A stretch of DNA of 64,000 bases from Niabella yanshanensis (lineage in GTDB: Bacteria > Bacteroidota > Bacteroidia > Chitinophagales > Chitinophagaceae): contig NZ_CP139960.1 in assembly GCF_034424215.1 (NCBI RefSeq), positions 2,542,001 through 2,606,000 on the forward strand, given 5' to 3'. The notes beneath the pieces are model-generated. The model had not been told where the DNA came from and did not search any database. It saw only the letters and a list, made by a program, of their open reading frames with translations. Below, one piece after another: positions 1 to 64,000 of the stretch. The translations under genes and the position numbers were made by a program. The first letter of the stretch is position 1, and every line of letters begins with the position of its first letter.

Positions 1-354
1 CAAAGAAACAGGTGTTAGCGTTTTTGTGTTAAACTAAATCAGGGCAGGTAGTGTAAACCCATCCTCTCTCTTCTGGTTTCCATCCGGCTCCCGGCTAAAT
101 TCGCCTCTACACATTTCATCCGGCTTACGATTGAGCTCCTGATCATCCTCTAATGAACGTTAAACATTCAGTAGAACAGAGGAAGCGTCAGCCTAATGAA
201 AATTTTCATGTAAGTTTGATGCCACAGAACCGGAACGCTGAACGGAGCGTCGCCCCCGACCGAATGTACCATTCGGTACGGACGGGCGCCTGAAGGAACG
301 GGCAGGTAAATACGCTGCTATATATTCTTCAGCCGGCCCACAAAAATTTGGCAA
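1..354. other. Non-coding stretch upstream of nadB with tandem hairpins
   Basis: No convincing coding region is seen. Two adjacent hairpins stand out: ACGCT/AGCGT (235-250) and, directly after it, a long hairpin (251-288) with outer stem CGCCC/GGGCG and a perfect 8-bp inner stem ACCGAATG/CATTCGGT (259-277). A 14-bp perfect palindrome, ATGAAAATTTTCAT, lies near 196-209. The hairpins end about 65 bases before nadB and could act in the nadB leader or end an upstream transcript. Neither is followed by a clean T-run, so a terminator call is not supported. Confidence 0.5.
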
Positions 355-1974
355 ATGCAACAAGTAGATTTTTTAGTAATCGGAACGGGTATAGCGGGTC
401 TTACTTATGCCTACAAAATGGCTGAAAAATATCCCGAAAAAAAAGTATTGGTAATCACAAAGGCTGCGGCCGATGAGACCAATACCAAGTATGCACAAGG
501 CGGTGTGGCCGTAGTGAACGACCTGGAAAAAGATAGTTTTGAAAAACATATAGAAGACACGTTGATTGCCGGGGACGGCCTGTGCAATGAAAAAATAGTT
601 GAAATTGTGGTGAAGGACGGCCCTGAAAGAGTACAGGAACTAATTGAATTGGGCGCGAATTTCGACAAGGAATCGGATGGTGATTATAAACTGGGTAAAG
701 AAGGAGGGCATAGTGAGTTTCGTATTATTCACCACAAGGATATTACAGGCTGGGAAATGGAACGCACTTTGCTGGAAGCCGTTGCCCGCTTAAAAAATAT
801 TGAAATTATTAAGCATTGCTTTGTAGTGGATATCATTACGCAGCACCACCTGGGATACCTTATCACCAAATCTACCCCCGATATTGAATGTTATGGCGTG
901 TATGCACTTAACCTGCATACCAACGAGATAGAAACCATTCTGGCTAAAACCACCTACCTGTCAAGCGGCGGCAACGGGCAGGTATACCGTACCACCACTA
1001 ACCCTGCCATTGCTACCGGCGATGGAGTAGCGATGGTATACAGGGCTAAGGGCCGGATTGAGAATATGGAGTTTATACAGTTCCATCCTACCGCCTTGTA
1101 TGAACCGGGACTGAGAGGCCAGGCTTTTTTGATAACCGAAGCGGTGCGTGGTGATGGGGGTATACTTCGCAATAAAGACGGTGAGGCTTTTATGGAGCGT
1201 TATGATGAGCGCAGGGACCTGGCGCCCCGCGACATTGTAGCACGCGCCATCGACAACGAAATGAAAACCACCGGTACCGAACATGTTTGGCTGGATTGCC
1301 GGCATTTTGATACCGCCAAATTCGTTGAGCATTTTCCGAATATTTATGAAAAATGCAAAAGCGCAGGTATCGACATTTCAAACGATATGATTCCGGTAGC
1401 GCCTGCTGCTCATTACAGTTGCGGCGGTATTAAAGTAGATGAATGGGGACAAACCTCTATCAGGAACCTTTATGCTGTAGGTGAATGCAGCAGTACCGGC
1501 TTACATGGCGCTAACCGGTTAGCCAGCAACTCCCTGCTGGAGGCAATGGTATTTGCGCACCGTTGCTTTGTGCACGTTTCGCAAAAGGTAGACAATAACG
1601 ACCTGCCTGAACATCCCACTTTCAAGCTGAATATACCGGCATGGAACGCTTTGGGCACCAGCACACCAAAGGAATTAATTTTGATTACGCAAAGTCTTAA
1701 AGAAATTCAGCAGGTGATGAGCGACTATGTGGGTATTGTGCGCAATAATATAAGGCTGCAAAGGGCCATCAGGCGTATCGACCTGCTTTGGGAAGAAACG
1801 GAGCAGCTCTATAAAACCAGTACGCTTTCGCCAAATATTTTGGAACTTCGCAACCTGATAACAGTTGGCTACCTGATTGTAAAAGGTTCCAGTTTCCGCA
1901 AAGAAAGCCGGGGACTCAATTATAATACGGATTATCCGCAGAAGAGCGAGCTGCTTCAAAATATTGTTTTATAA
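355..1974 (+). CDS. nadB: L-aspartate oxidase
   Basis: Oxidises L-aspartate to iminoaspartate with FAD, the first step of de novo NAD synthesis, in the cytoplasm. The 539-residue length is normal for NadB. The N-terminus carries the FAD dinucleotide-binding motif GTGIAG (residues 10-15). Family motifs follow: TKYAQGGVA near residue 44, EFIQFHPTALY near 240, APRDIVARAI near 290, and the C-terminal FAD segment GECSSTGLHGANRLASNSL near 375. These match succinate dehydrogenase/aspartate oxidase flavoproteins, and the aspartate oxidase C-terminal helical domain is present. Quinolinate synthase (nadA) is not in the window. The ATG at 355 places the FAD motif at the usual distance. The next gene begins about 80 bases later on the same strand. 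Confidence 0.96.
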   Translation: MQQVDFLVIGTGIAGLTYAYKMAEKYPEKKVLVITKAAADETNTKYAQGGVAVVNDLEKDSFEKHIEDTLIAGDGLCNEKIVEIVVKDGPERVQELIELGANFDKESDGDYKLGKEGGHSEFRIIHHKDITGWEMERTLLEAVARLKNIEIIKHCFVVDIITQHHLGYLITKSTPDIECYGVYALNLHTNEIETILAKTTYLSSGGNGQVYRTTTNPAIATGDGVAMVYRAKGRIENMEFIQFHPTALYEPGLRGQAFLITEAVRGDGGILRNKDGEAFMERYDERRDLAPRDIVARAIDNEMKTTGTEHVWLDCRHFDTAKFVEHFPNIYEKCKSAGIDISNDMIPVAPAAHYSCGGIKVDEWGQTSIRNLYAVGECSSTGLHGANRLASNSLLEAMVFAHRCFVHVSQKVDNNDLPEHPTFKLNIPAWNALGTSTPKELILITQSLKEIQQVMSDYVGIVRNNIRLQRAIRRIDLLWEETEQLYKTSTLSPNILELRNLITVGYLIVKGSSFRKESRGLNYNTDYPQKSELLQNIVL

Positions 1975-2057
1975 CAGTTCATGGGTAATAGATCATAGGT
2001 AATGGCAGGCAGGCTATGAACAATGATCCATCAACTATGCGCCACGAATTTTCTATA

Positions 2058-2936
2058 ATGTATTATATCGTTTACGGTTTTTTATATTTCTGTTCTTTAT
2101 TACCGCTGAGAGTACTTTACTGGATCTCCGATTTTTTTTATTTTCTTATATACTATGTAATTGGTTATCGCAAAGAAGTGGTGATGCACAATCTTGAGAT
2201 TGCCTTCCCACAAAAAACGGTTAAAGAAAGAACAAGGATAGCGAAGAATTTCTACCATAAATTCATCGATTCGATGATTGAAACGATTAAGCTATTATCG
2301 GCGCCCGACTCTTTTTTTGAAAAACGTTTTACGGGTAACTGGGAAGTGATCAATAAATATTATGCGGAAGGCCGTTCTGTACAGCTACACCTGGGACATA
2401 ATTTTAACTGGGAATGGGGCAACGTATCATTGCTGATGCATAGCCGGTACAAATTTCTGGGAGTTTATATGCCGCTTGCTAATAAAACTTTCAATAGAAT
2501 CTTTAAAAAAATACGTTCGAGAAGCGGCACGGTACTTTTAAGCGCTCATCACATGACGCGTGAATTCCTGCCTCACAGGAATACTCAGTATTGCCTGGGC
2601 CTGGTAGCCGATCAAAGTCCTTCCAACCTGGCAAAATCAGAGTGGTTCAACTTTTTTGACCGGAAAACAGCGTTTATTATGGGTCCGGCCAAAAATGCAG
2701 TGAAAAATAACACCGTTGTGATTTTTGCTTTTATAAGCCGCCCGAAAAGAGGTTATTACAACGTAACGTTTTCATTAGCAGAAGAATCTCCAAAAGCAGA
2801 AAATGAAATTGCACTCACGCACCAGTTCGTCAACTACCTCGAAGCTGTGATCAAAGCCGACCCGGATATGTGGTTGTGGAGTCACCGAAGATGGAAACAT
2901 GAGTGGAAGGAAGAATATGGGCCGGCGATTCAATAA
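2058..2936 (+). CDS. Lysophospholipid acyltransferase family protein (LpxL/HtrB-like)
   Basis: Probably a membrane-bound late acyltransferase adding a secondary acyl chain to lipid A or a related lipid. The N-terminus (starting MYYIVYGF) holds one or two hydrophobic segments, as in LpxL/HtrB. The H-x4-D/E-type catalytic motif appears as HLGHNFNWEWG, and a conserved ADQSPSN block and a C-terminal WLWSHRRWKHEW match the family, where a related W-x-H-R-R-W motif is typical. An in-frame ATG exists at 2016, but its 14 extra residues come from low-complexity intergenic sequence (AACAATGATCC words), so the start at 2058 (292 residues) is preferred. The acyl chain and exact acceptor cannot be told from sequence. 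Confidence 0.88.
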   Translation: MYYIVYGFLYFCSLLPLRVLYWISDFFYFLIYYVIGYRKEVVMHNLEIAFPQKTVKERTRIAKNFYHKFIDSMIETIKLLSAPDSFFEKRFTGNWEVINKYYAEGRSVQLHLGHNFNWEWGNVSLLMHSRYKFLGVYMPLANKTFNRIFKKIRSRSGTVLLSAHHMTREFLPHRNTQYCLGLVADQSPSNLAKSEWFNFFDRKTAFIMGPAKNAVKNNTVVIFAFISRPKRGYYNVTFSLAEESPKAENEIALTHQFVNYLEAVIKADPDMWLWSHRRWKHEWKEEYGPAIQ

Positions 2937-2943
2937 AAAGTAC

Positions 2944-2951
2944 TATATTTG
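2944..2951 (+). promoter_or_regulatory. -7 promoter element of the SRP RNA
   Basis: TAtaTTTG matches the Bacteroidota -7 consensus TAnnTTTG and ends five bases before the predicted 5' end of the SRP RNA. This spacing serves here as an internal yardstick for other promoters. No clear -33 TTTG is seen. Confidence 0.7.
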
Positions 2952-2956
2952 CAGTC

Positions 2957-3056
2957 GCAGGTCTCATACGGCCAGCTCCTGTTGAAACTCCCCAGGGCCG
3001 GAAGGCAGCAAGGATAGACGGTTGTAGCGGCGCGATGTGAGTAGCCTGCTTTTTTT
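2957..3056 (+). ncRNA. ffs: Signal recognition particle RNA, bacterial small type (4.5S)
   Basis: RNA scaffold of the signal recognition particle, which binds Ffh and targets nascent membrane proteins to the inner membrane. The conserved apical domain is present around 2990-3015, with the asymmetric-loop sequence and the GGAA tetraloop (CCAGGGCCGGAAGGCAGCAAGG region). The ends pair: GCAGG at 2957 with CCTGC ending at 3049, and CTCA with TGAG next to them. The RNA is about 93 nt, followed by a seven-T run (3050-3056) that makes the closing helix a terminator. It sits alone between the acyltransferase and the transaldolase with its own promoter. Confidence 0.93.
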
Positions 3057-3205
3057 GTGCCCATCCTTTTCGTTTTAGCTTTATTATACTACTTTAGCAT
3101 GTCTCAAAGACAATGTTGTTACGCACAGTTTCAAAAAAATAACGCTGCGGGCAATGCAATCACCACATATTTTGATAGCTGGTATAAAAACAAAAAAATA
3201 AAATC

Positions 3206-3859
3206 ATGAAATTTTTTATCGACACCGCGAATCTTGATCAGATCAGGGAAGCCAATGACATGGGAATTCTGGATGGGGTTACGACCAACCCTTCTTTAAT
3301 GGCCAAAGAAGGCATTAAAGGCCATGATGCCATTATGAAGCATTATGTTGATATATGCGAAATTGTAGACGGCGACATCAGCGCCGAAGTAGTAAGCACC
3401 GATTTTGAAGGTATTATCGAAGAAGGCAAAAAGCTGGCTGCACTGCATAAGAATATCATCGTAAAAGTGCCTATGATCAAAGAGGGCGTGAAAGCCATTA
3501 AATGGTTTACAGACAATGGTATTAAAACCAATTGCACTCTGGTATTCAGTGCCGGTCAGGCAATTTTGGCCGCCAAAGCCGGAGCCAAATACGTATCTCC
3601 TTTTATTGGCCGTATTGATGACAGCGGTTGGGACGGTGTACAACTGATTGAGCAAATTGCCCATATCTACAATGTACAGGGATTTAAAACCGAAGTATTG
3701 GCGGCTTCTATCCGCAGCGCCAATCATATCATCCGTTGTGCCGAAGTAGGCGCCGATGTATGTACCTGCCCGTTAGAACCCATCCTGGCATTGTTAAAAC
3801 ATCCTTTGACAGATATCGGTCTGGCGAAATTTTTAGAAGACGCTAAGAAGTTTCAGTAA
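3206..3859 (+). CDS. fsa: Small-type transaldolase / fructose-6-phosphate aldolase
   Basis: Class I Schiff-base aldolase of the TalC/FSA subfamily. It either transfers dihydroxyacetone units in the non-oxidative pentose phosphate pathway or cleaves fructose 6-phosphate. At 217 residues it has the short family length. The N-terminus MKFFIDTANLDQIREA and the TTNPSL motif (residues 26-31) are diagnostic, and the Schiff-base lysine is Lys87 in IIVKVPM. The segment KYVSPFIGRIDD is also conserved. Sequence alone does not separate transaldolase from F6P aldolase; Bacteroidota members are usually named transaldolase. It stands alone, followed by a word-repeat hairpin. Confidence 0.93.
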   Translation: MKFFIDTANLDQIREANDMGILDGVTTNPSLMAKEGIKGHDAIMKHYVDICEIVDGDISAEVVSTDFEGIIEEGKKLAALHKNIIVKVPMIKEGVKAIKWFTDNGIKTNCTLVFSAGQAILAAKAGAKYVSPFIGRIDDSGWDGVQLIEQIAHIYNVQGFKTEVLAASIRSANHIIRCAEVGADVCTCPLEPILALLKHPLTDIGLAKFLEDAKKFQ

Positions 3860-3863
3860 TTTA

Positions 3864-3946
3864 TAGTTGAAGAGTTGAGAAGTTGACAGGTTAACAAGGC
3901 GCCAGCCTGGTACTTTTCAACTTTTCAACCTTTCCACTTTTCAACA
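3864..3946. repeat. Intergenic iterated-word hairpin (GTTGA/TCAAC words)
   Basis: One arm repeats GTTGA-like words and the other repeats TTTTCAAC words. GTTGAGAAGTTG (3874-3885) pairs with CAACTTTTCAAC (3918-3929) over 12 bp with a single G-U. The element fills the spacer between the transaldolase and the permease gene and could form a long imperfect hairpin in RNA. Confidence 0.6.
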
Positions 3947-3953
3947 ATTTTAA

Positions 3954-5189
3954 TTGAACATTTCATCTTTTATTGCCAACCGCATCGCATTCAACCGGAG
4001 CCGCTCGTTTTCACGGTTTATTATCAGGCTTTCTATTGTTGCTACAGTAATCAGCGTTGCGGCAATGATCATTACGCTGGCCTTCGCCAATGGGTTCCAG
4101 AAAAAAGTAAGTGAAAAAGTATTTAGTTTCTGGGGGCATGCGCGTATACAGGAAACGCTACCCTATTCCTCGCTGATTACCGAGGAAATACCCATTATCG
4201 CCAGTAATGAAACCGAAGGCCGTATTCGCAACACAGCTAATGTGAAAGCGGTATATCCATTTGCTACACGATATGCTATTCTTAAAACCAAAGACGAACT
4301 ACAGGGCATATTGGTAAAAGGACTTGATAAAACCTATGATTTTGATAACCTGAAAGAATTTATAATAGATGGCATTCCGATCCGTTTCAACGATACCACC
4401 TATAGCAGGGATATTATGATCTCGAAAAAAACGGCGCAGGAGCTTCACTTAAATGTGAATGACCGGGTGTCAATTTATTTCATCCGGCCCGACGGTTCGA
4501 AAAGACGTGACAAGCTCACCATCAGCGGCATTTTTAAAACAGATATCGGCGATTTCGACAATTCTTTTGCTATCGGAGATATACAATTGATACGCAGGCT
4601 GAACAGCTGGCAGCAAAACCAGATTGGGGGCTATGAAATAGTGTTAAATGACTTTAAAAAGACAGACTCCTCTATACATCAGATTGCCCAATTGCCCGGC
4701 TTTGATGAAGACTGGAGCATACAGAATATCAAAGAGTATATTCCCAACATTTTCGATTGGCTGAATATGCAGGATACCACCCGGAACGTGTTGATCGGTA
4801 TTATGATCGTTGTAGCGGTAATTAATTTGATCACCTGCCTGATCATCCTGGTACTGGAGCGTATGCGTATGGTAGGCGTGTTAAAATCCATTGGCGCTAC
4901 CGACTGGATGGTTCAGAAAATATTCCTGCGTCACAGCCTGATTATTGCGCTCAGGGGCATCCTTACCGGAGCCATAATAGGTTTAGGTATTTTATACGCA
5001 CAGGTGAAAACAGGTTTTATTAAACTGGATGAAGAAGCCTATTATATGGACCGGGCGGCAGTACAGATCACTGCCTGGGAGGTATTTGCCATTTGTGGTG
5101 CCACTTTTTTCATCTGCATGTTGGTACTATTGATACCTTCTTACATCGTAAGAAAGATACAGCCGGTTAAAGCCATTCAATTCAGATAA
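3954..5189 (+). CDS. ABC transporter permease of the FtsX/LolC-LolE type
   Basis: Inner-membrane permease of the MacB/FtsX/LolE family, which works with a separate ATPase to move lipoproteins or other substrates across the envelope. Its 411 residues show the classic order: an N-terminal membrane helix (about residues 22-46), a large periplasmic MacB_PCD domain (about 47-270), then three C-terminal helices (about 278-303, 325-350, 375-400). It ends in RKIQPVKAIQFR, typical of the LolE group. The start is a TTG at 3954; the product begins MNISSFIANRIAFN, matching the family start, and no better ATG lies nearby. No ATPase gene is adjacent, and an IS element lies directly downstream. Lipoprotein export is the likely role but the substrate is unproven. 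Confidence 0.85.
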   Translation: MNISSFIANRIAFNRSRSFSRFIIRLSIVATVISVAAMIITLAFANGFQKKVSEKVFSFWGHARIQETLPYSSLITEEIPIIASNETEGRIRNTANVKAVYPFATRYAILKTKDELQGILVKGLDKTYDFDNLKEFIIDGIPIRFNDTTYSRDIMISKKTAQELHLNVNDRVSIYFIRPDGSKRRDKLTISGIFKTDIGDFDNSFAIGDIQLIRRLNSWQQNQIGGYEIVLNDFKKTDSSIHQIAQLPGFDEDWSIQNIKEYIPNIFDWLNMQDTTRNVLIGIMIVVAVINLITCLIILVLERMRMVGVLKSIGATDWMVQKIFLRHSLIIALRGILTGAIIGLGILYAQVKTGFIKLDEEAYYMDRAAVQITAWEVFAICGATFFICMLVLLIPSYIVRKIQPVKAIQFR

Positions 5190-5356
5190 ACAGGATTGAA
5201 AGAACCTGTTTGATACCCCAACTACTCAATGTCATGTCCTGAAAAAAGTGGACATTTTTCTTGTTAATAATATTGTTTCAAATTTCATTATTTAATAAAA
5301 GTTAACCTTAGAATTACACCGCCCGCGCGGCGAGCGCATCTTCCTGGTTTGACATA

Positions 5357-6193
5357 CTATGCTGCATTGTGTAACTGTATAGGTATTCTTAAATTTAAAG
5401 ACCAATGGGGACGGCGGTAATTATAAGTATATATGGCCTCTTTCACTGCTTTAAATGCTTCCTGCTTATCGGCAAATACACTATCTAAAAGAAATTCCTG
5501 TTTCAATATCCCATTTACCCTTTCTGCCTGTGCATTCTCGTAACAATGATTTTCTTCAGTCATGCTAATTTCCATTCCGGCCTCCTGTAGTGCTGACACA
5601 TAAGCATCACAACAATACTGGATGCCCCGATCGGAATGGTGGATCGTTCCCAGCGTCGAAGGATACTGCCGGATACTCATCTCAAGAGCTTTTAGTGCTC
5701 CAGCAATACCCAAACTCTCACTCAAATGCCAGCCGGTGATCTTTCGAGACCAGGCATCTGTTTGCAAAAACAGGTATACAAACCCGCTCGACGTCCTCAA
5801 ATAAGTAATATCACTTACAATTACCTGGCCGGGTCCTGTAAGTAATTGATCTTTAACCTTATTGTTATACTTGCGAAAGCGATGATAAGAATCCGTTGTA
5901 GTAACATACCTCCTTCTTCTTTTTATCAGCAACTTCTGCTTGCGTAGTATATCAAAGAACTTATCGCGACCAACTCTACTGCCCGGTTTTGCCAAATCAG
6001 CTTTTAATAACGAATACAGTTTTTTACCTCCTATCATCGGCTGATAACGCCGAACCGAACCTACTAAATCTACCACTACAGCCTCTGTTAAATCCGATTG
6101 AATAATTGTTCTCAGCGATTTATAATAACCCGAACGGCTGTAACCAAAGTACAAACACAGCCGATTTACTTTTTGCCCTTTCTCCCCACACAT
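5357..6193 (-). CDS. IS3-family transposase OrfB (DDE integrase core)
   Basis: Catalytic half of the IS3 transposase, 278 residues. An HTH_21-like segment near the N-terminus is followed by the rve integrase core. The catalytic triad is visible as Asp in VSDITYL, Asp in HHSDRGIQY and Glu in ENAQAERVNGILKQE. The C-terminal YNYRRPHWSLN motif is standard for the family. It overlaps orfA by 28 bases and is probably made mainly as an OrfAB fusion by a -1 slip on the A-run (plus-strand T-run 6215-6223). The fusion would read through KKKFRTAVIRMC into this frame. Confidence 0.93.
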   Translation of the reverse strand: MCGEKGQKVNRLCLYFGYSRSGYYKSLRTIIQSDLTEAVVVDLVGSVRRYQPMIGGKKLYSLLKADLAKPGSRVGRDKFFDILRKQKLLIKRRRRYVTTTDSYHRFRKYNNKVKDQLLTGPGQVIVSDITYLRTSSGFVYLFLQTDAWSRKITGWHLSESLGIAGALKALEMSIRQYPSTLGTIHHSDRGIQYCCDAYVSALQEAGMEISMTEENHCYENAQAERVNGILKQEFLLDSVFADKQEAFKAVKEAIYTYNYRRPHWSLNLRIPIQLHNAA

Positions 6194-6558
6194 GCGGATG
6201 ACTGCTGTGCGAAATTTTTTTTTACATCTGTATCATAATGCTCATCCACTATGTCGATTAGTGTCTCCAAAGCTTGCTTCTCCAACATGCTGTCTGCCAA
6301 GGCCAGCTTCAGCTTTTTTACTTCAGCTTCCAATTCTTTTAAACGGTCTTTTTCTTCAAGCGTCTCCACTCTTAACACTTTACTTAATAAATGATGTTTA
6401 CCAAATTGTCTGATCCAATTTTGAATAGTACTGCCCCCGCCGATATTATACCGCCTGCGAACAGACTCTACTGATAACCCTTTCTCCACTTCTCTGACAA
6501 CTTTTTGCTTAAAGCTAATACTATACCGAACCTGTTCTCTAATGGATATCTTCGTCAT
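6166..6558 (-). CDS. IS3-family transposase OrfA (helix-turn-helix)
   Basis: Small DNA-binding protein of the insertion sequence, 130 residues. The first half is an HTH_Tnp_1-type domain (FKQKVVREVEKGLSVESVRRRYNIGGG) that would bind the terminal inverted repeats. The second half is a leucine/lysine-rich coiled coil (LEEKDRLKELEAEVKKLK) used for multimerisation in IS3 elements. The reading frame runs past the slippery A-run and ends a short way inside orfB, the arrangement expected for programmed -1 frameshifting. The ATG at 6558 lies about 45 bases inside the terminal repeat. Confidence 0.9.
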   Translation of the reverse strand: MTKISIREQVRYSISFKQKVVREVEKGLSVESVRRRYNIGGGSTIQNWIRQFGKHHLLSKVLRVETLEEKDRLKELEAEVKKLKLALADSMLEKQALETLIDIVDEHYDTDVKKNFAQQSSACVGRKGKK

Positions 6559-6607
6559 CCGTCAGTTTTTTAATATAAAAACTGTCAACCTATACCAGGA
6601 CAAGACA

Positions 6608-6656
6608 CAAGACACTATTCACCATTCACTATTCACCATTCACTATTCGTTACTCA
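6608..6656. repeat. Iterated-word repeat (ATTCACC/ATTCACT)
   Basis: ATTCACC and ATTCACT words repeat four to five times between the IS right end and the trmH stop codon. Only one arm is present; no complementary arm is visible beyond the IS. It resembles the word-repeat hairpins found in other spacers of this window. Confidence 0.5.
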
Positions 6657-6660
6657 CGGC

Positions 6661-7398
6661 TCATCCTCTCAGGTGAGAAAGAATAATTCCCGTTGCTACA
6701 GCGGCATTTAATGATTCGGCATCACCCCATTTTTCAATGGTTATTCTTTCGGTAAGCCGGTTCATTACTTCCGGCCTTATTCCTTTCGATTCATTACCAA
6801 TCACCACCAGTCCGTTGGAAATTGCAGGTCTGTTTTTCAATGGAGCGCCATTTAACGCAGCACCATAAAAGGCTAATTCTTTATGCGCATCCATCCAGCT
6901 TTCCAGATCTGTATATAATAACTTTACCCTGAAAATACTTCCCATGGTAGCCTGTACTACCTTAGAATTATACGCATCAGCACAATCCTTACTGCAAATA
7001 ACCTGGTGCACGCCAAACCAGTCTGCGATCCGGATAATCGTACCCAGGTTGCCAGGATCCTGGATACCATCAAGAATGATACCCGGCCGATCTGTTTTAA
7101 ACTTAAAGTGTTCAACTCCCGGCTGGGCTACTATGGCCAGCACCTGGTTGGGCGTTTTGAGCTGTGATATTTTCTCCAGCTCAAAACCGGCTACTGCCTC
7201 GCAGTCAACATTTTTACATAATTCCTCATTTAACCCTAACCATTCCTGGAGGGCATATATCTTCTTTACTTCCAGCCGGCGGGCAGTTAACGCTTCCCCG
7301 ACAATTTTCGGGCCTTCAGCCAGGTAAACACCTTCTTCATCCCTGAATTTTTTTTGGCTTAAACTTTGAATATATTTGACCTCAGATTTATTAAGCAT
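6661..7398 (-). CDS. TrmH (SpoU) family RNA 2'-O-methyltransferase
   Basis: SAM-dependent ribose methyltransferase of the SPOUT superfamily acting on rRNA or tRNA. An N-terminal substrate-binding domain (KKFRDEEGVYLAEGPKIVGEAL) precedes the knotted catalytic domain. The three SpoU motifs are visible: motif 1 with Asn and Gly in DGIQDPGNLGTIIRIADWFG, motif 2 VVIGNESKGI, and motif 3 in IEKWGDAESLNAAVATGIIL, with the conserved SLNAAVA. A longer frame exists, but the ATG at 7398 (MLNKSEVKYIQSLS, about 245 residues) fits the family and avoids overlap with the divergent gene. The exact RNA target is unknown. Confidence 0.88.
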   Translation of the reverse strand: MLNKSEVKYIQSLSQKKFRDEEGVYLAEGPKIVGEALTARRLEVKKIYALQEWLGLNEELCKNVDCEAVAGFELEKISQLKTPNQVLAIVAQPGVEHFKFKTDRPGIILDGIQDPGNLGTIIRIADWFGVHQVICSKDCADAYNSKVVQATMGSIFRVKLLYTDLESWMDAHKELAFYGAALNGAPLKNRPAISNGLVVIGNESKGIRPEVMNRLTERITIEKWGDAESLNAAVATGIILSHLRG

Positions 7399-7419
7399 CC
7401 TTTTAATATAATTCATCCA

Positions 7420-9807
7420 TTGAATAATAGCATTCAATCATACAAAAATATACATCTTCTTTTTGTACCCCTTATAATGGTATTTGTTTTTTCTTCCTGT
7501 ACACTATTTACAGTGGTAAGAAACGAGCCTCAAAACAAACCCTATATCTTTCAAACCGCTATCAATATAAAAGATAATGACCTGAAGAAAGACGAAAAGT
7601 CGAGACTTGAAGCAGGCTTATATGAACAATTGGATGATAGTATTGCTGCCCGGAAACTGGATAAAGTATTTTGGGAAGTGCTAAAAAACCCGCAGCCCCT
7701 CGACACGGGACTGATCAGCAGATCACTGGAGTTTATGAATAATTATATGGTGGCAGAGGGCTACTTTCATGACTCAATTAATTTCACCACCCAGGTAAAA
7801 AATAGTGGAGACCAGCAAAGAGCCTTTATCGACTTTAATGTATGGCCCGGGAAACCAACCCGTATCGACTCGCTGGGCTACGACTTACAGGATGACAGTC
7901 TGCAATTTCTAACTAACAAAAACCTGAAGGATGCGCTGATTAAAAAAGGCGACCGCTTTGCGCAAACGCCGATTTCGCTGGAAATGGACCGCCTGGTGGA
8001 ATTGTACAGGAATAATGGCTACCTCCTTTTTACACGTAATAATCTTTATGCACTCTGGGATACGCTGGACCTGGAATTACTGCAACCAGCATTAGACCCG
8101 TTAGAGCAGGTAACCCAGATCCAAAAATACCAGGAGCGAAAAGAAAACCCCACTGCTAACCTCGAGATCAGGCAGAAACAACTAACAGATAGCATCAGCC
8201 TGCAAAAATACTATGTGGGCAATGTAACCGTATATCCGGATGTACGGGCCGACACCTCCAACCGTTCAGAAAAAATTTCCACGATCCGTAACGTGACGGT
8301 AGTACAAAGATCGGACAAGTTTAAACCCAAAATATTCCCACAATACGTTTACTTAACCCGTGGCGAATTGTACCGCCAAAGCCGCTATATGCGTACGGTG
8401 AACCGGTTTAATAACCTGGGCACCTGGAGGTTAGTAGACATACAACAGATTCCACGGGAACGCACTGATACCGTAGATTTTGTAATGCGGCTGACTCCCG
8501 CACCTAAATATAATTTTACCACCAACCTGGAGGGTAGTTTCAGCCAAAGCGTTATCAGCGGAAATTTTGTAGGACTTGGATTGAATGTGGGGCTACAAAA
8601 TCGGAATTTTTTAAAAGGAGCCAACCAGCTTAATACCAATATACGGGAAGGTGTCGAATTAGGAGGGCTTAACTCCGGTCAATTTATCCAAACGCGGCAG
8701 ATCAGTTTGAGCAACTCCCTCATATTTCCCCGATATGTTTTTCCCGGCATGAACAATTTCAGACAATCGTTCAGGGGAAATATACAATCGGTACTCAGCT
8801 TAAATGCGGCCAATACCGAGCGAAGGCTGTTATTTAACCTTACCAGCTTTAATACTTCCTGGGGATATGAATTTGGTTGGCGGTCGAGGGAATATGCTTT
8901 AACCAACCGCACTTTTAACTTAGGTATTAAAATACCTAATATCGAGTATTCCTATATTAAGAAAAGGGACAGCCTTTTATCCCTGATCAGTGAAAACCCA
9001 TCCATACAAAACCTGTTTTCCGATGGTTTGATCACTTCGGTAATCACCAATTTTTCTATGCCATGGAATAGTGCCAACAGGAGAAGTATTAATGTTTTAA
9101 GAATGAACCTGGAAGCTTCGGGTCTGCTTACGGGAATGGTACGTAACAGTTTTATAGACGAGCAGCTATATCGTTTTGTTAAGCTGGATGCGGAATATGC
9201 CAAACTTATAAAGCTGTCCCAAAAAACAGGTCTGGTAGTAAGAGGTTTTGCAGGCATTGGCTATGAACTGGATGCCACCGCTAACCCGCTAAAGCGATCG
9301 CAGCTACCTTTTTTCAAACAGTATTACAGTGGGGGACCTAACAGCATGCGTGCCTGGCAATTACGGCGGCTGGGACCGGGTTCTACCGTTAAGTACTACG
9401 AGAACGATGCGTCTATTGACGGTGAATTTATAGTACCGGACAGATTTGGAGATGTACAATTGGAGGCTAATATCGAATACAGGCTCCCTTTGTTTAATAT
9501 CGCGGGCCTCCCCATTAATGGCGCCCTTTTTACCGATATTGGTAATATCTGGTACCTTAAAAAAGAAGCCGGTTCAGCAGAGGAAAGATTTAGATTATCG
9601 CGTTTGGGCAAAGACATTGCCATTGGCTCCGGAGCAGGTATCAGGGCCGATTTCAGCTTCTTCGTTATTCGCCTGGATTATGCCTATAAGGTAAAAGACC
9701 CCAGCCCTGACGGCCGGTTTGCAGACTATCAGAACAAATTCTTTGCTTACCCTTTCTTCCGGGGCAGCCAGCTGCAGATAGGCATCGGGTATCCTTTTAT
9801 CTTCTAG
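7420..9807 (+). CDS. BamA/TamA-family outer membrane lipoprotein (TamL-like)
   Basis: Omp85-superfamily barrel probably involved in assembling outer-membrane or surface proteins. The N-terminus has a type II signal ending in the lipobox FSSC, so the protein should be lipid-anchored, as described for TamL, the Bacteroidota TamA-like lipoprotein. POTRA-like repeats occupy roughly the first 370 residues. The rest is a surface-antigen barrel with YSGGPNSMRAWQLRRLGPG (the G-x-R-W-type loop 6 region) and a terminal phenylalanine in GYPFIF, the barrel-assembly signature. The start is uncertain: an ATG at 7366 would overlap the divergent trmH start, so a TTG at 7420, giving a normal lipoprotein signal, is preferred; an ATG at 7478 leaves too short a signal. 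The partner TamB is not in the window. Confidence 0.85.
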   Translation: MNNSIQSYKNIHLLFVPLIMVFVFSSCTLFTVVRNEPQNKPYIFQTAINIKDNDLKKDEKSRLEAGLYEQLDDSIAARKLDKVFWEVLKNPQPLDTGLISRSLEFMNNYMVAEGYFHDSINFTTQVKNSGDQQRAFIDFNVWPGKPTRIDSLGYDLQDDSLQFLTNKNLKDALIKKGDRFAQTPISLEMDRLVELYRNNGYLLFTRNNLYALWDTLDLELLQPALDPLEQVTQIQKYQERKENPTANLEIRQKQLTDSISLQKYYVGNVTVYPDVRADTSNRSEKISTIRNVTVVQRSDKFKPKIFPQYVYLTRGELYRQSRYMRTVNRFNNLGTWRLVDIQQIPRERTDTVDFVMRLTPAPKYNFTTNLEGSFSQSVISGNFVGLGLNVGLQNRNFLKGANQLNTNIREGVELGGLNSGQFIQTRQISLSNSLIFPRYVFPGMNNFRQSFRGNIQSVLSLNAANTERRLLFNLTSFNTSWGYEFGWRSREYALTNRTFNLGIKIPNIEYSYIKKRDSLLSLISENPSIQNLFSDGLITSVITNFSMPWNSANRRSINVLRMNLEASGLLTGMVRNSFIDEQLYRFVKLDAEYAKLIKLSQKTGLVVRGFAGIGYELDATANPLKRSQLPFFKQYYSGGPNSMRAWQLRRLGPGSTVKYYENDASIDGEFIVPDRFGDVQLEANIEYRLPLFNIAGLPINGALFTDIGNIWYLKKEAGSAEERFRLSRLGKDIAIGSGAGIRADFSFFVIRLDYAYKVKDPSPDGRFADYQNKFFAYPFFRGSQLQIGIGYPFIF

Positions 9808-9809
9808 CT

Positions 9810-10565
9810 TTATTTTTTTTCAAAAAACCAGGGTATACGCCTGCGTCTTTTTATTTTATAGTTGGTGGTAATATATTTACTGATATGATCCATTGCTTCA
9901 TCGATATCGTCTGTCAATAATACCAGGTCAAGGTCTTCAGGAGAGATAGTTCCCTTCTCTGCCATATCTTCGATAGCCACCATGAGGTCGGCATAAAATT
10001 CTTTGCCAAAAATAACAATAGGAAACTGTGCAATTGTTTTGGTTTGTATGAGCGTCAGTGTTTCAAAGAACTCGTCCATGGTACCAAAACCACCCGGCAT
10101 GATAATAAAAGCGTAGCTGTATTTGATCAGCAAGGTCTTCCGGATAAAGAAATGATCAAAAGTTACTGCTTTGGTAAGATATCTGTTGTAGTGTTGCTCA
10201 AAAGGCAGCTTGATATTACATCCTACTGATTGACCACCTGCTTCGAAAGCTCCCCGGTTAGCAGCTTCCATAATCCCTGGTCCGCCACCCGTCATGGTTG
10301 TGAAGCCCGTACCAGCTATTCTGGCGCCAAACTCTACCGCTTTTTTATAATAATCATGATCTTCTTTGAACCGGGCGGAGCCAAACACGGTTACACAGGG
10401 TCCTACGAAATGCAGGTTTCTCATCCCTTTTAGAAATTCCCAGGCCACTTTGAACAGGAAAATAAACTCATAGCCCCTGCTTTTAGGTCCTTCCAGGTAT
10501 ACATGCTCTTTGGCTGGTATAATGGGTTCTGCAATCTTCCTGGCAATTTTCTCTTTTTCTTTCAT
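9810..10565 (-). CDS. LOG family protein (TIGR00730; Rossman fold nucleotide-binding)
   Basis: Lysine decarboxylase-like/LOG family, whose characterised members are cytokinin riboside 5'-monophosphate phosphoribohydrolases or nucleotide 5'-monophosphate nucleosidases. Both family signatures are present: GGGPGIMEAANRGAFEAGG (about residues 92-110) and PGGFGTMDEFFE (about 159-170). The arginine in FIRKTLLIKYS is also typical. The length of 251 residues is normal for the longer Bacteroidota members. It converges with the barrel gene, leaving only two bases between stop codons. A salvage or house-cleaning role on nucleoside monophosphates is plausible but unproven. Confidence 0.88.
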   Translation of the reverse strand: MKEKEKIARKIAEPIIPAKEHVYLEGPKSRGYEFIFLFKVAWEFLKGMRNLHFVGPCVTVFGSARFKEDHDYYKKAVEFGARIAGTGFTTMTGGGPGIMEAANRGAFEAGGQSVGCNIKLPFEQHYNRYLTKAVTFDHFFIRKTLLIKYSYAFIIMPGGFGTMDEFFETLTLIQTKTIAQFPIVIFGKEFYADLMVAIEDMAEKGTISPEDLDLVLLTDDIDEAMDHISKYITTNYKIKRRRRIPWFFEKK

Positions 10566-10650
10566 CTTTTTTCAAATCGTTTTTCTATATGCTATAACTC
10601 ACATTGTCTCTGGCGAATATAAATTTAAAAATCATAAACAAGCAACATCT

Positions 10651-10658
10651 TATTTTTG
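10651..10658 (+). promoter_or_regulatory. -7 promoter element of xth
   Basis: TAttTTTG matches TAnnTTTG and lies 26 bases before the xth ATG. No clear -33 element was seen. Confidence 0.55.
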
Positions 10659-10684
10659 CCTCTTATATACTTTAAGTAAATTTT

Positions 10685-11455
10685 ATGCGTATTATCAGTT
10701 ACAATGTAAACGGAATAAGGGCCGCAGTAAAAAAAGGATTGCTGGACTGGATGCAAACAGATCCTGCAGACATTATTTGCCTGCAGGAAACCAAGGCGGA
10801 AAAAGACAATGTTGATTGCACGCCTTTTAACGAGTTAGGCTACCACGACTACTGGTTTTCGGCACAAAAAAAAGGCTATAGCGGTGTTGCCGTTTTTACC
10901 AAAATAAAACCAGATAATGTGGTTTATGGCACAGGGCACCAGGTAAGTGATGATGAAGGCAGGGTAATACAACTGGATTTCGGAGATATCCGGCTGATCA
11001 ATGCCTACTTCCCCTCCGGAACCAGCGGTGATCTGCGGCAGGCGTTTAAATATATGTGGCTGGACGAATTTTTTCTATACCTGAACGATCTGAAAAGAAC
11101 ACATCCCAAACTCATTATTTGCGGCGACTATAACATTGCGCATAAAGAAATAGACATACACGATCCCAAAGGCAATAAGAAGTCGTCGGGCTTTCTGCCG
11201 GAGGAAAGAGCCTGGATGGATAAATTTGTTACAGAAGGATACAACGATACGTTCCGTCTTATTCATCCTGAGGCAGCGCATCGATACAGCTGGTGGAGTC
11301 AGCGCTTTCCCAGTGTGCGGCTTAACAATAAAGGATGGCGCATAGACTATATTACGGTTACAGATCCCCTTAAAAACAAGGTTTCGGATGCTGAAATATA
11401 CCCCGATGTAAAACACAGCGATCATTGCCCTATTTACGTTAAACTAAACTCATAA
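10685..11455 (+). CDS. xth: Exodeoxyribonuclease III (AP endonuclease)
   Basis: Mg-dependent AP endonuclease and 3'-5' exonuclease of base excision repair. At 256 residues it has family length. Visible motifs are SYNVNGIRAA at the N-terminus, LQETKAEK with the metal-binding Glu, GDYNIAHKEIDIHDPK with the Asp/Asn pair, the RIDYITVT motif, and the C-terminal catalytic SDHCPIYVKL with Asp-His. The stop codon overlaps the ATG of the next gene by one base, so the two are probably translated together. Confidence 0.95.
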   Translation: MRIISYNVNGIRAAVKKGLLDWMQTDPADIICLQETKAEKDNVDCTPFNELGYHDYWFSAQKKGYSGVAVFTKIKPDNVVYGTGHQVSDDEGRVIQLDFGDIRLINAYFPSGTSGDLRQAFKYMWLDEFFLYLNDLKRTHPKLIICGDYNIAHKEIDIHDPKGNKKSSGFLPEERAWMDKFVTEGYNDTFRLIHPEAAHRYSWWSQRFPSVRLNNKGWRIDYITVTDPLKNKVSDAEIYPDVKHSDHCPIYVKLNS

Positions 11456-11775
11456 TGGAACCGCAAACAGCTCTTATCTACAATATCACTAATAAAGTAG
11501 CGCATCATATCCATAAAGAATGGTTGGCATGGATGAAAGCACATCATATCCCGGCTGTTCTGGCTACCGGGTGCTTTCTGAGAGCCGTTATACTAAGGTT
11601 AAAAGGGGTTGATGATGAGGAAGGTCCTACCTACGCGGTTCAGTACCATGCTGCCAGTGAAGCAGATTACGAACGTTATTTATCTGACTTTTCAACTGGC
11701 CTGCGGCAGGAAAGTCTTGATCAATGGGGAGATCAGTTTATAGCATTCCGTACCGTTATGGAAGTTGTGAATTGA
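11455..11775 (+). CDS. DUF4286 family protein
   Basis: Small cytoplasmic protein of 106 residues without a known function. The pattern YNITNKVAHHIHKEWLAWM and the C-terminal FIAFRTVMEVVN match the DUF4286 family common in Bacteroidota, which has a ferredoxin-like fold of the dimeric alpha/beta barrel type. It has no signal peptide or membrane helix. Its ATG shares a base with the xth stop (TAATG), suggesting translational coupling, but no functional tie to DNA repair is established. Confidence 0.8.
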   Translation: MEPQTALIYNITNKVAHHIHKEWLAWMKAHHIPAVLATGCFLRAVILRLKGVDDEEGPTYAVQYHAASEADYERYLSDFSTGLRQESLDQWGDQFIAFRTVMEVVN

Positions 11776-12006
11776 ATGTGCATAAGATTTTTTTTACTGT
11801 TGGCCGATTCAAAAAAAAATGTATATTCAGCTATAACCCTTTACAGGTCTGCATTTCAGAGAAACAAGCCCCAAACCCTTTACTGTGGCGGGTTTCAGCA
11901 AAAACATATCAGAAGTCAGGCTTTTTAAATATGATCTGGTATTGCGCAAATCCTTACTGCACCTGCATTGTAGCCGATTATCAAATATCAAATTATAACA
12001 AAATAT

Positions 12007-12039
12007 TTTGTTGGTATGAATGAAAAGCCTCTAAATTTG
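12007..12039 (+). promoter_or_regulatory. Bacteroidota-type promoter of the HU gene
   Basis: -33 TTTG (12007-12010), a 21-base spacer, then -7 TAaaTTTG (12032-12039). Transcription should begin near 12045, giving a leader of about 26 bases. The preceding 11776-12006 holds nothing else recognisable. Confidence 0.75.
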
Positions 12040-12070
12040 TTGCCAGTTAAAACTCATTAAAATATCAACT

Positions 12071-12340
12071 ATGAACAAAGCAGAATTGATTGAAAAGCTT
12101 GCCAAAGACGCTGGTCTTACTAAAACTCAGGCAAACGCCGCTTTAGACTCTTTTACAGAGGCGGTAACAAAAACCTTGAAAAAAGGCGACAAAGTAACTT
12201 TAGTTGGCTTTGGTACTTTTTCTGTTACAAAAAGGGCTGCCCGTAACGGACGTAACCCTCAAACAGGCGCTGTTATCAAAATTAAGGCTAAAAAAGTGGC
12301 TCGCTTCAAAGCAGGTAAAGAGCTTTCTTCTAAAATCTAA
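12071..12340 (+). CDS. hup: DNA-binding protein HU
   Basis: Histone-like nucleoid protein that bends and compacts DNA as a dimer. At 89 residues it has the standard length. It starts [20 protein letters not shown] and carries the DNA-binding arm signature [21 protein letters not shown], ending with [11 protein letters not shown]. It has its own strong consensus promoter and a terminator immediately downstream. A second, more divergent HU-like protein is encoded at 45313-45636. Confidence 0.97.
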
Positions 12341-12363
12341 CAGTAGCAAATCAAACTCGTATA

Positions 12364-12392
12364 ATGCTCCCGCCAATGCGGGGGCATTTTTT
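12364..12392 (+). terminator. Intrinsic terminator after HU
   Basis: ATGCTCCCGC pairs with GCGGGGGCAT (one T-G wobble) around a CAAT loop, followed by a run of T. It sits 23 bases after the HU stop codon. Confidence 0.85.
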
Positions 12393-12424
12393 GTGGCTGA
12401 TATAGCCTTTTTTTTGTACGTTTG
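12390..12424 (+). promoter_or_regulatory. Promoter of the THX gene
   Basis: -33 TTTG (12390-12393), a 23-base spacer and -7 TAcgTTTG (12417-12424). The start codon is 15 bases downstream, so the leader is very short. Confidence 0.65.
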
Positions 12425-12439
12425 CAAAAATTTTTAATT

Positions 12440-12568
12440 ATGGGAAGAGGCGATAAAAAAACCGCAAAGGGAAAACGTTTTAAAGGGTCATACGGCAAAA
12501 GCCGCCCTGCAATTTCTCCTGAGGTAAAGAAGAAATTAGCGGCCAAGAAAGAAGTTGCAGCTAACTAA
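12440..12568 (+). CDS. Small 30S ribosomal protein THX-like
   Basis: A 42-residue basic protein beginning MGRGDKKTAKGKRFKGSYG and continuing KSRPAISPEVKKKLAAKK. The G-x-GDKKT-x-KGK-x-x-x-GS-x-G pattern is that of the THX peptide (bTHX), which binds 16S rRNA in the head of the 30S subunit; Bacteroidota homologues share this start. The gene has its own -7 promoter box and an intrinsic terminator. It is short enough to be missed by gene finders. Confidence 0.88.
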   Translation: MGRGDKKTAKGKRFKGSYGKSRPAISPEVKKKLAAKKEVAAN

Positions 12569-12598
12569 TTTGATACTTTAGGGGCGAAAAAATTATAC

Positions 12599-12626
12599 AA
12601 CAGGAATCTTTCGGTTCCTGTTTTTT
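12599..12626 (+). terminator. Intrinsic terminator after THX
   Basis: AACAGGAA pairs with TTCCTGTT around a TCTTTCGG loop and is followed by a T-run. It overlaps the stop of the convergent gene and may work in both directions. Confidence 0.8.
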
Positions 12627-12951
12627 ATTTAAACAAACACAATAACTCCTGGGTTTTGATCTCACTGTCAGCTTCTTCCAGGGCTTTATAGAGCCTGGTT
12701 AATTCGCCGGGGGTTAATATCAGGTTCACATCCTGTGAAGGAGTCGCCACCATAATGATCTTTGCGTCCTGGTTTATGTTGGAATAAGATTGCAAAGCCT
12801 TATACCTTATCTGTTTACAAAAAATGTAAAAATCAGCTTCATTTAAGGTAAGCATCGTTGAAATAAAAGCAATCTGGTAATGTCCACACTGCTTGCAGCG
12901 CACTACATAACCTTCTTCACCATAATAAAGAGACTGAAAATCACAGGCCAT
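12625..12951 (-). CDS. Hypothetical protein with one CxxC pair (DUF6686-like)
   Basis: 108 residues, cytoplasmic, no signal peptide. A CKQCGHYQIAF motif near residue 19 resembles half of a zinc ribbon, and an earlier Cys3 could be a third ligand. The remainder is mostly helical and acidic. Similar short proteins opening with a CxxCG segment are widespread in Bacteroidota and have been grouped as DUF6686; I believe this is one, but that is from memory. No function can be assigned. It converges with the THX gene. Confidence 0.65.
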   Translation of the reverse strand: MACDFQSLYYGEEGYVVRCKQCGHYQIAFISTMLTLNEADFYIFCKQIRYKALQSYSNINQDAKIIMVATPSQDVNLILTPGELTRLYKALEEADSEIKTQELLCLFK

Positions 12952-13092
12952 ATAAATAGTTTTTAGGACACAAAATTTGCATTTGTTCCTTACTATTACA
13001 TGCCGTATCGGGAATTTTATTTTACGAGATCAGGAATTTTTAGCCCGAAAATAGTCTCCTAGTTAACTTATCTATCAACCTCTCAACTCCTT

Positions 13093-13734
13093 TCACGGCG
13101 ATAGTCTTTCTATTTTCCACCCCCCATCCGCCTGCAGCGTATACAGTAACCGGTCATGCAGCCGGCTAGGTCTGCCCTGCCAGAATTCAATACTACTGGG
13201 TTGAACAATATAGCCGCCCCAGTAATCTGGTTTGCCAAAAGATTTGCCCGCATTGACTTCCGATTCTAAGGTGCTCAGCTTCTCTGCAAGAAACTCCCGG
13301 TTAGGCAATACCTGGCTTTGCCGCGACGCCCAGGCTCCTAACTGACTACCAACCGGCCTTGAAAAGAAGTAGGTTTCACTATCAGCTTTAGAAATTTTGG
13401 CAACATTGCCGGTAATTCTTACCTGCCGCTCCAGCTCCTTCCAGAAAAATACCAGACAGGCTCTTGGATTTTGAGCCAACTCCTGGCCTTTCCTACTCTC
13501 GTAATTAGTAAAGAAGGTAAACCCTTTAGAGGAAAAATCCTTTAACAATACAATCCGGGCATCCGGCAATCCATCGGCGGATGCCGTGGCAAGGGTCATC
13601 GCATTTACTTCCGTTAACTCAGCATGCGTCGCTTCATTCCACCAGTGTTGAAACTGGTCCATAGCATCGGGAAATGCATCAGCTTCGAGCAGGCTTTTTA
13701 ATGAGTATTGGGTGCGGATATCAGCAATAGACAT
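13093..13734 (-). CDS. pdxH: Pyridoxamine 5'-phosphate oxidase
   Basis: FMN enzyme converting pyridoxine or pyridoxamine 5'-phosphate to pyridoxal 5'-phosphate, the last step of vitamin B6 synthesis and salvage. The length of 213 residues is typical. Visible motifs are MTLATASADGLPDARIVLLKDF (FMN and substrate region), FFTNYESRKGQEL, the QVRITG strand, and the C-terminal signature IEFWQGRPSRLHDRLLY with the substrate-binding RLHDR. pdxA, another vitamin B6 gene, is at 59740 in the same window but unlinked. Confidence 0.96.
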   Translation of the reverse strand: MSIADIRTQYSLKSLLEADAFPDAMDQFQHWWNEATHAELTEVNAMTLATASADGLPDARIVLLKDFSSKGFTFFTNYESRKGQELAQNPRACLVFFWKELERQVRITGNVAKISKADSETYFFSRPVGSQLGAWASRQSQVLPNREFLAEKLSTLESEVNAGKSFGKPDYWGGYIVQPSSIEFWQGRPSRLHDRLLYTLQADGGWKIERLSP

Positions 13735-13836
13735 AATGAAATGAATTTTGAATTAAGAATGATCAAAAGTCGCCAAACGCTTCAGTTACAGTTATGACAG
13801 CCATTCTTAACAAACCTGATTATGATCACCGATCAA

Positions 13837-14547
13837 TCAGCTGATCAGGGTACCTACATCTTCACCTAAGGCTACCCTGGCAAGATTACCGTGGCTGTTC
13901 ATATCAAAAACAATAATCGGCAGGTTATTTTCCATGCAAAGCGTGAAGGCTGTCATATCCATAATCCGCAGGTTATTGGTCAAACATTCCTGGTACGAAA
14001 CAGTCTTGTAACGGGTAGCGGTGGGATCTTTCTCCGGATCGGCGGTGTACACACCGTCTACACGCGTTCCCTTCAAAATTACATCTGCTTTTATTTCAAT
14101 AGCTCTTAAAGAGCCTGCTGTATCTGTTGTGAAATAAGGATTACCCGTGCCGGCGCCAAAAATAACCACCCTGTCTTTCTCCAGGTGCCTGATCGCCCTT
14201 CTACGGATATAAGGTTCGGCTATCTGCTCCATATTGATGGCGCTTTGTAAACGTGTAAACATGCCGGCTTTCTCCAGCCCTGCCTGTAAGGCCATCCCAT
14301 TAATCACGGTAGCCAGCATTCCCATATAGTCGCCATGTGCACGCTCAATACCGGTTTGAGCTTCATTCATTCCGCGATAAATATTACCACCACCAATAAC
14401 AATGGCAACCTGCACACCCAAATCAACAACAGACTTAATTTCTTTGGCATACTGCGTAATCACATCCGCATCCATACCGAAATTCTTATTTCCCATTAAA
14501 GACTCTCCGGAAAGTTTTAACAGAATCCTTTTGTATTTAGGCTGCAT
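13837..14547 (-). CDS. pyrH: UMP kinase
   Basis: Phosphorylates UMP to UDP in pyrimidine nucleotide synthesis; hexameric and cytoplasmic, of the amino acid kinase fold. At 236 residues it matches the family. [12 protein letters not shown] gives the N-terminal phosphate-binding segment, [13 protein letters not shown] the Gly-rich loop, and [13 protein letters not shown] the UMP/ATP segment. [10 protein letters not shown] and the C-terminal [16 protein letters not shown] are also conserved. In many Bacteroidota pyrH sits near tsf and frr; here tsf is 5 kb away on the same strand. Confidence 0.97.
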
Positions 14548-14818
14548 CTCTTTTATTTTTTAGTTAATTGTTCAAAATTGCCCGGCGAAGATAGGAAACA
14601 GTTAAAAAGTTTATAAGTTTATCATTCAAAAGTTTTAGAATGAAGCGCCAACCAGATGCGGTCATTCATTGTTGATCTGTTTAATTTCAATTAAGGCCCG
14701 CCCGGAATACACCGGGGTCCCGGGTCAGCATTGGTTGTATATCGGCAAGGTTGTTGAGCATTCAAAAGGATTATAGTTGATTAAAAAGCTATTCAATCAA
14801 ATATTAAAATATTAAAGG

Positions 14819-15802
14819 ATGAAAAGAAAATTAGGCAGCAGTGACATTTCGGTTACACCCATCACAATGGGAGCCTGGGCTATCGGTGGCTTTATGTGGG
14901 GAGGCAATGAAGAAAAAGATTCTATTGCTGCTATTCAGGCTTATATAGACAATGGCGTCACTTCAATAGATACAGCTCCTATTTATGGTTTCGGGTTCAG
15001 CGAGGAACTGGTAGGCAAAGCCATCAAAAACTATGATCGCAGCAAGATTGAAATACTGACCAAGTTTGGGATGGTTTGGGATATCGAGAAAGGAGATTTT
15101 GCCTTTGAAGGCAAAAACAATGAAGGCGAGCTGAAGAAAATATATCGCTACGGTGGCTATGATCGTACCATCAGTGATGTGGAGCTAAGCCTGAAAAGAT
15201 TACAAACAGATTATATTGACCTGATACAACTGCACTGGCCCGACACTACTACCCCGATAGATGAAACCATGCGGGCGATGGAAAAACTACTGCAAGATGG
15301 CAAAGTACGGGCTGTTGGAGTGTGTAATTACAATGCACCACAGTTAGAAGAAGCAGAGCAAACCGTTAAACTGGCCAGTAACCAGGTTCCCTACAGCATG
15401 CTGAAACGTGATATCGAAGCAGAGGTAGTTCCTTATGCATTGAAAAATGACCTGTCCATTATCGCTTATAGCCCGATGGAACGCGGATTACTAACCGGTA
15501 AATATGAAAATATGTCGGCTTTATCTGCAGATGACCATCGTAATAACTATTTCAAGAAATTTGATTTTTCAGCGGTAAAGACATTGACCGATCACCTGGC
15601 TGACTTGTCAACAAAATACAATGCCACTATAGCGCAGCTCGTGCTGGCATGGACATATCATCAGCCGGCTGTTGCTACTGCTCTTGCCGGTGCACGTAAT
15701 GCGCAACAAGCAAAAGAGAACTCCATGGCATTGCATATAAAAATCAGCGCAGAAGACCTGAGCCTGATCGACGGATGGCTTAACAACAAGTTTCTACTTT
15801 AA
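14819..15802 (+). CDS. Aldo/keto reductase
   Basis: NADPH-dependent oxidoreductase with a TIM-barrel fold, 327 residues. The catalytic tetrad is visible: Asp and Tyr in DTAPIYGFGFSEELVGKAI, Lys in ILTKFG and His in IQLHWPD. The cofactor motif IIAYSPMERGLLTGKY and the later ALAGARNAQQAKEN (nicotinamide nucleotide phosphate-binding segment) are present. It resembles the YdhF/Gfo-independent AKR11-12 group. The substrate cannot be deduced. It precedes a sugar kinase by 68 bases on the same strand, suggesting a shared role in carbohydrate metabolism. Confidence 0.9.
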   Translation: MKRKLGSSDISVTPITMGAWAIGGFMWGGNEEKDSIAAIQAYIDNGVTSIDTAPIYGFGFSEELVGKAIKNYDRSKIEILTKFGMVWDIEKGDFAFEGKNNEGELKKIYRYGGYDRTISDVELSLKRLQTDYIDLIQLHWPDTTTPIDETMRAMEKLLQDGKVRAVGVCNYNAPQLEEAEQTVKLASNQVPYSMLKRDIEAEVVPYALKNDLSIIAYSPMERGLLTGKYENMSALSADDHRNNYFKKFDFSAVKTLTDHLADLSTKYNATIAQLVLAWTYHQPAVATALAGARNAQQAKENSMALHIKISAEDLSLIDGWLNNKFLL

Positions 15803-15870
15803 TTATAAAAACTATACTACCGGAAAGTTGGGCGAACCTGATTTTCCGGTTGAATAACTAAATCAGACTC

Positions 15871-16740
15871 ATGAATACGATTTGCTTTGGTGAAATTCTA
15901 TGGGATATATTGCCGCAGGAGAAAGTTCCCGGCGGAGCTCCTATGAATGTCTGCTACCATTTGAACCAGTTAGGACAGGGAGCAGCCATTATTTCAAAAA
16001 CTGGTACTGATGAGAACGGGAAAGGCCTGTTGGCATTTTTACAGCAACATAGGGTAGACATTTCGTTAGTGCAGACTGACGAGCGGCAGGCTACCGGTAC
16101 CGTAATCGCCACCCAAAAAGGTAACGAAATGGAATACGACATTGTGCAGCCGGTAGCCTGGGATTTTATTGATGTGACGGAACAACTGCTCGACAAAGTT
16201 TCGCAAGCCTCCTATTTTGTTTGCGGCAGCCTGGTAGCGCGGAGTGAACATTCCCGGTCTACCCTTTACCGCCTGCTTGATGTTGCAAAAAAAAAAGTTA
16301 TAGACATCAATCTCCGCCCGCCCCATTATCAAAAGGACACTTTGGAATACCTCTTAAAACAAGCTGATATTTTAAAGCTCAACGATCATGAACTTACATT
16401 AATTGCGGGTTGGTACATTAGCGAAACGGACTTTGAAAAACAGGTAACTTTTCTAAGCGATCAATTCTCTATACCAACCATCATCATCACAAAAGGAGCC
16501 AACGGTGCAGCGCTTTATCATAGCCATACATTCCATTATCATAATGGTTATAAAGTAACTGTTGCCGACACTATCGGCAGCGGAGACGCTTTCCTCGCAG
16601 GATTTCTTTCCCGGCATATCACTAATAATGCGCCGGAGGTTTCACTTGAATTCGCCTGTAAACTGGGTGCCTTCGTTGCCTCACAGAAAGGAGCATGTCC
16701 CCCTTACGATGCGAGGGAAGTTGAAAAGTTAACCAGTTGA
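15871..16740 (+). CDS. PfkB-family carbohydrate kinase (fructokinase-like)
   Basis: ATP-dependent sugar kinase of the ribokinase/PfkB family, 289 residues. The N-terminus FGEILWDILPQEKVPGGAPMNV, with its GGAP-x-N sugar-binding motif, is characteristic of fructokinases. The PfkB signature near the C-terminus is DTIGSGDAFLAGF, with the catalytic Asp. The segment KKKVIDINLRPPHY is also conserved. Fructose is the likely substrate by similarity. The 3' end lies inside a word-repeat hairpin (AACCAGT/ACTGGTT), so the last few residues (EVEKLTS) may be evolutionarily labile. Confidence 0.88.
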   Translation: MNTICFGEILWDILPQEKVPGGAPMNVCYHLNQLGQGAAIISKTGTDENGKGLLAFLQQHRVDISLVQTDERQATGTVIATQKGNEMEYDIVQPVAWDFIDVTEQLLDKVSQASYFVCGSLVARSEHSRSTLYRLLDVAKKKVIDINLRPPHYQKDTLEYLLKQADILKLNDHELTLIAGWYISETDFEKQVTFLSDQFSIPTIIITKGANGAALYHSHTFHYHNGYKVTVADTIGSGDAFLAGFLSRHITNNAPEVSLEFACKLGAFVASQKGACPPYDAREVEKLTS

Positions 16741-16765
16741 AAGGTTGACTGGTTGACCAGTCGGC
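16722..16765. repeat. Iterated-word hairpin at the end of the kinase gene
   Basis: Words of the form GGTTGAC and AGTTGAA recur, and AACCAGT (16731-16737) pairs with ACTGGTT (16748-16754). It overlaps the kinase stop codon. The remaining spacer up to 17034 shows no gene or clear signal. Confidence 0.5.
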
Positions 16766-17034
16766 TCGTTTAAAGATCACTACATTTAATTTATTCGAAT
16801 CATTTAAGGAATTGCGCTGAAGCTTTCTCAGGATATATATATATCGGTCTTATTATAAAGGCAACTTGCAACCACATCGGCTTGCATTTATTGAGGTTAT
16901 CTTCCTCCCTGGGCGGATACCATGTACTCTTGTCAGGCAATTGCTATGTGGTGAATAATAAAATAAGATAGATTTCATTAATTTGTCTGTGTAATATCGA
17001 TCCGTCTGTGAAGCATCTTATTAAAAGAATAATC

Positions 17035-17322
17035 ATGAATATCGAAGACTTTAAGAACACATTGAATAGTGATGCACCCCCATTACATTTTTCAGATCTC
17101 CAACAAGGCCTCTGGTATGCAGCCAAAGGAGACTGGGATGCAGCACATAATATAGCACAGGAACACGAAGGCTCGAAAGACTTCGATCATTTACATGCCC
17201 ATTTGCATCGTGTAGAAGGCGATGAATGGAATGCAGGTTACTGGTATAGGCGGGCAGGCGTCCAAATACCTGCAAAACCGGTTACCGAGGAATTGAACGA
17301 TTTAATAATCTTATGGAGCTGA
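17035..17322 (+). CDS. Conserved hypothetical protein
   Basis: About 95 residues, no signal peptide or membrane helix. It is rich in His, Trp and acidic residues: QQGLWYAAKGDWDAAHNIAQ, then HAHLHRVEGDEWNAGYWYRRAG. The pattern resembles a short helical, TPR-like repeat. I recall similar proteins in other Bacteroidota, but no function. The ATG at 17035 (MNIEDFKN) is chosen over the ATG at 17008 because the upstream nine residues look like untranslated leader. Confidence 0.7.
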   Translation: MNIEDFKNTLNSDAPPLHFSDLQQGLWYAAKGDWDAAHNIAQEHEGSKDFDHLHAHLHRVEGDEWNAGYWYRRAGVQIPAKPVTEELNDLIILWS

Positions 17323-17391
17323 TCATAACGGAAAATCGACTTACTGTCATTGTTTAATAAAAAAGGCGCCTAAGATATTGCATCGTAACCA

Positions 17392-17853
17392 TCATTTAAT
17401 CATTCGTTGCGCCTGCGCCTTTAGTTCTGCCGGAAGTGATTTCTGAACAGCTTTGAGTTCTTTAGCTAAACTTTTACCTAGTTTTTTTTCTACTATCGAA
17501 CGCATGGTAACTTTTACTACCCCATGATCGTAATCGCTTAGCAAACTGCCTAAAATAGACTTAGCAGTATCCGCGTCCTGGCTGGCTGCACCATAGGCCG
17601 CCGCGATGCGCACGGTGGAAAATTTATTGCCTGCAGCCGCCACCAGTGCTCCTTTTGCCGATTCGCCGTTGATATAACCTAGCAAATACGCTGCTTTTGT
17701 TGCCAGGTTCTCATCACTCCCTTCTGTTATTTCCTGCAAAAAGGGCACAGCCGCTGCGCCAAATTTTTGGGCTGCCCCCGGGTAGTCCAGCTCATCCTGT
17801 CTTAAAAAAGCAAGGATATCTTCATTTATATTTGTATTTGTAGCTTTTGCCAT
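17392..17853 (-). CDS. HEAT-repeat protein
   Basis: 153 residues of paired helices, a HEAT/PBS lyase-like repeat fold used for protein binding: LATKAAYLLGYINGESAKGALVAAA, then STVRIAAAYGAASQ, then DHGVVKVTMRSIVEKKLG. The N-terminus MAKATNTNINEDILAFL shows no signal peptide. It lies 21 bases downstream of the LGFP metalloprotease gene on the same strand, so the two are likely one operon and the protein may be a partner or inhibitor of that enzyme (inference only). The lysine-rich C-terminus is basic. Confidence 0.75.
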   Translation of the reverse strand: MAKATNTNINEDILAFLRQDELDYPGAAQKFGAAAVPFLQEITEGSDENLATKAAYLLGYINGESAKGALVAAAGNKFSTVRIAAAYGAASQDADTAKSILGSLLSDYDHGVVKVTMRSIVEKKLGKSLAKELKAVQKSLPAELKAQAQRMIK

Positions 17854-17874
17854 GATTTCAGTTTTATTGATTAT

Positions 17875-19140
17875 TTAAATAAGCCTGGATAGTCCGCTGT
17901 TCAGCAAGGCTGTAACCTCTGTATTCACCAGGTCTGGCGGTGGATTCGTTATATTAAAAGTACCATTGCCCGTCATAAGCCGGTTGTTATTGTTCACGTG
18001 ATGTATACCCAACACATGCCCAAACTCATGTCCCAGCGTCCAGCGCGACGCCGTTCTGACTACCACACAACCGGGTCTGCCGGAAGGATGCGCGGCACAA
18101 CCATTATAACCAGGCACAGTGCTTCTTACATAGTAAACCACCAGGTCGTTGGTGCCAACAAAATTACGGTTGCCAAATAGCGTAATCTGTTCGGCAGTAA
18201 CACTGCCCATCGTACAGCCGCCTACATCCACGTCTTCAAGCGTGGAGAGGCTCAGGTTTTCGGTAGTCGACCAGTCTACTCTTATACCAGCGGTAGCATA
18301 AACATCCTGCATCGCGGCAAACTGCTCGTTCAATGTAAACGATATAGGCGCTACCAGCTGCTTCACATGAACGCGAACAAACTGCCGCAGTACGCGTGCG
18401 CCCTGCGTGGGGCTCCAGTAAATACTGCCTTTTTGAAAATGTGATATCCGGCCGGCGCCGCCAAAAACTACCTCTTCATTCGATACGGGGTATCCTAAAA
18501 CGCTCCGCTCCCAACCCAGCGAGGCCCAATGATCTCTTATGGCGCCATGAACTTCCCATGCTCCCGTAGTGGGATGCCAGTAAATACTACCGCCCTGGAA
18601 ATGATTATAGCGACCGGCTCCGTCAGGCGTTTTGGTTTCGTTGGTTAACGGATAGCCGAGAAAACTTTTTTCCCAACCCAGAGATGCCCAACGGTTCCTT
18701 ATAGAGCCGTGCACCTCCCAGGCCCCGGTGCTTGGATGCCAGTAAATACTGCCTCCCTGGAAATGATTATAACGGCCCGTTCCATCGGGTGTTTTAGTTT
18801 CATCTGTTATCGGGTACCCCAACAGGCTGCGTTCCCATCCCATAGATGACCAGCGGGCCCGGATCAATCCATGTACTTCGTGAGCGCCGGTAGCGTGATG
18901 CCAGTAAATGCTGCCATTTACATAGTGCTGGTACTTACCTATACCGTCAGGACAGGTTAATATACCCGTGGTGTTAGTTCCCAGCCAGCCGGAAGCGCCT
19001 CCAAGAGACCAGTACTTGGCAGTAATGGGATGTATTTGTAAAATGGTATTTGCTGTTGCACTGCTGACAGCAGCGCTAATTGCCGGATTGGTGATGACAG
19101 GACCGGGCTTTTCTTCGGGTGTTTTTCGAGCTTTTGCCAT
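17875..19140 (-). CDS. LGFP-repeat protein with a zinc metalloprotease domain
   Basis: 421 residues. Four or five tandem LGFP repeats of about 52 residues span roughly 37-265 (SxGWERSLLGYPITDETKTP, GRYNHFQGGSIYWHP, GAWEVHGSIRxRWASLGWE). LGFP repeats are best known in secreted or cell-wall proteins of actinobacteria. A C-terminal domain holds the zinc-binding motif HEFGHVLGIHH (HExxHxxGxxH, metzincin-like) followed by RLMTGN, a plausible Met-turn. No Sec signal, lipobox or membrane helix is visible at the N-terminus (MAKARKTPEEKPGP), which is odd for an enzyme of this design. The repeats are also similar at DNA level, so copy-number change by recombination is possible. Substrate unknown. Confidence 0.8.
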   Translation of the reverse strand: MAKARKTPEEKPGPVITNPAISAAVSSATANTILQIHPITAKYWSLGGASGWLGTNTTGILTCPDGIGKYQHYVNGSIYWHHATGAHEVHGLIRARWSSMGWERSLLGYPITDETKTPDGTGRYNHFQGGSIYWHPSTGAWEVHGSIRNRWASLGWEKSFLGYPLTNETKTPDGAGRYNHFQGGSIYWHPTTGAWEVHGAIRDHWASLGWERSVLGYPVSNEEVVFGGAGRISHFQKGSIYWSPTQGARVLRQFVRVHVKQLVAPISFTLNEQFAAMQDVYATAGIRVDWSTTENLSLSTLEDVDVGGCTMGSVTAEQITLFGNRNFVGTNDLVVYYVRSTVPGYNGCAAHPSGRPGCVVVRTASRWTLGHEFGHVLGIHHVNNNNRLMTGNGTFNITNPPPDLVNTEVTALLNSGLSRLI

Positions 19141-19282
19141 AATTAGATGTTTTAAGGGTTGACACGATAATTCATACAGCTAAATCTTCTCAGGTGTTTA
19201 TGGGTCAATTGTGATTAACTATCGCAATGCAATGTTACAATCAATCGTTGCCCCTCACAATACCTAAAACACGGTACAACAA

Positions 19283-19310
19283 AAAAGCGCTTCATTACTG
19301 AAGCGCTTTT
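19283..19310. terminator. Bidirectional intrinsic terminator after tsf
   Basis: A perfect 12-bp stem, AAAAGCGCTTCA with TGAAGCGCTTTT, around a TTAC loop, flanked by A and T runs. It lies 21 bases after the tsf stop and ends the rplM-rpsI-rpsB-tsf transcript. Confidence 0.9.
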
Positions 19311-19331
19311 AAAATCTATTCTTATGGTTGA

Positions 19332-20162
19332 TTAACCTAAAGCTACTCTTTTGAATTCTAAAACTTTCACACCGTTTTCTTTCAGGTAGTCGCCAACAGA
19401 TTTGCTACCATCTTTTACGAAGGCCTGTGCAGTTAAAGTTTGTTCTTTAAAGAACGCACCTAATTTACCTTCAGCAATCTTAGCAATCATTTCTTCAGGC
19501 TTGCCTGCCATTTTAGGATCTTCTTTCATGATATCCATGATAACCGCTTTCTCACGGGCTACCACGTCAGCAGGAACGCTGTCAGCATCTACTGCAACAG
19601 GGCTTAAAGCAGCAACCTGCATTGCTACATCTTTACCTGCTTCAGCCGCTTCTTTATCCAAGGCAACCAATACACCAATACGGTTAGCACCATGAATGTA
19701 AGAAGCAACATAAGGAGCGGTTACTTTTTCAAACTTAGTGATACCGATTTTTTCGCCGATTGCAGCCAGCTTATCATTGATCAATTCAGAAATTTTGGTT
19801 CCGTTTACAGAAGCTTCATTCAACTCTTCAGCAGAGTTTACATTGCCTTCGATAGCTGCATCAGCGATGCTTTTTACGAATGCGATGAAATCTTCATTTT
19901 TAGAAACGAAGTCAGTTTCGCAACTTACACATACAACGATACCCGTTGTGTTATCTGCTGTAGTTTGTGCAATTACCACACCTTCTTTCGCTTCACGATC
20001 GCTACGTTTTGCAGCCACTTTCTGACCTTGTTTACGTAACCAGTCGATAGCCGCTTCAAAATCGCCATTTGTTTCTGTAAGTGCTTTACGGCAATCTAAC
20101 ATACCCGCACCCGTAGCCTGGCGCAGCTTATTAATATCTTGTGCTGTAGGTGAATAAGACAT
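19332..20162 (-). CDS. tsf: Translation elongation factor Ts
   Basis: Nucleotide exchange factor that regenerates EF-Tu-GTP. At 276 residues it has family length. The N-terminal UBA-like domain contains LRQATGAGMLDCRKALTETNGD, with the conserved Thr-Gly-Ala-Gly-Met, and CETDFVSKNEDF is the core-domain signature; IHGANRIGVLV follows. It is last in the conserved order rplM-rpsI-rpsB-tsf and is followed by a strong terminator. A word-repeat hairpin lies in the 207-base gap from rpsB. Confidence 0.97.
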   Translation of the reverse strand: MSYSPTAQDINKLRQATGAGMLDCRKALTETNGDFEAAIDWLRKQGQKVAAKRSDREAKEGVVIAQTTADNTTGIVVCVSCETDFVSKNEDFIAFVKSIADAAIEGNVNSAEELNEASVNGTKISELINDKLAAIGEKIGITKFEKVTAPYVASYIHGANRIGVLVALDKEAAEAGKDVAMQVAALSPVAVDADSVPADVVAREKAVIMDIMKEDPKMAGKPEEMIAKIAEGKLGAFFKEQTLTAQAFVKDGSKSVGDYLKENGVKVLEFKRVALG

Positions 20163-20308
20163 ATAATTTTTTATTTTTTAGGTTTATCGCTTAAAGGTTA
20201 TTTTCAAACATAAACCAAACTGTAGTAATGTAATCTTATATTATTATTAAGTCAACAGAGAATATCTATGGTGATAGATGTAATCATTCGACTGTTGGCA
20301 ATAAAAAA

Positions 20309-20361
20309 GTTCATAGTTCATGGTCCATAGCAATGAACTATCAACCATGAACTATCAACTC
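20309..20361. repeat. Intergenic iterated-word hairpin (AGTTCAT/ATGAACT)
   Basis: GTTCATAG/GTTCATGG words on one arm and ATGAACTATC words on the other. ATAGTTCATGGT (20313-20324) is perfectly complementary to ACCATGAACTAT (20344-20355), a 12-bp stem with a 19-base loop. It lies in the rpsB-tsf spacer, 9 bases from the rpsB stop codon. The rest of the spacer shows no clear promoter. Confidence 0.7.
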
Positions 20362-20369
20362 TATACGAA

Positions 20370-21266
20370 TTATCTTCTTGGAGCTCCGCTTCTCGCGCCG
20401 CCACCGCCGCCAGTGCTTCTTCTGCGCTGACCGCCTTGTCCCTGACCTTGTCCGCCACCGCGTCCGCCGCGTCCACGACCTGCTTCTGCTTCAGCTTCCG
20501 CCTGTATTTTCGCAGCTTGCTTTTCGTTCTCGTCAGAGAAGTTATCCTCTACATCCTCATCTTTAGCAGCTTGTCTTTCAGCTAAACCTTCTTCGATTGC
20601 AGCAGTGATATAGTTTACTACGATCGCGATAGATTTTGTAGCATCGTCGTTTGCAGGGATTGCAAAATCAACTTTGTTAGGATCACAGTTGGTATCAACC
20701 ACACCGAAAGTGCTGATGCCAAGACGTTTTGATTCAGCCAATGCAATATGCTCATGACCGATATCAACAATGAATAAAGCAGCAGGTACACGGCCCAGTT
20801 GAGCGATACCACCTAATACTTTTTCCATTTTCTCTTTATCACGTGTTAAAGTCAAACGCTCTTTTTTGGTGATGCTGTCGAAAGAACCATCAGCCAGCAT
20901 TTTTTCAATGCTCTGCATTTTCTTTACGCTCTTACGTACGGTGTTGAAGTTAGTTAACATACCACCCAACCAACGCTCAGTAACATAAGGCATGCCTACT
21001 TTCTGTGCGCATTCTGTAACGATGTCTTTTGCTTGTTTTTTGGTACCAACAAACAATATTTTTTTACCGCTGCGTGCAATTTGTTTCATTGCAGCTGCAG
21101 TTTCCTGCAGGCACTCAACAGTTTTGTTCAGATCAATAATGTGGATACCTTTTTTCTCAGCAAAAATGTAAGGCAACATTTTGGGGTTCCATTTCTTTTT
21201 TAAGTGACCGAAATGTACACCCGCTTCCAGAAGCTGCTGTTGTAATGATGTATTATTATTTTCCAT
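20370..21266 (-). CDS. rpsB: 30S ribosomal protein S2 with a Gly/Arg-rich C-terminal tail
   Basis: Structural protein of the small ribosomal subunit. The core (residues 1 to about 230) is standard: LLEAGVHFGHLKKKWNPKM, FVGTKKQAKD, YVTERWLGGMLTNF, and DTNCDPNKVDFAIPANDDA. The total of 298 residues is longer than usual (about 240-260) because of an extra C-terminus: an acidic and Ala/Glu-rich linker (EDVEDNFSDENEKQAAKIQAEAEAEA), then a tail of about 36 residues made of Gly, Arg, Gln and Ser, resembling an RGG-type RNA-binding region. It follows rpsI on the same strand. Confidence 0.96.
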   Translation of the reverse strand: MENNNTSLQQQLLEAGVHFGHLKKKWNPKMLPYIFAEKKGIHIIDLNKTVECLQETAAAMKQIARSGKKILFVGTKKQAKDIVTECAQKVGMPYVTERWLGGMLTNFNTVRKSVKKMQSIEKMLADGSFDSITKKERLTLTRDKEKMEKVLGGIAQLGRVPAALFIVDIGHEHIALAESKRLGISTFGVVDTNCDPNKVDFAIPANDDATKSIAIVVNYITAAIEEGLAERQAAKDEDVEDNFSDENEKQAAKIQAEAEAEAGRGRGGRGGGQGQGQGGQRRRSTGGGGGARSGAPRR

Positions 21267-21281
21267 TTAAAGTATAAGTTT

Positions 21282-21350
21282 AAAGTTTGAAGTAAAAAGT
21301 TTAAAGTTTGCCTAAGGATGCTAACCTTAAACTTTAAACATTTAAACAAA
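21282..21350. repeat. Intergenic iterated-word hairpin (AAAGTTT words)
   Basis: TTTAAAGTTT words on one arm and AAACTTTAAA words on the other. GTTTAAAGTTT (21299-21309) pairs perfectly with AAACTTTAAAC (21329-21339). It fills the rpsI-rpsB spacer and ends one base from the rpsI stop codon. Confidence 0.7.
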
Positions 21351-21740
21351 TTAACGTTTAGAGAACTGGTAGCTCTTTCTTGCTTTTTTATGACCGAATT
21401 TCTTACGCTCAACAGAACGTGGATCACGTTTTAGTAAACCGGCTGCTTTTAAAGCAGGGCGAAATTCGGGATTCAGATCAACTAATGCACGGGCAATACC
21501 CAGCATAGCCGCTTCTGCCTGACCTTTTACACCTCCACCAGCTGCATTGATTTTTATATCATATTTATCCGCAGCTTCAACAGTTCTTAGGGGACGATCC
21601 ACCTGGTTTTGAAGATATACCAGTGAAAAATAATTTTTATAATCTTTATCGTTTACAGTGATAGCACCAGAACCCCTGCTGATGAAAATACGGGTAACTG
21701 CTTCCTTACGGCGACCAACTGCATTTTTTTGTTTTTCCAT
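21351..21740 (-). CDS. rpsI: 30S ribosomal protein S9
   Basis: Small-subunit protein whose C-terminal tail reaches the P-site tRNA. Its 129 residues carry VGRRKEAVTRIFI, then GGGVKGQAEAAMLGIARAL, and the basic end KKFGHKKARKSYQFSKR with the conserved terminal Lys-Arg. It follows rplM, as in most bacteria. A word-repeat hairpin lies in the spacer on each side. Confidence 0.97.
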   Translation of the reverse strand: MEKQKNAVGRRKEAVTRIFISRGSGAITVNDKDYKNYFSLVYLQNQVDRPLRTVEAADKYDIKINAAGGGVKGQAEAAMLGIARALVDLNPEFRPALKAAGLLKRDPRSVERKKFGHKKARKSYQFSKR

Positions 21741-21751
21741 TTATTTGAAGA

Positions 21752-21840
21752 TTTTAGTAGTTAGTAATTAGTAATTAGATATTAGACATTGTTGGATTCG
21801 CATCTAAATACTAAGGCGCTAAATACTTTGTACTAATTAA
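21752..21840. repeat. Intergenic iterated-word hairpin (TTAGTAA/TACTAA words)
   Basis: TTAGTAATTAG words near 21757-21785 and CTAAATACTAA/TACTAATTA words near 21802-21839 are complementary; TAATTAGTA (21765-21773) pairs perfectly with TACTAATTA (21831-21839). It occupies the rplM-rpsI spacer and includes the rplM stop codon. Confidence 0.6.
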
Positions 21841-22280
21841 AATTTAAGTTCTTTAGGTTGCTGTGCAGTGTGCGGATGAGTGCCACCAGCGTATACAAAT
21901 AATTTTTTGTACATCTTACGACCTAAACGGTTTTTAGGTAGCATCCCTTTTACCGCTCTTTCGATAATTACTTCAGGGCGACGTTTTTGTAAATCGGTAG
22001 CCAGTTCTTCCTTACGGCCACCCGGGTATCCGCTGAAAGTATCGTATACTTTCTGATCCAGTTTTTTACCGCTTAATTTAACTTTCTCACAGTTGGTAAC
22101 GATGATATAATCGCCTGTGTCAACGTGTGGAGTGTAAGACGCCTTGTGTTTACCGCGTAAAATAGCGGCAATACGGGAACACATACGACCTACGGTTTGA
22201 TTAGTACCGTCTACAACGTACCAGTTACGCTGCACAGTAGCCTCGTTCGCGTGCTTCGTGGTGAAATGTTGTTTGCTCAT
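21837..22280 (-). CDS. rplM: 50S ribosomal protein L13
   Basis: Early-assembling large-subunit protein; L13 also represses its own operon in some bacteria. Its 147 residues show the typical [27 protein letters not shown] start, the [17 protein letters not shown] block, and [19 protein letters not shown] followed by a C-terminal [13 protein letters not shown]. It is the first gene of the rplM-rpsI-rpsB-tsf cluster and is preceded by a structured leader with a terminator-like hairpin. Confidence 0.97.
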
Positions 22281-22303
22281 TTTTTTAAAATTCTATTTGT
22301 TAT

Positions 22304-22353
22304 AAAAAACCGGGCTATCCCCCGGCCCCTCCCGATAAAACCGGAATTGGGAG
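22304..22353 (-). promoter_or_regulatory. Structured leader of rplM with a terminator-like hairpin
   Basis: Read on the minus strand, the leader begins with a hairpin, CTCCC/GGGAG (22329-22353, inner CCG/CGG), followed by CCGGG/CCCGG (22310-22325) and six T residues. It lies between the promoter and the rplM start, so it could terminate or allow transcription in response to free L13. Ribosomal protein leaders upstream of L13 are known in Bacteroidota; membership in that motif is not verified here. The rest of the 22364-22655 gap holds only the rplM promoter and plain A/T-rich sequence. Confidence 0.6.
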
Positions 22354-22355
22354 TG

Positions 22356-22390
22356 CAAAAGTAGGCAGTATATTACAAGAAAGGAACAAA
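22356..22390 (-). promoter_or_regulatory. Promoter of the rplM operon
   Basis: On the minus strand: -33 TTTG (22390-22387), a 23-base spacer, -7 TActTTTG (22363-22356). Transcription should start near 22350, at the first base of the leader hairpin. Confidence 0.7.
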
Positions 22391-22655
22391 AAAAGGCGCT
22401 ATTTTTTAAAGCACCTTTACAATTTATTGATTTTCAATAATATTTTTGACACTATTTTTAAACTATACTGAAAAAATGATGCTAGAAAGGGGATTGTATA
22501 CAAAAATATTCTTTATATAAGCGCATGAAGCAGGGAATGTGTTGCCGCAAAGATCATTAGATATCGCTTTAAAATGCATCGCCCTTGGTCCGGCTTGGGA
22601 AATGTGATGCGTATGGGCGAGACTTTATGGAGGCTATTCTGCGTATCTTTATAAT

Positions 22656-23194
22656 ATGAGTAGTGGCTATAGATTATTACCACATTACACCTATAATGAA
22701 TGGAAACGCTGGGAGGGAAAATGGGAGCTGATCGATGGTATTCCTTATGCTATGAGCCCGTCCCCGTTGCCCAAACATCAGAAAGCTGCGGCCGAATTAA
22801 GGTATGAGTTTACTTCGGCATTGAAGAAAAGCAAATGCACTAAATGTAGGGCGTATGACCCGTTAGATTATAAAATAACTGATGACACCATTTTAATTCC
22901 CGATATACTCATTGTTTGCGATGAAATCAAAAAACCCTGCCTCGACTTCGCGCCTTCCCTGGTGGTAGAAATTTTATCACCCGCCACCGCCCTGAAAGAT
23001 CGTAATACAAAGTATCAACTATACGAGCAACAACAAATTAGTATTACCTGATTATTGATACGGATACACAGGAAGTAGAGATTTATGAGCTGAAAGATCA
23101 TAAATATGCATTGCAGGCTTTTAGTACTCCATTTGCCTTTCAGCTTTCGGCCGATTGTAGTATTACAGTGGAGTTGGGAAATATATTTTCATAA
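22656..23194 (+). pseudogene. Frameshifted Uma2-family (PD-(D/E)XK-like) gene
   Basis: The first frame (22656-23051) encodes an N-terminus typical of Uma2 proteins: TYNEWKRWEGKWELIDGIPYAM, then LIPDILIVCD and SLVVEILSPATALKDRNTKYQLYEQ, with the Asp and Glu of a restriction endonuclease-like fold. It then stops in SIT. The expected remainder, YLIIDTDTQEVEIYELKD through VELGNIFS, continues in another frame to a stop at 23194. The shift near 23038-23048 equals loss of one base (or gain of two). It could be a real inactivation or a sequencing error. Uma2 proteins have no established function. Confidence 0.8.
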
Positions 23195-23214
23195 AGTCAA
23201 AATGATATAGAGCA

Positions 23215-23246
23215 TCAAAATAAAAGGCCGCTTTGCAGCAGCCTTT
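23215..23246 (-). terminator. Terminator after the susE-like gene
   Basis: On the minus strand AAAGGC pairs with GCCTTT around an inner GC pair and is followed by TTATTTT. It lies about 30 bases past the stop codon. Confidence 0.65.
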
Positions 23247-23276
23247 CAGGTTGTGATTTATATAGTATATTATGAT

Positions 23277-24302
23277 CTATTGTTTTGTAATCGTGTACTT
23301 CAGGTCAGGTACATCCAGTTTGATCAAATAGGTGCCTGATGAAGGCACTGCAATATCAGCTCCGCCTGAACTTAATATCCCATCCGATCCACCCAGGTTA
23401 GTTCCCCAATCGTGATTGTATCTGAACTTGAATTTGCCGGACGCATTCAAAGTTGTTATAACACTCCAGGTAGAATCCCCATTATGATATTTCATATCAG
23501 TATCGGTACTCCATCCGCCAACACTTGCATCACCAATTATCGACCATTGATTGTATTTTATGGAATAGGTGTTGGAATTCAGGTTGGCTATAATTTGATA
23601 CGAACCAGGATAGTTACCGCCTGCAGGTGGCGCCAAATTACCTCCTGAAGTGCTTAAGGTTCCGCCACCACCATCACCATAAGCGCCATCCCAGTTTTTG
23701 CCAGGAGTTATTTTAAATTCCAGGTTTCCGGGAGTAAATAAGATCGTACCCTGGTATATCCCATTTCCTGTTGCTGAAATAAGACTATCAGCCGAAGCCG
23801 GCGACCAGCCCTGATAAGCGCCTGGGACATACAGCCAGCTAACCAGCGGATAAGGCGTAACTTTTAATGAAACCACATTTGAGTATATTGGATCAATGCT
23901 AGCTGAAATGGAAGACGCAACACGTACATCAACATCGGAGGATGAACCGAAAGGCAGGTTTAACCTCAGCAACAGTGCATTAAAGTCTAACCCGGTATAT
24001 GCCAGCCTGGTAGTCCTGGAATTGAGGTTCACTAATAGCGGGTTCGCAAAATCGGTCCCTTTCAATGCCAATTGCAAAGTTTGGTTTACAACCGAAGAGT
24101 AACCATAGTCTGCAATGCCCCAGTTCAGCGCAATAACTGTATCGGGCTCCATGCTTTTCTGAAGCACTAATGTACTGGCAGATGAGCTTAATGTACCGGC
24201 AGTACCAGGCGTGGCTATGGCAAGCGTATCACTTTTATCACAGGAGGATAAAAGAGCTGCGCAAAACATAAAAAAAACTATTCTTAAAAAATATTTTTTC
24301 AT
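23277..24302 (-). CDS. susE: SusE-like starch/glycan-binding outer membrane lipoprotein
   Basis: Surface lipoprotein that helps SusC/SusD capture polysaccharide. The signal peptide MKKYFLRIVFFMFCAALLSSC ends in the lipobox LSSC. The 341 residues contain an N-terminal SusE-type Ig-like domain (TLVLQKSMEPDTVIALNWGIADYGYSS, about residues 45-140) and two C-terminal carbohydrate-binding-like repeats (LYVPGAYQGWSP and WSIIGDASVGGWSTDTDM), each ending in an aromatic strand (NTYSIKYN, LKYTITKQ). It is third in the susC-susD-susE operon, 17 bases after susD. Glucan binding is inferred from the nearby GH13 enzyme. Confidence 0.88.
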   Translation of the reverse strand: MKKYFLRIVFFMFCAALLSSCDKSDTLAIATPGTAGTLSSSASTLVLQKSMEPDTVIALNWGIADYGYSSVVNQTLQLALKGTDFANPLLVNLNSRTTRLAYTGLDFNALLLRLNLPFGSSSDVDVRVASSISASIDPIYSNVVSLKVTPYPLVSWLYVPGAYQGWSPASADSLISATGNGIYQGTILFTPGNLEFKITPGKNWDGAYGDGGGGTLSTSGGNLAPPAGGNYPGSYQIIANLNSNTYSIKYNQWSIIGDASVGGWSTDTDMKYHNGDSTWSVITTLNASGKFKFRYNHDWGTNLGGSDGILSSGGADIAVPSSGTYLIKLDVPDLKYTITKQ

Positions 24303-24319
24303 TTTACTCTTTTTTTAAA

Positions 24320-25909
24320 TTAATACCCAGTGTTTTGTACAATTGAAGGATTCGATGTTCTGTCAACATCCGGAATAGGAAAAATATTGTACTTATTATC
24401 TACGGCTGTGCCGTTTCTCACGTTACCCTTCCAATCCCACAGGTATTTGCTGGTAGTAAACATACCAAACCGTATCAAATCTGTTCTTCGCTGGCATTCC
24501 CAAAACAATTCTCTTCCACGCTCATCTATTAAATAGTTTTCTGTAAGAGCGGGTGCGCTTGATGCCGCGGCATCTCCCGGACGACCTCTTACTGCCAATG
24601 CTCTCAGGTACCCCAGAGCGGTGGAATTATCGCCACCTGTACCACCACGCCAAACGGCTTCGGCATAGTTCAGATATATTTCTGCTAACCTGAACACAGG
24701 AAAATCTACATCGACAAAGTCGCCATTGGCATTCGTGTTCGGTCCCGGTTTCCCATCCCGTGTCAAATTGCGAAACTTTTTTGAAGAGTATCCTGCAGTA
24801 GGGTCACCTAATAATGTGGTAACAGCCTTTGTCTGACCAGTAGTCCAAAACTGTCCCCTCACATCAGTTCCCGTAAATTTATTTACAAAGTCTTCGGTAA
24901 TCCTGCTACAGTTCCAGCTCCCATTGGTGCCCGACGCTTCACCGGTAATCCCCGAGGGAGCATGCACCAGGAATGAAGTGCCACTAAAGGATTGTGTACC
25001 TGTTCCATCAAAACGAATTGTCCAGATAAACTCATTAGTTAGCGTATGATTATCTGCCAGCATTAATTGTGTGTAATCATTATGCAGGCTATACCCTGCA
25101 TTAATAACTTTATTAGCCGCAGCAATTGACTCACTGTATTTCGGCGTACCTGTATACACATTGGCATTTAAATAAAGCCTGGATAGTAAGGCCCAGGCCG
25201 CTGCTTTATCTGCTCTTCCTAATTCATTAGTTTTAGGATCGGCCAACTCACCTTCAATTGCTGTCAGTTCATTTTCAATATAACTGAACAGTTCTTGCTT
25301 ACTTAATTGTTTAGGTGATACACCCGAACCTACAACGTAGGTTTCATCAGTAAAAGGAACTGCACCAAAATTATCCAACAACACGCTATAACTATATGCT
25401 CTTAGAAATCTTGCCTCAGCCCTGTATTGTTTGATAGTTTCGGCAGCGGCACCCGAAAATCCGCGTTCGGAAATTTTTCCGTCGGAAGATTCCATTATAA
25501 AATTGTTAGCCTGGGTAATGATATAATAGCAACGGAAATAAAGTCCCGCAACGGCTTGCGTACTTGCATTCCAGGTCATTTCCTGAACACCTACCGGATC
25601 CGTATTACCACTCCATGTCCAGATGGCCTCATCAGTTGTAAGACATTGTAAATACCAAAGCTGCCTTAAAAAACCCGTATTTCCCTCGTCTGATACAATT
25701 TCCTGGGGGATATCTCTTCCATTGGTACCGGTTACGGCAAATGACACATATAATTTTGCCAGCGTATTAGTGTATCCGCCCAAATCTTTAAAAACTTTCT
25801 CTGCCGTCAGGTCATTGGTAGGAAATCGATCCAGGTCTTTATGACAAGCACCTAAGAAAATGGCGCCGATAACTATAAATAAGTATCTATATATTTTTAA
25901 TGGTTTCAT
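24320..25909 (-). CDS. susD: SusD/RagB family nutrient-binding outer membrane lipoprotein
   Basis: Lid component of the SusCD transporter that binds glycan and opens over the SusC barrel. 529 residues. The signal ends in the lipobox LGAC, and the mature start CHKDLDRFPTNDLTAEKVF is typical. The helical TPR-like scaffold is evident in QYRAEARFLRAYSYSVLLDNFGAVP and AAWALLSRLYLNANVY. The C-terminal SusD block FPVFRLAEIYLNYAEAVWRGG, then LIDERGRELFWECQRRTDLIRFG, is the strongest family signature. It sits 18 bases after susC. Confidence 0.95.
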   Translation of the reverse strand: MKPLKIYRYLFIVIGAIFLGACHKDLDRFPTNDLTAEKVFKDLGGYTNTLAKLYVSFAVTGTNGRDIPQEIVSDEGNTGFLRQLWYLQCLTTDEAIWTWSGNTDPVGVQEMTWNASTQAVAGLYFRCYYIITQANNFIMESSDGKISERGFSGAAAETIKQYRAEARFLRAYSYSVLLDNFGAVPFTDETYVVGSGVSPKQLSKQELFSYIENELTAIEGELADPKTNELGRADKAAAWALLSRLYLNANVYTGTPKYSESIAAANKVINAGYSLHNDYTQLMLADNHTLTNEFIWTIRFDGTGTQSFSGTSFLVHAPSGITGEASGTNGSWNCSRITEDFVNKFTGTDVRGQFWTTGQTKAVTTLLGDPTAGYSSKKFRNLTRDGKPGPNTNANGDFVDVDFPVFRLAEIYLNYAEAVWRGGTGGDNSTALGYLRALAVRGRPGDAAASSAPALTENYLIDERGRELFWECQRRTDLIRFGMFTTSKYLWDWKGNVRNGTAVDNKYNIFPIPDVDRTSNPSIVQNTGY

Positions 25910-25927
25910 AATCGCAATGCTTTTGAA

Positions 25928-28885
25928 TTAGAAATCGAAGTTTAAGCCTAATGTGAAAATGCGTGGTCTTGGATAAATATTATTATCGATACCATTATTT
26001 GCTTCAGGATCCAGGCCTTTATACTTAGTTATAATAAAGGCATTCTGCACGCTGGCAATAGCTCTTACAGAACTGATATACTTCGTAAGGCTTCCGAAAT
26101 TGTAGCCAACAAAAATGTTATCCATCCTTATAAAAGATGCATTTTCTACCCACAGATCACTCATGGCAGATATAGAAGTACCCTGCGTAAATCCGGTGTT
26201 AAAATAGTTGCTGATACCATTGCCTAAAGTATAGGCGCCCGTGATGGCAGTGCGGGTACTTCTGTCAGCAAAAACATTGTTGTATAAATAATTCCCAACA
26301 ACGGCTCTGGTCACAAATCCACCACTCCACTTATTCACCGCCAGGTTACTACTCAATCCAAACATATGCTGCCCCACAGCGCTATGATTTAGATATTTAT
26401 CATCAGTGGTTATATTTCCATCACCGTTCCTGTCAACAAATACCCCTTCCAAAGGCTTGCCATTTGTATCATATACCTGCTGATAGAGGTAAAAAGTATT
26501 TCGGGGATAGCCTACATAATGTAATTGTGTATTACCATTGCTTTGTGTACCTCCGGTTGGAATACCAGGATAAGTTGGATCATCTGGTATTACAGTCAGG
26601 TTAGTAATTTCATTCTTATTATAGGTATAGTTGAAATTAACGTCGAGGCTCACTTTCTCTGTAGCTACCGGTTGCGTATTTAAGGTAAACTCAACACCTG
26701 AATTTCGGAGTGTTCCCACATTGGCCAATACATAGGCGCTAAAATTGGTGCCGGCAGCCTGGGGAATAGCATTTAAAAGATCTTTCGATTCCCTTACATA
26801 AAAATCGATACTACCGTTGATGCGATTGCGAAGGAAGCCAAAATCCAATGCTATGTTATAGGATGAAAGCTCTTCCCATTTTAAATTATAGTTATAACCG
26901 AAAGGACCATAGGCATTGTAAAATGTATTGTCAAACTGGTAGGCAGCACTTAATCCACCTACGCCATATCTCGCCAGGTAATCGTAGTTGCCGATACCGT
27001 CCTGCTGACCGGTAAGACCATACCCAAATCTCAACTTTAACTCAGAAAGATCGGCAGTATTTTTAAAAAGTTCATTTTTCACACTCCAGGCCAAGCCTAC
27101 AGAAGGAAACCATCCCCATCTGTTCTCAGGGGCAAAGCGGGAGGAGCCATCCCTTCTTAAACTGGCTGTAAGGAAATATCTACTATCGTAGTTATACAGC
27201 AATCTTCCCCAGTAAGAAATTAAAGTGTTTTCAGGAATGTCAAACGGATAAACCGGTGCTGTAGTTCCGGCTATAGTGTCTTTACTGGCATTTAAAGCCC
27301 GGAAAGAGTAATTCTTGGTTCTGAAATTATTGTAGGAATGACCTACAGTTGCGTCTATTCTATGCTTCGCAATATCTTTTGCATAATTAAGATAGAAATC
27401 GAATACAGAGTTAAACCGGCTTTGCTTACCCTGTTCAAATCTTCCGCCATCTAAAAAGTTAGTAGCAGCGTTGGCGGGTATCAATTTGGTACCCTCGTTA
27501 CTGGAAGCATCGTAACCTAAATTTACATTGGCTCTTAATTCGGGCAAGAAATGAAATTTATAATCCAGCTGTAAATTACCAATACTCCTCATCGGCTTTT
27601 GTTTATCAAAAGTTTGCTCCAGCATACCCAAAGGATTGTTAGCCCTGTTTAATACCAATGTTCCGTCGGCCTCTGTCCATTGAAAGTAGCCGCCGTACGT
27701 AGGGTCATCCATATAAACCGGCTGGGTAGGATCGAAACTGATCGCAGCACCTACAGCACCGTCGTTAGCAAATCTGGTGTTTTGAACAGAACCTTTCAGG
27801 TTCAGATCTACCTTTAAGTGATTATTAAAAAAAGTTGGATTTAAAGCTAACCCTACAGATGTACGTTTCAGATTATCCGTACGCAAAAGACCATCCTGGT
27901 TTAGATAACCCAGGGAAATACGATAAGGAATTTGTTTAATTCCGCCTGTGATGGTAACGTTATTGTCTGATGCAAATGCAGGCCGGTAAATCACATCCTG
28001 CCAGTCTGTATTAGCAGTTCCTACCTGCCCCTTATGAAGAGCGCTGCCATATTCATTAACAATGTCCCTTACCTGATCGCCGGTTAAAACGTCCAGTTTT
28101 TTAGCGAGTGTGGAAAGTGAATTATTAGTGCTGTACGACACACGTATCCTGCCAGCTTTTCCCTTTTTAGTGGTAATAATAATAACACCATTGTTCGCCC
28201 TCGATCCGTAAATTGCCGAAGCAGAAGCATCTTTCAATACAGTAAAACTCTCAATATCGTTGGGATTAATAAAGCTTAAGGGATTGGCTGCACCACTTAT
28301 CGTACCATTATCAACGGGTACACCATCTATGACAATTAAAGGATCGTTACTCGCATTTAAAGAAGAGCCTCCTCTGATCCGGATCGTACTCCCCTGGCCG
28401 GGACGACCGCCGTTGGACGTAATGGCTACACCAGAAACCTTCCCTGCAATCAGCTGGTCTGGTGTGGTAATATTTCCCTTCTGAAAATCCTTCGCGGAAA
28501 CGGTAGCAACTGCGCCGGTAAGGTCTTTTTTCCTGGCTGTACCATAACCAATAACCACCACACTTTCCATAGAGCCTGTAGTATGCGTCAATACAGCATT
28601 AACCACAGCTCCTGTAACAGGCAACTCCAGGTTGGTATATCCTACGAAAGAAAATACCAGGGTACTGCTTCCTTCAGGAACCACTAAGCGGTAATTTCCT
28701 GCCGAATCTGTCACGGTTGCATAATTGGTCCCTTTTACTTCTACAGTAGCACCGGAAACGGGGAGGTTGGATACATCTTCAGTAACCGTACCGGTCACTT
28801 CACGCGTTTGCGCAAAAACAGTTAGCGCGCAAATCACCATTATTAGCGTTAAAAACGCAGGCAATCTTTTTCCTTGCATAGACAA
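25928..28885 (-). CDS. susC: SusC/RagA family TonB-linked outer membrane protein
   Basis: TonB-dependent barrel that imports oligosaccharides. 985 residues. A signal peptide (cleavage near VFAQ) is followed by a CarboxypepD_reg-like domain (about 26-100), a plug domain with the SusC signature IRIRGGSSLNASNDPLIVIDG, and a 22-strand barrel ending FTLGLNFDF. The segment VVVIGYGTARKKDLTGAVATV is the usual TonB-box region. It is first in the operon. Two copies of the operator TGTGTA-N5-TACACA flank its promoter, one over the -33 region and one in the leader, so the NUDIX-type regulator probably controls it. Confidence 0.95.
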   Translation of the reverse strand: MSMQGKRLPAFLTLIMVICALTVFAQTREVTGTVTEDVSNLPVSGATVEVKGTNYATVTDSAGNYRLVVPEGSSTLVFSFVGYTNLELPVTGAVVNAVLTHTTGSMESVVVIGYGTARKKDLTGAVATVSAKDFQKGNITTPDQLIAGKVSGVAITSNGGRPGQGSTIRIRGGSSLNASNDPLIVIDGVPVDNGTISGAANPLSFINPNDIESFTVLKDASASAIYGSRANNGVIIITTKKGKAGRIRVSYSTNNSLSTLAKKLDVLTGDQVRDIVNEYGSALHKGQVGTANTDWQDVIYRPAFASDNNVTITGGIKQIPYRISLGYLNQDGLLRTDNLKRTSVGLALNPTFFNNHLKVDLNLKGSVQNTRFANDGAVGAAISFDPTQPVYMDDPTYGGYFQWTEADGTLVLNRANNPLGMLEQTFDKQKPMRSIGNLQLDYKFHFLPELRANVNLGYDASSNEGTKLIPANAATNFLDGGRFEQGKQSRFNSVFDFYLNYAKDIAKHRIDATVGHSYNNFRTKNYSFRALNASKDTIAGTTAPVYPFDIPENTLISYWGRLLYNYDSRYFLTASLRRDGSSRFAPENRWGWFPSVGLAWSVKNELFKNTADLSELKLRFGYGLTGQQDGIGNYDYLARYGVGGLSAAYQFDNTFYNAYGPFGYNYNLKWEELSSYNIALDFGFLRNRINGSIDFYVRESKDLLNAIPQAAGTNFSAYVLANVGTLRNSGVEFTLNTQPVATEKVSLDVNFNYTYNKNEITNLTVIPDDPTYPGIPTGGTQSNGNTQLHYVGYPRNTFYLYQQVYDTNGKPLEGVFVDRNGDGNITTDDKYLNHSAVGQHMFGLSSNLAVNKWSGGFVTRAVVGNYLYNNVFADRSTRTAITGAYTLGNGISNYFNTGFTQGTSISAMSDLWVENASFIRMDNIFVGYNFGSLTKYISSVRAIASVQNAFIITKYKGLDPEANNGIDNNIYPRPRIFTLGLNFDF

Positions 28886-28910
28886 ACAATGTTAATTTCT
28901 CAAGTAATTA

Positions 28911-28927
28911 TGTGTACGTAGTACACA
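28911..28927. promoter_or_regulatory. Operator in the susC leader
   Basis: TGTGTA-CGTAG-TACACA, a perfect inverted repeat of the shared 17-base operator, 26 bases upstream of the susC start codon and downstream of the -7 box. Confidence 0.75.
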
Positions 28928-28947
28928 ATAGATTTTCGATACGAAAA

Positions 28948-28955
28948 CAAAGGTA
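28948..28955 (-). promoter_or_regulatory. -7 promoter element of susC
   Basis: TAccTTTG on the minus strand, between two operator copies. No -33 TTTG is recognisable; an operator occupies that position. Confidence 0.7.
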
Positions 28956-28965
28956 GGAATACTTA

Positions 28966-28982
28966 TGTGTATTAAGTACACA
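28966..28982. promoter_or_regulatory. Operator over the susC -33 region
   Basis: TGTGTA-TTAAG-TACACA, extended to TATGTGTA/TACACATA. It overlaps the expected -33 position of the susC promoter and ends 17 bases from the stop codon of the NUDIX-type regulator gene. Confidence 0.75.
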
Positions 28983-28998
28983 TAGTCAAAAAAAAATT

Positions 28999-29709
28999 TT
29001 ATCCCTTTTTTGAAACGGCAGATTTTACGGCTTTGGTCTTGAATTTGTGCAGCTTGCCTGGCCGGTGTGTCACATCCTCCTCGAGCTCATCTAATTCTGA
29101 TAGCCAACTCTTTAAAGCAATCTTTTTCCTGAAATTCCTGCGGTCCAATGGTGTTCCTAAAATGGCTTCATATAATTCCTGCAAGGCACGCAGCGAAAAT
29201 TTTTCCGGTAGCAGGTTGTGCACTACCGGGTGTTCCATGATCTGCTCCCGCAACATTTTAATACAGGTATCAATGATCTGCTTATGGTCAAAGGCCAGCT
29301 TCTTAATCCCCTTAACAGCATGCCAGTGCAAATCATTACTATCAATATTCAGCTTGTGGCTGTTAATATCTACCAGGGAATAATAAGCGGTACTTACTAC
29401 CCGCCCCGATGGGTGACGGTTTACACTTCCAAATGTATGCACCTGCTGCAAAAACACATCATCCAAACCAGTACGGTCCTTCAACACCCGGTAAGACGCA
29501 GCATCGAGATCCTCATCTGGTTTTACCAGGTCTCCTAATAAAGAATATAATCCTGAAAACTCTTCTAAATCCGACTGTATTAATAATACCTTCAGCTCCT
29601 TGTCTTCGTAACCGAAAATCACACAGTCTACCGACACCGCAATATTGAAATACTCCAGGTGGCTACTTTTCTCTACAGCTGCACTTTTTAACAGGGGATT
29701 ATTCGTCAT
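28999..29709 (-). CDS. NUDIX-domain transcriptional regulator (NrtR/AraR-like)
   Basis: About 236 residues: an N-terminal NUDIX fold (about 20-145) fused to a C-terminal winged helix (about 150-220). The architecture is that of NrtR and of the Bacteroidota sugar regulator AraR, in which the NUDIX fold senses a ligand. The NUDIX box is degenerate: GDLVKPDEDLDAASYRVLKDRTGL keeps the first Gly but has RVLKDR where REUxEE is needed, so hydrolase activity is unlikely. DLHWHAVKGIKKLAFDH and FSLRALQELYEAILGTPLDRRNFRKKI (wHTH) match the family. The ATG at 29709 is preferred to a GTG at 29736 that lies inside the operator. It is probably autoregulated. Confidence 0.85.
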   Translation of the reverse strand: MTNNPLLKSAAVEKSSHLEYFNIAVSVDCVIFGYEDKELKVLLIQSDLEEFSGLYSLLGDLVKPDEDLDAASYRVLKDRTGLDDVFLQQVHTFGSVNRHPSGRVVSTAYYSLVDINSHKLNIDSNDLHWHAVKGIKKLAFDHKQIIDTCIKMLREQIMEHPVVHNLLPEKFSLRALQELYEAILGTPLDRRNFRKKIALKSWLSELDELEEDVTHRPGKLHKFKTKAVKSAVSKKG

Positions 29710-29720
29710 GGCTTTTACAA

Positions 29721-29767
29721 TGTGTTCTATATACACAAACCTAATATAATTTTCCTAATAAGGCAAA
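29721..29767 (-). promoter_or_regulatory. Promoter and operator of the NUDIX-type regulator
   Basis: On the minus strand: -33 TTTG (29767-29764), a 20-base spacer, -7 TAggTTTG (29743-29736). The operator TGTGTA-TATAG-AACACA (29737-29721) begins at the last two bases of the -7 box. One half-site has a single mismatch to TACACA. Its position over the transcription start suggests autorepression. Confidence 0.75.
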
Positions 29768-29820
29768 CTATACAAAAATTCTTTTCCTGCCCAAAATAAG
29801 CAGCTATTTAAAAACTTCCC

Positions 29821-29843
29821 TACATTTGTGTATTAGATACACA
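29821..29843 (+). promoter_or_regulatory. Promoter and operator of the GH13 glucanase gene
   Basis: -7 TAcaTTTG (29821-29828) with the perfect operator TGTGTA-TTAGA-TACACA (29827-29843) beginning at its last two bases, the same offset as at the regulator and MFS promoters. No good -33 is seen. The leader to the ATG is about 150 bases. Confidence 0.8.
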
Positions 29844-29983
29844 TTAATACACTTATTGCTTTGCCACAGATGTTCTTGCTGAGTAGCGAATAAAATCAAT
29901 GCTTATCGCAGATAATGATGCGCTGATGCATTTACTGCTGCTAACAGACAGTATCTGACCATCAGCATTAAAAAAATAAACAG

Positions 29984-32554
29984 ATGAAACGATTTCTATT
30001 GCCCATCCTCCTTTTAGCAATCAGCCTGGGATGCAAAAAAACAAATCCTAACGAACCACCCGAACCGGAGCCACCGGTAACAAAACCCATCGTACAAATC
30101 GGCCTGGTGACTACCGATAAAAATTTTCCGGGTGCTAACGAAGCTCTTACTATCACATTCAACCCTGCCAAAGGGAATGCTGCATTGAGTGCCAATACCG
30201 GGGATGTTTATATTCACTGGGGCGTAGTTACCAATAGCAGCAATGGTAGCTGGAAGTATGTAAAAGCTGATTTCAACACCGCCGACCCCGCTTCAAAAAT
30301 GAATCGCCAGGCTAACGGTAGCTACTCGATTACTATCACACCACAAACTTTTTTCGGCGTTCCTGCGGGAGAACAAATACTAAAAATAGCTATGCTTTTT
30401 AAAAATACAGATGCCAGCATGGTTGCCCGTAATGCAGATGGAACCGATATCTATCTTCCCATTTATAGCAATGGTTTAAATGTACGTTTTTTGCGCCCGG
30501 AAATGGCTCCCACTTCAAAGCCATCGCCGATTCAAACCAATATTACCGTAGGACAAGAACTGGAAATAAGCGGGGTAGCCTCGCAGCCTGTCAACCTGAA
30601 ACTTACGCTCAACGATGTTGAGTTTGCCAACGCTGCCAATGCCACACAGATTACGGGGAAGGCAACCATCACCGCAATCGGTGAACAGGTCATAAAAATA
30701 ATTGCTAATGGCTCGGTACAGGAATCTTTTAAGCTTACCGCAGGCGGCGCAGTCACCACCGCAGCCTTACCGGCAGGCGCCAAACCCAATGGCATAACCT
30801 TTTTAAATAATGGCAGCTCCGCTATATTGGCTTTATATGCACCACAAAAAAACTATGTATATGCAATCGGGGATTTTAATAACTGGACCGCAACCGCCAA
30901 CGGTTATATGAAACGTACTGCAGACGGCAATACCTGGTGGCTCCAGGTAGATGGGCTGAATCCCAATACAGAATACGCTTACCAGTTCTGGGTAGATGGA
31001 ACCATTAAAATTGCGGACCCTTATACTGAGAAAGTGTTGGACCCTAACCATGATCCATATATACCGGCAGCCAACTATGCCAACTTTGGCATATATCCAG
31101 CCGGCAAAACAACCGGCATCGTCAGCACCATGAAAGCCAGCCAGGCATCGTATAGCTGGACGCATCCCACTATCAGCCGGCCCGCAAAAAATGACCTGGT
31201 GATTTACGAATTGCTTTTACGCGATTTCCTGGGAACCAACAACTACCAGGTCTTAAAGGACACTGTTAACTATTTAAGCCAGTTGGGTGTAAATGCTATT
31301 GAATTATTACCTGTGAACGAATTTGAAGGCAATAACAGTTGGGGATATAATCCCTCCTTCTATTTCGCGCTGGATAAGTATTATGGCAGCAAACAAATGC
31401 TGCAGGCCTTTGTAGACGCCTGTCATGCCAAAGGTATTGCAGTAATACTGGATGTTGTTTTTAATCATGCCGAAGGCCAGTCGCCCATGGTGCAATTATA
31501 TTGGGATGCCGCTAACAGCAGGCCGGCCGCCAACAATCCCTGGTTTAATGCTACAGCTCCGCATAGTGCTATAAAATTCGGTAACGATTTTAACCACGAA
31601 AGCATGGCTACAAGAAATTTTGTCAAAGACGTACTGAAGTACTGGATGCAGGAATACAGGATAGACGGTTATCGCTTTGATTTCACCAAAGGATTCACAC
31701 AAAAAATCACAGCCACCGATGCCGCCATGAGCGCGAAAGACGATAGCAGGATTGCGATCCTGAAAGATTACAATAATTACATCAGATCTATTGATCCCAA
31801 TGCATACGTTATACTGGAGCACCTGTGCAGCGATGAAGAAGAAAAAGTGCTGGCTGCCGAAGGCATGATGCTTTGGAATAACCTAAACCATTCTTTTACG
31901 GAAGCCAGCATGGGATGGCTGACAAACTCGGATTTGAATCGCGGTATATTTACTACACATGGCTTTAGCCAGGCGGATGGTCTGGTAAGTTATATGGAAA
32001 GTCATGACGAGGAACGCATGATGTATAAAAACCTGCAGTTTGGAAATGCAGCGGGAAACTATAATATAAAAGATCTGAATACCGCTTTAAAAAGGCAGGA
32101 ACTCTGCGCAGCATTTCTGTTCACTATGCCGGGACCCAAAATGATCTGGCAATTTGGGGAGTTAGGCTATGATATATCTATTGATCATAACGGGCGTACC
32201 GGGGAAAAACCCCTTTTATGGGATTATAATAAACAGGCGGCCAGGCTGGCATTAAAAAATGCGTTTGCCAGGTTCATTGCTTTGAAAAAGAATAACAGCA
32301 TTTTTAAAAGTAACAATATTGTTTCCAACCTTACCGGCGCCGTGAAATATATTAAATTAACTGAGGGAGCCAACACGGTTGTGGTTGTGGGAAATTTTGA
32401 CGTTAATACCCAACCAGCATCTGTAGATATTGGCGCTGCCGGAACCTGGTATGATGTGGCTCATAACAGCACCGTTTCACTTACAGGCAGCCATTATACA
32501 GCCGCGCTTGCCCCGGGTGAATATCATATTTTCTCTAAAGCACTTCTTCAATAG
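29984..32554 (+). CDS. GH13 alpha-glucan hydrolase lipoprotein with an N-terminal CBM48-like module
   Basis: Surface or periplasmic enzyme degrading alpha-glucans, 856 residues. The signal ends in the lipobox SLGC, followed by a Pro/Glu-rich linker. Order: beta-sandwich domains (about 35-255), a CBM48/E-set module (about 265-375; YAIGDFNNWTAT, WWLQVDGL), the GH13 barrel (about 405-760) and a C-terminal beta domain. GH13 conserved regions are visible: region I VVFNHAEG, region II YRFDFTKGF with the nucleophile Asp (about 565), region III VILEHL with the acid/base Glu (about 611), region IV ESHDEER with Asp (about 674). It may be a pullulanase- or amylase-like enzyme serving the adjacent SusCDE transporter. 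Regulated by the shared operator. Confidence 0.92.
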   Translation: MKRFLLPILLLAISLGCKKTNPNEPPEPEPPVTKPIVQIGLVTTDKNFPGANEALTITFNPAKGNAALSANTGDVYIHWGVVTNSSNGSWKYVKADFNTADPASKMNRQANGSYSITITPQTFFGVPAGEQILKIAMLFKNTDASMVARNADGTDIYLPIYSNGLNVRFLRPEMAPTSKPSPIQTNITVGQELEISGVASQPVNLKLTLNDVEFANAANATQITGKATITAIGEQVIKIIANGSVQESFKLTAGGAVTTAALPAGAKPNGITFLNNGSSAILALYAPQKNYVYAIGDFNNWTATANGYMKRTADGNTWWLQVDGLNPNTEYAYQFWVDGTIKIADPYTEKVLDPNHDPYIPAANYANFGIYPAGKTTGIVSTMKASQASYSWTHPTISRPAKNDLVIYELLLRDFLGTNNYQVLKDTVNYLSQLGVNAIELLPVNEFEGNNSWGYNPSFYFALDKYYGSKQMLQAFVDACHAKGIAVILDVVFNHAEGQSPMVQLYWDAANSRPAANNPWFNATAPHSAIKFGNDFNHESMATRNFVKDVLKYWMQEYRIDGYRFDFTKGFTQKITATDAAMSAKDDSRIAILKDYNNYIRSIDPNAYVILEHLCSDEEEKVLAAEGMMLWNNLNHSFTEASMGWLTNSDLNRGIFTTHGFSQADGLVSYMESHDEERMMYKNLQFGNAAGNYNIKDLNTALKRQELCAAFLFTMPGPKMIWQFGELGYDISIDHNGRTGEKPLLWDYNKQAARLALKNAFARFIALKKNNSIFKSNNIVSNLTGAVKYIKLTEGANTVVVVGNFDVNTQPASVDIGAAGTWYDVAHNSTVSLTGSHYTAALAPGEYHIFSKALLQ

Positions 32555-32678
32555 TACAATAATCCATCTGTTAATCAATGCGCCACTCTCCGGGGCGCAT
32601 ATTTCATAATAATACGTTAAAACGATTACGAAATATTCGTAGATCGGTTAAGATATTTATCTTGCTGCAAAATAGTTT

Positions 32679-33929
32679 ATGAGAATATTGACCTGGTTCG
32701 CTTGCCTGGCCATCTGTCCTGTGTTTTTATGGGGGCAGGACAAAGCACTATACCTCAATCCCGAAAATGCCCTGGGCTTCAAGGCTTCCGTAATATTTTC
32801 TGAAGCCGAACTGATACCCCTGGAAACTACTAAAGCCAGCAGTTTTAATAATGTGCAGAACTTTTTGGTAACTCCTCATCATTTTGTACTTCTTGATAAT
32901 ATAGCCAACGCTGTACTCATTTTTGACAAGCAGGGAAAGTTCCTGTACAAATACAAGAAAAAAAAGTACCGGATAACAGGTGTTCAATATGTTGCTTCTA
33001 AAAATGCGCTTTTTATTAAAGCCCTTAATAAAAACTATACGATACCTGAGCTAAAAGCGCAGCAAATGATAGAAAAATCTGCCAGAACAGACTTTTCCAA
33101 ATATACCAGCCTTGAATTATTGCATCTTGATCAAGCAGCAAATTACCGGGTTGAAAGTCTGACCACACCCCGTTATGCACTTAATAATATTTTCTATTTA
33201 AATGGTTACTATCTTTCGGTAAGCAGCCGGTACAACAAATACTTAAAAGATACGATCGATTATCACCTGGACCTGATTAAGGGTAACCAAATCGTAAAAT
33301 CTTATTTCCCTTTTATCAATCTTCCCAAACTACCTCCCTACTACTCCAATGTTAGTTTTTCTGTTAACAATACAATAGATGACAACTCGCTGCTGATTCA
33401 AAAACAATTTGATAATACCATTTACAGGCTCACACCCGACTCGCTTTACCTGGAATACAAATTTGTTTTCCCCGCCGACCAGACCATGACCGGAGATTTC
33501 CAGTCAACCATGTTTCGAAACAATATTGAACATAATGCTGCTGTAAATAAAAATAACAAAGTCATATCTGGTTTGAATAACCTGTTAGAACATAAGCACC
33601 TGCTGTTTTTCTCTGCCAGAGCGGTTAATTATGCGCAAAAAAACTACCTGTTTAACACCATCGATAATAAACTATACGACCTGGGAAAGATAACCACCGA
33701 CAGCGTTGTTTATAATTTACCGCCTAAGATTTTTTCATCCATTACAGAGCAGGATGAAGAGTATGTTTACACCAGGATTTCCAGCGCCGATCTGCTGAAA
33801 GAAAAGCAGAAACTAATAGCTCAAAACAACAGCCTGCCTGCAAAAACAAAAGACCTGCTGTCACGGCTTGATAAGTTCGACAACGCTATCATAATTAAAT
33901 TAAAAATAAAACCATCAACCGCTAAATAA
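32679..33929 (+). CDS. Exported 6-bladed beta-propeller protein
   Basis: 416 residues with a Sec signal (MRILTWFACLAICPVFLWGQ) and no lipobox. The repeated hydrophobic strands and the blade-like segment HHFVLLDNIANAVLIFDKQGKFLYKY fit the 6-bladed beta-propeller (NHL-like) proteins that are common in Bacteroidota and of unknown function. The opening EAELIPLETT, where a strand leads into the first blade, is typical. Its stop codon overlaps the start of the next gene by one base, so it is co-expressed with the large outer-membrane barrel and may be its surface or periplasmic partner (inference). Confidence 0.78.
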   Translation: MRILTWFACLAICPVFLWGQDKALYLNPENALGFKASVIFSEAELIPLETTKASSFNNVQNFLVTPHHFVLLDNIANAVLIFDKQGKFLYKYKKKKYRITGVQYVASKNALFIKALNKNYTIPELKAQQMIEKSARTDFSKYTSLELLHLDQAANYRVESLTTPRYALNNIFYLNGYYLSVSSRYNKYLKDTIDYHLDLIKGNQIVKSYFPFINLPKLPPYYSNVSFSVNNTIDDNSLLIQKQFDNTIYRLTPDSLYLEYKFVFPADQTMTGDFQSTMFRNNIEHNAAVNKNNKVISGLNNLLEHKHLLFFSARAVNYAQKNYLFNTIDNKLYDLGKITTDSVVYNLPPKIFSSITEQDEEYVYTRISSADLLKEKQKLIAQNNSLPAKTKDLLSRLDKFDNAIIIKLKIKPSTAK

Positions 33930-36814
33930 TGAGAACTTTTTTACTGCTATGCCTGGTAGCCCTGTTTCCAACGGTGTTGATGGCTCAAAAAATAACGGGA
34001 GCCATTAAGGGCACCATTTATGATTCTATTAATGATTATGCCTTACAATCTGCATCCATATCGGTTTACAAACAATCAGATTCCAGCATTGTAGAGTTTC
34101 AGCTCAGCAATACATCCGGCGAATTTGATATTAAAAACCTGCCGCCCAAGGTACCGTTGTATATGATCGTATCCCATACAGGGTACCGGCCGGTAATCAA
34201 AAATTTGTTGCTCGACAGTTTAAATCTGAGCACTGATTTTAAAAAATTATTCCTCTTCCAAAAAGCAGAAAATGAAATGGATGAAGTAGTGGTAAAAGCC
34301 GTTCAGCCCATAAGAATGAATGGAGATACCCTTGAGATCAATCCTGACGCTTTTAAATTAGACTCAAATGCGGTAGTAGAAGACATGTTGATGCGGGTAC
34401 CGGGGTTGACAGTCTGGGGCGACGGAACGATCACTATGAATGGCCGTAAGCTGGAAAAAGTGTATGTAGACGGAAAGCCCTTCTTTGGTGGAGCGGCCCA
34501 AACCGCTACCCAGAACCTGCCCAAAAATGCTATCGAAAAAATCCAATTGTACCAGGAGAAAGATCTGTCGAAAGTACAGCAGTCTGAAGAAAAGACAGAT
34601 TCCTTGTATGCCATGAACATCAAGCTAAAAGCCGATAAGAAAAAAGGTATGTTTGGAAAAATCGGGGCAGGCTATGGAACCGATGACCGTTATACCGGAG
34701 ACGGCGTGATGCAGTTTTATAATAAACGAACGCAGGCGGGCATTGCAGCGGGGATTAATAACATTAATAAAGAGGAAGGCACAGGCGAAAATGCCTTCCT
34801 GGAAAATACGTTCAAATCAAACTTCCGGGTATTTTTTGGCGGCCGCGGCGGCGGCGCTGATGGTATCACCAGGCGCACCTATGCCAATGCCAAAATACAG
34901 CATAGCTTTTCCGAATCGGATAATTCCCAGTTTTACAATCGTATGTCGGCAGACTATGGTTACCTGAATACTTTGAAAAACGTATTGACTAATACTACTA
35001 ACATTCAGAATATCACCCAAAATAATAGCAGCTATAAACTATCGAATATTGGCGAGAGCAGAGGCATGAATAATAACACCAGTAACAATGTGAAATTCAT
35101 GTATGAGAACCGAAAACAATTTGGCAATTTTGTAAACCTCACGGCCAACTATACCAACCAGTTTACGACCAGCGAAAATGAATCTACGACCAATGTTTTC
35201 AAAAATGACTCGACGGCTATCAGTACTGCCCTTAACCGCAACCGGTCTACTACCGTTAACGACAACCTGAATATGTTTGGTTTTATACGTTCCAATGATG
35301 CCGGGCAGCTACAGGATCCCAGGAAAAATTTTATGTTATTTTTCAATGGTGGTTATAACAACTCCAGTAGTAACAGCAATACCGTAAGCCGGTTCCTGTC
35401 TTATATTGATACGATTCCTTCAGACCTGATTGACAGAAAGTACAATACGCTTAACCGTAATTATAATGCCAGCCTAACTCTCAACTACGATGGTTTCAAA
35501 AGCCTGATATTTGGCATTTATAATTTCTTTAATATAGATGTATCCCTGGCCAATGATATCAGCATCAGCAGAAGCGAGATGGACTCAAGGGTTTCAGACC
35601 TGGATACCCTCAACAATTTATACCAGCAAAATGAGCTCCTGACCAATAACAATATACTCACCAACTTCTCCTATAAACCGGGATTGAGCTTCAGGAAATC
35701 CATCAATAAATCGGTGTGGGAAAAATACAATTACTGGTTCTCAATGGGCGTAGAGTTAAAATACCAGTTCCTGAATCAAAAGAATGAATCGAGCTTTTTG
35801 TTTCGTAACATCGACAGGAACTTCACGGCATTTACGCCCAACCTGAATATGAATTTCAGTTATACCAAGAATAACGCCTATAGAATGAATTCTTATTTGT
35901 GGGCCAATATTCAGCAAACACCCGCATCTATTGATCAGCTGTATCCGCTGGTGGACAGTACCAACCGGTATAATATTATAGCGGGTAATCCTAACCTTAA
36001 AGCCTCAACCAATACTTATGGTAACTGGAACTTTGATATCAACAGGTCCAAAATGAACACCAAGAGCAATTACGGCGCCAGCATAGGCCTCAATTACAAT
36101 AATACAGCCAATGCGGTAAGTGATAATCTTGTTTATGATAGTTCAGGAAGAAGCATTCGTTACCTGATCAATGTAGCTCATCAAAGAGCAGTTAGTGGGA
36201 ACTTCAGTACGCGGTTCTCCACCAACCTCACTAAATTAAGTAGCCTTAATTTTTCTTACAGGCTTAATTTGTCTACCAACGAACGCCCTGGTTTTATTAA
36301 TTCAGTTAGCTCTACATCTACCAATAATTCTATATCAAACAACCTGAGCGCTACTTACAGCCTGATCGACAAATTCAATATTACGATCGGGGAAACCATT
36401 GCCACCAACAGAAGTGTGCAACAAAGCGCTAACCGCATTAGCTCGGTGATACGAAATTATACCACTACTGGTAACATCAATTATTTTATAACTAAGGAAC
36501 TGACATTGAACACCTCTCTGAACTATCAGAATAATATAGCAGCGAACGGTAATTCGGTAAAAGTAAACATCTGGAATGCCAATGCCATTTATCGCTTTAT
36601 GCAGCAAAAAGCTGAATTAAAATTATCCGCTTTTGATCTGTTAAGACAAAATAAAAATATCACCAACTTTGTCCGGGAAAACTCGGCAACCACTACCATT
36701 ACCAATGGCCTGCAGCAGTATTTTATGGTTACCTTCTCTTACTATCCCAGGAAGTTTGGCGGAAGATCGGGAGCCCCGCCCCCACCGCCTGGCGCCATTA
36801 TGATTGTTCGCTAA
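33929..36814 (+). CDS. TonB receptor-like outer membrane beta-barrel protein
   Basis: 961 residues with a signal peptide (cleavage near LMAQ), a CarboxypepD_reg-like domain (about 22-105) and a plug-like segment (DEVVVKAVQPIRMNGDTLEINPDAF, DMLMRVPGLTVWGDGTI, GRKLEKVYVDGKPFFGG). A long barrel of outer membrane protein beta-barrel family 3 type is rich in Asn, Ser and Thr. The C-terminus is unusual: SYYPRKFGGRSG followed by a run of prolines and AIMIVR, not the aromatic end normal for BAM substrates. It is translationally coupled to the beta-propeller gene. The role is unknown; peptide or siderophore uptake, or a structural role, are possible. Confidence 0.82.
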   Translation: MRTFLLLCLVALFPTVLMAQKITGAIKGTIYDSINDYALQSASISVYKQSDSSIVEFQLSNTSGEFDIKNLPPKVPLYMIVSHTGYRPVIKNLLLDSLNLSTDFKKLFLFQKAENEMDEVVVKAVQPIRMNGDTLEINPDAFKLDSNAVVEDMLMRVPGLTVWGDGTITMNGRKLEKVYVDGKPFFGGAAQTATQNLPKNAIEKIQLYQEKDLSKVQQSEEKTDSLYAMNIKLKADKKKGMFGKIGAGYGTDDRYTGDGVMQFYNKRTQAGIAAGINNINKEEGTGENAFLENTFKSNFRVFFGGRGGGADGITRRTYANAKIQHSFSESDNSQFYNRMSADYGYLNTLKNVLTNTTNIQNITQNNSSYKLSNIGESRGMNNNTSNNVKFMYENRKQFGNFVNLTANYTNQFTTSENESTTNVFKNDSTAISTALNRNRSTTVNDNLNMFGFIRSNDAGQLQDPRKNFMLFFNGGYNNSSSNSNTVSRFLSYIDTIPSDLIDRKYNTLNRNYNASLTLNYDGFKSLIFGIYNFFNIDVSLANDISISRSEMDSRVSDLDTLNNLYQQNELLTNNNILTNFSYKPGLSFRKSINKSVWEKYNYWFSMGVELKYQFLNQKNESSFLFRNIDRNFTAFTPNLNMNFSYTKNNAYRMNSYLWANIQQTPASIDQLYPLVDSTNRYNIIAGNPNLKASTNTYGNWNFDINRSKMNTKSNYGASIGLNYNNTANAVSDNLVYDSSGRSIRYLINVAHQRAVSGNFSTRFSTNLTKLSSLNFSYRLNLSTNERPGFINSVSSTSTNNSISNNLSATYSLIDKFNITIGETIATNRSVQQSANRISSVIRNYTTTGNINYFITKELTLNTSLNYQNNIAANGNSVKVNIWNANAIYRFMQQKAELKLSAFDLLRQNKNITNFVRENSATTTITNGLQQYFMVTFSYYPRKFGGRSGAPPPPPGAIMIVR

Positions 36815-36825
36815 ATTTTTTACCC

Positions 36826-36852
36826 AAGCCGTCTTTCACAGGACGGCTTTTT
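36826..36852 (+). terminator. Intrinsic terminator after the barrel gene
   Basis: AAGCCGTC pairs with GACGGCTT around an eight-base loop and is followed by Ts, 12 bases after the stop codon. Confidence 0.85.
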
Positions 36853-36898
36853 ACTGTGCATTAAAAACTTTACTTTTAATCGCTTTTTATCCGTTTAT

Positions 36899-39013
36899 AT
36901 GTACAGCAAAGAAACTACCATTGCCCTGCAGGAAAATACGCAGGCACTTTTAAAAGATACTCCTGAAACGCTTGCCTCCCCGGACAGCACCGAACAACTG
37001 CGCCAGGCATTGCGTTTTCATGAATACCGGTATTATGTTTTGAGCGACCCGTTGATTGCAGACGGAGAGTATGACCAGCTATTTAAATTGCTGGAAAGAA
37101 CGGAACAAGCTCATCAGGACTGGATCACTAAAGATTCGCCCACGCAAAGAGTTGCCAAAGAGCTGACCGGTAATTTCGTAACCGTACAGCACCTGGTGCC
37201 GATGTTGTCGCTGGACAACTCTTATAATGAAGCCGATCTGAAGGACTTTGACAGGAAAGCCAGGCAACTATCTAAATTGGATACCATCGCCTACTGTGTA
37301 GAACCTAAGTTTGACGGTGGCAGTATTTCCCTTATTTATGAAAATGACTTATTAGTTCGCGGGGCTACGCGCGGCAATGGCGTAGCGGGAGATGATGTTA
37401 CCACCAATGTAAAACAAATCCGTACGTTGCCGCTTTCAGCCCGTTTTAGTGATTACGGCCTGCAACAGGTTGAAATTCGCGGCGAGGTGCTGATGAACAA
37501 AAACAGTTTCAAAAAATATAATGATGCACTGGTTGAAAAAGGCCTGGCGCCTTTAGCCAATCCGCGTAACGCCGCCGCAGGCACTCTACGCATAAAGGAC
37601 CCGGCTGAAGTAAGAAGAAGAAACCTGGAAGCTTTTGTTTACCATATCAGCGATTACACTTTATTGCCCGGAAAAGAAATACCTGAAGAGCTCACTACAC
37701 ATGCCGGTTCCCTGAAACTATTGTGGGACCTGGGTTTCAGAAGCCCGGTTAAGGAAATGAGGGTATTTGATGGAATAGATGCGGTAGTTACCTATTGCCT
37801 GGAATTTGAAGACAAACGGGATGATCTGCCTTATGAAATTGACGGCATGGTGATTAAGGTTAACGATTTTGATCTGCAGGATCAATTAGGTATGACCTCC
37901 CATCATCCACGCTGGGCCATGGCCTTTAAATTCAAGGCCCGGCAGGGCACCAGTAAATTACTGAATGTAGATTTCCAGGTGGGACGTACCGGCTCCATTA
38001 CGCCCGTCGCGAAAATAGAGCCTGTATATATTGGTGGGGTTACGGTAAGCTCCATCTCCTTATTTAATGAAGATGTGATACGTGAGAAAGACCTGATGAT
38101 AGGCGATACGGTATTAGTAGAACGTGCAGGCGATGTAATTCCTTACATTGTTAAACCCCTGGCCGAATTACGTACCGGCACAGAAACCAAAATAGCATTT
38201 CCGCAGGGCTGCCCTATTTGTGCCAGCCAGCTTTTTAAAGAAGAAGGAGAAGCCGCCTGGCGCTGTATCAATATTGAATGTCCTGCCCAGGTGGTGGAGC
38301 GCATGATTCATTACGTGAGTAAAAACGCACTGGATATCAAAGGATTTGGCGAAGCTAATATCAGGAAGTTTTATGAATTGGGTTTACTAAAAGATATTCC
38401 GGGTATTTATAAGCTGAACTTTGAAGCAATTGGAAAGCTGGAAGGCTTTGGCGCTAAATCAATTGAAAAGCTACAGGAAGCCATACAGCAAAGTAAACAG
38501 CAGCCCCTGCACCGGCTCATCTTTGCCCTGGGTATCCGGTTTGTGGGGGAAACTACTGCCAAGGTATTGGCCCAGAAAGTGAGTCACCTGTTAGACCTCA
38601 GGAATTTCTCACAAGAGGCGTTACAGGAACTGGAAGATATTGGTCCTAAAGTAGCCGGCAGTATTGTTGACTTTTTTAGCAATGCCGATAATATCAACAT
38701 GCTGCAGGAACTGGAAGACCTGGGTATTCAGCTCAATAACAGCAGTAAGGAGATGCATGGCGGCGGTCAGCTGGAAGGTGTCACTTTTTTATTTACCGGT
38801 ACACTTCCTACATTGAAAAGGAGTGAAGCCGAAGAAATGGCAGAAGCCAAAGGCGGAAAAATACTGGGAGGTGTCAGCGCGAAACTAAACTACCTGGTAG
38901 TAGGTGAAGACGCCGGCAGCAAACTGGATAAAGCCAAAAAATTAAATACGGTGAAAATTATCAGCGAAGCTGAGTTTTTAAAGATGATCGCTGTAGAAAA
39001 CAACGGTTTGTAA
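36899..39013 (+). CDS. ligA: NAD-dependent DNA ligase
   Basis: Seals nicks in replication and repair using NAD. 704 residues. Domain order: Ia (RQALRFHEYRYYVLSDPLIADGEYDQL), adenylation with the nucleophile Lys in CVEPKFDGGSI, OB fold, a four-Cys zinc finger (CPICASQLF...CINIECP), helix-hairpin-helix repeats (GFGAKSIEKLQEAI, DIGPKVAGSIVDFF) and a C-terminal BRCT domain (LEGVTFLFTGTLPTLKRSEAEEMAEAKGGK). All parts are intact. The ATG at 36899 gives about 30 residues before domain Ia. Confidence 0.97.
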   Translation: MYSKETTIALQENTQALLKDTPETLASPDSTEQLRQALRFHEYRYYVLSDPLIADGEYDQLFKLLERTEQAHQDWITKDSPTQRVAKELTGNFVTVQHLVPMLSLDNSYNEADLKDFDRKARQLSKLDTIAYCVEPKFDGGSISLIYENDLLVRGATRGNGVAGDDVTTNVKQIRTLPLSARFSDYGLQQVEIRGEVLMNKNSFKKYNDALVEKGLAPLANPRNAAAGTLRIKDPAEVRRRNLEAFVYHISDYTLLPGKEIPEELTTHAGSLKLLWDLGFRSPVKEMRVFDGIDAVVTYCLEFEDKRDDLPYEIDGMVIKVNDFDLQDQLGMTSHHPRWAMAFKFKARQGTSKLLNVDFQVGRTGSITPVAKIEPVYIGGVTVSSISLFNEDVIREKDLMIGDTVLVERAGDVIPYIVKPLAELRTGTETKIAFPQGCPICASQLFKEEGEAAWRCINIECPAQVVERMIHYVSKNALDIKGFGEANIRKFYELGLLKDIPGIYKLNFEAIGKLEGFGAKSIEKLQEAIQQSKQQPLHRLIFALGIRFVGETTAKVLAQKVSHLLDLRNFSQEALQELEDIGPKVAGSIVDFFSNADNINMLQELEDLGIQLNNSSKEMHGGGQLEGVTFLFTGTLPTLKRSEAEEMAEAKGGKILGGVSAKLNYLVVGEDAGSKLDKAKKLNTVKIISEAEFLKMIAVENNGL

Positions 39014-39020
39014 AAACCGG

Positions 39021-39491
39021 TTACTGGTCTAATACTTTGACACTTCTCGAAAAGCTTTCTTCCAGCGATATAAAGGTTTCCGTTCGCTCAATACCTTTTA
39101 TTTTTTGTAACTTTTCGTGTAATACATCTCTTAACTCCGAGATATCTTTACATACGATTTCAGCAAACATGCTGTAGTTACCCGTGGTATAATTCAAACG
39201 CACAATTTCACTGATCTTATGAAGTTCCTTGGCGACCGAATCATATAAGGAGCTCTCTCTCAGGTAAATACCGATAAAAGCAATTACATCGTAACCCAAA
39301 AGCTTCAGGTCTGGATTTAAGCGTGTGCCCTTTACCACCCCATCTTTTTGCAGCTTTTTAATACGTACGTGGATGGTGCCTCCCGACACAAATAACTTCT
39401 TACCCAGGTCAGCATAAGAGATCTCCGCATCGTCCATCATATGCTCAATGATCTGCAAATCGAGCTTATCTAGATTTAATTTAGAATTCAT
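39021..39491 (-). CDS. Lrp/AsnC family transcriptional regulator
   Basis: 156 residues: an N-terminal helix-turn-helix (LDKLDLQIIEHMMDDAEISYADLGKKLFVSGGTIHVRIKKLQKDG) and a C-terminal RAM/AsnC ligand-binding domain (DVIAFIGIYLRESSLYDSVAKEL, VRLNYTTGNYSMFAEIVC). Such proteins sense amino acids and regulate their metabolism. It converges on ligA with a seven-base gap. Its target genes and effector are unknown; the divergent neighbour on its 5' side is the unusual tRNA gene, 160 bases away. Confidence 0.92.
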   Translation of the reverse strand: MNSKLNLDKLDLQIIEHMMDDAEISYADLGKKLFVSGGTIHVRIKKLQKDGVVKGTRLNPDLKLLGYDVIAFIGIYLRESSLYDSVAKELHKISEIVRLNYTTGNYSMFAEIVCKDISELRDVLHEKLQKIKGIERTETFISLEESFSRSVKVLDQ

Positions 39492-39577
39492 ATTTAAGCA
39501 GCTTTAATTTGATATAATCTAATGCTATGTGCAATTTATTGAATAATTACTATATTTTAAAAAATAATATTAAAATA

Positions 39578-39610
39578 TTTGGAACGAAGACCCATTTATC
39601 TTTATTTTTG
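39578..39610 (+). promoter_or_regulatory. Promoter of the unusual tRNA gene
   Basis: -33 TTTG (39578-39581), a 21-base spacer and -7 TAttTTTG (39603-39610). The spacing equals that of the HU promoter. Transcription should begin near 39616, giving a leader of about 35 bases that contains a small hairpin (GCCT/AGGC) before the mature 5' end. Confidence 0.75.
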
Positions 39611-39650
39611 TTCTAACAACGCCTGATAATAAGGCAAAGTTCTTCAAAAT

Positions 39651-39811
39651 TGTGGGGTGATGAAATTTTTGGCAGACATGCCCTCTTGTCTCGAGGGTGA
39701 GGATCACGGAATAAACACAACATAGAGCCGACCGTCAGGCCGACCAGGATTGACCACTAACTTTGTGTTGCGGCTAACCGCCTCGTGGAGGTTCGACCCC
39801 TCCCCCTACAG
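39651..39811 (+). tRNA. tRNA-shaped gene with GUC (Asp-type) anticodon and an 89-nt variable region
   Basis: Acceptor: TGTGGGG (39651-39657) pairs with CCCTACA (39804-39810), one G-U. D arm: ATG/CAT (39660-39662, 39677-39679) around a loop with GG at 39671-39672; its GGCAGAC resembles tRNA-Leu. Anticodon arm: CCCTC/GAGGG (39681-39685, 39693-39697) with the seven-base loop TTGTCTC, anticodon GTC at 39688-39690. T arm: GGAGG/CCTCC around TTCGACC (39787-39803). Position 73 is G; CCA is not encoded. Between the anticodon and T stems lie 89 bases (39698-39786), foldable as GAGG/CCTC at the base, AACACAA/TTGTGTT (39714-39720, 39763-39769) and either CGG/CCG or the hairpin GCGG-CTAA-CCGC. GUC, C38 and G73 agree with Asp identity, the D arm does not. 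It has its own promoter and terminator. A decayed tRNA is possible but every stem is intact. Confidence 0.75.
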
Positions 39812-39818
39812 CATATTA

Positions 39819-39846
39819 AACCTTCGCCGCTGGCGGAGGTTTTTTT
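39819..39846 (+). terminator. Intrinsic terminator of the unusual tRNA gene
   Basis: AACCTTCGCC pairs with GGCGGAGGTT (10 bp, one wobble) around a GCT loop, followed by six Ts, beginning eight bases after the discriminator base. Confidence 0.9.
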
Positions 39847-40017
39847 ATTGCCAACTTTTGAGAATGAAGATACCGCTAGCATCTCAAGTCATAAAGCGTT
39901 CAATTTGGCTTAGCCGTAATAGTTGTTGCATTTGCTTAGTTCCCCTGCTTATTTTCATTACGCCACAGTAACCAAATATAAAATTAATTTCCTACAAACC
40001 TTTAAGAGGGAGATACT

Positions 40018-40025
40018 TATTTTTG
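40018..40025 (+). promoter_or_regulatory. -7 promoter element of the DUF3078 gene
   Basis: TAttTTTG, 19 bases before the start codon. The stretch 39847-40017 otherwise shows nothing recognisable. Confidence 0.6.
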
Positions 40026-40044
40026 TAACCAACGCAAAACAAAT

Positions 40045-40974
40045 ATGAAAAAAATACTATTTATGGTTGCTCTTTTAAGCAGCTTAACGGTTCTGGCCCA
40101 GGACGAGACCGTAAAAAACTTAAAAAAAGATTCTGAGCGACAAATCAACAAAGACCCCAACGATACGACTACCAAAACCTGGAAAATGGGTGGCTTTATA
40201 GGACTGAACGCTGCGCAGGGTTCGCTGAGCAACTGGGCTGCGGGTGGTGATAAATTTTCCCTTGCCCTTAATGGCAACCTTAGTACTTATGCTTTTTATA
40301 AAAAAAATAAACACTCCTGGGACAATACGCTTGATATCAACCTGGGTTACATGAATACCACATCGCTGGGAAGCAGAAAGAACGATGACAGAATTGACCT
40401 GGTGTCCAAATACGGGTATGCGATCGGAGAAAAATGGAATGCCGGCGCCTTATTCAATTTCAGATCGCAGATGTTTAAAGGATATACCTACGACAATGAC
40501 GGCAACCGCACTTTTAGTTCTAATTTTCTATCGCCTGCCTATGTATTGTTAAGCCCCGGCCTCGAATGGAAACCGAATAAAGATTTTTCTGTTTTTCTGT
40601 CTCCCGCTACGGTGAGATGGACCATTGTAAGAAATGATTCTCTTTCAAGTGTAGGTGCCTACGGGGTGGATACCGGCAGACATGCGAAAACAGAATTCGG
40701 AGCTTTCGCTTCGTTGAATTATTTCAAAGAAGTCAATAAAATGTTTTCTTATAGAAGCCGCCTGGATCTATATGCCAACTACCTGGAAAAACCTAAAAAT
40801 GTAGACCTTTACTGGACTAACATGATCAACATGAAGCTGACGAAATACCTGACACTCACCTATAGTCTAGATATGATCTATGACGATGATGTGAGGTTAT
40901 TCGGCGCCAACAACGAATCTCCGGCAGCCCAGATAAAATCAATGCTGGGACTGGGCTTCCTGGTAAAGTTTTAA
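40045..40974 (+). CDS. DUF3078 family outer membrane protein
   Basis: 309 residues with a Sec signal (MKKILFMVALLSSLTVLAQ). The pattern TWKMGGFIGLNAAQGSLSNWAAGGDKFSLALNGNL is the DUF3078 signature, followed by alternating amphipathic strands (NTLDINLGYMNT, WNAGALFNFRSQM, YRSRLDLYANYLEKP) that suggest a medium-sized outer-membrane barrel. It ends LGLGFLVKF with a terminal Phe, as expected for BAM-assembled barrels. Function unknown. It overlaps the convergent glycosyltransferase stop by four bases. Confidence 0.88.
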   Translation: MKKILFMVALLSSLTVLAQDETVKNLKKDSERQINKDPNDTTTKTWKMGGFIGLNAAQGSLSNWAAGGDKFSLALNGNLSTYAFYKKNKHSWDNTLDINLGYMNTTSLGSRKNDDRIDLVSKYGYAIGEKWNAGALFNFRSQMFKGYTYDNDGNRTFSSNFLSPAYVLLSPGLEWKPNKDFSVFLSPATVRWTIVRNDSLSSVGAYGVDTGRHAKTEFGAFASLNYFKEVNKMFSYRSRLDLYANYLEKPKNVDLYWTNMINMKLTKYLTLTYSLDMIYDDDVRLFGANNESPAAQIKSMLGLGFLVKF

Positions 40975-42086
40975 TTTTTTTTTCTGATGAGTTCCTCCCG
41001 GCAGTTATCTAAAAAACCAGCGACCACTTTTGTCAAAAGCCAATCATCGTGGTTAATAAAACCATCGTAGCAGAAGCCGGCTGCTTTTTGGAGCAGGTCC
41101 TGAAGATCAAAATTGCCCTGACTACCTTTTACAGCAAATTTATTTTGCTCCAGGTAGTTTGCCAGGTACTCCTGCTCGGTTTGACCAGGCGTAGGTATTA
41201 AAACAGATTTCTGTCCTAAGGCATTAATATCCATGACAGAGCTATACCCGCTTCTGCATACAATTAATGCTGCAGAGCGCATCAGGGATTCCATTTCATT
41301 GCCGGGTAAATGATTATAGATAATTGCATTCTTGATCAAGGGAGGGTCTTCCTGCAATGGTTTACCCCGGACGATGGTAACCTGCTGCTTTACACCGCCT
41401 AATTGCGCAATAACTTTCTGTTCAAAAAGACTTCTTTGTGGCTCAGGACCTGAAAAGATGAAAAGAATATTGCCGGCATCATTTACAGGAGACCGGTGCG
41501 CCATCCTGGTTAAGGGTCCCACATAAGAGACTTTCGTAGGGGGCATCGAAGGCGGATGCGATAATACACCTGCAAGATTTTGAGGTCCATGAAAATCAGG
41601 TACCCAAACCTGGTTAAAACGGTTCATATACCTGTAATTAACCTGCTGCGCGATGTCGTCAGCCAGCTTTCCCAATCCTGTTTGTATGCGTAATTGATGG
41701 GTGATGAAAACACAGGGTACTTGGGAGGTGTACAAGCCAAAACGGTTATCGCTGATGACACCGTCAATAGGTTCGCGGATTAGTACTTCCTGTAACCACT
41801 TATTTTCGCGCTGTACCGCAGAACTGATGCGCGGCAACTGCTGCATCATCTTCCACACAAAGCCCTTCCTGGTATTGCTATACGCCACACCATATCCCCC
41901 CAGGAATAAAAATTTACAATCGGGGAATTCGGCTGTCAACACTTTCTCCTGTACTTCGTTTCCTGCAATAATCACCTCTGCATCGTGTTGAAGCAACGCT
42001 TTAATAACAGGGATACACCGCGTGGTATGTCCCAGTCCCCAGTCTAGTGGAGCCACTAATATTCTTAATTTCCGGGGAAAAGGCAT
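40971..42086 (-). CDS. Glycosyltransferase of the GT28/MurG-like fold
   Basis: 371 residues, cytoplasmic or membrane-peripheral, GT-B fold. The N-terminus RILVAPLDWGLGHTTRCIPVIKAL carries the Gly-rich, His-containing acceptor loop (GLGHTTR). The C-terminal nucleotide-sugar half has LIVCRSGYSSVMDINALGQKSVLIPTPGQTEQEYLA, the usual Gly/Ser-rich and Pro-Gln/Glu-rich UDP-sugar motif. Donor and acceptor cannot be assigned. It is not in a recognisable polysaccharide cluster. Confidence 0.85.
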   Translation of the reverse strand: MPFPRKLRILVAPLDWGLGHTTRCIPVIKALLQHDAEVIIAGNEVQEKVLTAEFPDCKFLFLGGYGVAYSNTRKGFVWKMMQQLPRISSAVQRENKWLQEVLIREPIDGVISDNRFGLYTSQVPCVFITHQLRIQTGLGKLADDIAQQVNYRYMNRFNQVWVPDFHGPQNLAGVLSHPPSMPPTKVSYVGPLTRMAHRSPVNDAGNILFIFSGPEPQRSLFEQKVIAQLGGVKQQVTIVRGKPLQEDPPLIKNAIIYNHLPGNEMESLMRSAALIVCRSGYSSVMDINALGQKSVLIPTPGQTEQEYLANYLEQNKFAVKGSQGNFDLQDLLQKAAGFCYDGFINHDDWLLTKVVAGFLDNCREELIRKKN

Positions 42087-42182
42087 AGATATTGCTAAAA
42101 ATATGTCAGATAGTGAACCTTTTGTTTGATCTGATTGTAAAATAAAGTAAATTTACTATTACAGATTTTAGTTTGCCGCAAA

Positions 42183-42425
42183 GTGAGTAAATATCGCAGA
42201 GATATTATTTTGGTCATTAAAGATGATGCCATCCAACCCCGTTCGATCGATACCCAGGTGGAATGTCTGAACTATGTAATTGCATGCGTAGAAAACAGGG
42301 AGGGCTTTTGCCGGGCCCATGAATTGGTAAACAGGAACCGGATTACCTCCAGTAAAAGAAAAATATTATCCGCAGTAAAAAATGAGCGTTTAAAACCGTT
42401 CCGGTTTTTGCTGAATAAAAATTAA
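42183..42425 (+). CDS. Small hypothetical protein
   Basis: 80 residues, basic, no signal peptide. The likely start is GTG (product MSKYRRDIILVIKDDAIQPR). The segment QVECLNYVIACVENREGFCRAHELVNRNRITSSKRKILSAVKNERLKPFRF is plausible protein, with three cysteines. It ends exactly at a strong terminator shared with rng, which supports it being a real transcript end. No family is recognised. Confidence 0.5.
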   Translation: MSKYRRDIILVIKDDAIQPRSIDTQVECLNYVIACVENREGFCRAHELVNRNRITSSKRKILSAVKNERLKPFRFLLNKN

Positions 42426-42451
42426 AAAGCTCCGGACTTCCGGAGCTTTTT
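42424..42451. terminator. Bidirectional terminator between the small ORF and rng
   Basis: A perfect 12-bp stem, AAAAAGCTCCGG with CCGGAGCTTTTT, around an ACTT loop. It serves both convergent genes. Confidence 0.9.
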
Positions 42452-42454
42452 AAT

Positions 42455-44002
42455 TTAAAACTTAATTTCTTCTTCGTTCGAATCGAAGAAGTGGTATTCG
42501 GTCAGCTGGTAAGCTGTATCTTTTTCTATTCTGGTTTTCTGCCCAAATTTTTTATTCCACTTAGACAACTTACTGCTCCACCATAAACCCTTTGTTAAAT
42601 ATCCATATACAATAGGATGTACGATGAGTTTGAGATTTTTATGCTTGTGTGTGATAAGATAGTTGAGGTTCTTTTCGATCTCGTCCTCCAATACCAGTGT
42701 TGAGGTTATTTTGCCGCTACCATTACAGCTGGGACATACCTCCTGGGTGTTGATGTTTACTTCGGGACGCATGCGCTGCCGGGTAATCTGCATCAATCCA
42801 AACTTGGAGATGGGTAATACCGAATGCTTTGCCCTGTCGGCCTGCATTACTTCCTCCATTGTATCAAAAAGCTTCTTCTTATTTTCGGCAAGTTTCATAT
42901 CGATGAAATCCACTACGATGATTCCTCCGATATCTCTCAACCTTAATTGCCGGGCAATTTCAGCAGCAGCCTCCAGGTTGGTTTCCAGTGCATTTTGTTC
43001 CTGGTTATTCCCCACGTTTTTATAGCCGCTGTTTACATCAACAACGTGTAGGGCTTCAGTATGCTCTATAATGAGATAAGCGCCACTGTTTAAAGTAACC
43101 GTTTTCCCAAAAGATCCTTTTACCTGCTTGGTAATACCTAAAATATCAAAAACATTACCCTGCGCCTGGTTCACGATCTCCGCTTTCTCGGGCGCAATTT
43201 TCTGGATATAGTTTTTGGTTTCGTTGTAGATATTCTTGTCGTTGGTAACAATACGGTTATAATCTGCGCTTAAAAGATCTCTTAAGATACTGTTAGTCTT
43301 ATTCTGCTCGCTGAAAATCTTGGTAGGCGCTACTGCTCCCCTCAGATTTTGCTGAACCGTGTTCCAGATATTGACCAGGTTCCCGAGGTCTTCATAGAGT
43401 TCTGCTGTATTTTTTCCCTCCGCTGCAGTTCTTACAATTACACCAAAGTTCTTTGGCTTAACGGCTTCAATTATCTTCTGCAGTCTTTTCCTTTCTTCCG
43501 AAGAGTGAATTTTCTTAGATACTGCTACAATATTATTGAAGGGCGTGATTACAACAAATCTGCCCGGTAAAGAAAGTTCACAGCTAAGCCGGGGGCCTTT
43601 GGCCGCAATGGGCTCTTTCAATATCTGAACCAGCACATGGGGTTTACCACCCAGCACCTCGCTGATCTTACCGGTTTTTACAATTTCCGGTTCAACGCTG
43701 AATTTTGAAAAGTCTACAGGGTTGGCATCTGTGGCTGCCATAGCCATATTAGTAAACTTTAATAACGATTTTGCATAAGGGCTTAGGTCGGTATAATGCA
43801 AAAATGCGTCTTTTTCAAAGCCTACATCTATAAAAGCGGCATTAAGCCCGGGCATCAGCCTCTTCACTTTACCCAGGTATAAATCACCCACGGCAAAGCG
43901 GCCATCGCTTTTTTCGCTATGCAACTCCACCAGCTTCTTATCTTCTAACAAAGCAATTTCAACACCAGTTGGAGCGGCATTAATTACAATTTCTTTATTC
44001 AT
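42455..44002 (-). CDS. rng: Ribonuclease E/G family endoribonuclease
   Basis: Processes rRNA precursors and degrades mRNA. 515 residues, RNase G-like length without the long E-type scaffold. The N-terminal S1 domain (GDLYLGKVKRLMPGLNAAFIDVGFEKDAFLHYTDL) is followed by the RNase H-like catalytic domain; LHVVDVNSG and IIVVDFIDM hold the two metal-binding Asp residues, and the zinc-link cysteines are in CPSCNGSG. It is followed by a bidirectional terminator. The bS22-like gene lies 195 bases upstream on the same strand. Confidence 0.95.
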   Translation of the reverse strand: MNKEIVINAAPTGVEIALLEDKKLVELHSEKSDGRFAVGDLYLGKVKRLMPGLNAAFIDVGFEKDAFLHYTDLSPYAKSLLKFTNMAMAATDANPVDFSKFSVEPEIVKTGKISEVLGGKPHVLVQILKEPIAAKGPRLSCELSLPGRFVVITPFNNIVAVSKKIHSSEERKRLQKIIEAVKPKNFGVIVRTAAEGKNTAELYEDLGNLVNIWNTVQQNLRGAVAPTKIFSEQNKTNSILRDLLSADYNRIVTNDKNIYNETKNYIQKIAPEKAEIVNQAQGNVFDILGITKQVKGSFGKTVTLNSGAYLIIEHTEALHVVDVNSGYKNVGNNQEQNALETNLEAAAEIARQLRLRDIGGIIVVDFIDMKLAENKKKLFDTMEEVMQADRAKHSVLPISKFGLMQITRQRMRPEVNINTQEVCPSCNGSGKITSTLVLEDEIEKNLNYLITHKHKNLKLIVHPIVYGYLTKGLWWSSKLSKWNKKFGQKTRIEKDTAYQLTEYHFFDSNEEEIKF

Positions 44003-44141
44003 TGCATATGAACGTGTGCTATGCCTTAAAAGTAATTCTGATCAGCTTTACCGGTTAAACATGCAGGCAGTAAGTATATGGCATTAAGGATGGAAATGCA
44101 TATAACGATAAAGCAGCAGCTAAAATAAATATATTACATAA

Positions 44142-44167
44142 AACCCCGCAAATAAACTACGGGGTTG
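44142..44167 (-). terminator. Terminator after the bS22-like gene
   Basis: AACCCCG pairs with CGGGGTT on the minus strand around a TAGTTTATTTG loop, followed by TTAT. It ends the small transcript 31 bases past its stop codon and separates it from rng. Confidence 0.75.
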
Positions 44168-44197
44168 TATGTAGAATATATTTTAATAAAAGAAAAC

Positions 44198-44287
44198 TTA
44201 TTTCTTTTTATGGCGGTTTTTTCTAAGTCTTTTTTTGCGCTTATGAGTTGCAATTTTATGACGTTTTCTTTTTTTACCACAAGGCAT
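44198..44287 (-). CDS. 29-residue basic protein, AURKAIP1/COX24 (bS22/mS38-like) family
   Basis: The product begins MPCGKKRKRHKIATHKRKK and ends RLRKNRHKKK: 29 residues, over half Lys/Arg/His. The K-x-KR-x-H-K-x-x-x-H-KRKKRLRKNRHK pattern is that of the AURKAIP1/COX24 domain, found in mitochondrial small-subunit protein mS38, the mycobacterial bS22 protein and short Bacteroidota proteins. It is likely a small ribosomal subunit peptide. It has its own terminator, and its start lies 33 bases after the TPR gene stop, so it may belong to that transcript. Confidence 0.85.
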   Translation of the reverse strand: MPCGKKRKRHKIATHKRKKRLRKNRHKKK

Positions 44288-44320
44288 AGTTAAATAATTT
44301 TAATATTGTTAATATAATAG

Positions 44321-45205
44321 TTAATTCTGCTTTTTTAAAGCATCAATCCTTTTTTGAAGCTCAGCCCTCATTTCCGTATGCTCTGTTGCCAGCGGTAATG
44401 CTTTCTGATAATATCTTATGGCTTCTTGTTTCTTATCCTGCTTCTCGTAAATGTCTGCCAGCAGCAATAATGCCTGCAGGTTTTTTGAGTCAAGCCTGAT
44501 TATTGTTTCAAGACGCTCTTTGGCTTTGTCAGTTTGCCCACTCATGAGCGAACCCATCGCCAATGTCATTTGCGCATATAAATTAGTGCTGTCCTTAGCC
44601 ACTACTTCCCTGATCTTGGCAATCCCTTCCATGGGAGCATTGGAGATACCTCCAAACATGTAAGTTGAGCCCAACCCTACTTTCGCCGAGTCGTTATCAG
44701 GATTTAGCTTTAAAGACCTCTCGAACAAATCCTTTGCCTGCAATGCCATCCACTTTGCCATCTCTCCATTTTCCACATGCTGCAGGTTGTTCAAAAACAA
44801 ATGGCCTGCAAAATTGAGGTTTTTTTCTGAATTTTCCAACCTTGCCCCTTCAGCAACATACCAGGCATAAGGAATGAAGGCTTTTACACTGTCTTTCCAA
44901 TACATGGAAATCGCCCTGAATGCCTGTATTTTTTGTACCTGATCCGGCGACTTCTCAATAGTGGATTCAAGTGATGTTAACCTGGCAGCACCCGCTGGCA
45001 AAAGTGTACCTTTCGCAGCAGTTAATGCACTATCAATTGAAAATGATGAAGTTGAAACAGTACCTTCACCGGGTTGACCGGCATGTTCGTGCTGATGGCC
45101 TTCATGTGCATTAGCCTGAGCCGGGGGTTTAATACTCCCGAATGCCCACAGCAAACACAATGCCGCAAGAGCAACAAAAATGGTTATATATTGAGGTTTC
45201 TTCAC
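44321..45205 (-). CDS. Membrane-anchored tetratricopeptide repeat protein
   Basis: About 294 residues. A single N-terminal membrane helix (YITIFVALAALCLLWAFG) is followed by a His-rich stretch (HEGHQHEH), which could bind metal, and then a periplasmic TPR domain (ARLENSEKNLNFAGHLFLNNLQ, SLKLNPDNDSAKVGLGSTYMFGG, NLQALLLLADIYEKQDKKQEAIRYYQKAL). A longer frame opens with TTG at 45241, but a TAacTTTG box lies inside that stretch, so a GTG at 45205 (MKKPQYITIF) is preferred. It probably acts as a scaffold or assembly factor; the partner is unknown. Confidence 0.8.
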   Translation of the reverse strand: MKKPQYITIFVALAALCLLWAFGSIKPPAQANAHEGHQHEHAGQPGEGTVSTSSFSIDSALTAAKGTLLPAGAARLTSLESTIEKSPDQVQKIQAFRAISMYWKDSVKAFIPYAWYVAEGARLENSEKNLNFAGHLFLNNLQHVENGEMAKWMALQAKDLFERSLKLNPDNDSAKVGLGSTYMFGGISNAPMEGIAKIREVVAKDSTNLYAQMTLAMGSLMSGQTDKAKERLETIIRLDSKNLQALLLLADIYEKQDKKQEAIRYYQKALPLATEHTEMRAELQKRIDALKKQN

Positions 45206-45226
45206 AATCAAAAAAAATTTGGATTG

Positions 45227-45234
45227 CAAAGTTA
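45227..45234 (-). promoter_or_regulatory. -7 promoter element of the TPR gene
   Basis: TAacTTTG on the minus strand, about 22 bases upstream of the preferred GTG start. Confidence 0.6.
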
Positions 45235-45312
45235 ACCCCAATACTATATAAATTGTTTAAAAAAAGAGTGGATAAAAACTCAATGGCAGCTACCTTCTTT
45301 GTTTAGAACTTA

Positions 45313-45636
45313 TTAATCGTCGCCGTCCTCTCCGGGCCCATCATCTGGTTTTGGCTCTTTCAGTTTTTTCACTTCGATGCTAAACTCCTTCGCTGGTTTA
45401 AATGCAGGAATATAATGTTCGGGGATATGTACCGCTACATTTTTCTTAATATTGCGGCCAATTTTTGCAGCCCGCTTTTTAGTTATAAAGCTGCCGAAAC
45501 CACGAATGTAAATGTTTTCACCAGAAGCCAAAGTGTCTTTAACCTCTTTAAACATAGTTTCGAGTGTAACCAGCACATCTACTTTGGGGATGCCGGTTTT
45601 GTCAGATATCTTGTTTACCAAGTCCGCTTTTCGCAT
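45313..45636 (-). CDS. HU/IHF family DNA-binding protein with an acidic tail
   Basis: 107 residues. MRKADLVNKISDKTGIPKVDVLVTLE and NIYIRGFGSFITKKRAAKIGRNIKKN are the HU/IHF fold with its DNA-binding arm. The arm is followed by a non-standard C-terminus, KLKEPKPDDGPGEDGDD, of about 17 mostly acidic residues. It is divergent from mutY with a 127-base A/T-rich gap. It is much less like canonical HU than the protein at 12071 and may have a specialised architectural role. Confidence 0.92.
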   Translation of the reverse strand: MRKADLVNKISDKTGIPKVDVLVTLETMFKEVKDTLASGENIYIRGFGSFITKKRAAKIGRNIKKNVAVHIPEHYIPAFKPAKEFSIEVKKLKEPKPDDGPGEDGDD

Positions 45637-45763
45637 AGAATAAAATTAATATTATTTTAACGATTCAATTAAATTGTAAAACAGCTTATTATGCTTAATA
45701 CTTCTAAGATATAAACAATTATTAATCCAATTTTTTTTCTTTAAAAAAAATAAATAAAATCTT

Positions 45764-46855
45764 TTGAGCAATTTAACACATAAACGACTGGAAGTCAGCA
45801 ATTTTTCAAAATTGTTGTTAAAGTGGCATGAAAAAGATAATAACCGCCAAATGCCCTGGAAAGGAGAGAAAGACGCTTACAAAGTATGGCTAAGTGAGAT
45901 TATTTTACAACAGACAAGGGTAGAACAAGGACTCGCGTACTATGATAATTTCCTCCATAATTTTCCTACGATCAAAGATTTAGCAGCGGCAAACGAGAAA
46001 AAAGTATTTAAGTTATGGGAAGGCCTCGGCTATTATTCGCGTTGCCGCAATCTTATTGCTACCGCCCGTATGATCGCTGGACACTATGGAGGAGTGTTTC
46101 CGGGTAATTACAACGATATATTAAGTCTCAAAGGTGTTGGCCCTTATACGGCATCTGCTATTGCCTCTTTTGCCTTTGATTTGCCCCATGCCGTTGTAGA
46201 TGGCAATGTTTACAGGGTTTTAGCCCGGGTTTTTGGGATTGAAGAAGCGATTGACAGCACAACCGGTAAAAAGAATTTTCATCAGCTGGCCAATGAGCTG
46301 CTCGATCAAAAACAACCGGGCAGGTACAACCAGGCCATTATGGACTTTGGTGCTACTATATGCAAGCCGGTAGCGCCCTTATGTAACCATTGCATTTTTA
46401 AAAAACACTGTGTCGCTTATTCTTGTAACAAAATACAGCAGCTACCGGTGAAAGAAAAGAAAATCAAACAAAGAAGCCGATTTTTTTATTTCTTTATTAT
46501 TCAGCATGGCAGTAAAACTGCCATAAGAGAGCGATTAGATAAGGATATATGGCAGCATCTGCATGAATTCCCGTTGATAGAATTACCCCAGGGAAATACC
46601 ACTGATAGCGCTGTTACTGAAGCGCTGCAGATGAAATGGATCAACGGGGAGAGCTTTATAAAAGCGGAACCCGTTATTTATCGCCAAAAATTGACGCATC
46701 AAAGCATTACAGCAATATTTATCAATAGCCGGGTGCACGAATTACCCGGTTCGCTTAGAAATTATGAGTGGGTTGACGAGGACAGGCTATCCGCTTATTC
46801 CTTTCCTAAAATCATCAATGATTATTTGAGCAACAGGGCATTAGTAAATGAATAA
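45764..46855 (+). CDS. mutY: A/G-specific adenine glycosylase
   Basis: Removes adenine mispaired with 8-oxoguanine. 363 residues. N-terminal PWKGEKDAYKVWLSEIILQQTRVEQ carries the catalytic Glu, the HhH motif is LKGVGPYTASAIASFAF, and VDGNVYRVLARVFGI holds the catalytic Asp. The iron-sulfur cluster cysteines fall in CKPVAPLCNHCIFKKHC (C-x6-C-x2-C-x5-C). A NUDIX-like C-terminal domain recognises 8-oxoG. The start is TTG at 45764; no suitable ATG exists upstream of the catalytic Glu. It heads the mutY-ssb-gldE group. Confidence 0.95.
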   Translation: MSNLTHKRLEVSNFSKLLLKWHEKDNNRQMPWKGEKDAYKVWLSEIILQQTRVEQGLAYYDNFLHNFPTIKDLAAANEKKVFKLWEGLGYYSRCRNLIATARMIAGHYGGVFPGNYNDILSLKGVGPYTASAIASFAFDLPHAVVDGNVYRVLARVFGIEEAIDSTTGKKNFHQLANELLDQKQPGRYNQAIMDFGATICKPVAPLCNHCIFKKHCVAYSCNKIQQLPVKEKKIKQRSRFFYFFIIQHGSKTAIRERLDKDIWQHLHEFPLIELPQGNTTDSAVTEALQMKWINGESFIKAEPVIYRQKLTHQSITAIFINSRVHELPGSLRNYEWVDEDRLSAYSFPKIINDYLSNRALVNE

Positions 46856-46990
46856 CTCCCCATCTCAGCTCTAATGAATATTAAAAGAATATAAGCTGTG
46901 TGTATTAATTTTTCAGAATGGGTAAAAAAAATTAATTTTAGTTTACTATAGCTTAATACATACTTACATAAGAAAAATCAATAATTAATT

Positions 46991-47410
46991 ATGAGAGGGG
47001 TTAATCGGGTAATGCTAATCGGTAACTTAGGTAAAGATCCTGAAGTACAGCTACTGGAGGGGAATATCTCAGTTGCCAAATTTCCTTTGGCAACTACCGA
47101 AACTTTTAAAGACAGATCGGGAAAACTGGTATCGCAAACGGAATGGCACACGGTAGTATTGTGGCGTGGTTTGGCCGACCTTGCCCAGAAATTTTTACAT
47201 AAGTCGAGCCTGGTTTATATAGAGGGAAGATTGCGCACCAGGAACTGGGAAGATAAGGACGGGGTGAAAAAATATATTACCGAGGTAGTTGGCGAAAATC
47301 TGATCATGCTGGATAAAAAGGCCGAAGGATTAACGCATGAGCACGACGACCCGGCACCTGGCGGGCCGGCTTCCGGCGAAGAAGGGGAACCTGATGCAAT
47401 TAACTTTTAA
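46991..47410 (+). CDS. ssb: Single-stranded DNA-binding protein
   Basis: Coats single-stranded DNA in replication and repair. 139 residues. The OB fold is clear in RGVNRVMLIGNLGKDPEVQLLEGNISVAKFPLATTETF and the TEWHTVVLWRGLADLAQKFLHKSSLVYIEGRL block. A Gly/Pro-rich linker leads to the end GEPDAINF. Standard SSB ends in DDDIPF; the tail here is only loosely related but keeps the acidic and terminal Phe character. It lies between mutY and gldE, a common order in Bacteroidota. Confidence 0.96.
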   Translation: MRGVNRVMLIGNLGKDPEVQLLEGNISVAKFPLATTETFKDRSGKLVSQTEWHTVVLWRGLADLAQKFLHKSSLVYIEGRLRTRNWEDKDGVKKYITEVVGENLIMLDKKAEGLTHEHDDPAPGGPASGEEGEPDAINF

Positions 47411-47466
47411 TTTATTGTGGTGGGATACAGCATCCAATAAAAAATACTTCACCAATAATATTTGTT

Positions 47467-48810
47467 TTGTATACACAGAGCATTACTCATTTATTATTTA
47501 CCGATTTTTTGCAGATAGAACTGCAGGCAACTACTCAAAGCAGTACTGTTATGGTAGTAGTTTTACTGCTCCTGATTTTTTTATCCTTCTCTATTTCCGG
47601 TTCGCAGGCTGCCATTTTCTCTCTCAATGAGAAGGATATAGATGTGTTGAAAACCAAGCAGCAACCTGCTGCCCGTAGAATTATTGATTTGTTGGATGAG
47701 CCAAAGGAAGTCTACACTTCTATGCTTATTTCCAAAACTGTTTTAAACATCTGCCTTATTATTCTGACCAACTACCTGGTTGACGAATATACACCTGAAG
47801 AATACAAACATAGCGGCTATACTATTTTGCTTAAATGGTTGTTGATCGCGTTTCTCATCGTTTTCCCCTTGGAAATATTTCCGCGGGTATGGGCAAGACA
47901 GAACAGCTTAAGGTTTGCTTACGAATGGCCTGTTTTATTGTTTATTGTTGAAATGATCCATTATGTATTGAGGCGTATGAGTAAGGGCATCGTAGCGGTT
48001 GCAGATAGCGTAGGTAAAACCCTGGGTACTGATAACGCGGAAGCCAATAGCTTACAGGAATTTGATGAAGCAATAGATGTGCAAACCGACGATGAGGCTT
48101 CTCCTGAAGAAAAAAACATCATGAAAAGTATCGTGAAGTTCGGAAAGATCTCTGTAAAAAAAGTGATGCGTAGCCGTTTGTATGTTAATGGTATCGAGTA
48201 TAATACGACTTTTCCCGAACTGGTTGAAAAAATTAAAGAGTTGCAATATTCACGTCTGCCGGTTTACAAGGGAGACCTCGATGAAATAGAAGGTATATTG
48301 AACACCAAAGACCTGATACCACATCTATACGAGGAAAACTTTGACTGGCACTCGGTAATAAGACCACCCTATTTTGTACCCGACTCTAAACTAATTGAGG
48401 ACCTGCTTTTAGAGTTTCAGAAAAAACGGATGCATTTTGCAGTGGTAGTTGATGAATTTGGGGGTACCAGCGGCATCGTAACCATGGAAGACATTCAGGA
48501 AGAAGTGATTGGAGACATCAAAGATGAGTTTGATGTAGAAGAGATCGACAATGAAAAGATAGACGATCATACTTATATTTTTGAAGGCAGCACCATGCTT
48601 CGCGATGTTTGCAAAGTATTACAATTACCTGTTAACACATTTGATGAAGTGCGGGGTGACAATGAGTCCCTGGGTGGCCTTATCAATGAAATTTCGGGGG
48701 AGCTTCCTAAAGACGGCGCGATCGTTAGTTCAGGCGATTTTGAATTTACCGTGCTGGAAGTAGAAAGAAACAGGGTAAAAAAAGCCCGTATTGTAATTAA
48801 ACGCTCCTAA
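47467..48810 (+). CDS. gldE: GldE-like CBS-domain membrane protein
   Basis: 447 residues of the CNNM/CorC (HlyC/CorC) family. An N-terminal DUF21 membrane region with three or four helices (VVVLLLLIFLSFSISGSQAAIFSL, ILLKWLLIAFLIVFPLEIFP, WPVLLFIVEMIHYVL) is followed by paired CBS domains (MRSRLYVNGIEY..., VVDEFGGTSGIVTMEDIQEEVIGDI) and a CorC-HlyC C-terminal domain. Location after mutY-ssb matches GldE, associated with gliding in Flavobacterium; related family members handle Mg or Co. The start is TTG at 47467 (MYTQSITHLLF); other gld genes are not in the window, so gliding is not implied. Confidence 0.87.
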   Translation: MYTQSITHLLFTDFLQIELQATTQSSTVMVVVLLLLIFLSFSISGSQAAIFSLNEKDIDVLKTKQQPAARRIIDLLDEPKEVYTSMLISKTVLNICLIILTNYLVDEYTPEEYKHSGYTILLKWLLIAFLIVFPLEIFPRVWARQNSLRFAYEWPVLLFIVEMIHYVLRRMSKGIVAVADSVGKTLGTDNAEANSLQEFDEAIDVQTDDEASPEEKNIMKSIVKFGKISVKKVMRSRLYVNGIEYNTTFPELVEKIKELQYSRLPVYKGDLDEIEGILNTKDLIPHLYEENFDWHSVIRPPYFVPDSKLIEDLLLEFQKKRMHFAVVVDEFGGTSGIVTMEDIQEEVIGDIKDEFDVEEIDNEKIDDHTYIFEGSTMLRDVCKVLQLPVNTFDEVRGDNESLGGLINEISGELPKDGAIVSSGDFEFTVLEVERNRVKKARIVIKRS

Positions 48811-48848
48811 TAGTTCGCGGCTTCCGGTAGCTGTAGTACTTTTGCATC

Positions 48849-49439
48849 ATGATCATAATCGAAAACAAAATAATCAGTGATGACGTTGTAGAGGCGCAAT
48901 TTGTTTGTGACCTTACCAAATGTAAGGGAGGATGCTGTGAAGAAGGTGATGCAGGCGCTCCTCTTACAGAAGCCGAGCTCGACGAGGTAAATAACAGCTA
49001 CGAGATCATAAAGCCTTACATGACCGCAGACGCTGTCAAGGAGGTGGAGAAAAAGGGCCGGTATCAATATGATGATGAGTTTGGATGGGTAACGCCTACG
49101 CTACCCAGTGACAACGAAATATGTGTTTATGCTTATCGTGAAAACAACGGTCTTATTAAATGCGCCTTTGAGCAAGCTTACAATGATGGCAAAATAAAAT
49201 GGAAGAAACCTATCAGTTGTCACCTCTACCCCATCATTGCTTACCAGGGCAAACACGGAGACTATGAACGTTTGAATTATGAGCCCCGTAAAAAGCTATG
49301 CAGTCCCGCCTGTAAGCTGGGAGAAAAGTTAAAAGTTCCGGTTTACCAGTTCTTAAAAGAACCGCTGATCAGAAAATATGGAGAAGAGTTTTACGAGGTA
49401 CTGGAGCAGGCCGTAACAGCTCATAATCATAGCCAATAG
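48849..49439 (+). CDS. DUF3109 family Cys-rich protein
   Basis: 196 residues, cytoplasmic. Cys-rich motifs CDLTKCKGGCCEEGDAGAPL near the N-terminus, then CAFEQAY, ISCHLYPI and a C-terminal KLCSPACKLG match DUF3109, a group related to the YkgJ-type zinc or iron-chelating CxxCxxCC family. Metal binding is likely; function unknown. It starts 38 bases after gldE and may be the last gene of the mutY-ssb-gldE transcript. Confidence 0.87.
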   Translation: MIIIENKIISDDVVEAQFVCDLTKCKGGCCEEGDAGAPLTEAELDEVNNSYEIIKPYMTADAVKEVEKKGRYQYDDEFGWVTPTLPSDNEICVYAYRENNGLIKCAFEQAYNDGKIKWKKPISCHLYPIIAYQGKHGDYERLNYEPRKKLCSPACKLGEKLKVPVYQFLKEPLIRKYGEEFYEVLEQAVTAHNHSQ

Positions 49440-49481
49440 AATTTCATTGACCAACAGTAATGTTAACAGCCTTATTCAAGC

Positions 49482-50861
49482 ATGTCGCAAACAGCCACCT
49501 TATTTAATAAAAAAAGTAAAGAGAAAGCAGCGGACCGGGATCATCGCCAGGTGATCAATTTTAACATTGGGAGGTATAATGCCCAGGTACCTGCCGGAAA
49601 AACACAGTTTTCGGACGTGGCCCTGGCGCGTGAAAGAGCCAAAAACCAGAAGTGGAAAGCCATTGAAACACTGGATACACAGCTGGAGAACTTTGAAGCC
49701 CAGGTTACCAAACGCGGCGCCAAAGTAATCTGGTGTGAGGATGCCCAACAGGCTATTGACGCTATTGTCAAAATCTGTAAAGAAAAAAATTGCCGCACCC
49801 TCGTGAAGAGTAAAAGCATGGTTACTGAAGAGATTCATCTCAACAAGAATCTGGAAGCGCAGGGCATAGAAAGTATTGAAACGGACCTTGGCGAATATAT
49901 TCAGCAATTGGATGGCGAAACGCCCTATCATATTGTAACGCCGGCCATGCACAAAAGTAAGGATGATATCGCACGGCTGTTTGCCAACAAACTCGGCACC
50001 GATCCGTCGTTAAGTGCAGAACAACTTACCCTGATTGCAAGAGATAAACTCAGGCAGAAATATGCTGAAGCAGAAGTAGGTGTAACAGGGGCTAACTTCA
50101 TTATTTCGGATATAGGAGGTATTGCCATTACGGAGAATGAAGGTAATGCCCGGCTCAGCTGCTCTATGCCTAAAACACATATTGTAATTGCAGGCATTGA
50201 GAAAGTCATTCCTTCAATGACCGATCTGGCATTGTTCTGGCCGCTGCTGGCCACTTTTGGTACGGGTCAGCGCATTACCTCCTATAGCACCATTGTAACG
50301 GGTCCTAGACAACCCGGGGAAATTGATGGCCCCGAGGAAATGTATGTGCTTTTGCTGGACAACGGCCGCACCAACATGCTGGCCAACGAGAAAACAAGAG
50401 AAGCGTTATACTGTATCCGCTGTGGCGCCTGTCTTAACGCTTGCCCCGTTTATAAAAACATAGGTGGTCATACTTACGACACCACCTATAGTGGTCCTAT
50501 AGGGTCGGTTATCACGCCCCATTTAAAACCTATGAAAGAATGGAAGCATTTAAGTCATGCCTCCTCCCTCTGTGGTAATTGTACCGAAGTATGCGCGGTA
50601 AAAATTAACCTGCATGAGCTGTTGCTGGAGAACCGGCATGAGGCCCAGCAGGAGGGCTATGCTCCATTTACAGAAACAGTGGCCTGGAAAATGTGGAAAA
50701 CAGCCATGCTGAAACGTAGCTGGATGAATATGGGCAACGGGAATATGAAAACAAAACTGATCAACTCGGTTGCAGGCGCGTGGACCAAAGAGCGCAGTAA
50801 ACTGGAGTTTCCCAAAAAATCATTCAATGAGTTATGGGCGGAGCGGAGAAAAGGAATGTAA
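49482..50861 (+). CDS. lutB: LutB-like iron-sulfur protein (LUD domain plus 4Fe-4S dicluster)
   Basis: 459 residues. The N-terminal LUD (DUF162) domain includes VKSKSMVTEEIHLNKNLEAQGIESIETDLGEYIQQL and NFIISDIGGIAITENEGNARL. The C-terminal ferredoxin-like domain has CIRCGACLNACPVY and CGNCTEVCAVKINL, ligands for two 4Fe-4S clusters. It corresponds to LutB, which with LutA and LutC oxidises L-lactate. LutA and LutC are not adjacent here, so the naming is by domain only. A strong shared terminator lies between it and the convergent peptidase. Confidence 0.88.
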   Translation: MSQTATLFNKKSKEKAADRDHRQVINFNIGRYNAQVPAGKTQFSDVALARERAKNQKWKAIETLDTQLENFEAQVTKRGAKVIWCEDAQQAIDAIVKICKEKNCRTLVKSKSMVTEEIHLNKNLEAQGIESIETDLGEYIQQLDGETPYHIVTPAMHKSKDDIARLFANKLGTDPSLSAEQLTLIARDKLRQKYAEAEVGVTGANFIISDIGGIAITENEGNARLSCSMPKTHIVIAGIEKVIPSMTDLALFWPLLATFGTGQRITSYSTIVTGPRQPGEIDGPEEMYVLLLDNGRTNMLANEKTREALYCIRCGACLNACPVYKNIGGHTYDTTYSGPIGSVITPHLKPMKEWKHLSHASSLCGNCTEVCAVKINLHELLLENRHEAQQEGYAPFTETVAWKMWKTAMLKRSWMNMGNGNMKTKLINSVAGAWTKERSKLEFPKKSFNELWAERRKGM

Positions 50862-50878
50862 AAATTAATACCTAAAAT

Positions 50879-50906
50879 AAAGTCCGGTTTTTTGAAACCG
50901 GACTTT
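50879..50906. terminator. Bidirectional terminator between lutB-like and peptidase genes
   Basis: A perfect 12-bp stem, AAAGTCCGGTTT with AAACCGGACTTT, around a TTTG loop and followed by a T-run. Confidence 0.92.
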
Positions 50907-50918
50907 ATTTTTATAACG

Positions 50919-53096
50919 CTATTTAGCACCTGGCGGGCAATACTGTCTTAAGTAATTAGTATACAAAGTTTGCAGATGTGCCGAAGTTCCCTCGCCCTCT
51001 GCAATGCTGTGGGTTCTGTTAGGATAGCTCATCATCTGGAACTGCCTGTTATGTTTAATTAACTCGTTGAACAACATTTCTGCATTATTATAATGCACAT
51101 TGTCATCACCGGTTCCATGTATATACAACAAATTGCCTTTTAAATTTTTAGCATGCGTAATGGGAGACCCCTTGATATAGGGCGTTTCATCCTGTTGCGG
51201 AATGCCGGAATAACGTTCCTGGTAAATATTATCATAAGTGAGCTGGTTACCCACCGCAGCAACGGCGATACCCGTTTTATAAATTTCCGGGAACTGGAAC
51301 ATCAGGTTTAAAGTAGTAGAGCCACCGCCACTCCAACCCCATACTGCGGTACGTTCGCTATCCAGGTACGGGTACTGTTTTAATAATGCTTTCGCAGCCA
51401 TGGCCTGGTCGTGAATATTCAATATACCAATATTCTTATACAGTGCTTTACGCCAGGCTCTGCCCTTGGGCACAGGAGTTCCACGACTATCTATAGACAC
51501 ATATATATAGCCGTCTTTGGCCATATCTCCCTTGTACAAAAAGTTCCGCCCCGCCCCGTAGCTGTCTTTTACGGTTTGCCCCCAGGGTTCAGTATACACA
51601 TAAAAAACAACCGGGTATTTTTTTGAAGCGTCAAAATTGGCGGGTTTTGCCATCCAGGTGTCCATTTGCACTCCCTCTTCCGTAGTTATAGTTATAAACT
51701 CAACATTGGATTGAGCTTTGGCTGTTGCAGCAGCAGCTTTGATGCCATCTCCAATTGGCTTATGACCGGCCACCGTAATCCACTCCATAGACGGGCGCGT
51801 GTAATAGTTGGAAAAATTATGCACTGCGTATGTAGCACCCGGCGAAAGGTTGTAGCTATTGGTGCCTGGATATTCATCAGGCGTTAACCGCTCCGCATTA
51901 CCGGTTCCGTTTAATTTAGTGCGATACAGGTATTTCTGTGTCGCATTTTCGGGAGAAGCATGAAAATAAAGATACCCGCCGGGTTCATCGATAGCTGCGA
52001 TGTCCATTACATCATACTTTCCCTTTGTTATCAATATTTCTTTTTTACCATCTCTGCTTACCCTGTATAAGTGGCGCCAACCATCTTTTTCTGCAGGCCA
52101 TAGAAACTCCTTACCCCCATTCAGCCAATCCCAGCCACCATTTGTGTAATCCTGATCCCAGTTGGCTACGATATCGATCCAGGCACTGTCCTTTTCAGTG
52201 TAAATAGTTTGAACGCTGCCGGATGCTGCATTACAAAGGATCAGATTGCTTTCATTTTGCCTCCTGTTCAAATGCTGTACAATCAGTTCACTGTTATTGC
52301 CCGCCCACTCCATACGCGGCACATAAGATCCCCAAACCGCATCATCGGCAATAGTCATCCATCTGGTTTGCGCATCGCTTAAGGATACAACGCCTATTTT
52401 AAATACAGAAGGCTTTTCTCCGGCTACGGGGTACTCTATTGGTATCAGCCTGGGATAAATAGAGTCGGTATTATTTACCATGTTATATACTTTGGTATCT
52501 CCTGCGATTATCTTCCAGTAAGCAATTTTTTTGCTATCCGGCGCCCAGCGAAAGCCATCGCGGCAGAAAAATTCCTCTTCATAAGCCCAGTCAAACGTAC
52601 CGTTGATGTTTTTACGGTTACCATCAGTGGTTAATGCTTTTATGGACCCTGAGGCCAGATCTTCTACATACAGGTTATACCCGCTCACATAGGCTACTTT
52701 AGTATTATCAGGTGATAATTTGGCAAACATCAGCGATGCCTCCGGCTTATCTTTTCCCAGCTGTTGAAGTTTACCCGAAGCCAGGTCCAGCACCCAGTAA
52801 TCGCCGCGCGTATCTTCCCGCCAAACCTGCCGGGTATTATTATAGATAAGCACTTTCGACTCATCTTTGCTGATCACGAAACTCCTGATATCAATGGGCC
52901 TTGCACTACCTGAAGGCTTCAGTTTTTCAGCAGGCACCAGAATTGCTTTTGTATGCTGAGGCAAGCTATATTTGACGATAGCCCCTTCTTCGGACTTATA
53001 ATAACTATTGCCATCAGCTCCCCAGTTTACAGATTGGGCACGGCTGCCAGTAAAAGCCAGCAGTATAAAGCAAAAACAAAAAATTTTCCTGAACAT
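50919..53096 (-). CDS. Exported prolyl oligopeptidase-family peptidase (DPP IV-like, S9)
   Basis: 725 residues with a Sec signal (MFRKIFCFCFILLAFTGSRAQ), so probably periplasmic. The N-terminal half is a beta-propeller (DPPIV_N: NWDQDYTNGGWDWLNGGKEFLW, WRHLYRVSRDGK). The C-terminal alpha/beta hydrolase domain shows the nucleophile in VWGWSGGGSTTLNL, the catalytic Asp in IHGTGDDNVHYNNAE and the His in NRTHSIAEG. A Glu pair in EEEFFCRDGF matches the substrate N-terminus anchor of DPP IV. It likely removes X-Pro dipeptides in amino acid scavenging. Confidence 0.93.
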   Translation of the reverse strand: MFRKIFCFCFILLAFTGSRAQSVNWGADGNSYYKSEEGAIVKYSLPQHTKAILVPAEKLKPSGSARPIDIRSFVISKDESKVLIYNNTRQVWREDTRGDYWVLDLASGKLQQLGKDKPEASLMFAKLSPDNTKVAYVSGYNLYVEDLASGSIKALTTDGNRKNINGTFDWAYEEEFFCRDGFRWAPDSKKIAYWKIIAGDTKVYNMVNNTDSIYPRLIPIEYPVAGEKPSVFKIGVVSLSDAQTRWMTIADDAVWGSYVPRMEWAGNNSELIVQHLNRRQNESNLILCNAASGSVQTIYTEKDSAWIDIVANWDQDYTNGGWDWLNGGKEFLWPAEKDGWRHLYRVSRDGKKEILITKGKYDVMDIAAIDEPGGYLYFHASPENATQKYLYRTKLNGTGNAERLTPDEYPGTNSYNLSPGATYAVHNFSNYYTRPSMEWITVAGHKPIGDGIKAAAATAKAQSNVEFITITTEEGVQMDTWMAKPANFDASKKYPVVFYVYTEPWGQTVKDSYGAGRNFLYKGDMAKDGYIYVSIDSRGTPVPKGRAWRKALYKNIGILNIHDQAMAAKALLKQYPYLDSERTAVWGWSGGGSTTLNLMFQFPEIYKTGIAVAAVGNQLTYDNIYQERYSGIPQQDETPYIKGSPITHAKNLKGNLLYIHGTGDDNVHYNNAEMLFNELIKHNRQFQMMSYPNRTHSIAEGEGTSAHLQTLYTNYLRQYCPPGAK

Positions 53097-53247
53097 GTAT
53101 CAATTGTTTTTTTAAAGAGATCAACGAATTTACCGATTGCCGTACAAACCCTCTTGTATAAAATGATAAACGGGAATCACTGCTAAAGAATGCTATAGAG
53201 GTACAATATAACGCCGTGGGCATTCCCTGTTTATCAAATTAACGTGT

Positions 53248-53260
53248 GCCGCGTAGCGGC
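53248..53260. repeat. Short palindrome (REP-like)
   Basis: GCCGC-GTA-GCGGC, a perfect 5-bp inverted repeat inside the long intergenic stretch. Confidence 0.45.
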
Positions 53261-53500
53261 TACCTGTTTAAAAGCCATGGGAAGACGTATTGCGGGGTAG
53301 AGATCGATGCCCAATAAATTGAACAGGCGAGGGTTACGCACCTGCGGCATGCAAAATATTTGTAGGCATTATGGGGCTATAATCAGGTTACTTCTACGGG
53401 GCAAGGGCGTTTGGCGAAGGTCGCCTCCCAAATCACCCGGTTAATGGGTGCGGTTAAAATTTTCGCTTTAAGCTGTATTTCTTTTTATAGGGTCATTTCG

Positions 53501-53536
53501 GACCTGCCGGAAACCTGTCTGACCGGCCGGCAGGTC
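53501..53536. repeat. Inverted repeat GACCTGCCGG/CCGGCAGGTC
   Basis: A perfect 10-bp inverted repeat with a 16-base interior, about 100 bases upstream of the LacI-type promoter. A T-run does not follow, so it is not a standard terminator. It may be an extragenic repeat or a protein-binding site. Confidence 0.55.
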
Positions 53537-53640
53537 TCCTATACTTTAGCAGACGCCTCCGTTTTGGTTGGCATGACGTAAGCAAAAATTTGAATGGCAC
53601 GCTGCTACAGTAAACATCTCCGAATCCAAAAATGTTATAT

Positions 53641-53648
53641 TACATTTG
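53641..53648 (+). promoter_or_regulatory. -7 promoter element of the LacI-type gene
   Basis: TAcaTTTG ends five bases before the ATG. By comparison with the SRP RNA promoter the transcript would start at or next to the ATG, so it may be leaderless. Confidence 0.6.
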
Positions 53649-53653
53649 TTTGC

Positions 53654-54676
53654 ATGCCAGGAAGATCAGGAAAAAAAATATCCTTAAAAGATATCGCAAG
53701 AGAGGTGGGTGTTTCTGTTGCACTGGTTTCTTATGTGCTGAATAACCGTTTTGAGAACCGGATCAATAAAGATGTGGCGGAAAAGATAAGAGCCACTGCA
53801 CAAAGGCTGCATTACCAGCCTAACCAGATTGCCAAGAGTCTTAAGACCAATAAAACATTTACGATCGGACTCATTGTAGCTGACATCTCCAACCCCTTCT
53901 CTTCCAGCTTGGCCAGGATTATTGAAGACGAAGGCGCAAAATATGGATACACGGTAATCTTTGGCAGTTCTGATGAGGACCTGGTTAAATTTGAGAACCT
54001 GACCAATGCTTTTATCAACCGCCAGGTAGATGGCCTGATACTACTTCCGCCATCCGGCTCAGAGCCGGTGCTGATCCGTTTAAAAGAAATGAGATTTCCC
54101 TTTGTAATTGCAGACCGTTATTTCCCTAAGCTGGAGGCCCATTGTGTGAACGTAGACAACCTGAAGGCGGCATACGATGCCGTGAGTTTATTTATTGAAC
54201 ACCATAAAAAGGCAATAGGGCTGATTAATTACAAAACAGATCTGGCGCATTTAAATGATCGCACAAAGGGCTATCAGCAAGCTTTAAAAGACGCGGGTAT
54301 CAGTATTAATAAAAACTGGATCAGGAAGGTTGATATTTCTAACGATGCCCCGGAAATAGAGAAAGCTGTAGCCGCCCTATTGACGCCGCCGTCGGTCAAT
54401 GCCATTCTTTTTGCATCGAACCGTATCGCTGTTCACGCATTAAAGTACCTTGAACAACAGCAAATTAATATTCCCGGGGACATTGAGCTGATTGGCTTTG
54501 ACGAAAACGAAGTCTTCGATTTTACAAAGCCCCAGCTATCTTTTATAAGGCAACCTATGCAACATCTGGGGCAAACTGCTACCGAACTGTTAATGGATGT
54601 AATAGCGCAAACCCAGAAAGAACAGTTGATATTTATTGCAGCCGAGCTGGTGAAGAGAGGCTCTACCAATGACTAG
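53654..54676 (+). CDS. LacI family transcriptional regulator
   Basis: About 340 residues. The N-terminal helix-turn-helix and hinge are clear: ISLKDIAREVGVSVALVSYVLNN and HYQPNQIAKSLKTNKT. A periplasmic-binding-protein-like effector domain follows (TIGLIVADISNPFSSSLARIIEDEG, RQVDGLILLPPSG, FVIADRYFP, IELIGFDENEVFDFTKPQLSFIRQP). Effector and targets are unknown. The ATG at 53654 (MPGRSGKKISLKD) is preferred to an upstream ATG at 53594, whose extra 20 residues fall on the promoter. No sugar genes sit next to it; the downstream neighbour is convergent. Confidence 0.9.
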   Translation: MPGRSGKKISLKDIAREVGVSVALVSYVLNNRFENRINKDVAEKIRATAQRLHYQPNQIAKSLKTNKTFTIGLIVADISNPFSSSLARIIEDEGAKYGYTVIFGSSDEDLVKFENLTNAFINRQVDGLILLPPSGSEPVLIRLKEMRFPFVIADRYFPKLEAHCVNVDNLKAAYDAVSLFIEHHKKAIGLINYKTDLAHLNDRTKGYQQALKDAGISINKNWIRKVDISNDAPEIEKAVAALLTPPSVNAILFASNRIAVHALKYLEQQQINIPGDIELIGFDENEVFDFTKPQLSFIRQPMQHLGQTATELLMDVIAQTQKEQLIFIAAELVKRGSTND

Positions 54677-54681
54677 CCGTC

Positions 54682-55263
54682 CTATGCATACTTACTGATT
54701 GCCGGCGAAAAATCTACCGGGGTATCAGGGCCAACATGCAATTGAGGCGTTAATAAAAGTTGCTCAATTTCTTTCCAGTTATGCACGCGGGTATGCTTAC
54801 CGGTATCTGCCAGTTCATTATGCGGTTGCGTATATAAGATAGTCTTTCCTTTAAAATGATTGAGGTTTTTAAAATGATCGTCGATCATTATATCGGCCTG
54901 GATAATGGTTTTAAAACCACAGAAAACAATTTGCTGCCATTGAATAAAAGGGAAATGCTCATGGAGCCATGCCTGTTTTTCAGGGAGAGATTGGGGAAAC
55001 TCGGTAGCCGCAGATACAATAAACACTTCAAATTTTTCGTTGAGTTTTTGCAAAACTTCCCGGCTGTCTGCTATAACGGGCATATCCCTGAAAAATCCTG
55101 GCTGGTACACATAAGTTCTTGCCTTTTCAAAAAGTTCATCATCTGTTTTCCCTGAACCTCCTTCCCTCGTCTTTCTTACTCCTGTATCAACGTAGTCATA
55201 TCTTACAAACTGTTCAAAACAATCGGCCAATACACCGTCCATATCTACTGCTATTCTTTTCAT
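54682..55263 (-). CDS. 5'(3')-deoxyribonucleotidase-like HAD phosphatase
   Basis: 193 residues of the NT5C type HAD family, cytoplasmic. Motif I is AVDMDGVLADCFEQFVRYDY (Asp nucleophile and acid/base Asp), the phosphate-binding Ser/Thr is in VFIVSAATEFP, the motif III Lys in CGFKTIIQADIMIDDH, and the last Asp pair in MIDDHFKNL. It probably dephosphorylates nucleoside monophosphates. It ends five bases from the convergent LacI stop. Confidence 0.88.
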   Translation of the reverse strand: MKRIAVDMDGVLADCFEQFVRYDYVDTGVRKTREGGSGKTDDELFEKARTYVYQPGFFRDMPVIADSREVLQKLNEKFEVFIVSAATEFPQSLPEKQAWLHEHFPFIQWQQIVFCGFKTIIQADIMIDDHFKNLNHFKGKTILYTQPHNELADTGKHTRVHNWKEIEQLLLTPQLHVGPDTPVDFSPAISKYA

Positions 55264-55425
55264 TTGCTTTCGATTTTTCTGTTTAAAAATGGAAGCCCTG
55301 TACTGCTAAGCGTCAACTCCGGGCTTCGCCAATATACATTTAGTACAATGAGCGGACTTCTTAAAAAGAGCCAGATTTATTCCTGCAAAAATACATATTT
55401 GTTTAAACGATTAAACATTTTGACC

Positions 55426-55448
55426 TACCTTTGTGTATTAGTAACACA
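55426..55448 (+). promoter_or_regulatory. Promoter and operator of the MFS transporter gene
   Basis: -7 TAccTTTG (55426-55433) with the operator TGTGTA-TTAGT-AACACA (55432-55448) starting at its last two bases, the same arrangement as at the regulator and GH13 promoters 25 kb away. One mismatch to TACACA. Confidence 0.75.
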
Positions 55449-55484
55449 ATATTTCTATGTTTTGTTACTACAAATGAACCGTTT

Positions 55485-56681
55485 ATGAACAAGAAATTAT
55501 TTTCGCTCGCCCTCGGCGGGCTGGCAATAGGCACTACCGAATTCATTATCATGGGATTAATGCAAGACGTAGCCACATCCCTTCAAATTTCCATTCCTAA
55601 AGCAGGATACCTGATTTCTGCTTATGCTATAGGTGTTATCGTGGGAGCGCCGCTGCTCGTAGCTGCCTCTGTAAAATACAGTCCGAAGAAAGTTTTAATG
55701 GCGATGATGGTATTATTTACGGTATTCAACGGACTTTCTGCTGCAGCGCCGGGCTTTTATAGCCTCATTGTTGCCAGATTTTTCTCAGGCCTGCCTCATG
55801 GTGCGTTTTTCGGGATCGGGGCTGTAGTGGCCTCAAAAATGGCAAAGGAAGGCAAGCAGGCGCAAGCCATATCTATGATGTTCGCGGGCCTGACAGTTGC
55901 CAACCTGGCAATGGTACCGCTGGTTACCTACCTGGGGCATGAATTAGGTTGGCGTTTTGCTTTCCTCGTAGTAGCGCTGATTGGCTTACTCACCATCTTC
56001 TTTATCAAAATATGGCTGCCTCCCATACAATTGAACCAGCAAAACAGCATTAAAGACGAGTTGCAGTTTTTCAAAACACCCAAAGCCTGGCTGATTATTT
56101 TAATAACTGCCATTGGGTTTGGAGGATTGTTTGCCTGGTTCAGCTACATATCGCCGTTAATGACGCATGTTTCGGGCTTCTCCATTCAATCGGTGTCCTA
56201 TATCATGCTGATTGCTGGTGCAGGTATGGTGGCCGGCAACCTGATCGGTGGTATTATGGCGGACAAAATGAGGCCTGAAAAAGCTGCAGCGATTTTATTT
56301 ATTAGTTTGGTAGTAGCACTAATAGCTGTATTTTTCTTTTCAGAAAATCAAACCGCATCCCTGATACTCACCTTTATTTGCGGGCTTCTGGCCATGGCGG
56401 TAGGTTCACCTATCAATATACTAATGATCCGCGCAGCCGAAAAGTCGGCCATGATGGGTGCCGCATTTATGCAGGCAGCATTTAATATGGCCAACTCCAT
56501 CGGCGCTTATTTTGGAGGTTTGCCTATTGCACTGGGGCTGGGTTATAACTACCCATCCTTTGCGGGCGCTATAATGGCATTTGTGGGATTCCTGCTTAGC
56601 ATCACTTTTATGATGCGTTACGGTAGTGCCCGCACCTCCAAAGATCTTTTATTAAATCAGCAGGCCACTACAGGTTGCTGA
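55485..56681 (+). CDS. MFS transporter, AraJ/sugar efflux-like
   Basis: About 398 residues with 12 predicted membrane helices. MNKKLFSLALGGLAIGTTEF, then the A-x-A-YAIGVIVGAPLL segment and ARFFSGLPHGAFFG, a DHA1-type motif, place it in the AraJ/YdhP group of drug or sugar efflux carriers; the N-terminal GTTEFIIMGLM pattern is typical. The in-frame ATG at 55431 lies inside the operator, so the start at 55485 is used. Its promoter carries the operator of the distant NUDIX-type regulator, suggesting a role in sugar export or signalling control. Direction of transport is not known. Confidence 0.88.
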   Translation: MNKKLFSLALGGLAIGTTEFIIMGLMQDVATSLQISIPKAGYLISAYAIGVIVGAPLLVAASVKYSPKKVLMAMMVLFTVFNGLSAAAPGFYSLIVARFFSGLPHGAFFGIGAVVASKMAKEGKQAQAISMMFAGLTVANLAMVPLVTYLGHELGWRFAFLVVALIGLLTIFFIKIWLPPIQLNQQNSIKDELQFFKTPKAWLIILITAIGFGGLFAWFSYISPLMTHVSGFSIQSVSYIMLIAGAGMVAGNLIGGIMADKMRPEKAAAILFISLVVALIAVFFFSENQTASLILTFICGLLAMAVGSPINILMIRAAEKSAMMGAAFMQAAFNMANSIGAYFGGLPIALGLGYNYPSFAGAIMAFVGFLLSITFMMRYGSARTSKDLLLNQQATTGC

Positions 56682-57057
56682 TAATAAGATTTTGCACCTC
56701 CTTCATTTCCTCCTCGCCCAACTTTAGCTTGGGTTGCAGGAAATTCAAATCATTGGCATCATTGAGTGGTATCAGATGTACATGGGCGTGAGGCACTTCT
56801 ATTCCTACTACACTTATACCACATCGGTTACAGTCAAATGACTTTTCGATAGCGCGGGCAATAGGCTTTGCGAAAACAAGCAACCCCGCCAGATAACTGT
56901 CAGGCAGGTCAAATACCTTATCCACTTCTACTTTGGGCACCACCAATACATGCCCTTTGCGCAAAGGCATAATGTCGAGAAACGCAATAAAATGATCATT
57001 TTCTGCAATTTTATAAGACGGTATATCGCCTGCTATAATTTTTGAAAATATGGTCAT
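56668..57057 (-). CDS. HIT family protein
   Basis: 129 residues. Nucleotide-binding fold with TIFSKIIAGDIPSYKIAEN, FLDIMPLRKGHVLVVPKV and the histidine triad in PHAHVHLIPL (H-x-H-x-H). Members hydrolyse nucleoside phosphoramidates or dinucleoside polyphosphates. The start at 57057 is chosen because an upstream in-frame ATG would include the greA terminator region. It overlaps the convergent MFS gene by 14 bases. Confidence 0.92.
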   Translation of the reverse strand: MTIFSKIIAGDIPSYKIAENDHFIAFLDIMPLRKGHVLVVPKVEVDKVFDLPDSYLAGLLVFAKPIARAIEKSFDCNRCGISVVGIEVPHAHVHLIPLNDANDLNFLQPKLKLGEEEMKEVQNLIISNL

Positions 57058-57090
57058 GACTAATGGCTTAATGAAGACGAAAAATACAAT

Positions 57091-57114
57091 AAAAAAACCG
57101 GCCTGAGCCGGTTT
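57091..57114 (-). terminator. Intrinsic terminator after greA
   Basis: On the minus strand AAACCGGC pairs with GCCGGTTT (8 bp) around a TCAG loop, followed by a T-run. It separates greA from the HIT gene. Confidence 0.88.
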
Positions 57115-57136
57115 CCACAATAACATTATACGATTA

Positions 57137-57610
57137 TCATAAACTGATCTCTTCTACTCTGAATTGTATCAGTCCCGCAGGTGCCTGAACGTCGGCAACA
57201 GCGCCGGGTTCTTTACCGAGTATACCTTGTCCGATAGGCGAGCTTACCGATATTTTCCCAGCCTTTAAATCAGCCTCCTGCTCACTTACCAACTGATAGG
57301 TTACCTGCTTTTTTGTTTTCAGGTTGGTGAGCTTCACCTTAGTTAAAATAGATACTTTACTTGTATCAATTGTGCTTTCATCCAGTATGCGTGCATTAGC
57401 TAATGCTCCTTCCAAAGCTGCAATTTTGGCCTCCAGGAGGCCCTGAGCCTCTTTGGCCGCATCATATTCCGCATTTTCTTTAAGATCTCCTTTTTCACGC
57501 GCCTCTGCAATTGCCCTGCTGGCTGCAGGACGTTCTACACCCTTTAAGTGCTGTAGCTCTTCTTTCATCTGCTCCAGCGTCTCCTTAGTTACATACTGAA
57601 TAGCACTCAT
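57137..57610 (-). CDS. greA: Transcription elongation factor GreA
   Basis: Rescues backtracked RNA polymerase by stimulating transcript cleavage. 157 residues. The N-terminal coiled coil (TKETLEQMKEELQHLKGVERP, ARAEAREKGDLKENAEYDAAKEAQG-type block with the acidic tip) carries the functional DLKENAEYDAAKE. The C-terminal FKBP-like domain is SSPIGQGILGKEPGAVADVQAP. Its leader contains a terminator-like hairpin between promoter and start codon. Confidence 0.96.
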   Translation of the reverse strand: MSAIQYVTKETLEQMKEELQHLKGVERPAASRAIAEAREKGDLKENAEYDAAKEAQGLLEAKIAALEGALANARILDESTIDTSKVSILTKVKLTNLKTKKQVTYQLVSEQEADLKAGKISVSSPIGQGILGKEPGAVADVQAPAGLIQFRVEEISL

Positions 57611-57633
57611 AACTCATCTTTTTTTATATTAAA

Positions 57634-57674
57634 CAAAAAAAATAACAACGCCCCGGAAGCTAACCAGAGCGTTG
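57634..57674 (-). promoter_or_regulatory. Terminator-like hairpin in the greA leader
   Basis: On the minus strand CAACGC pairs with GCGTTG (57646-57674), with an inner TCTGG/CCGGG stem, about 11 bp with G-U pairs, and is followed by TTATTTTTTTT. It lies downstream of the greA promoter box and about 24 bases upstream of the greA start codon, so it can act as an attenuator. It could also terminate the upstream dehydrogenase transcript. Confidence 0.7.
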
Positions 57675-57687
57675 CTATCAATTGTTA

Positions 57688-57695
57688 CAAATATA
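57688..57695 (-). promoter_or_regulatory. -7 promoter element of greA
   Basis: TAtaTTTG on the minus strand. It is about 80 bases upstream of the start codon and upstream of the leader hairpin. No clear -33. Confidence 0.6.
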
Positions 57696-57755
57696 ACGAA
57701 AAGATCAGTTCAATTTAAAAAGGATTTGTTAAAGAAGGTGGCCTTAAAAAATCGC

Positions 57756-58679
57756 CTAAAATCCAAGTTTACCCAGTAAAACAGTGGCCATTTTCAGGAA
57801 TGCCTCATGAGTATACCCTGCTATATGCGGCGTTACAATAACACCTGGAAATGAAAGTAATTCGGCTAATTGTTGCTTTTCAAATTCTGTATAAGTATTC
57901 AGCTTTTCATTTTCCAGCACATCCAGGCAGGCGCCTCTCACCTGGCCGTTTTTTAATCCTTCAATAAGATCGGCCGTATTAATTACTTTACCACGGCAGG
58001 CGCTGATGATCAGCGGCTGCTTTTTTAAACGGACTAACAACTCTTTATTCAGAAAATGATGTGTTTCTGCTGTAAGCGGTACATTAAAGCTAATGATGTC
58101 CGCTTCCTCACATACCTGCTCTAAAGCCGCTTCTTTGATATAATCATTTTCGAAACCGGTTTTGTATTTGTCGTGAGCCAGCACGGTTACTTCAAAAGGC
58201 TGCAATAACCTGGCAAAGCTGCTCCCCGTGTTTCCATACCCGATAATGCCTACGGTTTTCCCCAACAATTCCGTTCCCCTGTTCTCATCACGCAGCCATA
58301 TGCCCTGCCTTACTTCCTGAACAGCTATGTTCATCTTATTGATCTGCATCAGCAGTAATCCCAGTGAGTGCTCGGCCACTGCGTTGCGGTTTCCTTCCGG
58401 ACTACTGGCACATAAAATATCTTTCGAGCGTGCATAGTCCACATCCACCAGCTCCATACCGCTTCCCAACCGTCCTATCCATTCCAATTGAGGAAGCGCA
58501 TCAATCAGTTCCTTATCCACTTTGATTCGGGTTGTTAAGACCAGCCCGCTAACCCCCTGACCGTTATTTTTTATCTCTTCGTATGAGATCTGGGGTTGGT
58601 ACACAACGTCAAACCCTTTATCTGTTAGTGTTTGCATTAAAATGGGATGTGCATTCCCTGTTACAATTACTTTTTTCAT
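57756..58679 (-). CDS. D-2-hydroxyacid dehydrogenase family protein
   Basis: 307 residues, NAD-dependent. The Rossmann motif is GKTVGIIGYGNTGSSFARLL, followed by the substrate/cofactor regions ISFNVPLTAETHHFLN and IISACRGKVINTADL. The catalytic His lies in VTPHIAGYTHEAF, the Arg in SACRGKV and the Glu in LENEK. It resembles phosphoglycerate dehydrogenase-like proteins but lacks an ACT domain. The substrate is not defined; serine synthesis is possible. Confidence 0.88.
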   Translation of the reverse strand: MKKVIVTGNAHPILMQTLTDKGFDVVYQPQISYEEIKNNGQGVSGLVLTTRIKVDKELIDALPQLEWIGRLGSGMELVDVDYARSKDILCASSPEGNRNAVAEHSLGLLLMQINKMNIAVQEVRQGIWLRDENRGTELLGKTVGIIGYGNTGSSFARLLQPFEVTVLAHDKYKTGFENDYIKEAALEQVCEEADIISFNVPLTAETHHFLNKELLVRLKKQPLIISACRGKVINTADLIEGLKNGQVRGACLDVLENEKLNTYTEFEKQQLAELLSFPGVIVTPHIAGYTHEAFLKMATVLLGKLGF

Positions 58680-58719
58680 TTTATTTATACTGTAATATTA
58701 TTTTATTCGTATATTTTTT

Positions 58720-58735
58720 ACCCGCCATAGCGGGT
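58720..58735. repeat. Palindrome ACCCGC-CATA-GCGGGT
   Basis: A perfect 6-bp inverted repeat between the dehydrogenase and rsmA, with a T-rich stretch on its right. No plus-strand gene ends here, so it is probably an extragenic repeat. Confidence 0.4.
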
Positions 58736-58816
58736 TAGTTTTTGGTCCAACACCAGCCTGAACGGACGGACAGGGAACACCCAATATACATTCTTCGGTT
58801 TGCAAAAAACTTATGA

Positions 58817-59569
58817 TTATTTCATTTTAAAAGTGAGCGCTGCAAAATCTTTAACCGTTAATTGTTCGGCCCGCTGATTGAATATGGGGTCTTCGAGCTG
58901 ATCCGGCTCAAATAAGGACCGAACTGCATTACGCAGTGTTTTACGTCTTTGATTAAAAGCGGTCTTCACCAGCAGGAAAAAATGCTTCTCACTTTTCATG
59001 GGTTCGGTCGCCGTTGTCCGATACATTTTTATCACCCCGCTTTTTACTTTCGGTGGTGGATTAAAGCAGTTCTCATGTACATCGAACAGGTATTTAACCT
59101 GGTAAAAAGCCTGTACCAAAACGCTCAATACCCCGTATACTTTATTACCGGATGGCGCTGCAACCCGCTGGGCTACTTCTTTTTGAAACATACCCACCAT
59201 CACCGGCACCTGATCTTTCCATTCTAGTATCTTAAAAAGAATTTGCGTAGAAATATTGTAAGGAAAGTTTCCAACAACGGTAAATTCGCCGTCAAACGGC
59301 GGCAGTGCATCCAGGAAGCTCTGATGAACAATTTTATCTTTAAGCTCCGGATAGGTATTAGATAAATACGCCACTTTCTCATCATCGATTTCAACCGCCT
59401 TAAAATCAATATCAGGAATATTTTTTAGGTACTTGGTAAGCGCCCCTCCGCCAGGCCCCACTTCCAGCAATTGGGATAAGGATTCCTGCTGCAGCGCTTC
59501 GACAATCTTGCGGCAAATATTTTCATCTTTCAAAAAATGCTGCCCCAAAGATTTTTTTAATGTATACAT
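58817..59569 (-). CDS. rsmA: 16S rRNA (adenine1518/1519-N6) dimethyltransferase
   Basis: Dimethylates two adjacent adenosines in helix 45 of 16S rRNA. 250 residues. The start KKSLGQHFLKDENICRKIVEAL, the SAM loop LLEVGPGGGALT, the acidic VEIDDEK and the catalytic NFPYNIST are all present, as is the C-terminal FNQRRKTLRNAVR. It is divergent from pdxA, with which rsmA is often clustered in bacteria. Confidence 0.96.
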   Translation of the reverse strand: MYTLKKSLGQHFLKDENICRKIVEALQQESLSQLLEVGPGGGALTKYLKNIPDIDFKAVEIDDEKVAYLSNTYPELKDKIVHQSFLDALPPFDGEFTVVGNFPYNISTQILFKILEWKDQVPVMVGMFQKEVAQRVAAPSGNKVYGVLSVLVQAFYQVKYLFDVHENCFNPPPKVKSGVIKMYRTTATEPMKSEKHFFLLVKTAFNQRRKTLRNAVRSLFEPDQLEDPIFNQRAEQLTVKDFAALTFKMK

Positions 59570-59739
59570 GACGCAAAGTTACTTGGCTATCAATTATTTT
59601 TTGCTTAATAATTATCAGGACCATATAAGCCGCAATTTAAGGCCTGTGACAAAACAACAGATCTGAATTAGGAAATGGGAAAGGCAACAATAAGCAGCCC
59701 TGAAAAATAATACTTACTTTTACAGCCTACTTTTTTGAT

Positions 59740-60822
59740 ATGAGTGTAAATAAACCTGCTATTGGCATTTCGTGTGGAGATATAAATGGGATCGGTATTG
59801 AGCTGATCGTTAAGGCCTTTTCTGATACCAGAATTACTGAAATATGTACACCTGTTGTTTTTGCAAACAATAAAACGATCAACTTTTACAGGAAGTTTGC
59901 AGGTGAACCCAATTTTAATTTTAACAATGTAAAAGATTTTACCCGGATCAATCTGAGGCAGGTAAACATTTTTAACTGCTGGGAGGAAGAAGTTACGGTA
60001 ACTCCGGGTGTGTTAAACGAGACGGGGGGAAAGTATGCGGTGTTTTCTTTGCAGGCGGCGGTGAAAGCCCTGCAGGAGGGTGCTATTGAAGGCCTGGTAA
60101 CCGCTCCTATTCATAAAAGCAATGTACAGGGTGAAGCGTTCTCGCATATCGGCCATACCCCTTATCTGAAAGAGGCGTTTGAAGCTAAAGATGTGGTAAT
60201 GATGATGTGTGCACAAAATATGCGTGTTGCCCTGGTTACCGAACATGTACCTGTTAAAGATGTAGCCAGCCATATCACTACAGCAGCGATATTAAGTAAA
60301 CTCAACCTGATACAGGAATCTCTGAAAAAGGATTTTGGCATTAATAAACCCCGTATTGCAGTTTTGGGTCTGAATCCTCATGCCGGGGACGAAGGTTTGG
60401 TGGGTTATGAAGAAGAAACCATTATCAAACCGGCTATCAAAGAAGCCAGAAATAAAAATATTCTCGCTTTTGGGCCCTATAGCGCCGATGCATTCTTTGC
60501 ACGCGGACAATATGAGAAGTTTGACGCGGTATTAGCGATGTACCATGACCAGGGATTAATACCTTTTAAGTCGCTTTCAATTGGCGAAGGCATTAATTAT
60601 ACGGCAGGCCTCGACATCGTGCGCACCTCCCCCGATCATGGTGTGGCCTTTGATATAGCCGGAAAGGGTATTGCAGATCCCGCTTCATTCCTGGAAGCCG
60701 TTTATCAATGTGTAGATATCATTCAGCATCGTTACGAATACCAGGATCAGCGTTCCAATCCTATTAAAAAGGTGATGCCTGAAGTAACCGCAAAGCTTAT
60801 TGACGAAAAAATTGATGAGTAA
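59740..60822 (+). CDS. pdxA: 4-hydroxythreonine-4-phosphate dehydrogenase
   Basis: Pyridoxal phosphate biosynthesis (DXP-dependent path). 360 residues. GISCGDINGIGIELIVKAF, LVTAPIHKSNVQ, the metal-binding HTPYLKEAF region, and the strongly conserved LAMYHDQGLIPFKSL and RTSPDHGVAFDIAGKG, with metal ligands His and Asp, are all present. The intact motifs suggest an active enzyme. The pdxH gene of the same vitamin path is at 13093. Confidence 0.96.
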   Translation: MSVNKPAIGISCGDINGIGIELIVKAFSDTRITEICTPVVFANNKTINFYRKFAGEPNFNFNNVKDFTRINLRQVNIFNCWEEEVTVTPGVLNETGGKYAVFSLQAAVKALQEGAIEGLVTAPIHKSNVQGEAFSHIGHTPYLKEAFEAKDVVMMMCAQNMRVALVTEHVPVKDVASHITTAAILSKLNLIQESLKKDFGINKPRIAVLGLNPHAGDEGLVGYEEETIIKPAIKEARNKNILAFGPYSADAFFARGQYEKFDAVLAMYHDQGLIPFKSLSIGEGINYTAGLDIVRTSPDHGVAFDIAGKGIADPASFLEAVYQCVDIIQHRYEYQDQRSNPIKKVMPEVTAKLIDEKIDE

Positions 60823-60851
60823 AAAGAAGAGCCGGACTGACTTTATGTTTT

Positions 60852-61349
60852 CTAATTCAGTACCCCTCTTGCTTTAGCACTTTTTTGCCCTGATGTCGCT
60901 TTAAGATAGTTACATAAGTCCGTGTTGTTATAATTCTCCTCTTCACTTATTAGATGGAGTACACTTAATACCGCAGGAGTAATAGAAGCCATGAGAAAGT
61001 TGACTGTTTTGTTGCGAACCTGTGTTTTTTTAGCAATTTCATCAATGGTGTCAACAAGTTTTACACCGAATATTTCAGAGTTGATACCTCTTCCTTTTTC
61101 AACAATATGGAGATCATCGGTAAAAAGAGTTGAAAATTTCAGAATGGCACACTCTTTACCAATCTTGAGGATTTCTTCAGTTTTTTTATTTTGAGCACAT
61201 TGAAAATTGAGCGCAGCGATAGCAGCATCCGTAATCAGGTAAATAGCACTTTCGATAGCCGAAGAAGATTCTTGAAAATAGTTGCTGGCGGAGAGGATCA
61301 GGTCCTTTTCATTATTTAATTGTGATATGACGCGGTATTTGAAGTCCAT
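60852..61349 (-). CDS. Hypothetical protein, DUF937-like
   Basis: About 165 residues, helical, no signal peptide. The Ala/Ile-rich segment SAIESAIYLITDAAIAALNF and the later EIAKKTQVRNKTVNFLMASITPAVLSVL resemble DUF937 proteins such as YidB, where a central L-x-x-x-T-G-L-x-x-x-x-V-x-x-L pattern recurs. I assign only a weak similarity. The ATG at 61349 (MDFKYRVISQL) is used; a TTG two codons earlier is possible. It converges on pdxA with a 29-base gap. The spacer 61350-61543 shows no clear signal. Confidence 0.6.
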   Translation of the reverse strand: MDFKYRVISQLNNEKDLILSASNYFQESSSAIESAIYLITDAAIAALNFQCAQNKKTEEILKIGKECAILKFSTLFTDDLHIVEKGRGINSEIFGVKLVDTIDEIAKKTQVRNKTVNFLMASITPAVLSVLHLISEEENYNNTDLCNYLKATSGQKSAKARGVLN

Positions 61350-61543
61350 AACCAATTTCGTAATTGAGAAGCGTTAAAAAAGAGGGGCGAACGTTTGACC
61401 TGGAAAGGTCCCGAAGCCCACTCTAAGCCCTCTAAACCACTGTAAAAGTACCACGTGGCTGGTTATGTATTTACCAATATTCGACGAATTGGTTAATTTA
61501 TAAGGTGAGTTGCCCTTTTTTATAGATCAATTATTTTTTCGGT

Positions 61544-62455
61544 CTAAAGCTCCGGTAAAATAGCCCAGTAAAACACAACAACTCTTCTACGTTCGTCATT
61601 ATCGGTATAATCTGTGATATTATTAAAAGGTAAAGCCTCCCCCCTCCCATAGCTTGAGTAGCCAATTTTCAATTGATTGTAATTGGAAAATTTAGATGCG
61701 CTGGTTCTCATAATGATTTTGAGGTTACGCAATAGCTCGTTCGCCCTTAAATCAGAAAGCACCTGGTTCATTTGAACACTTTGAGGATCAGGTTGTTTCA
61801 TATAGCTCTTTAGCTCATTAAATAACGGAGTGCCCGGGGTAATGGGAGTGGCGTCAGCATAGCCCACAATTACCAGGTGTGCCGTTCTTTTGATATCGGG
61901 ATAGCGGTTGGAAATTGCCGACATAGAATCTATCGCCGGCTGAAAAGACCGGTTAACACTGCTAAAGGCAGCCGGCGCTATGCGGTAAATTCCCGGCTCA
62001 AAAAATGCTCCCATCCCATATTTTTGAAAGGCCTCCATTTTTACGGCCTCATCTAAAAGCTGGTAAATACGATCTCTTGTTTTCTTCTGAAGCTGAAATG
62101 AGTCTAACCGGTCAACATAGGGCTTAACATCATCTTCGTAATTATTGGTGCGGAAGTTCTTCTTTTTTTCGAGGAAAAAATCTACTGCGCTAACCGTTTG
62201 CTGGATCTTGCTGAGATCACCCTGTAAAGTAGATAACAGGGATACGATCTTTTTATTAAGCGAACTATCCACGCCCCGCTTGCCGAGTTTCTTTGACATC
62301 TCCGCCTGAAGGTCATTTAATGCAACAGAATCTGCATTAACAGATTCACGGGTAGTTTTGCTTTTTTCTTTTGTAGCGGTTATCCTTTTCTGGGTACCAC
62401 AGGAAGTTATTAAAGCCCCGATCATCACAGAGGCATATAGAATTTTCTTAATCAT
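61544..62455 (-). CDS. OmpA-like lipoprotein
   Basis: 303 residues with a lipoprotein signal ending in TSC (MIKKILYASVMIGALITSC). Helical and charged in the middle, with an OmpA-like C-terminus: HLVIVGYADATPITPG..., SDLRANELLRNLKIIM..., SYGRGEALPFNNITDYTDNDERRRVVVFY, where NDERRRVVV matches the peptidoglycan-binding end of the OmpA family. It is probably anchored in the outer membrane and linked to peptidoglycan. It is preceded by a small membrane protein and a hybrid kinase on the same strand, suggesting a cell envelope sensing operon. Confidence 0.85.
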   Translation of the reverse strand: MIKKILYASVMIGALITSCGTQKRITATKEKSKTTRESVNADSVALNDLQAEMSKKLGKRGVDSSLNKKIVSLLSTLQGDLSKIQQTVSAVDFFLEKKKNFRTNNYEDDVKPYVDRLDSFQLQKKTRDRIYQLLDEAVKMEAFQKYGMGAFFEPGIYRIAPAAFSSVNRSFQPAIDSMSAISNRYPDIKRTAHLVIVGYADATPITPGTPLFNELKSYMKQPDPQSVQMNQVLSDLRANELLRNLKIIMRTSASKFSNYNQLKIGYSSYGRGEALPFNNITDYTDNDERRRVVVFYWAILPEL

Positions 62456-62459
62456 AAGG

Positions 62460-62858
62460 TTATTGAGGAAGTGGTTTTATGATAAACCCATTACCGGAGG
62501 GTGTTGAGGATATTTTTTTAATTTTATTTTTCAACATTTTGGAATATACGAGCTTTCTTTCAGGTGAAGTGCTGGTCTCCAGCTTCGCCTCATCTTCTGC
62601 GGCATTTGCTATGGCACCTCTGTTAAGTGAAATATTGATAAGCCCTACATTCTCTCCCAATTGAAGATCCTGGGAAGAGAGCAATAATTCATCTGCAAAT
62701 ATGCCTTTTGCCTTTAATAACGCTGTACTAGATTTTGAGCTATCAGTTTCAATACGCCAGTTGTATAACATCAGCATTAAAAGTATAATAGCGCCAATCC
62801 AGAGCAAAACCAAAGAAGCTCTTGCCCTTCTTGTATAAAATGTACTAGCTTTTGGCAT
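62460..62858 (-). CDS. Small single-pass membrane protein
   Basis: 132 residues. One N-terminal membrane helix (ASLVLLWIGAIILLMLMLYNW) after a basic stretch (YTRRARA), then a periplasmic or extracytoplasmic region of about 100 residues with no recognised fold. It overlaps the end of the hybrid kinase gene by 14 bases and ends four bases before the OmpA-like gene start, so all three are likely one operon. It may link the kinase to the OmpA-like lipoprotein, but this is inference. Confidence 0.7.
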   Translation of the reverse strand: MPKASTFYTRRARASLVLLWIGAIILLMLMLYNWRIETDSSKSSTALLKAKGIFADELLLSSQDLQLGENVGLINISLNRGAIANAAEDEAKLETSTSPERKLVYSKMLKNKIKKISSTPSGNGFIIKPLPQ

Positions 62859-64000
62859 TCTCTTTTAATGTTTTATTGATTAAACTATCAATTTCATCTA
62901 TAAAGCTATTGCACTTATCTGCTGCAACTGTCTGCCCGTTATGTAACAGCCTGCCTTTATCTATAATGATCTTGTAAACCGAATGGTCGGGCCCCAGAGA
63001 CGAGAATGTTGATTTCATCCGGTGCAAAAGCCGGTTAATCGCTTCCGTATCTTCCTGGCCAGCGGCCGCAGCGAGATCCGTTTTATCTTTTAACCACTGC
63101 GCTCTCATTTCCTTTAATATCTCAGCCAGCACTTCTTTATCATCTCCTATAATTGAGGTCAGATAATCGAGGTTATCATTGTAATCAATAGCTGCATCCG
63201 TTTCCTGCTGCACCGGTGCCGACGGCTCTTTCCCTGTTTGTTTCAGATAAAAAGCCATTTTCTGAACCAGTAGTTCTTCGTCTACCGGTTTAGCCATGTA
63301 ATCTGAGAATCCGGCTTCCAGGCATTTCTGAACTTCTCCCTCCGATACGTAGGCAGTCATTGCAATTACCGGTGTTTTCAGGTAAAGCTCCCTGCGCAAA
63401 ATAGATATAGCCGTATATCCATCCATTACAGGCATTTGAATATCCATTAGTACCAGGTCAAATATCTCTTTCCTTAGAAGGTTTACAGCCTCCTGACCAT
63501 TGTCGATAATACGGGGTATCAGGCTATGTTTGCTAAAAATATGCTTCAATAATACCTGGTTGGCCTTGTTATCTTCTACAACCAGCACCCTGTAATCCTC
63601 AAATGAGTAGGTAGCCGAAACTTCATTGCTTACAGCCTCCTCTACTCTTTCCGCTTTTTCAAGTATGCATGTAAAATTAAATTCTGATCCCTCATTGACA
63701 TGACTGTATACCGATATAGACCCACCCATACGCTCTACGAGATTTTTCACAATAGTCAGTCCTAAACCAGTTCCTCCATGTTGCCTTTGAGCCCCCTGTT
63801 CCAGTTGTTCGAAGCGTTCAAATATAGTTCCGATTTTATCTTTGGGGATACCTACACCGCTATCTTTTATAGTAAAAGACAGCTTATAAAATTTTTGCTC
63901 CTCATCCACCCAAATGATGCCGGCGCTCACTTCTATACCTCCGTCTGTGGTAAATTTGATGGCATTACTGATCAGGTTTATAAATATCTGCTGCAACCGG
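62845..64000 (-). CDS. Hybrid sensor histidine kinase (C-terminal part; gene continues past the window)
   Basis: Only the last 385 or so residues are present; the reading frame stays open to the edge. Visible order: HATPase (N box LQQIFINLISNAIKFT, G1 box KDSGVGIPKDKIG, F box FERFEQ, G2 box HGGTGLGLTIVKNLV), receiver domain (VLVVEDNKANQVLL, phospho-acceptor Asp in VLMDIQMPVMDG, Lys in YMAKPVDEE) and a C-terminal HPt domain (LLHRMKSTFSSLG; the usual phospho-His position in H-x-x-K is His-Arg-Met-Lys). The sensor and dimerisation/phospho-acceptor domains lie beyond the window. It overlaps the small membrane protein gene. Confidence 0.92.
   Translation of the reverse strand, partial: RLQQIFINLISNAIKFTTDGGIEVSAGIIWVDEEQKFYKLSFTIKDSGVGIPKDKIGTIFERFEQLEQGAQRQHGGTGLGLTIVKNLVERMGGSISVYSHVNEGSEFNFTCILEKAERVEEAVSNEVSATYSFEDYRVLVVEDNKANQVLLKHIFSKHSLIPRIIDNGQEAVNLLRKEIFDLVLMDIQMPVMDGYTAISILRRELYLKTPVIAMTAYVSEGEVQKCLEAGFSDYMAKPVDEELLVQKMAFYLKQTGKEPSAPVQQETDAAIDYNDNLDYLTSIIGDDKEVLAEILKEMRAQWLKDKTDLAAAAGQEDTEAINRLLHRMKSTFSSLGPDHSVYKIIIDKGRLLHNGQTVAADKCNSFIDEIDSLINKTLKENAKS

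Follow-up and report, generated by a model that had tools for sequence, protein, structure and literature searches.

The locus examined here, in the genome of Niabella yanshanensis, raises the question of what use a bacterium might have for a gene that is shaped like a tRNA, bears the anticodon GUC and holds 89 nt between its anticodon and T stems. The original prediction, made from the window (the whole 64,000-nucleotide stretch of DNA that was analyzed), was of a tRNA-like gene with identity elements for aspartate, a leucine-like D arm and a giant structured variable region, and both a reading of the sequence and the covariation of its stems bear this description out. The observation is confirmed to be real and is larger than was reported, the element being one member of an RNA family of 192 distinct sequences, mostly from Bacteroidia (all family counts are of distinct sequences, and two deviants, L274 and L275, are left out of the set). 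We consider it probable, at roughly two chances in three, that this RNA has been taken out of translation and would serve as a carrier for RNA-dependent asparagine formation.

The RNA occupies positions 39651–39812 of the forward strand, from T1 to C74, and scores 170.3 bits with our covariance model, R1. The 5′ strand of its acceptor stem (helix 1; TGTGGGG, 39651–39657) pairs with CCCTACA at 39804–39810, giving U1-A72 and G2-C71, and the 3′ side of the acceptor (39804–39812) is completed by G73 at 39811 and C74 at 39812, the final CA not being encoded here. The Leu-like D arm (39660–39679) has a 3-bp stem (39660–39662/39677–39679) and a 14-nt loop containing G18G19 and an A at 20a, and the anticodon arm (39681–39697) has a stem at 39681–39685/39693–39697 and the loop TTGTCTC, with GUC at 39688–39690 and C38 at 39692. 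The 89-nt variable region (39698–39786), delimited by folding and covariation, contains helices at 39699–39702/39781–39784 and 39707–39708/39779–39780 (2 bp) and a distal helix at 39718–39724/39764–39770, as well as GGATTGACCAC at 39747–39757, the local form of a conserved loop motif, GGGTTGACCAC. It is followed by the T arm (GGAGG-TTCGACC-CCTCC, 39787–39803; loop TTCGACC). All of these features lie on the forward strand, and the window copy is accordingly a complete 7/5 cloverleaf with a 5-bp anticodon stem, itself having U33 and U37.

The reality of the element is settled by the covariation of its stems. In the alignment of the 29 homologues from which R1 was built, 99.7% of the 754 pair cells hold standard pairs and 11 of the 26 pairs change on both sides; none of 500 shuffled controls reached any of five measures of covariation, and controls in which the alignment was slid were only 50–64% paired. 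Helices 1 and 6 are 100% paired with compensatory changes in these homologues, as befits a cloverleaf with a 7/5 acceptor/T branch. The variable arm itself covaries, its distal 7-bp helix having double changes at five pairs among the 28 long-armed members. The median length of the family's variable regions is 78 nt (range 38–131 nt), and 106 of the 192 members carry the GGGTTGACCAC loop motif with at most two substitutions; among long-armed members, the motif is nearly invariant in the distal variable arm across families. Folding energy was weak as proof of an RNA (z −1.5 for the element and −2.24 for 39616–39846), and covariation was used instead. With covarying stems and a conserved family, the original view that this is a specialised RNA and that a pseudogene is unlikely is upheld.

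Other interpretations of the sequence were considered and dropped. A tmRNA is ruled out, as ARAGORN calls none, an anticodon arm is present and there is no tag frame. A coding interpretation (ATG AAA TTT TTG GCA GAC ...) fails because the length of the D loop varies by single bases between members, and therefore no reading frame is kept. A pseudoknot between the anticodon GUC and the GAC in GGGTTGACCAC would comprise only 3 bp, and short members that lack the motif keep GUC.

As had been suspected from the outset, the RNA is missed by tRNA finding: ARAGORN called no tRNA or tmRNA in the 64-kb window and none in any of the 192 family members. A search with the 4227 models of Rfam matched no family to the element, the only hits being sub-threshold and either due to chance or located in the terminator region, so that no other RNA family was found to fit it better. 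No Rfam tRNA hit was obtained at the element even at E 10, and a scan with RF00005, in which 150 of 315 candidates were scored, gave no match there. In the open-licence literature searched we recognized no description of this RNA, and an earlier description is possible. For annotators, the result is an RNA family that has no entry in Rfam 15 and that ARAGORN does not see.

Homologues were readily found in relatives, contrary to one outcome that would have undone the prediction: a nucleotide search of 59 genomes, including the host's own, gave matches in 39 (E ≤ 0.01). Several of these have tandem copies, and one (G017) matches through the terminator only. Members scored at least 89 bits with R1 among the matches listed and weaker hits at most 60 bits; six of the latter were checked, of which five were tRNA-Leu and the sixth, in the host's own genome, was a tRNA of uncertain anticodon. 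Two hits fell between these groups and were kept apart from the family, at 68 bits (L274:3838-3914, G233) and 63 bits (L275:3937-4044, G322). In one of these deviants the anticodon and T loops are both altered, yet it lies beside an AsnC-like gene (31% identity); the other has AUC in its loop, and its variable region is short. They are perhaps decaying or repurposed copies. The host genome also holds two adjacent partial RF00005 matches of 34.9 and 24.3 bits (L304, G000:C1:4590495-4590614), where ARAGORN called no tRNA.

Members (best E < 1e-20) were present in 91 of 148 genomes of an order sample and in 35 of 197 of a class sample, with five positives common to both, and 31 of 296 genomes of a phylum sample were positive (35 matches minus four weak ones). 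Two of the phylum-sample positives belong to a family outside class Bacteroidia and have three copies each, in tandem arrays (G607:C84:4975-5406 and G615:C68:4172-4624), which suggests that the RNA was transferred or arose earlier. Named genomes, scanned with a pattern, yielded at least 120 stretches; 80 of these became loci, all rescoring at 92 bits or more with R1, although these are not independent because some represent the same genome taken twice; two copies were present in 23 of those 80 loci and three in two, and the longest array listed has five copies (G165). Among the matches listed are Chitinophaga (with a record of C. pinensis, L138), Terrimonas, Flavihumibacter, Mucilaginibacter, Pedobacter, Cyclobacterium, Algoriphagus, Echinicola, Fulvivirga, Neolewinella and one Ignavibacteriales bin. 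As regards a mobile origin, no phage or plasmid match was found at distant search settings.

The prediction that the gene has its own transcription signals also holds. Upstream, at 39578–39610 of the forward strand, a pair found by eye, TTTG-N21-TATTTTTG, is what we take to be a promoter-like sequence of the Bacteroidetes type; it was not among the calls of a generic sigma-70 scan. TAnnTTTG occurs within 150 nt upstream of 117 of the 189 members with flanks (mean of 22 in mononucleotide shuffles). Stable-RNA leaders contain boxA-like sequences, and our reading of the leader identified one here (GTTCTTC, 39639–39645, forward strand); GTTCTT is found within 60 nt upstream of 62 of the 189 members (mean of 3.3 in mononucleotide shuffles). 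Downstream on the same strand lies an intrinsic terminator-like element (39818–39846), formed of an 11-bp hairpin (39818–39842) and a T run, and such a hairpin follows 58 of the 189 members under a strict exact-arm rule. Elsewhere in the window, a strong, symmetric hairpin flanked on each side by a T run (42404–42469), probably a bidirectional terminator, draws sub-threshold Rfam leader hits.

What the RNA might be charged with can be judged from its identity elements. G34, U35, C36, C38, G73, C74 and the pair G2-C71 are invariant (192/192 each), and a review lists five strong Asp determinants, G73, G34, U35, C36 and C38, pair 2-71 being minor (PMC9976931). The constant positions of the anticodon loop are those determinants, the variable ones being only 32, 33 and 37. 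According to the same review, amidation of Asp-tRNA is conferred by U1-A72 and prevented by G1-C72 and U20a (PMC9976931); the family has U1-A72 in 191 of 192 members and an A at 20a, after GGC or GGT, in all 192, with 20a numbered by our own alignment. These features, with gatB present in the same genome in 41 of 41 cases, are those expected of a GatCAB substrate. Counting against charging with aspartate are the missing tRNA-Asp elements G1-C72, given as crucial for bacterial Asp identity in PMC9976931 and absent from the family, and G10, present in 30 of 192 members. The A73 of tRNA-Leu is replaced by G73 in every member. The host has an ordinary tRNA-Asp, with G1 and a GGTTAG D loop and so without the amidation signature, and its tRNA-Asn has U1 and the D-loop sequence GGTTAG, in which our numbering of 20a places U20a.

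A tRNA that decodes requires U33 and, in most cases, a purine at position 37. Across the 192 members, position 33 is U in 151, C in 24 and G in 17, so that U33 is lost in 41, and position 37 is U in 172, C in 12, G in 8 and never A. With U33 variable and A absent from position 37 throughout the family, decoding looks abandoned. From its sequence, the RNA reads as a hybrid of identities, with Asp identity that would allow charging and amidation competence that would suit GatCAB, and as not kept for decoding. The original prediction contained neither the near-constant U1-A72 and the missing U20a, which both point to GatCAB, nor the family-wide loss of U33 and of A37, the divergent AsnC-type neighbor and the co-occurrence with gatB.

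That co-occurrence was examined in a panel of 80 genomes, 41 with the RNA (out of 121 RNA-positive genomes) and 39 without, in which the presence of the amidotransferase was scored by gatB. Among these genomes, which were taken by hand and non-randomly from the order and class samples ahead of any look at gatB, and in which absence of the RNA rests on Infernal's stricter filters and draft assemblies and can be false (as in G143), gatB was present in 41 of 41 with the RNA vs 16 of 39 without. AsnRS was found in 79 of the 80 and GlnRS in 53. In the 53 GlnRS-positive genomes, where GatCAB has no obvious standard job because AsnRS and GlnRS are both present, gatB accompanied the RNA in 29 of 29 and occurred in 2 of 24 without it (Fisher 6e-13); the exact product within families for the same link is 8.6e-7. 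The 27 GlnRS-negative genomes are uninformative because gatB is nearly universal there (12 of 12 with the RNA and 14 of 15 without); in the RNA-negative group, GlnRS is missing from 15 of 39 genomes, and in 14 of those the presence of gatB has an evident different cause. The host itself (G000) has AsnRS, GlnRS and gatB.

The association also holds between near relatives. Within genera, G087 has the RNA and gatB and the congeneric G171 has neither, as is the case for G345 and G194, a pair in which GlnRS differs; within a family, G253 and G282 have both and G216 has neither, and in family f18 the split is 8 of 8 vs 0 of 7. There are two exceptions among the GlnRS-positive genomes. In G143, the contig breaks off beside AsnC after 52 nt of the RNA, and reassigning this genome as RNA-positive, a step taken after the result was seen, gives 30 of 30 vs 1 of 23. 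In G190, a single protein comprises GatB (residues 16–475) and a full bacterial AspRS (518–1105), both above cut-off. The gene for this 1106-aa fusion (L277:3804-7124) adjoins a GatA-like gene, which scores 433 bits against a cut-off of 481, and a search for the RNA beside it gave 8.2 bits at best. G190, a member of Bacteroidia, encodes AsnRS and GlnRS as well, together with a further synthetase frame of 596 aa that is taken to be AspRS. NCBIfam includes an AspRS-GatC fusion; that of G190 is GatB-AspRS.

The RNA is likewise linked to a regulator. On the reverse strand of the window, at 39021–39491 and separated from the RNA by 159 bp, lies a divergent gene of the AsnC/Lrp family, containing domains PF01037 and PF13404, whose best match among all NCBIfam models is AsnC (159 bits, and 56 to Lrp), although this score is below the 227-bit cut-off of the AsnC equivalog NF008384. 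Three other RNA-linked regulators scored 150–188 bits to AsnC vs 53–66 to Lrp, also below 227. An AsnC/Lrp-family gene lies upstream and divergent at 66 of 83 loci, the next commonest neighbor being found at 23, and a profile search found a divergent upstream AsnC at 115 of the 157 loci whose upstream flank reached 500 nt or more (another 8 had too little sequence for this count). It was not counted at the other 42, at two of which (L201 and L213) the frame overlaps the RNA; loci without AsnC include records of Cyclobacterium, Algoriphagus, Echinicola, Fulvivirga and Saprospiraceae. In the 80-genome panel, an AsnC orthologue of at least 200 bits was present in 41 of 41 genomes with the RNA vs 7 of 39 without (Fisher 7e-16), with a line that was drawn after seeing the gap from 207.7 to 188.6 and a profile made from RNA-linked copies. 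A search for a hidden RNA beside AsnC in RNA-negative genomes gave 8.1 bits at best in six, the contig-cut RNA of G143 aside.

In E. coli and other enterobacteria, asnC and asnA are divergent neighbors. AsnC activates asnA in E. coli (PMC4144887), and the AsnC link of the RNA points to asparagine supply. No AsnC homologue was found beside asnA or asnB in 12 stretches, of which four asnA and five asnB came from RNA-negative genomes and three asnA from RNA-positive ones.

The distribution of asparagine synthetases is less clear-cut. AsnA was present in 3 of 41 genomes with the RNA and 4 of 39 without, and canonical AsnB (NF006949) in 0 of 41 and 5 of 39 (p 0.024), all five also being without gatB; taken together, AsnA or canonical AsnB was not significantly rarer with the RNA (3 of 41 vs 7 of 39, p 0.19). 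Broad AsnB (TIGR01536) was above cut-off in 70 of the 80 genomes, a presence that is uninformative because AsnB-like frames of 600–650 aa abound, many of which presumably belong to polysaccharide clusters. Neither AsnA nor an AsnB-like enzyme above that cut-off was found in 6 of the 41 RNA-positive genomes (G000, G031, G036, G167, G169 and G180, with "below cut-off" for G000 and G167 deduced from the tally) and 4 of the 39 RNA-negative ones; the host is among the six, having no AsnA, no NF006949 AsnB and TIGR01536 matches that appear from the tally to be below cut-off. The RNA may be one source of asparagine among others, because 35 of the 41 carriers also encode AsnA or have an AsnB-like enzyme that passes the TIGR01536 cut-off.

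The RNA family, its two identity sets and its linkage to gatB and AsnC are established by sequence and phyletic pattern, and charging by AspRS with amidation by GatCAB would be the simplest account of the two identity sets and the gatB pattern. The host AspRS would read G34, U35, C36, C38 and G73 and charge the RNA with aspartate, which GatCAB, recognizing U1-A72 and the lack of U20a, would amidate to asparagine. The giant variable arm and degraded anticodon loop would keep the RNA off the ribosome. This separation is to be expected, since an RNA with a GUC anticodon that carried Asn would insert it at aspartate codons; such corruption of proteins would account for the giant arm, the missing U33 and the presence of a pyrimidine at position 37. 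The asparagine may then be released free, for use by AsnRS, or passed on, its use off the ribosome as free asparagine being the most likely, and the AsnC-type regulator, usually divergent, would tune expression to asparagine supply. The original suggestion of a "specialised or regulatory" tRNA is narrowed to a likely role in off-ribosome asparagine metabolism.

Several rival explanations share part of this evidence. Aminoacyl-tRNAs that do not translate serve transferases elsewhere, as the staphylococcal non-decoding tRNA-Gly does in peptidoglycan synthesis, and it is possible, if unlikely, that AspRS and GatCAB do make Asn-RNA here and that the RNA is the aminoacyl donor for a dedicated transferase, with a cell envelope, lipid or peptide product. 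The same identity and gatB data would fit, and the GGGTTGACCAC loop, present in 106 of 192 members, could bind a partner; however, no transferase gene stands out near the RNA at the 83 loci, where the AsnC-type gene is the commonest neighbor, and a regulator of that type fits asparagine supply better. Quite unlikely, in our estimation, is a regulatory decoy or sensor, whose charging or binding to AspRS or GatCAB would serve solely to signal Asp/Asn status, with no product made in quantity. The gene's own transcription signals, AsnC neighbor and structured variable arm would suit such a device, but the complete acceptor end (G73, C74), covarying stems and tandem arrays of up to five listed copies (G165) suggest turnover as a substrate, and a dependence on gatB in GlnRS-positive genomes (29 of 29 vs 2 of 24) would be unexpected if the RNA did no more than sense AspRS.

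The complete cloverleaf, the GUC anticodon and the U33 of the window copy might be taken as those of an extra decoding tRNA for Asp, or of an Asn-charged tRNA that deliberately misreads GAC and GAU; we regard this as very improbable given the loss of U33 in 41 of 192 members, the absence of A at position 37, the ordinary tRNA-Asp in the genome and a variable region of 38–131 nt, far outside class II. It would be just as surprising if the link to gatB were indirect, with GatCAB and a non-discriminating AspRS acting on ordinary tRNA-Asn and the RNA having an unrelated role. Genera with AsnRS, GlnRS and GatCAB are known (67 in the table and 68 in the text of PMC4206432), 18 of them, Bacteroidetes included, being without Asn synthetase, and a non-discriminating AspRS has been demonstrated in Bdellovibrio (PMC4206432); the host tRNA-Asn, moreover, has U1. 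Such an arrangement leaves unexplained the close match of gatB to the RNA and the near-constant U1-A72 on an Asp-type RNA, and the D loop of the host tRNA-Asn (GGTTAG) holds U20a by our numbering.

If asparagine formation on the RNA is indeed its role, this would explain why GatCAB is retained in many Bacteroidia that have AsnRS and GlnRS, and how some Bacteroidia may grow without a recognisable asparagine synthetase. An amino acid would be made via an aminoacyl-RNA with the code kept safe, the RNA being accepted by AspRS and not by the ribosome. Whether this amounts to a retired tRNA turned biosynthetic cofactor for an amino acid, with GatCAB kept for it in GlnRS-positive Bacteroidia and its gene in the divergent place of asnA beside asnC, we regard as an even bet.

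Comparison with known RNAs places the family between several classes. It shares G34, U35, C36, C38, G73 and G2-C71 with bacterial tRNA-Asp and differs from it in having U1-A72 instead of G1-C72, no U20a, a class II D arm, a variable region of 38–131 nt and no conservation of U33 or position 37. The shape and sequence of the D arm are like those of class II tRNA-Leu, from which the RNA is set apart by G73 in place of A73, its GUC anticodon and a much longer variable arm. The staphylococcal non-decoding tRNA-Gly and the pseudo-tRNA of Bacillus cereus, reportedly a tRNA-like RNA used outside translation, are similar in lying outside translation, but they involve another amino acid and have neither the hybrid Asp/amidation identity nor the linkage to GatCAB and AsnC. 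Allo-tRNAs and selC* tRNAs have 8/4 or 9/3 acceptor branches, unlike the 7/5 branch of this RNA. They resemble it as unusual bacterial tRNAs with long variable arms (PMC7609411). The nearest parallel is the route of Deinococcus, Thermus and Bdellovibrio described in PMC4206432, in which Asp is placed on an RNA and amidated by GatCAB via U1-A72 with AsnRS and GlnRS present, steps that are here predicted. That route uses tRNA-Asn, a reader of Asn codons, as its carrier and requires a non-discriminating AspRS (PMC4206432); the present RNA, in contrast, has the Asp anticodon set, should be accepted by a discriminating AspRS and looks unable to decode.
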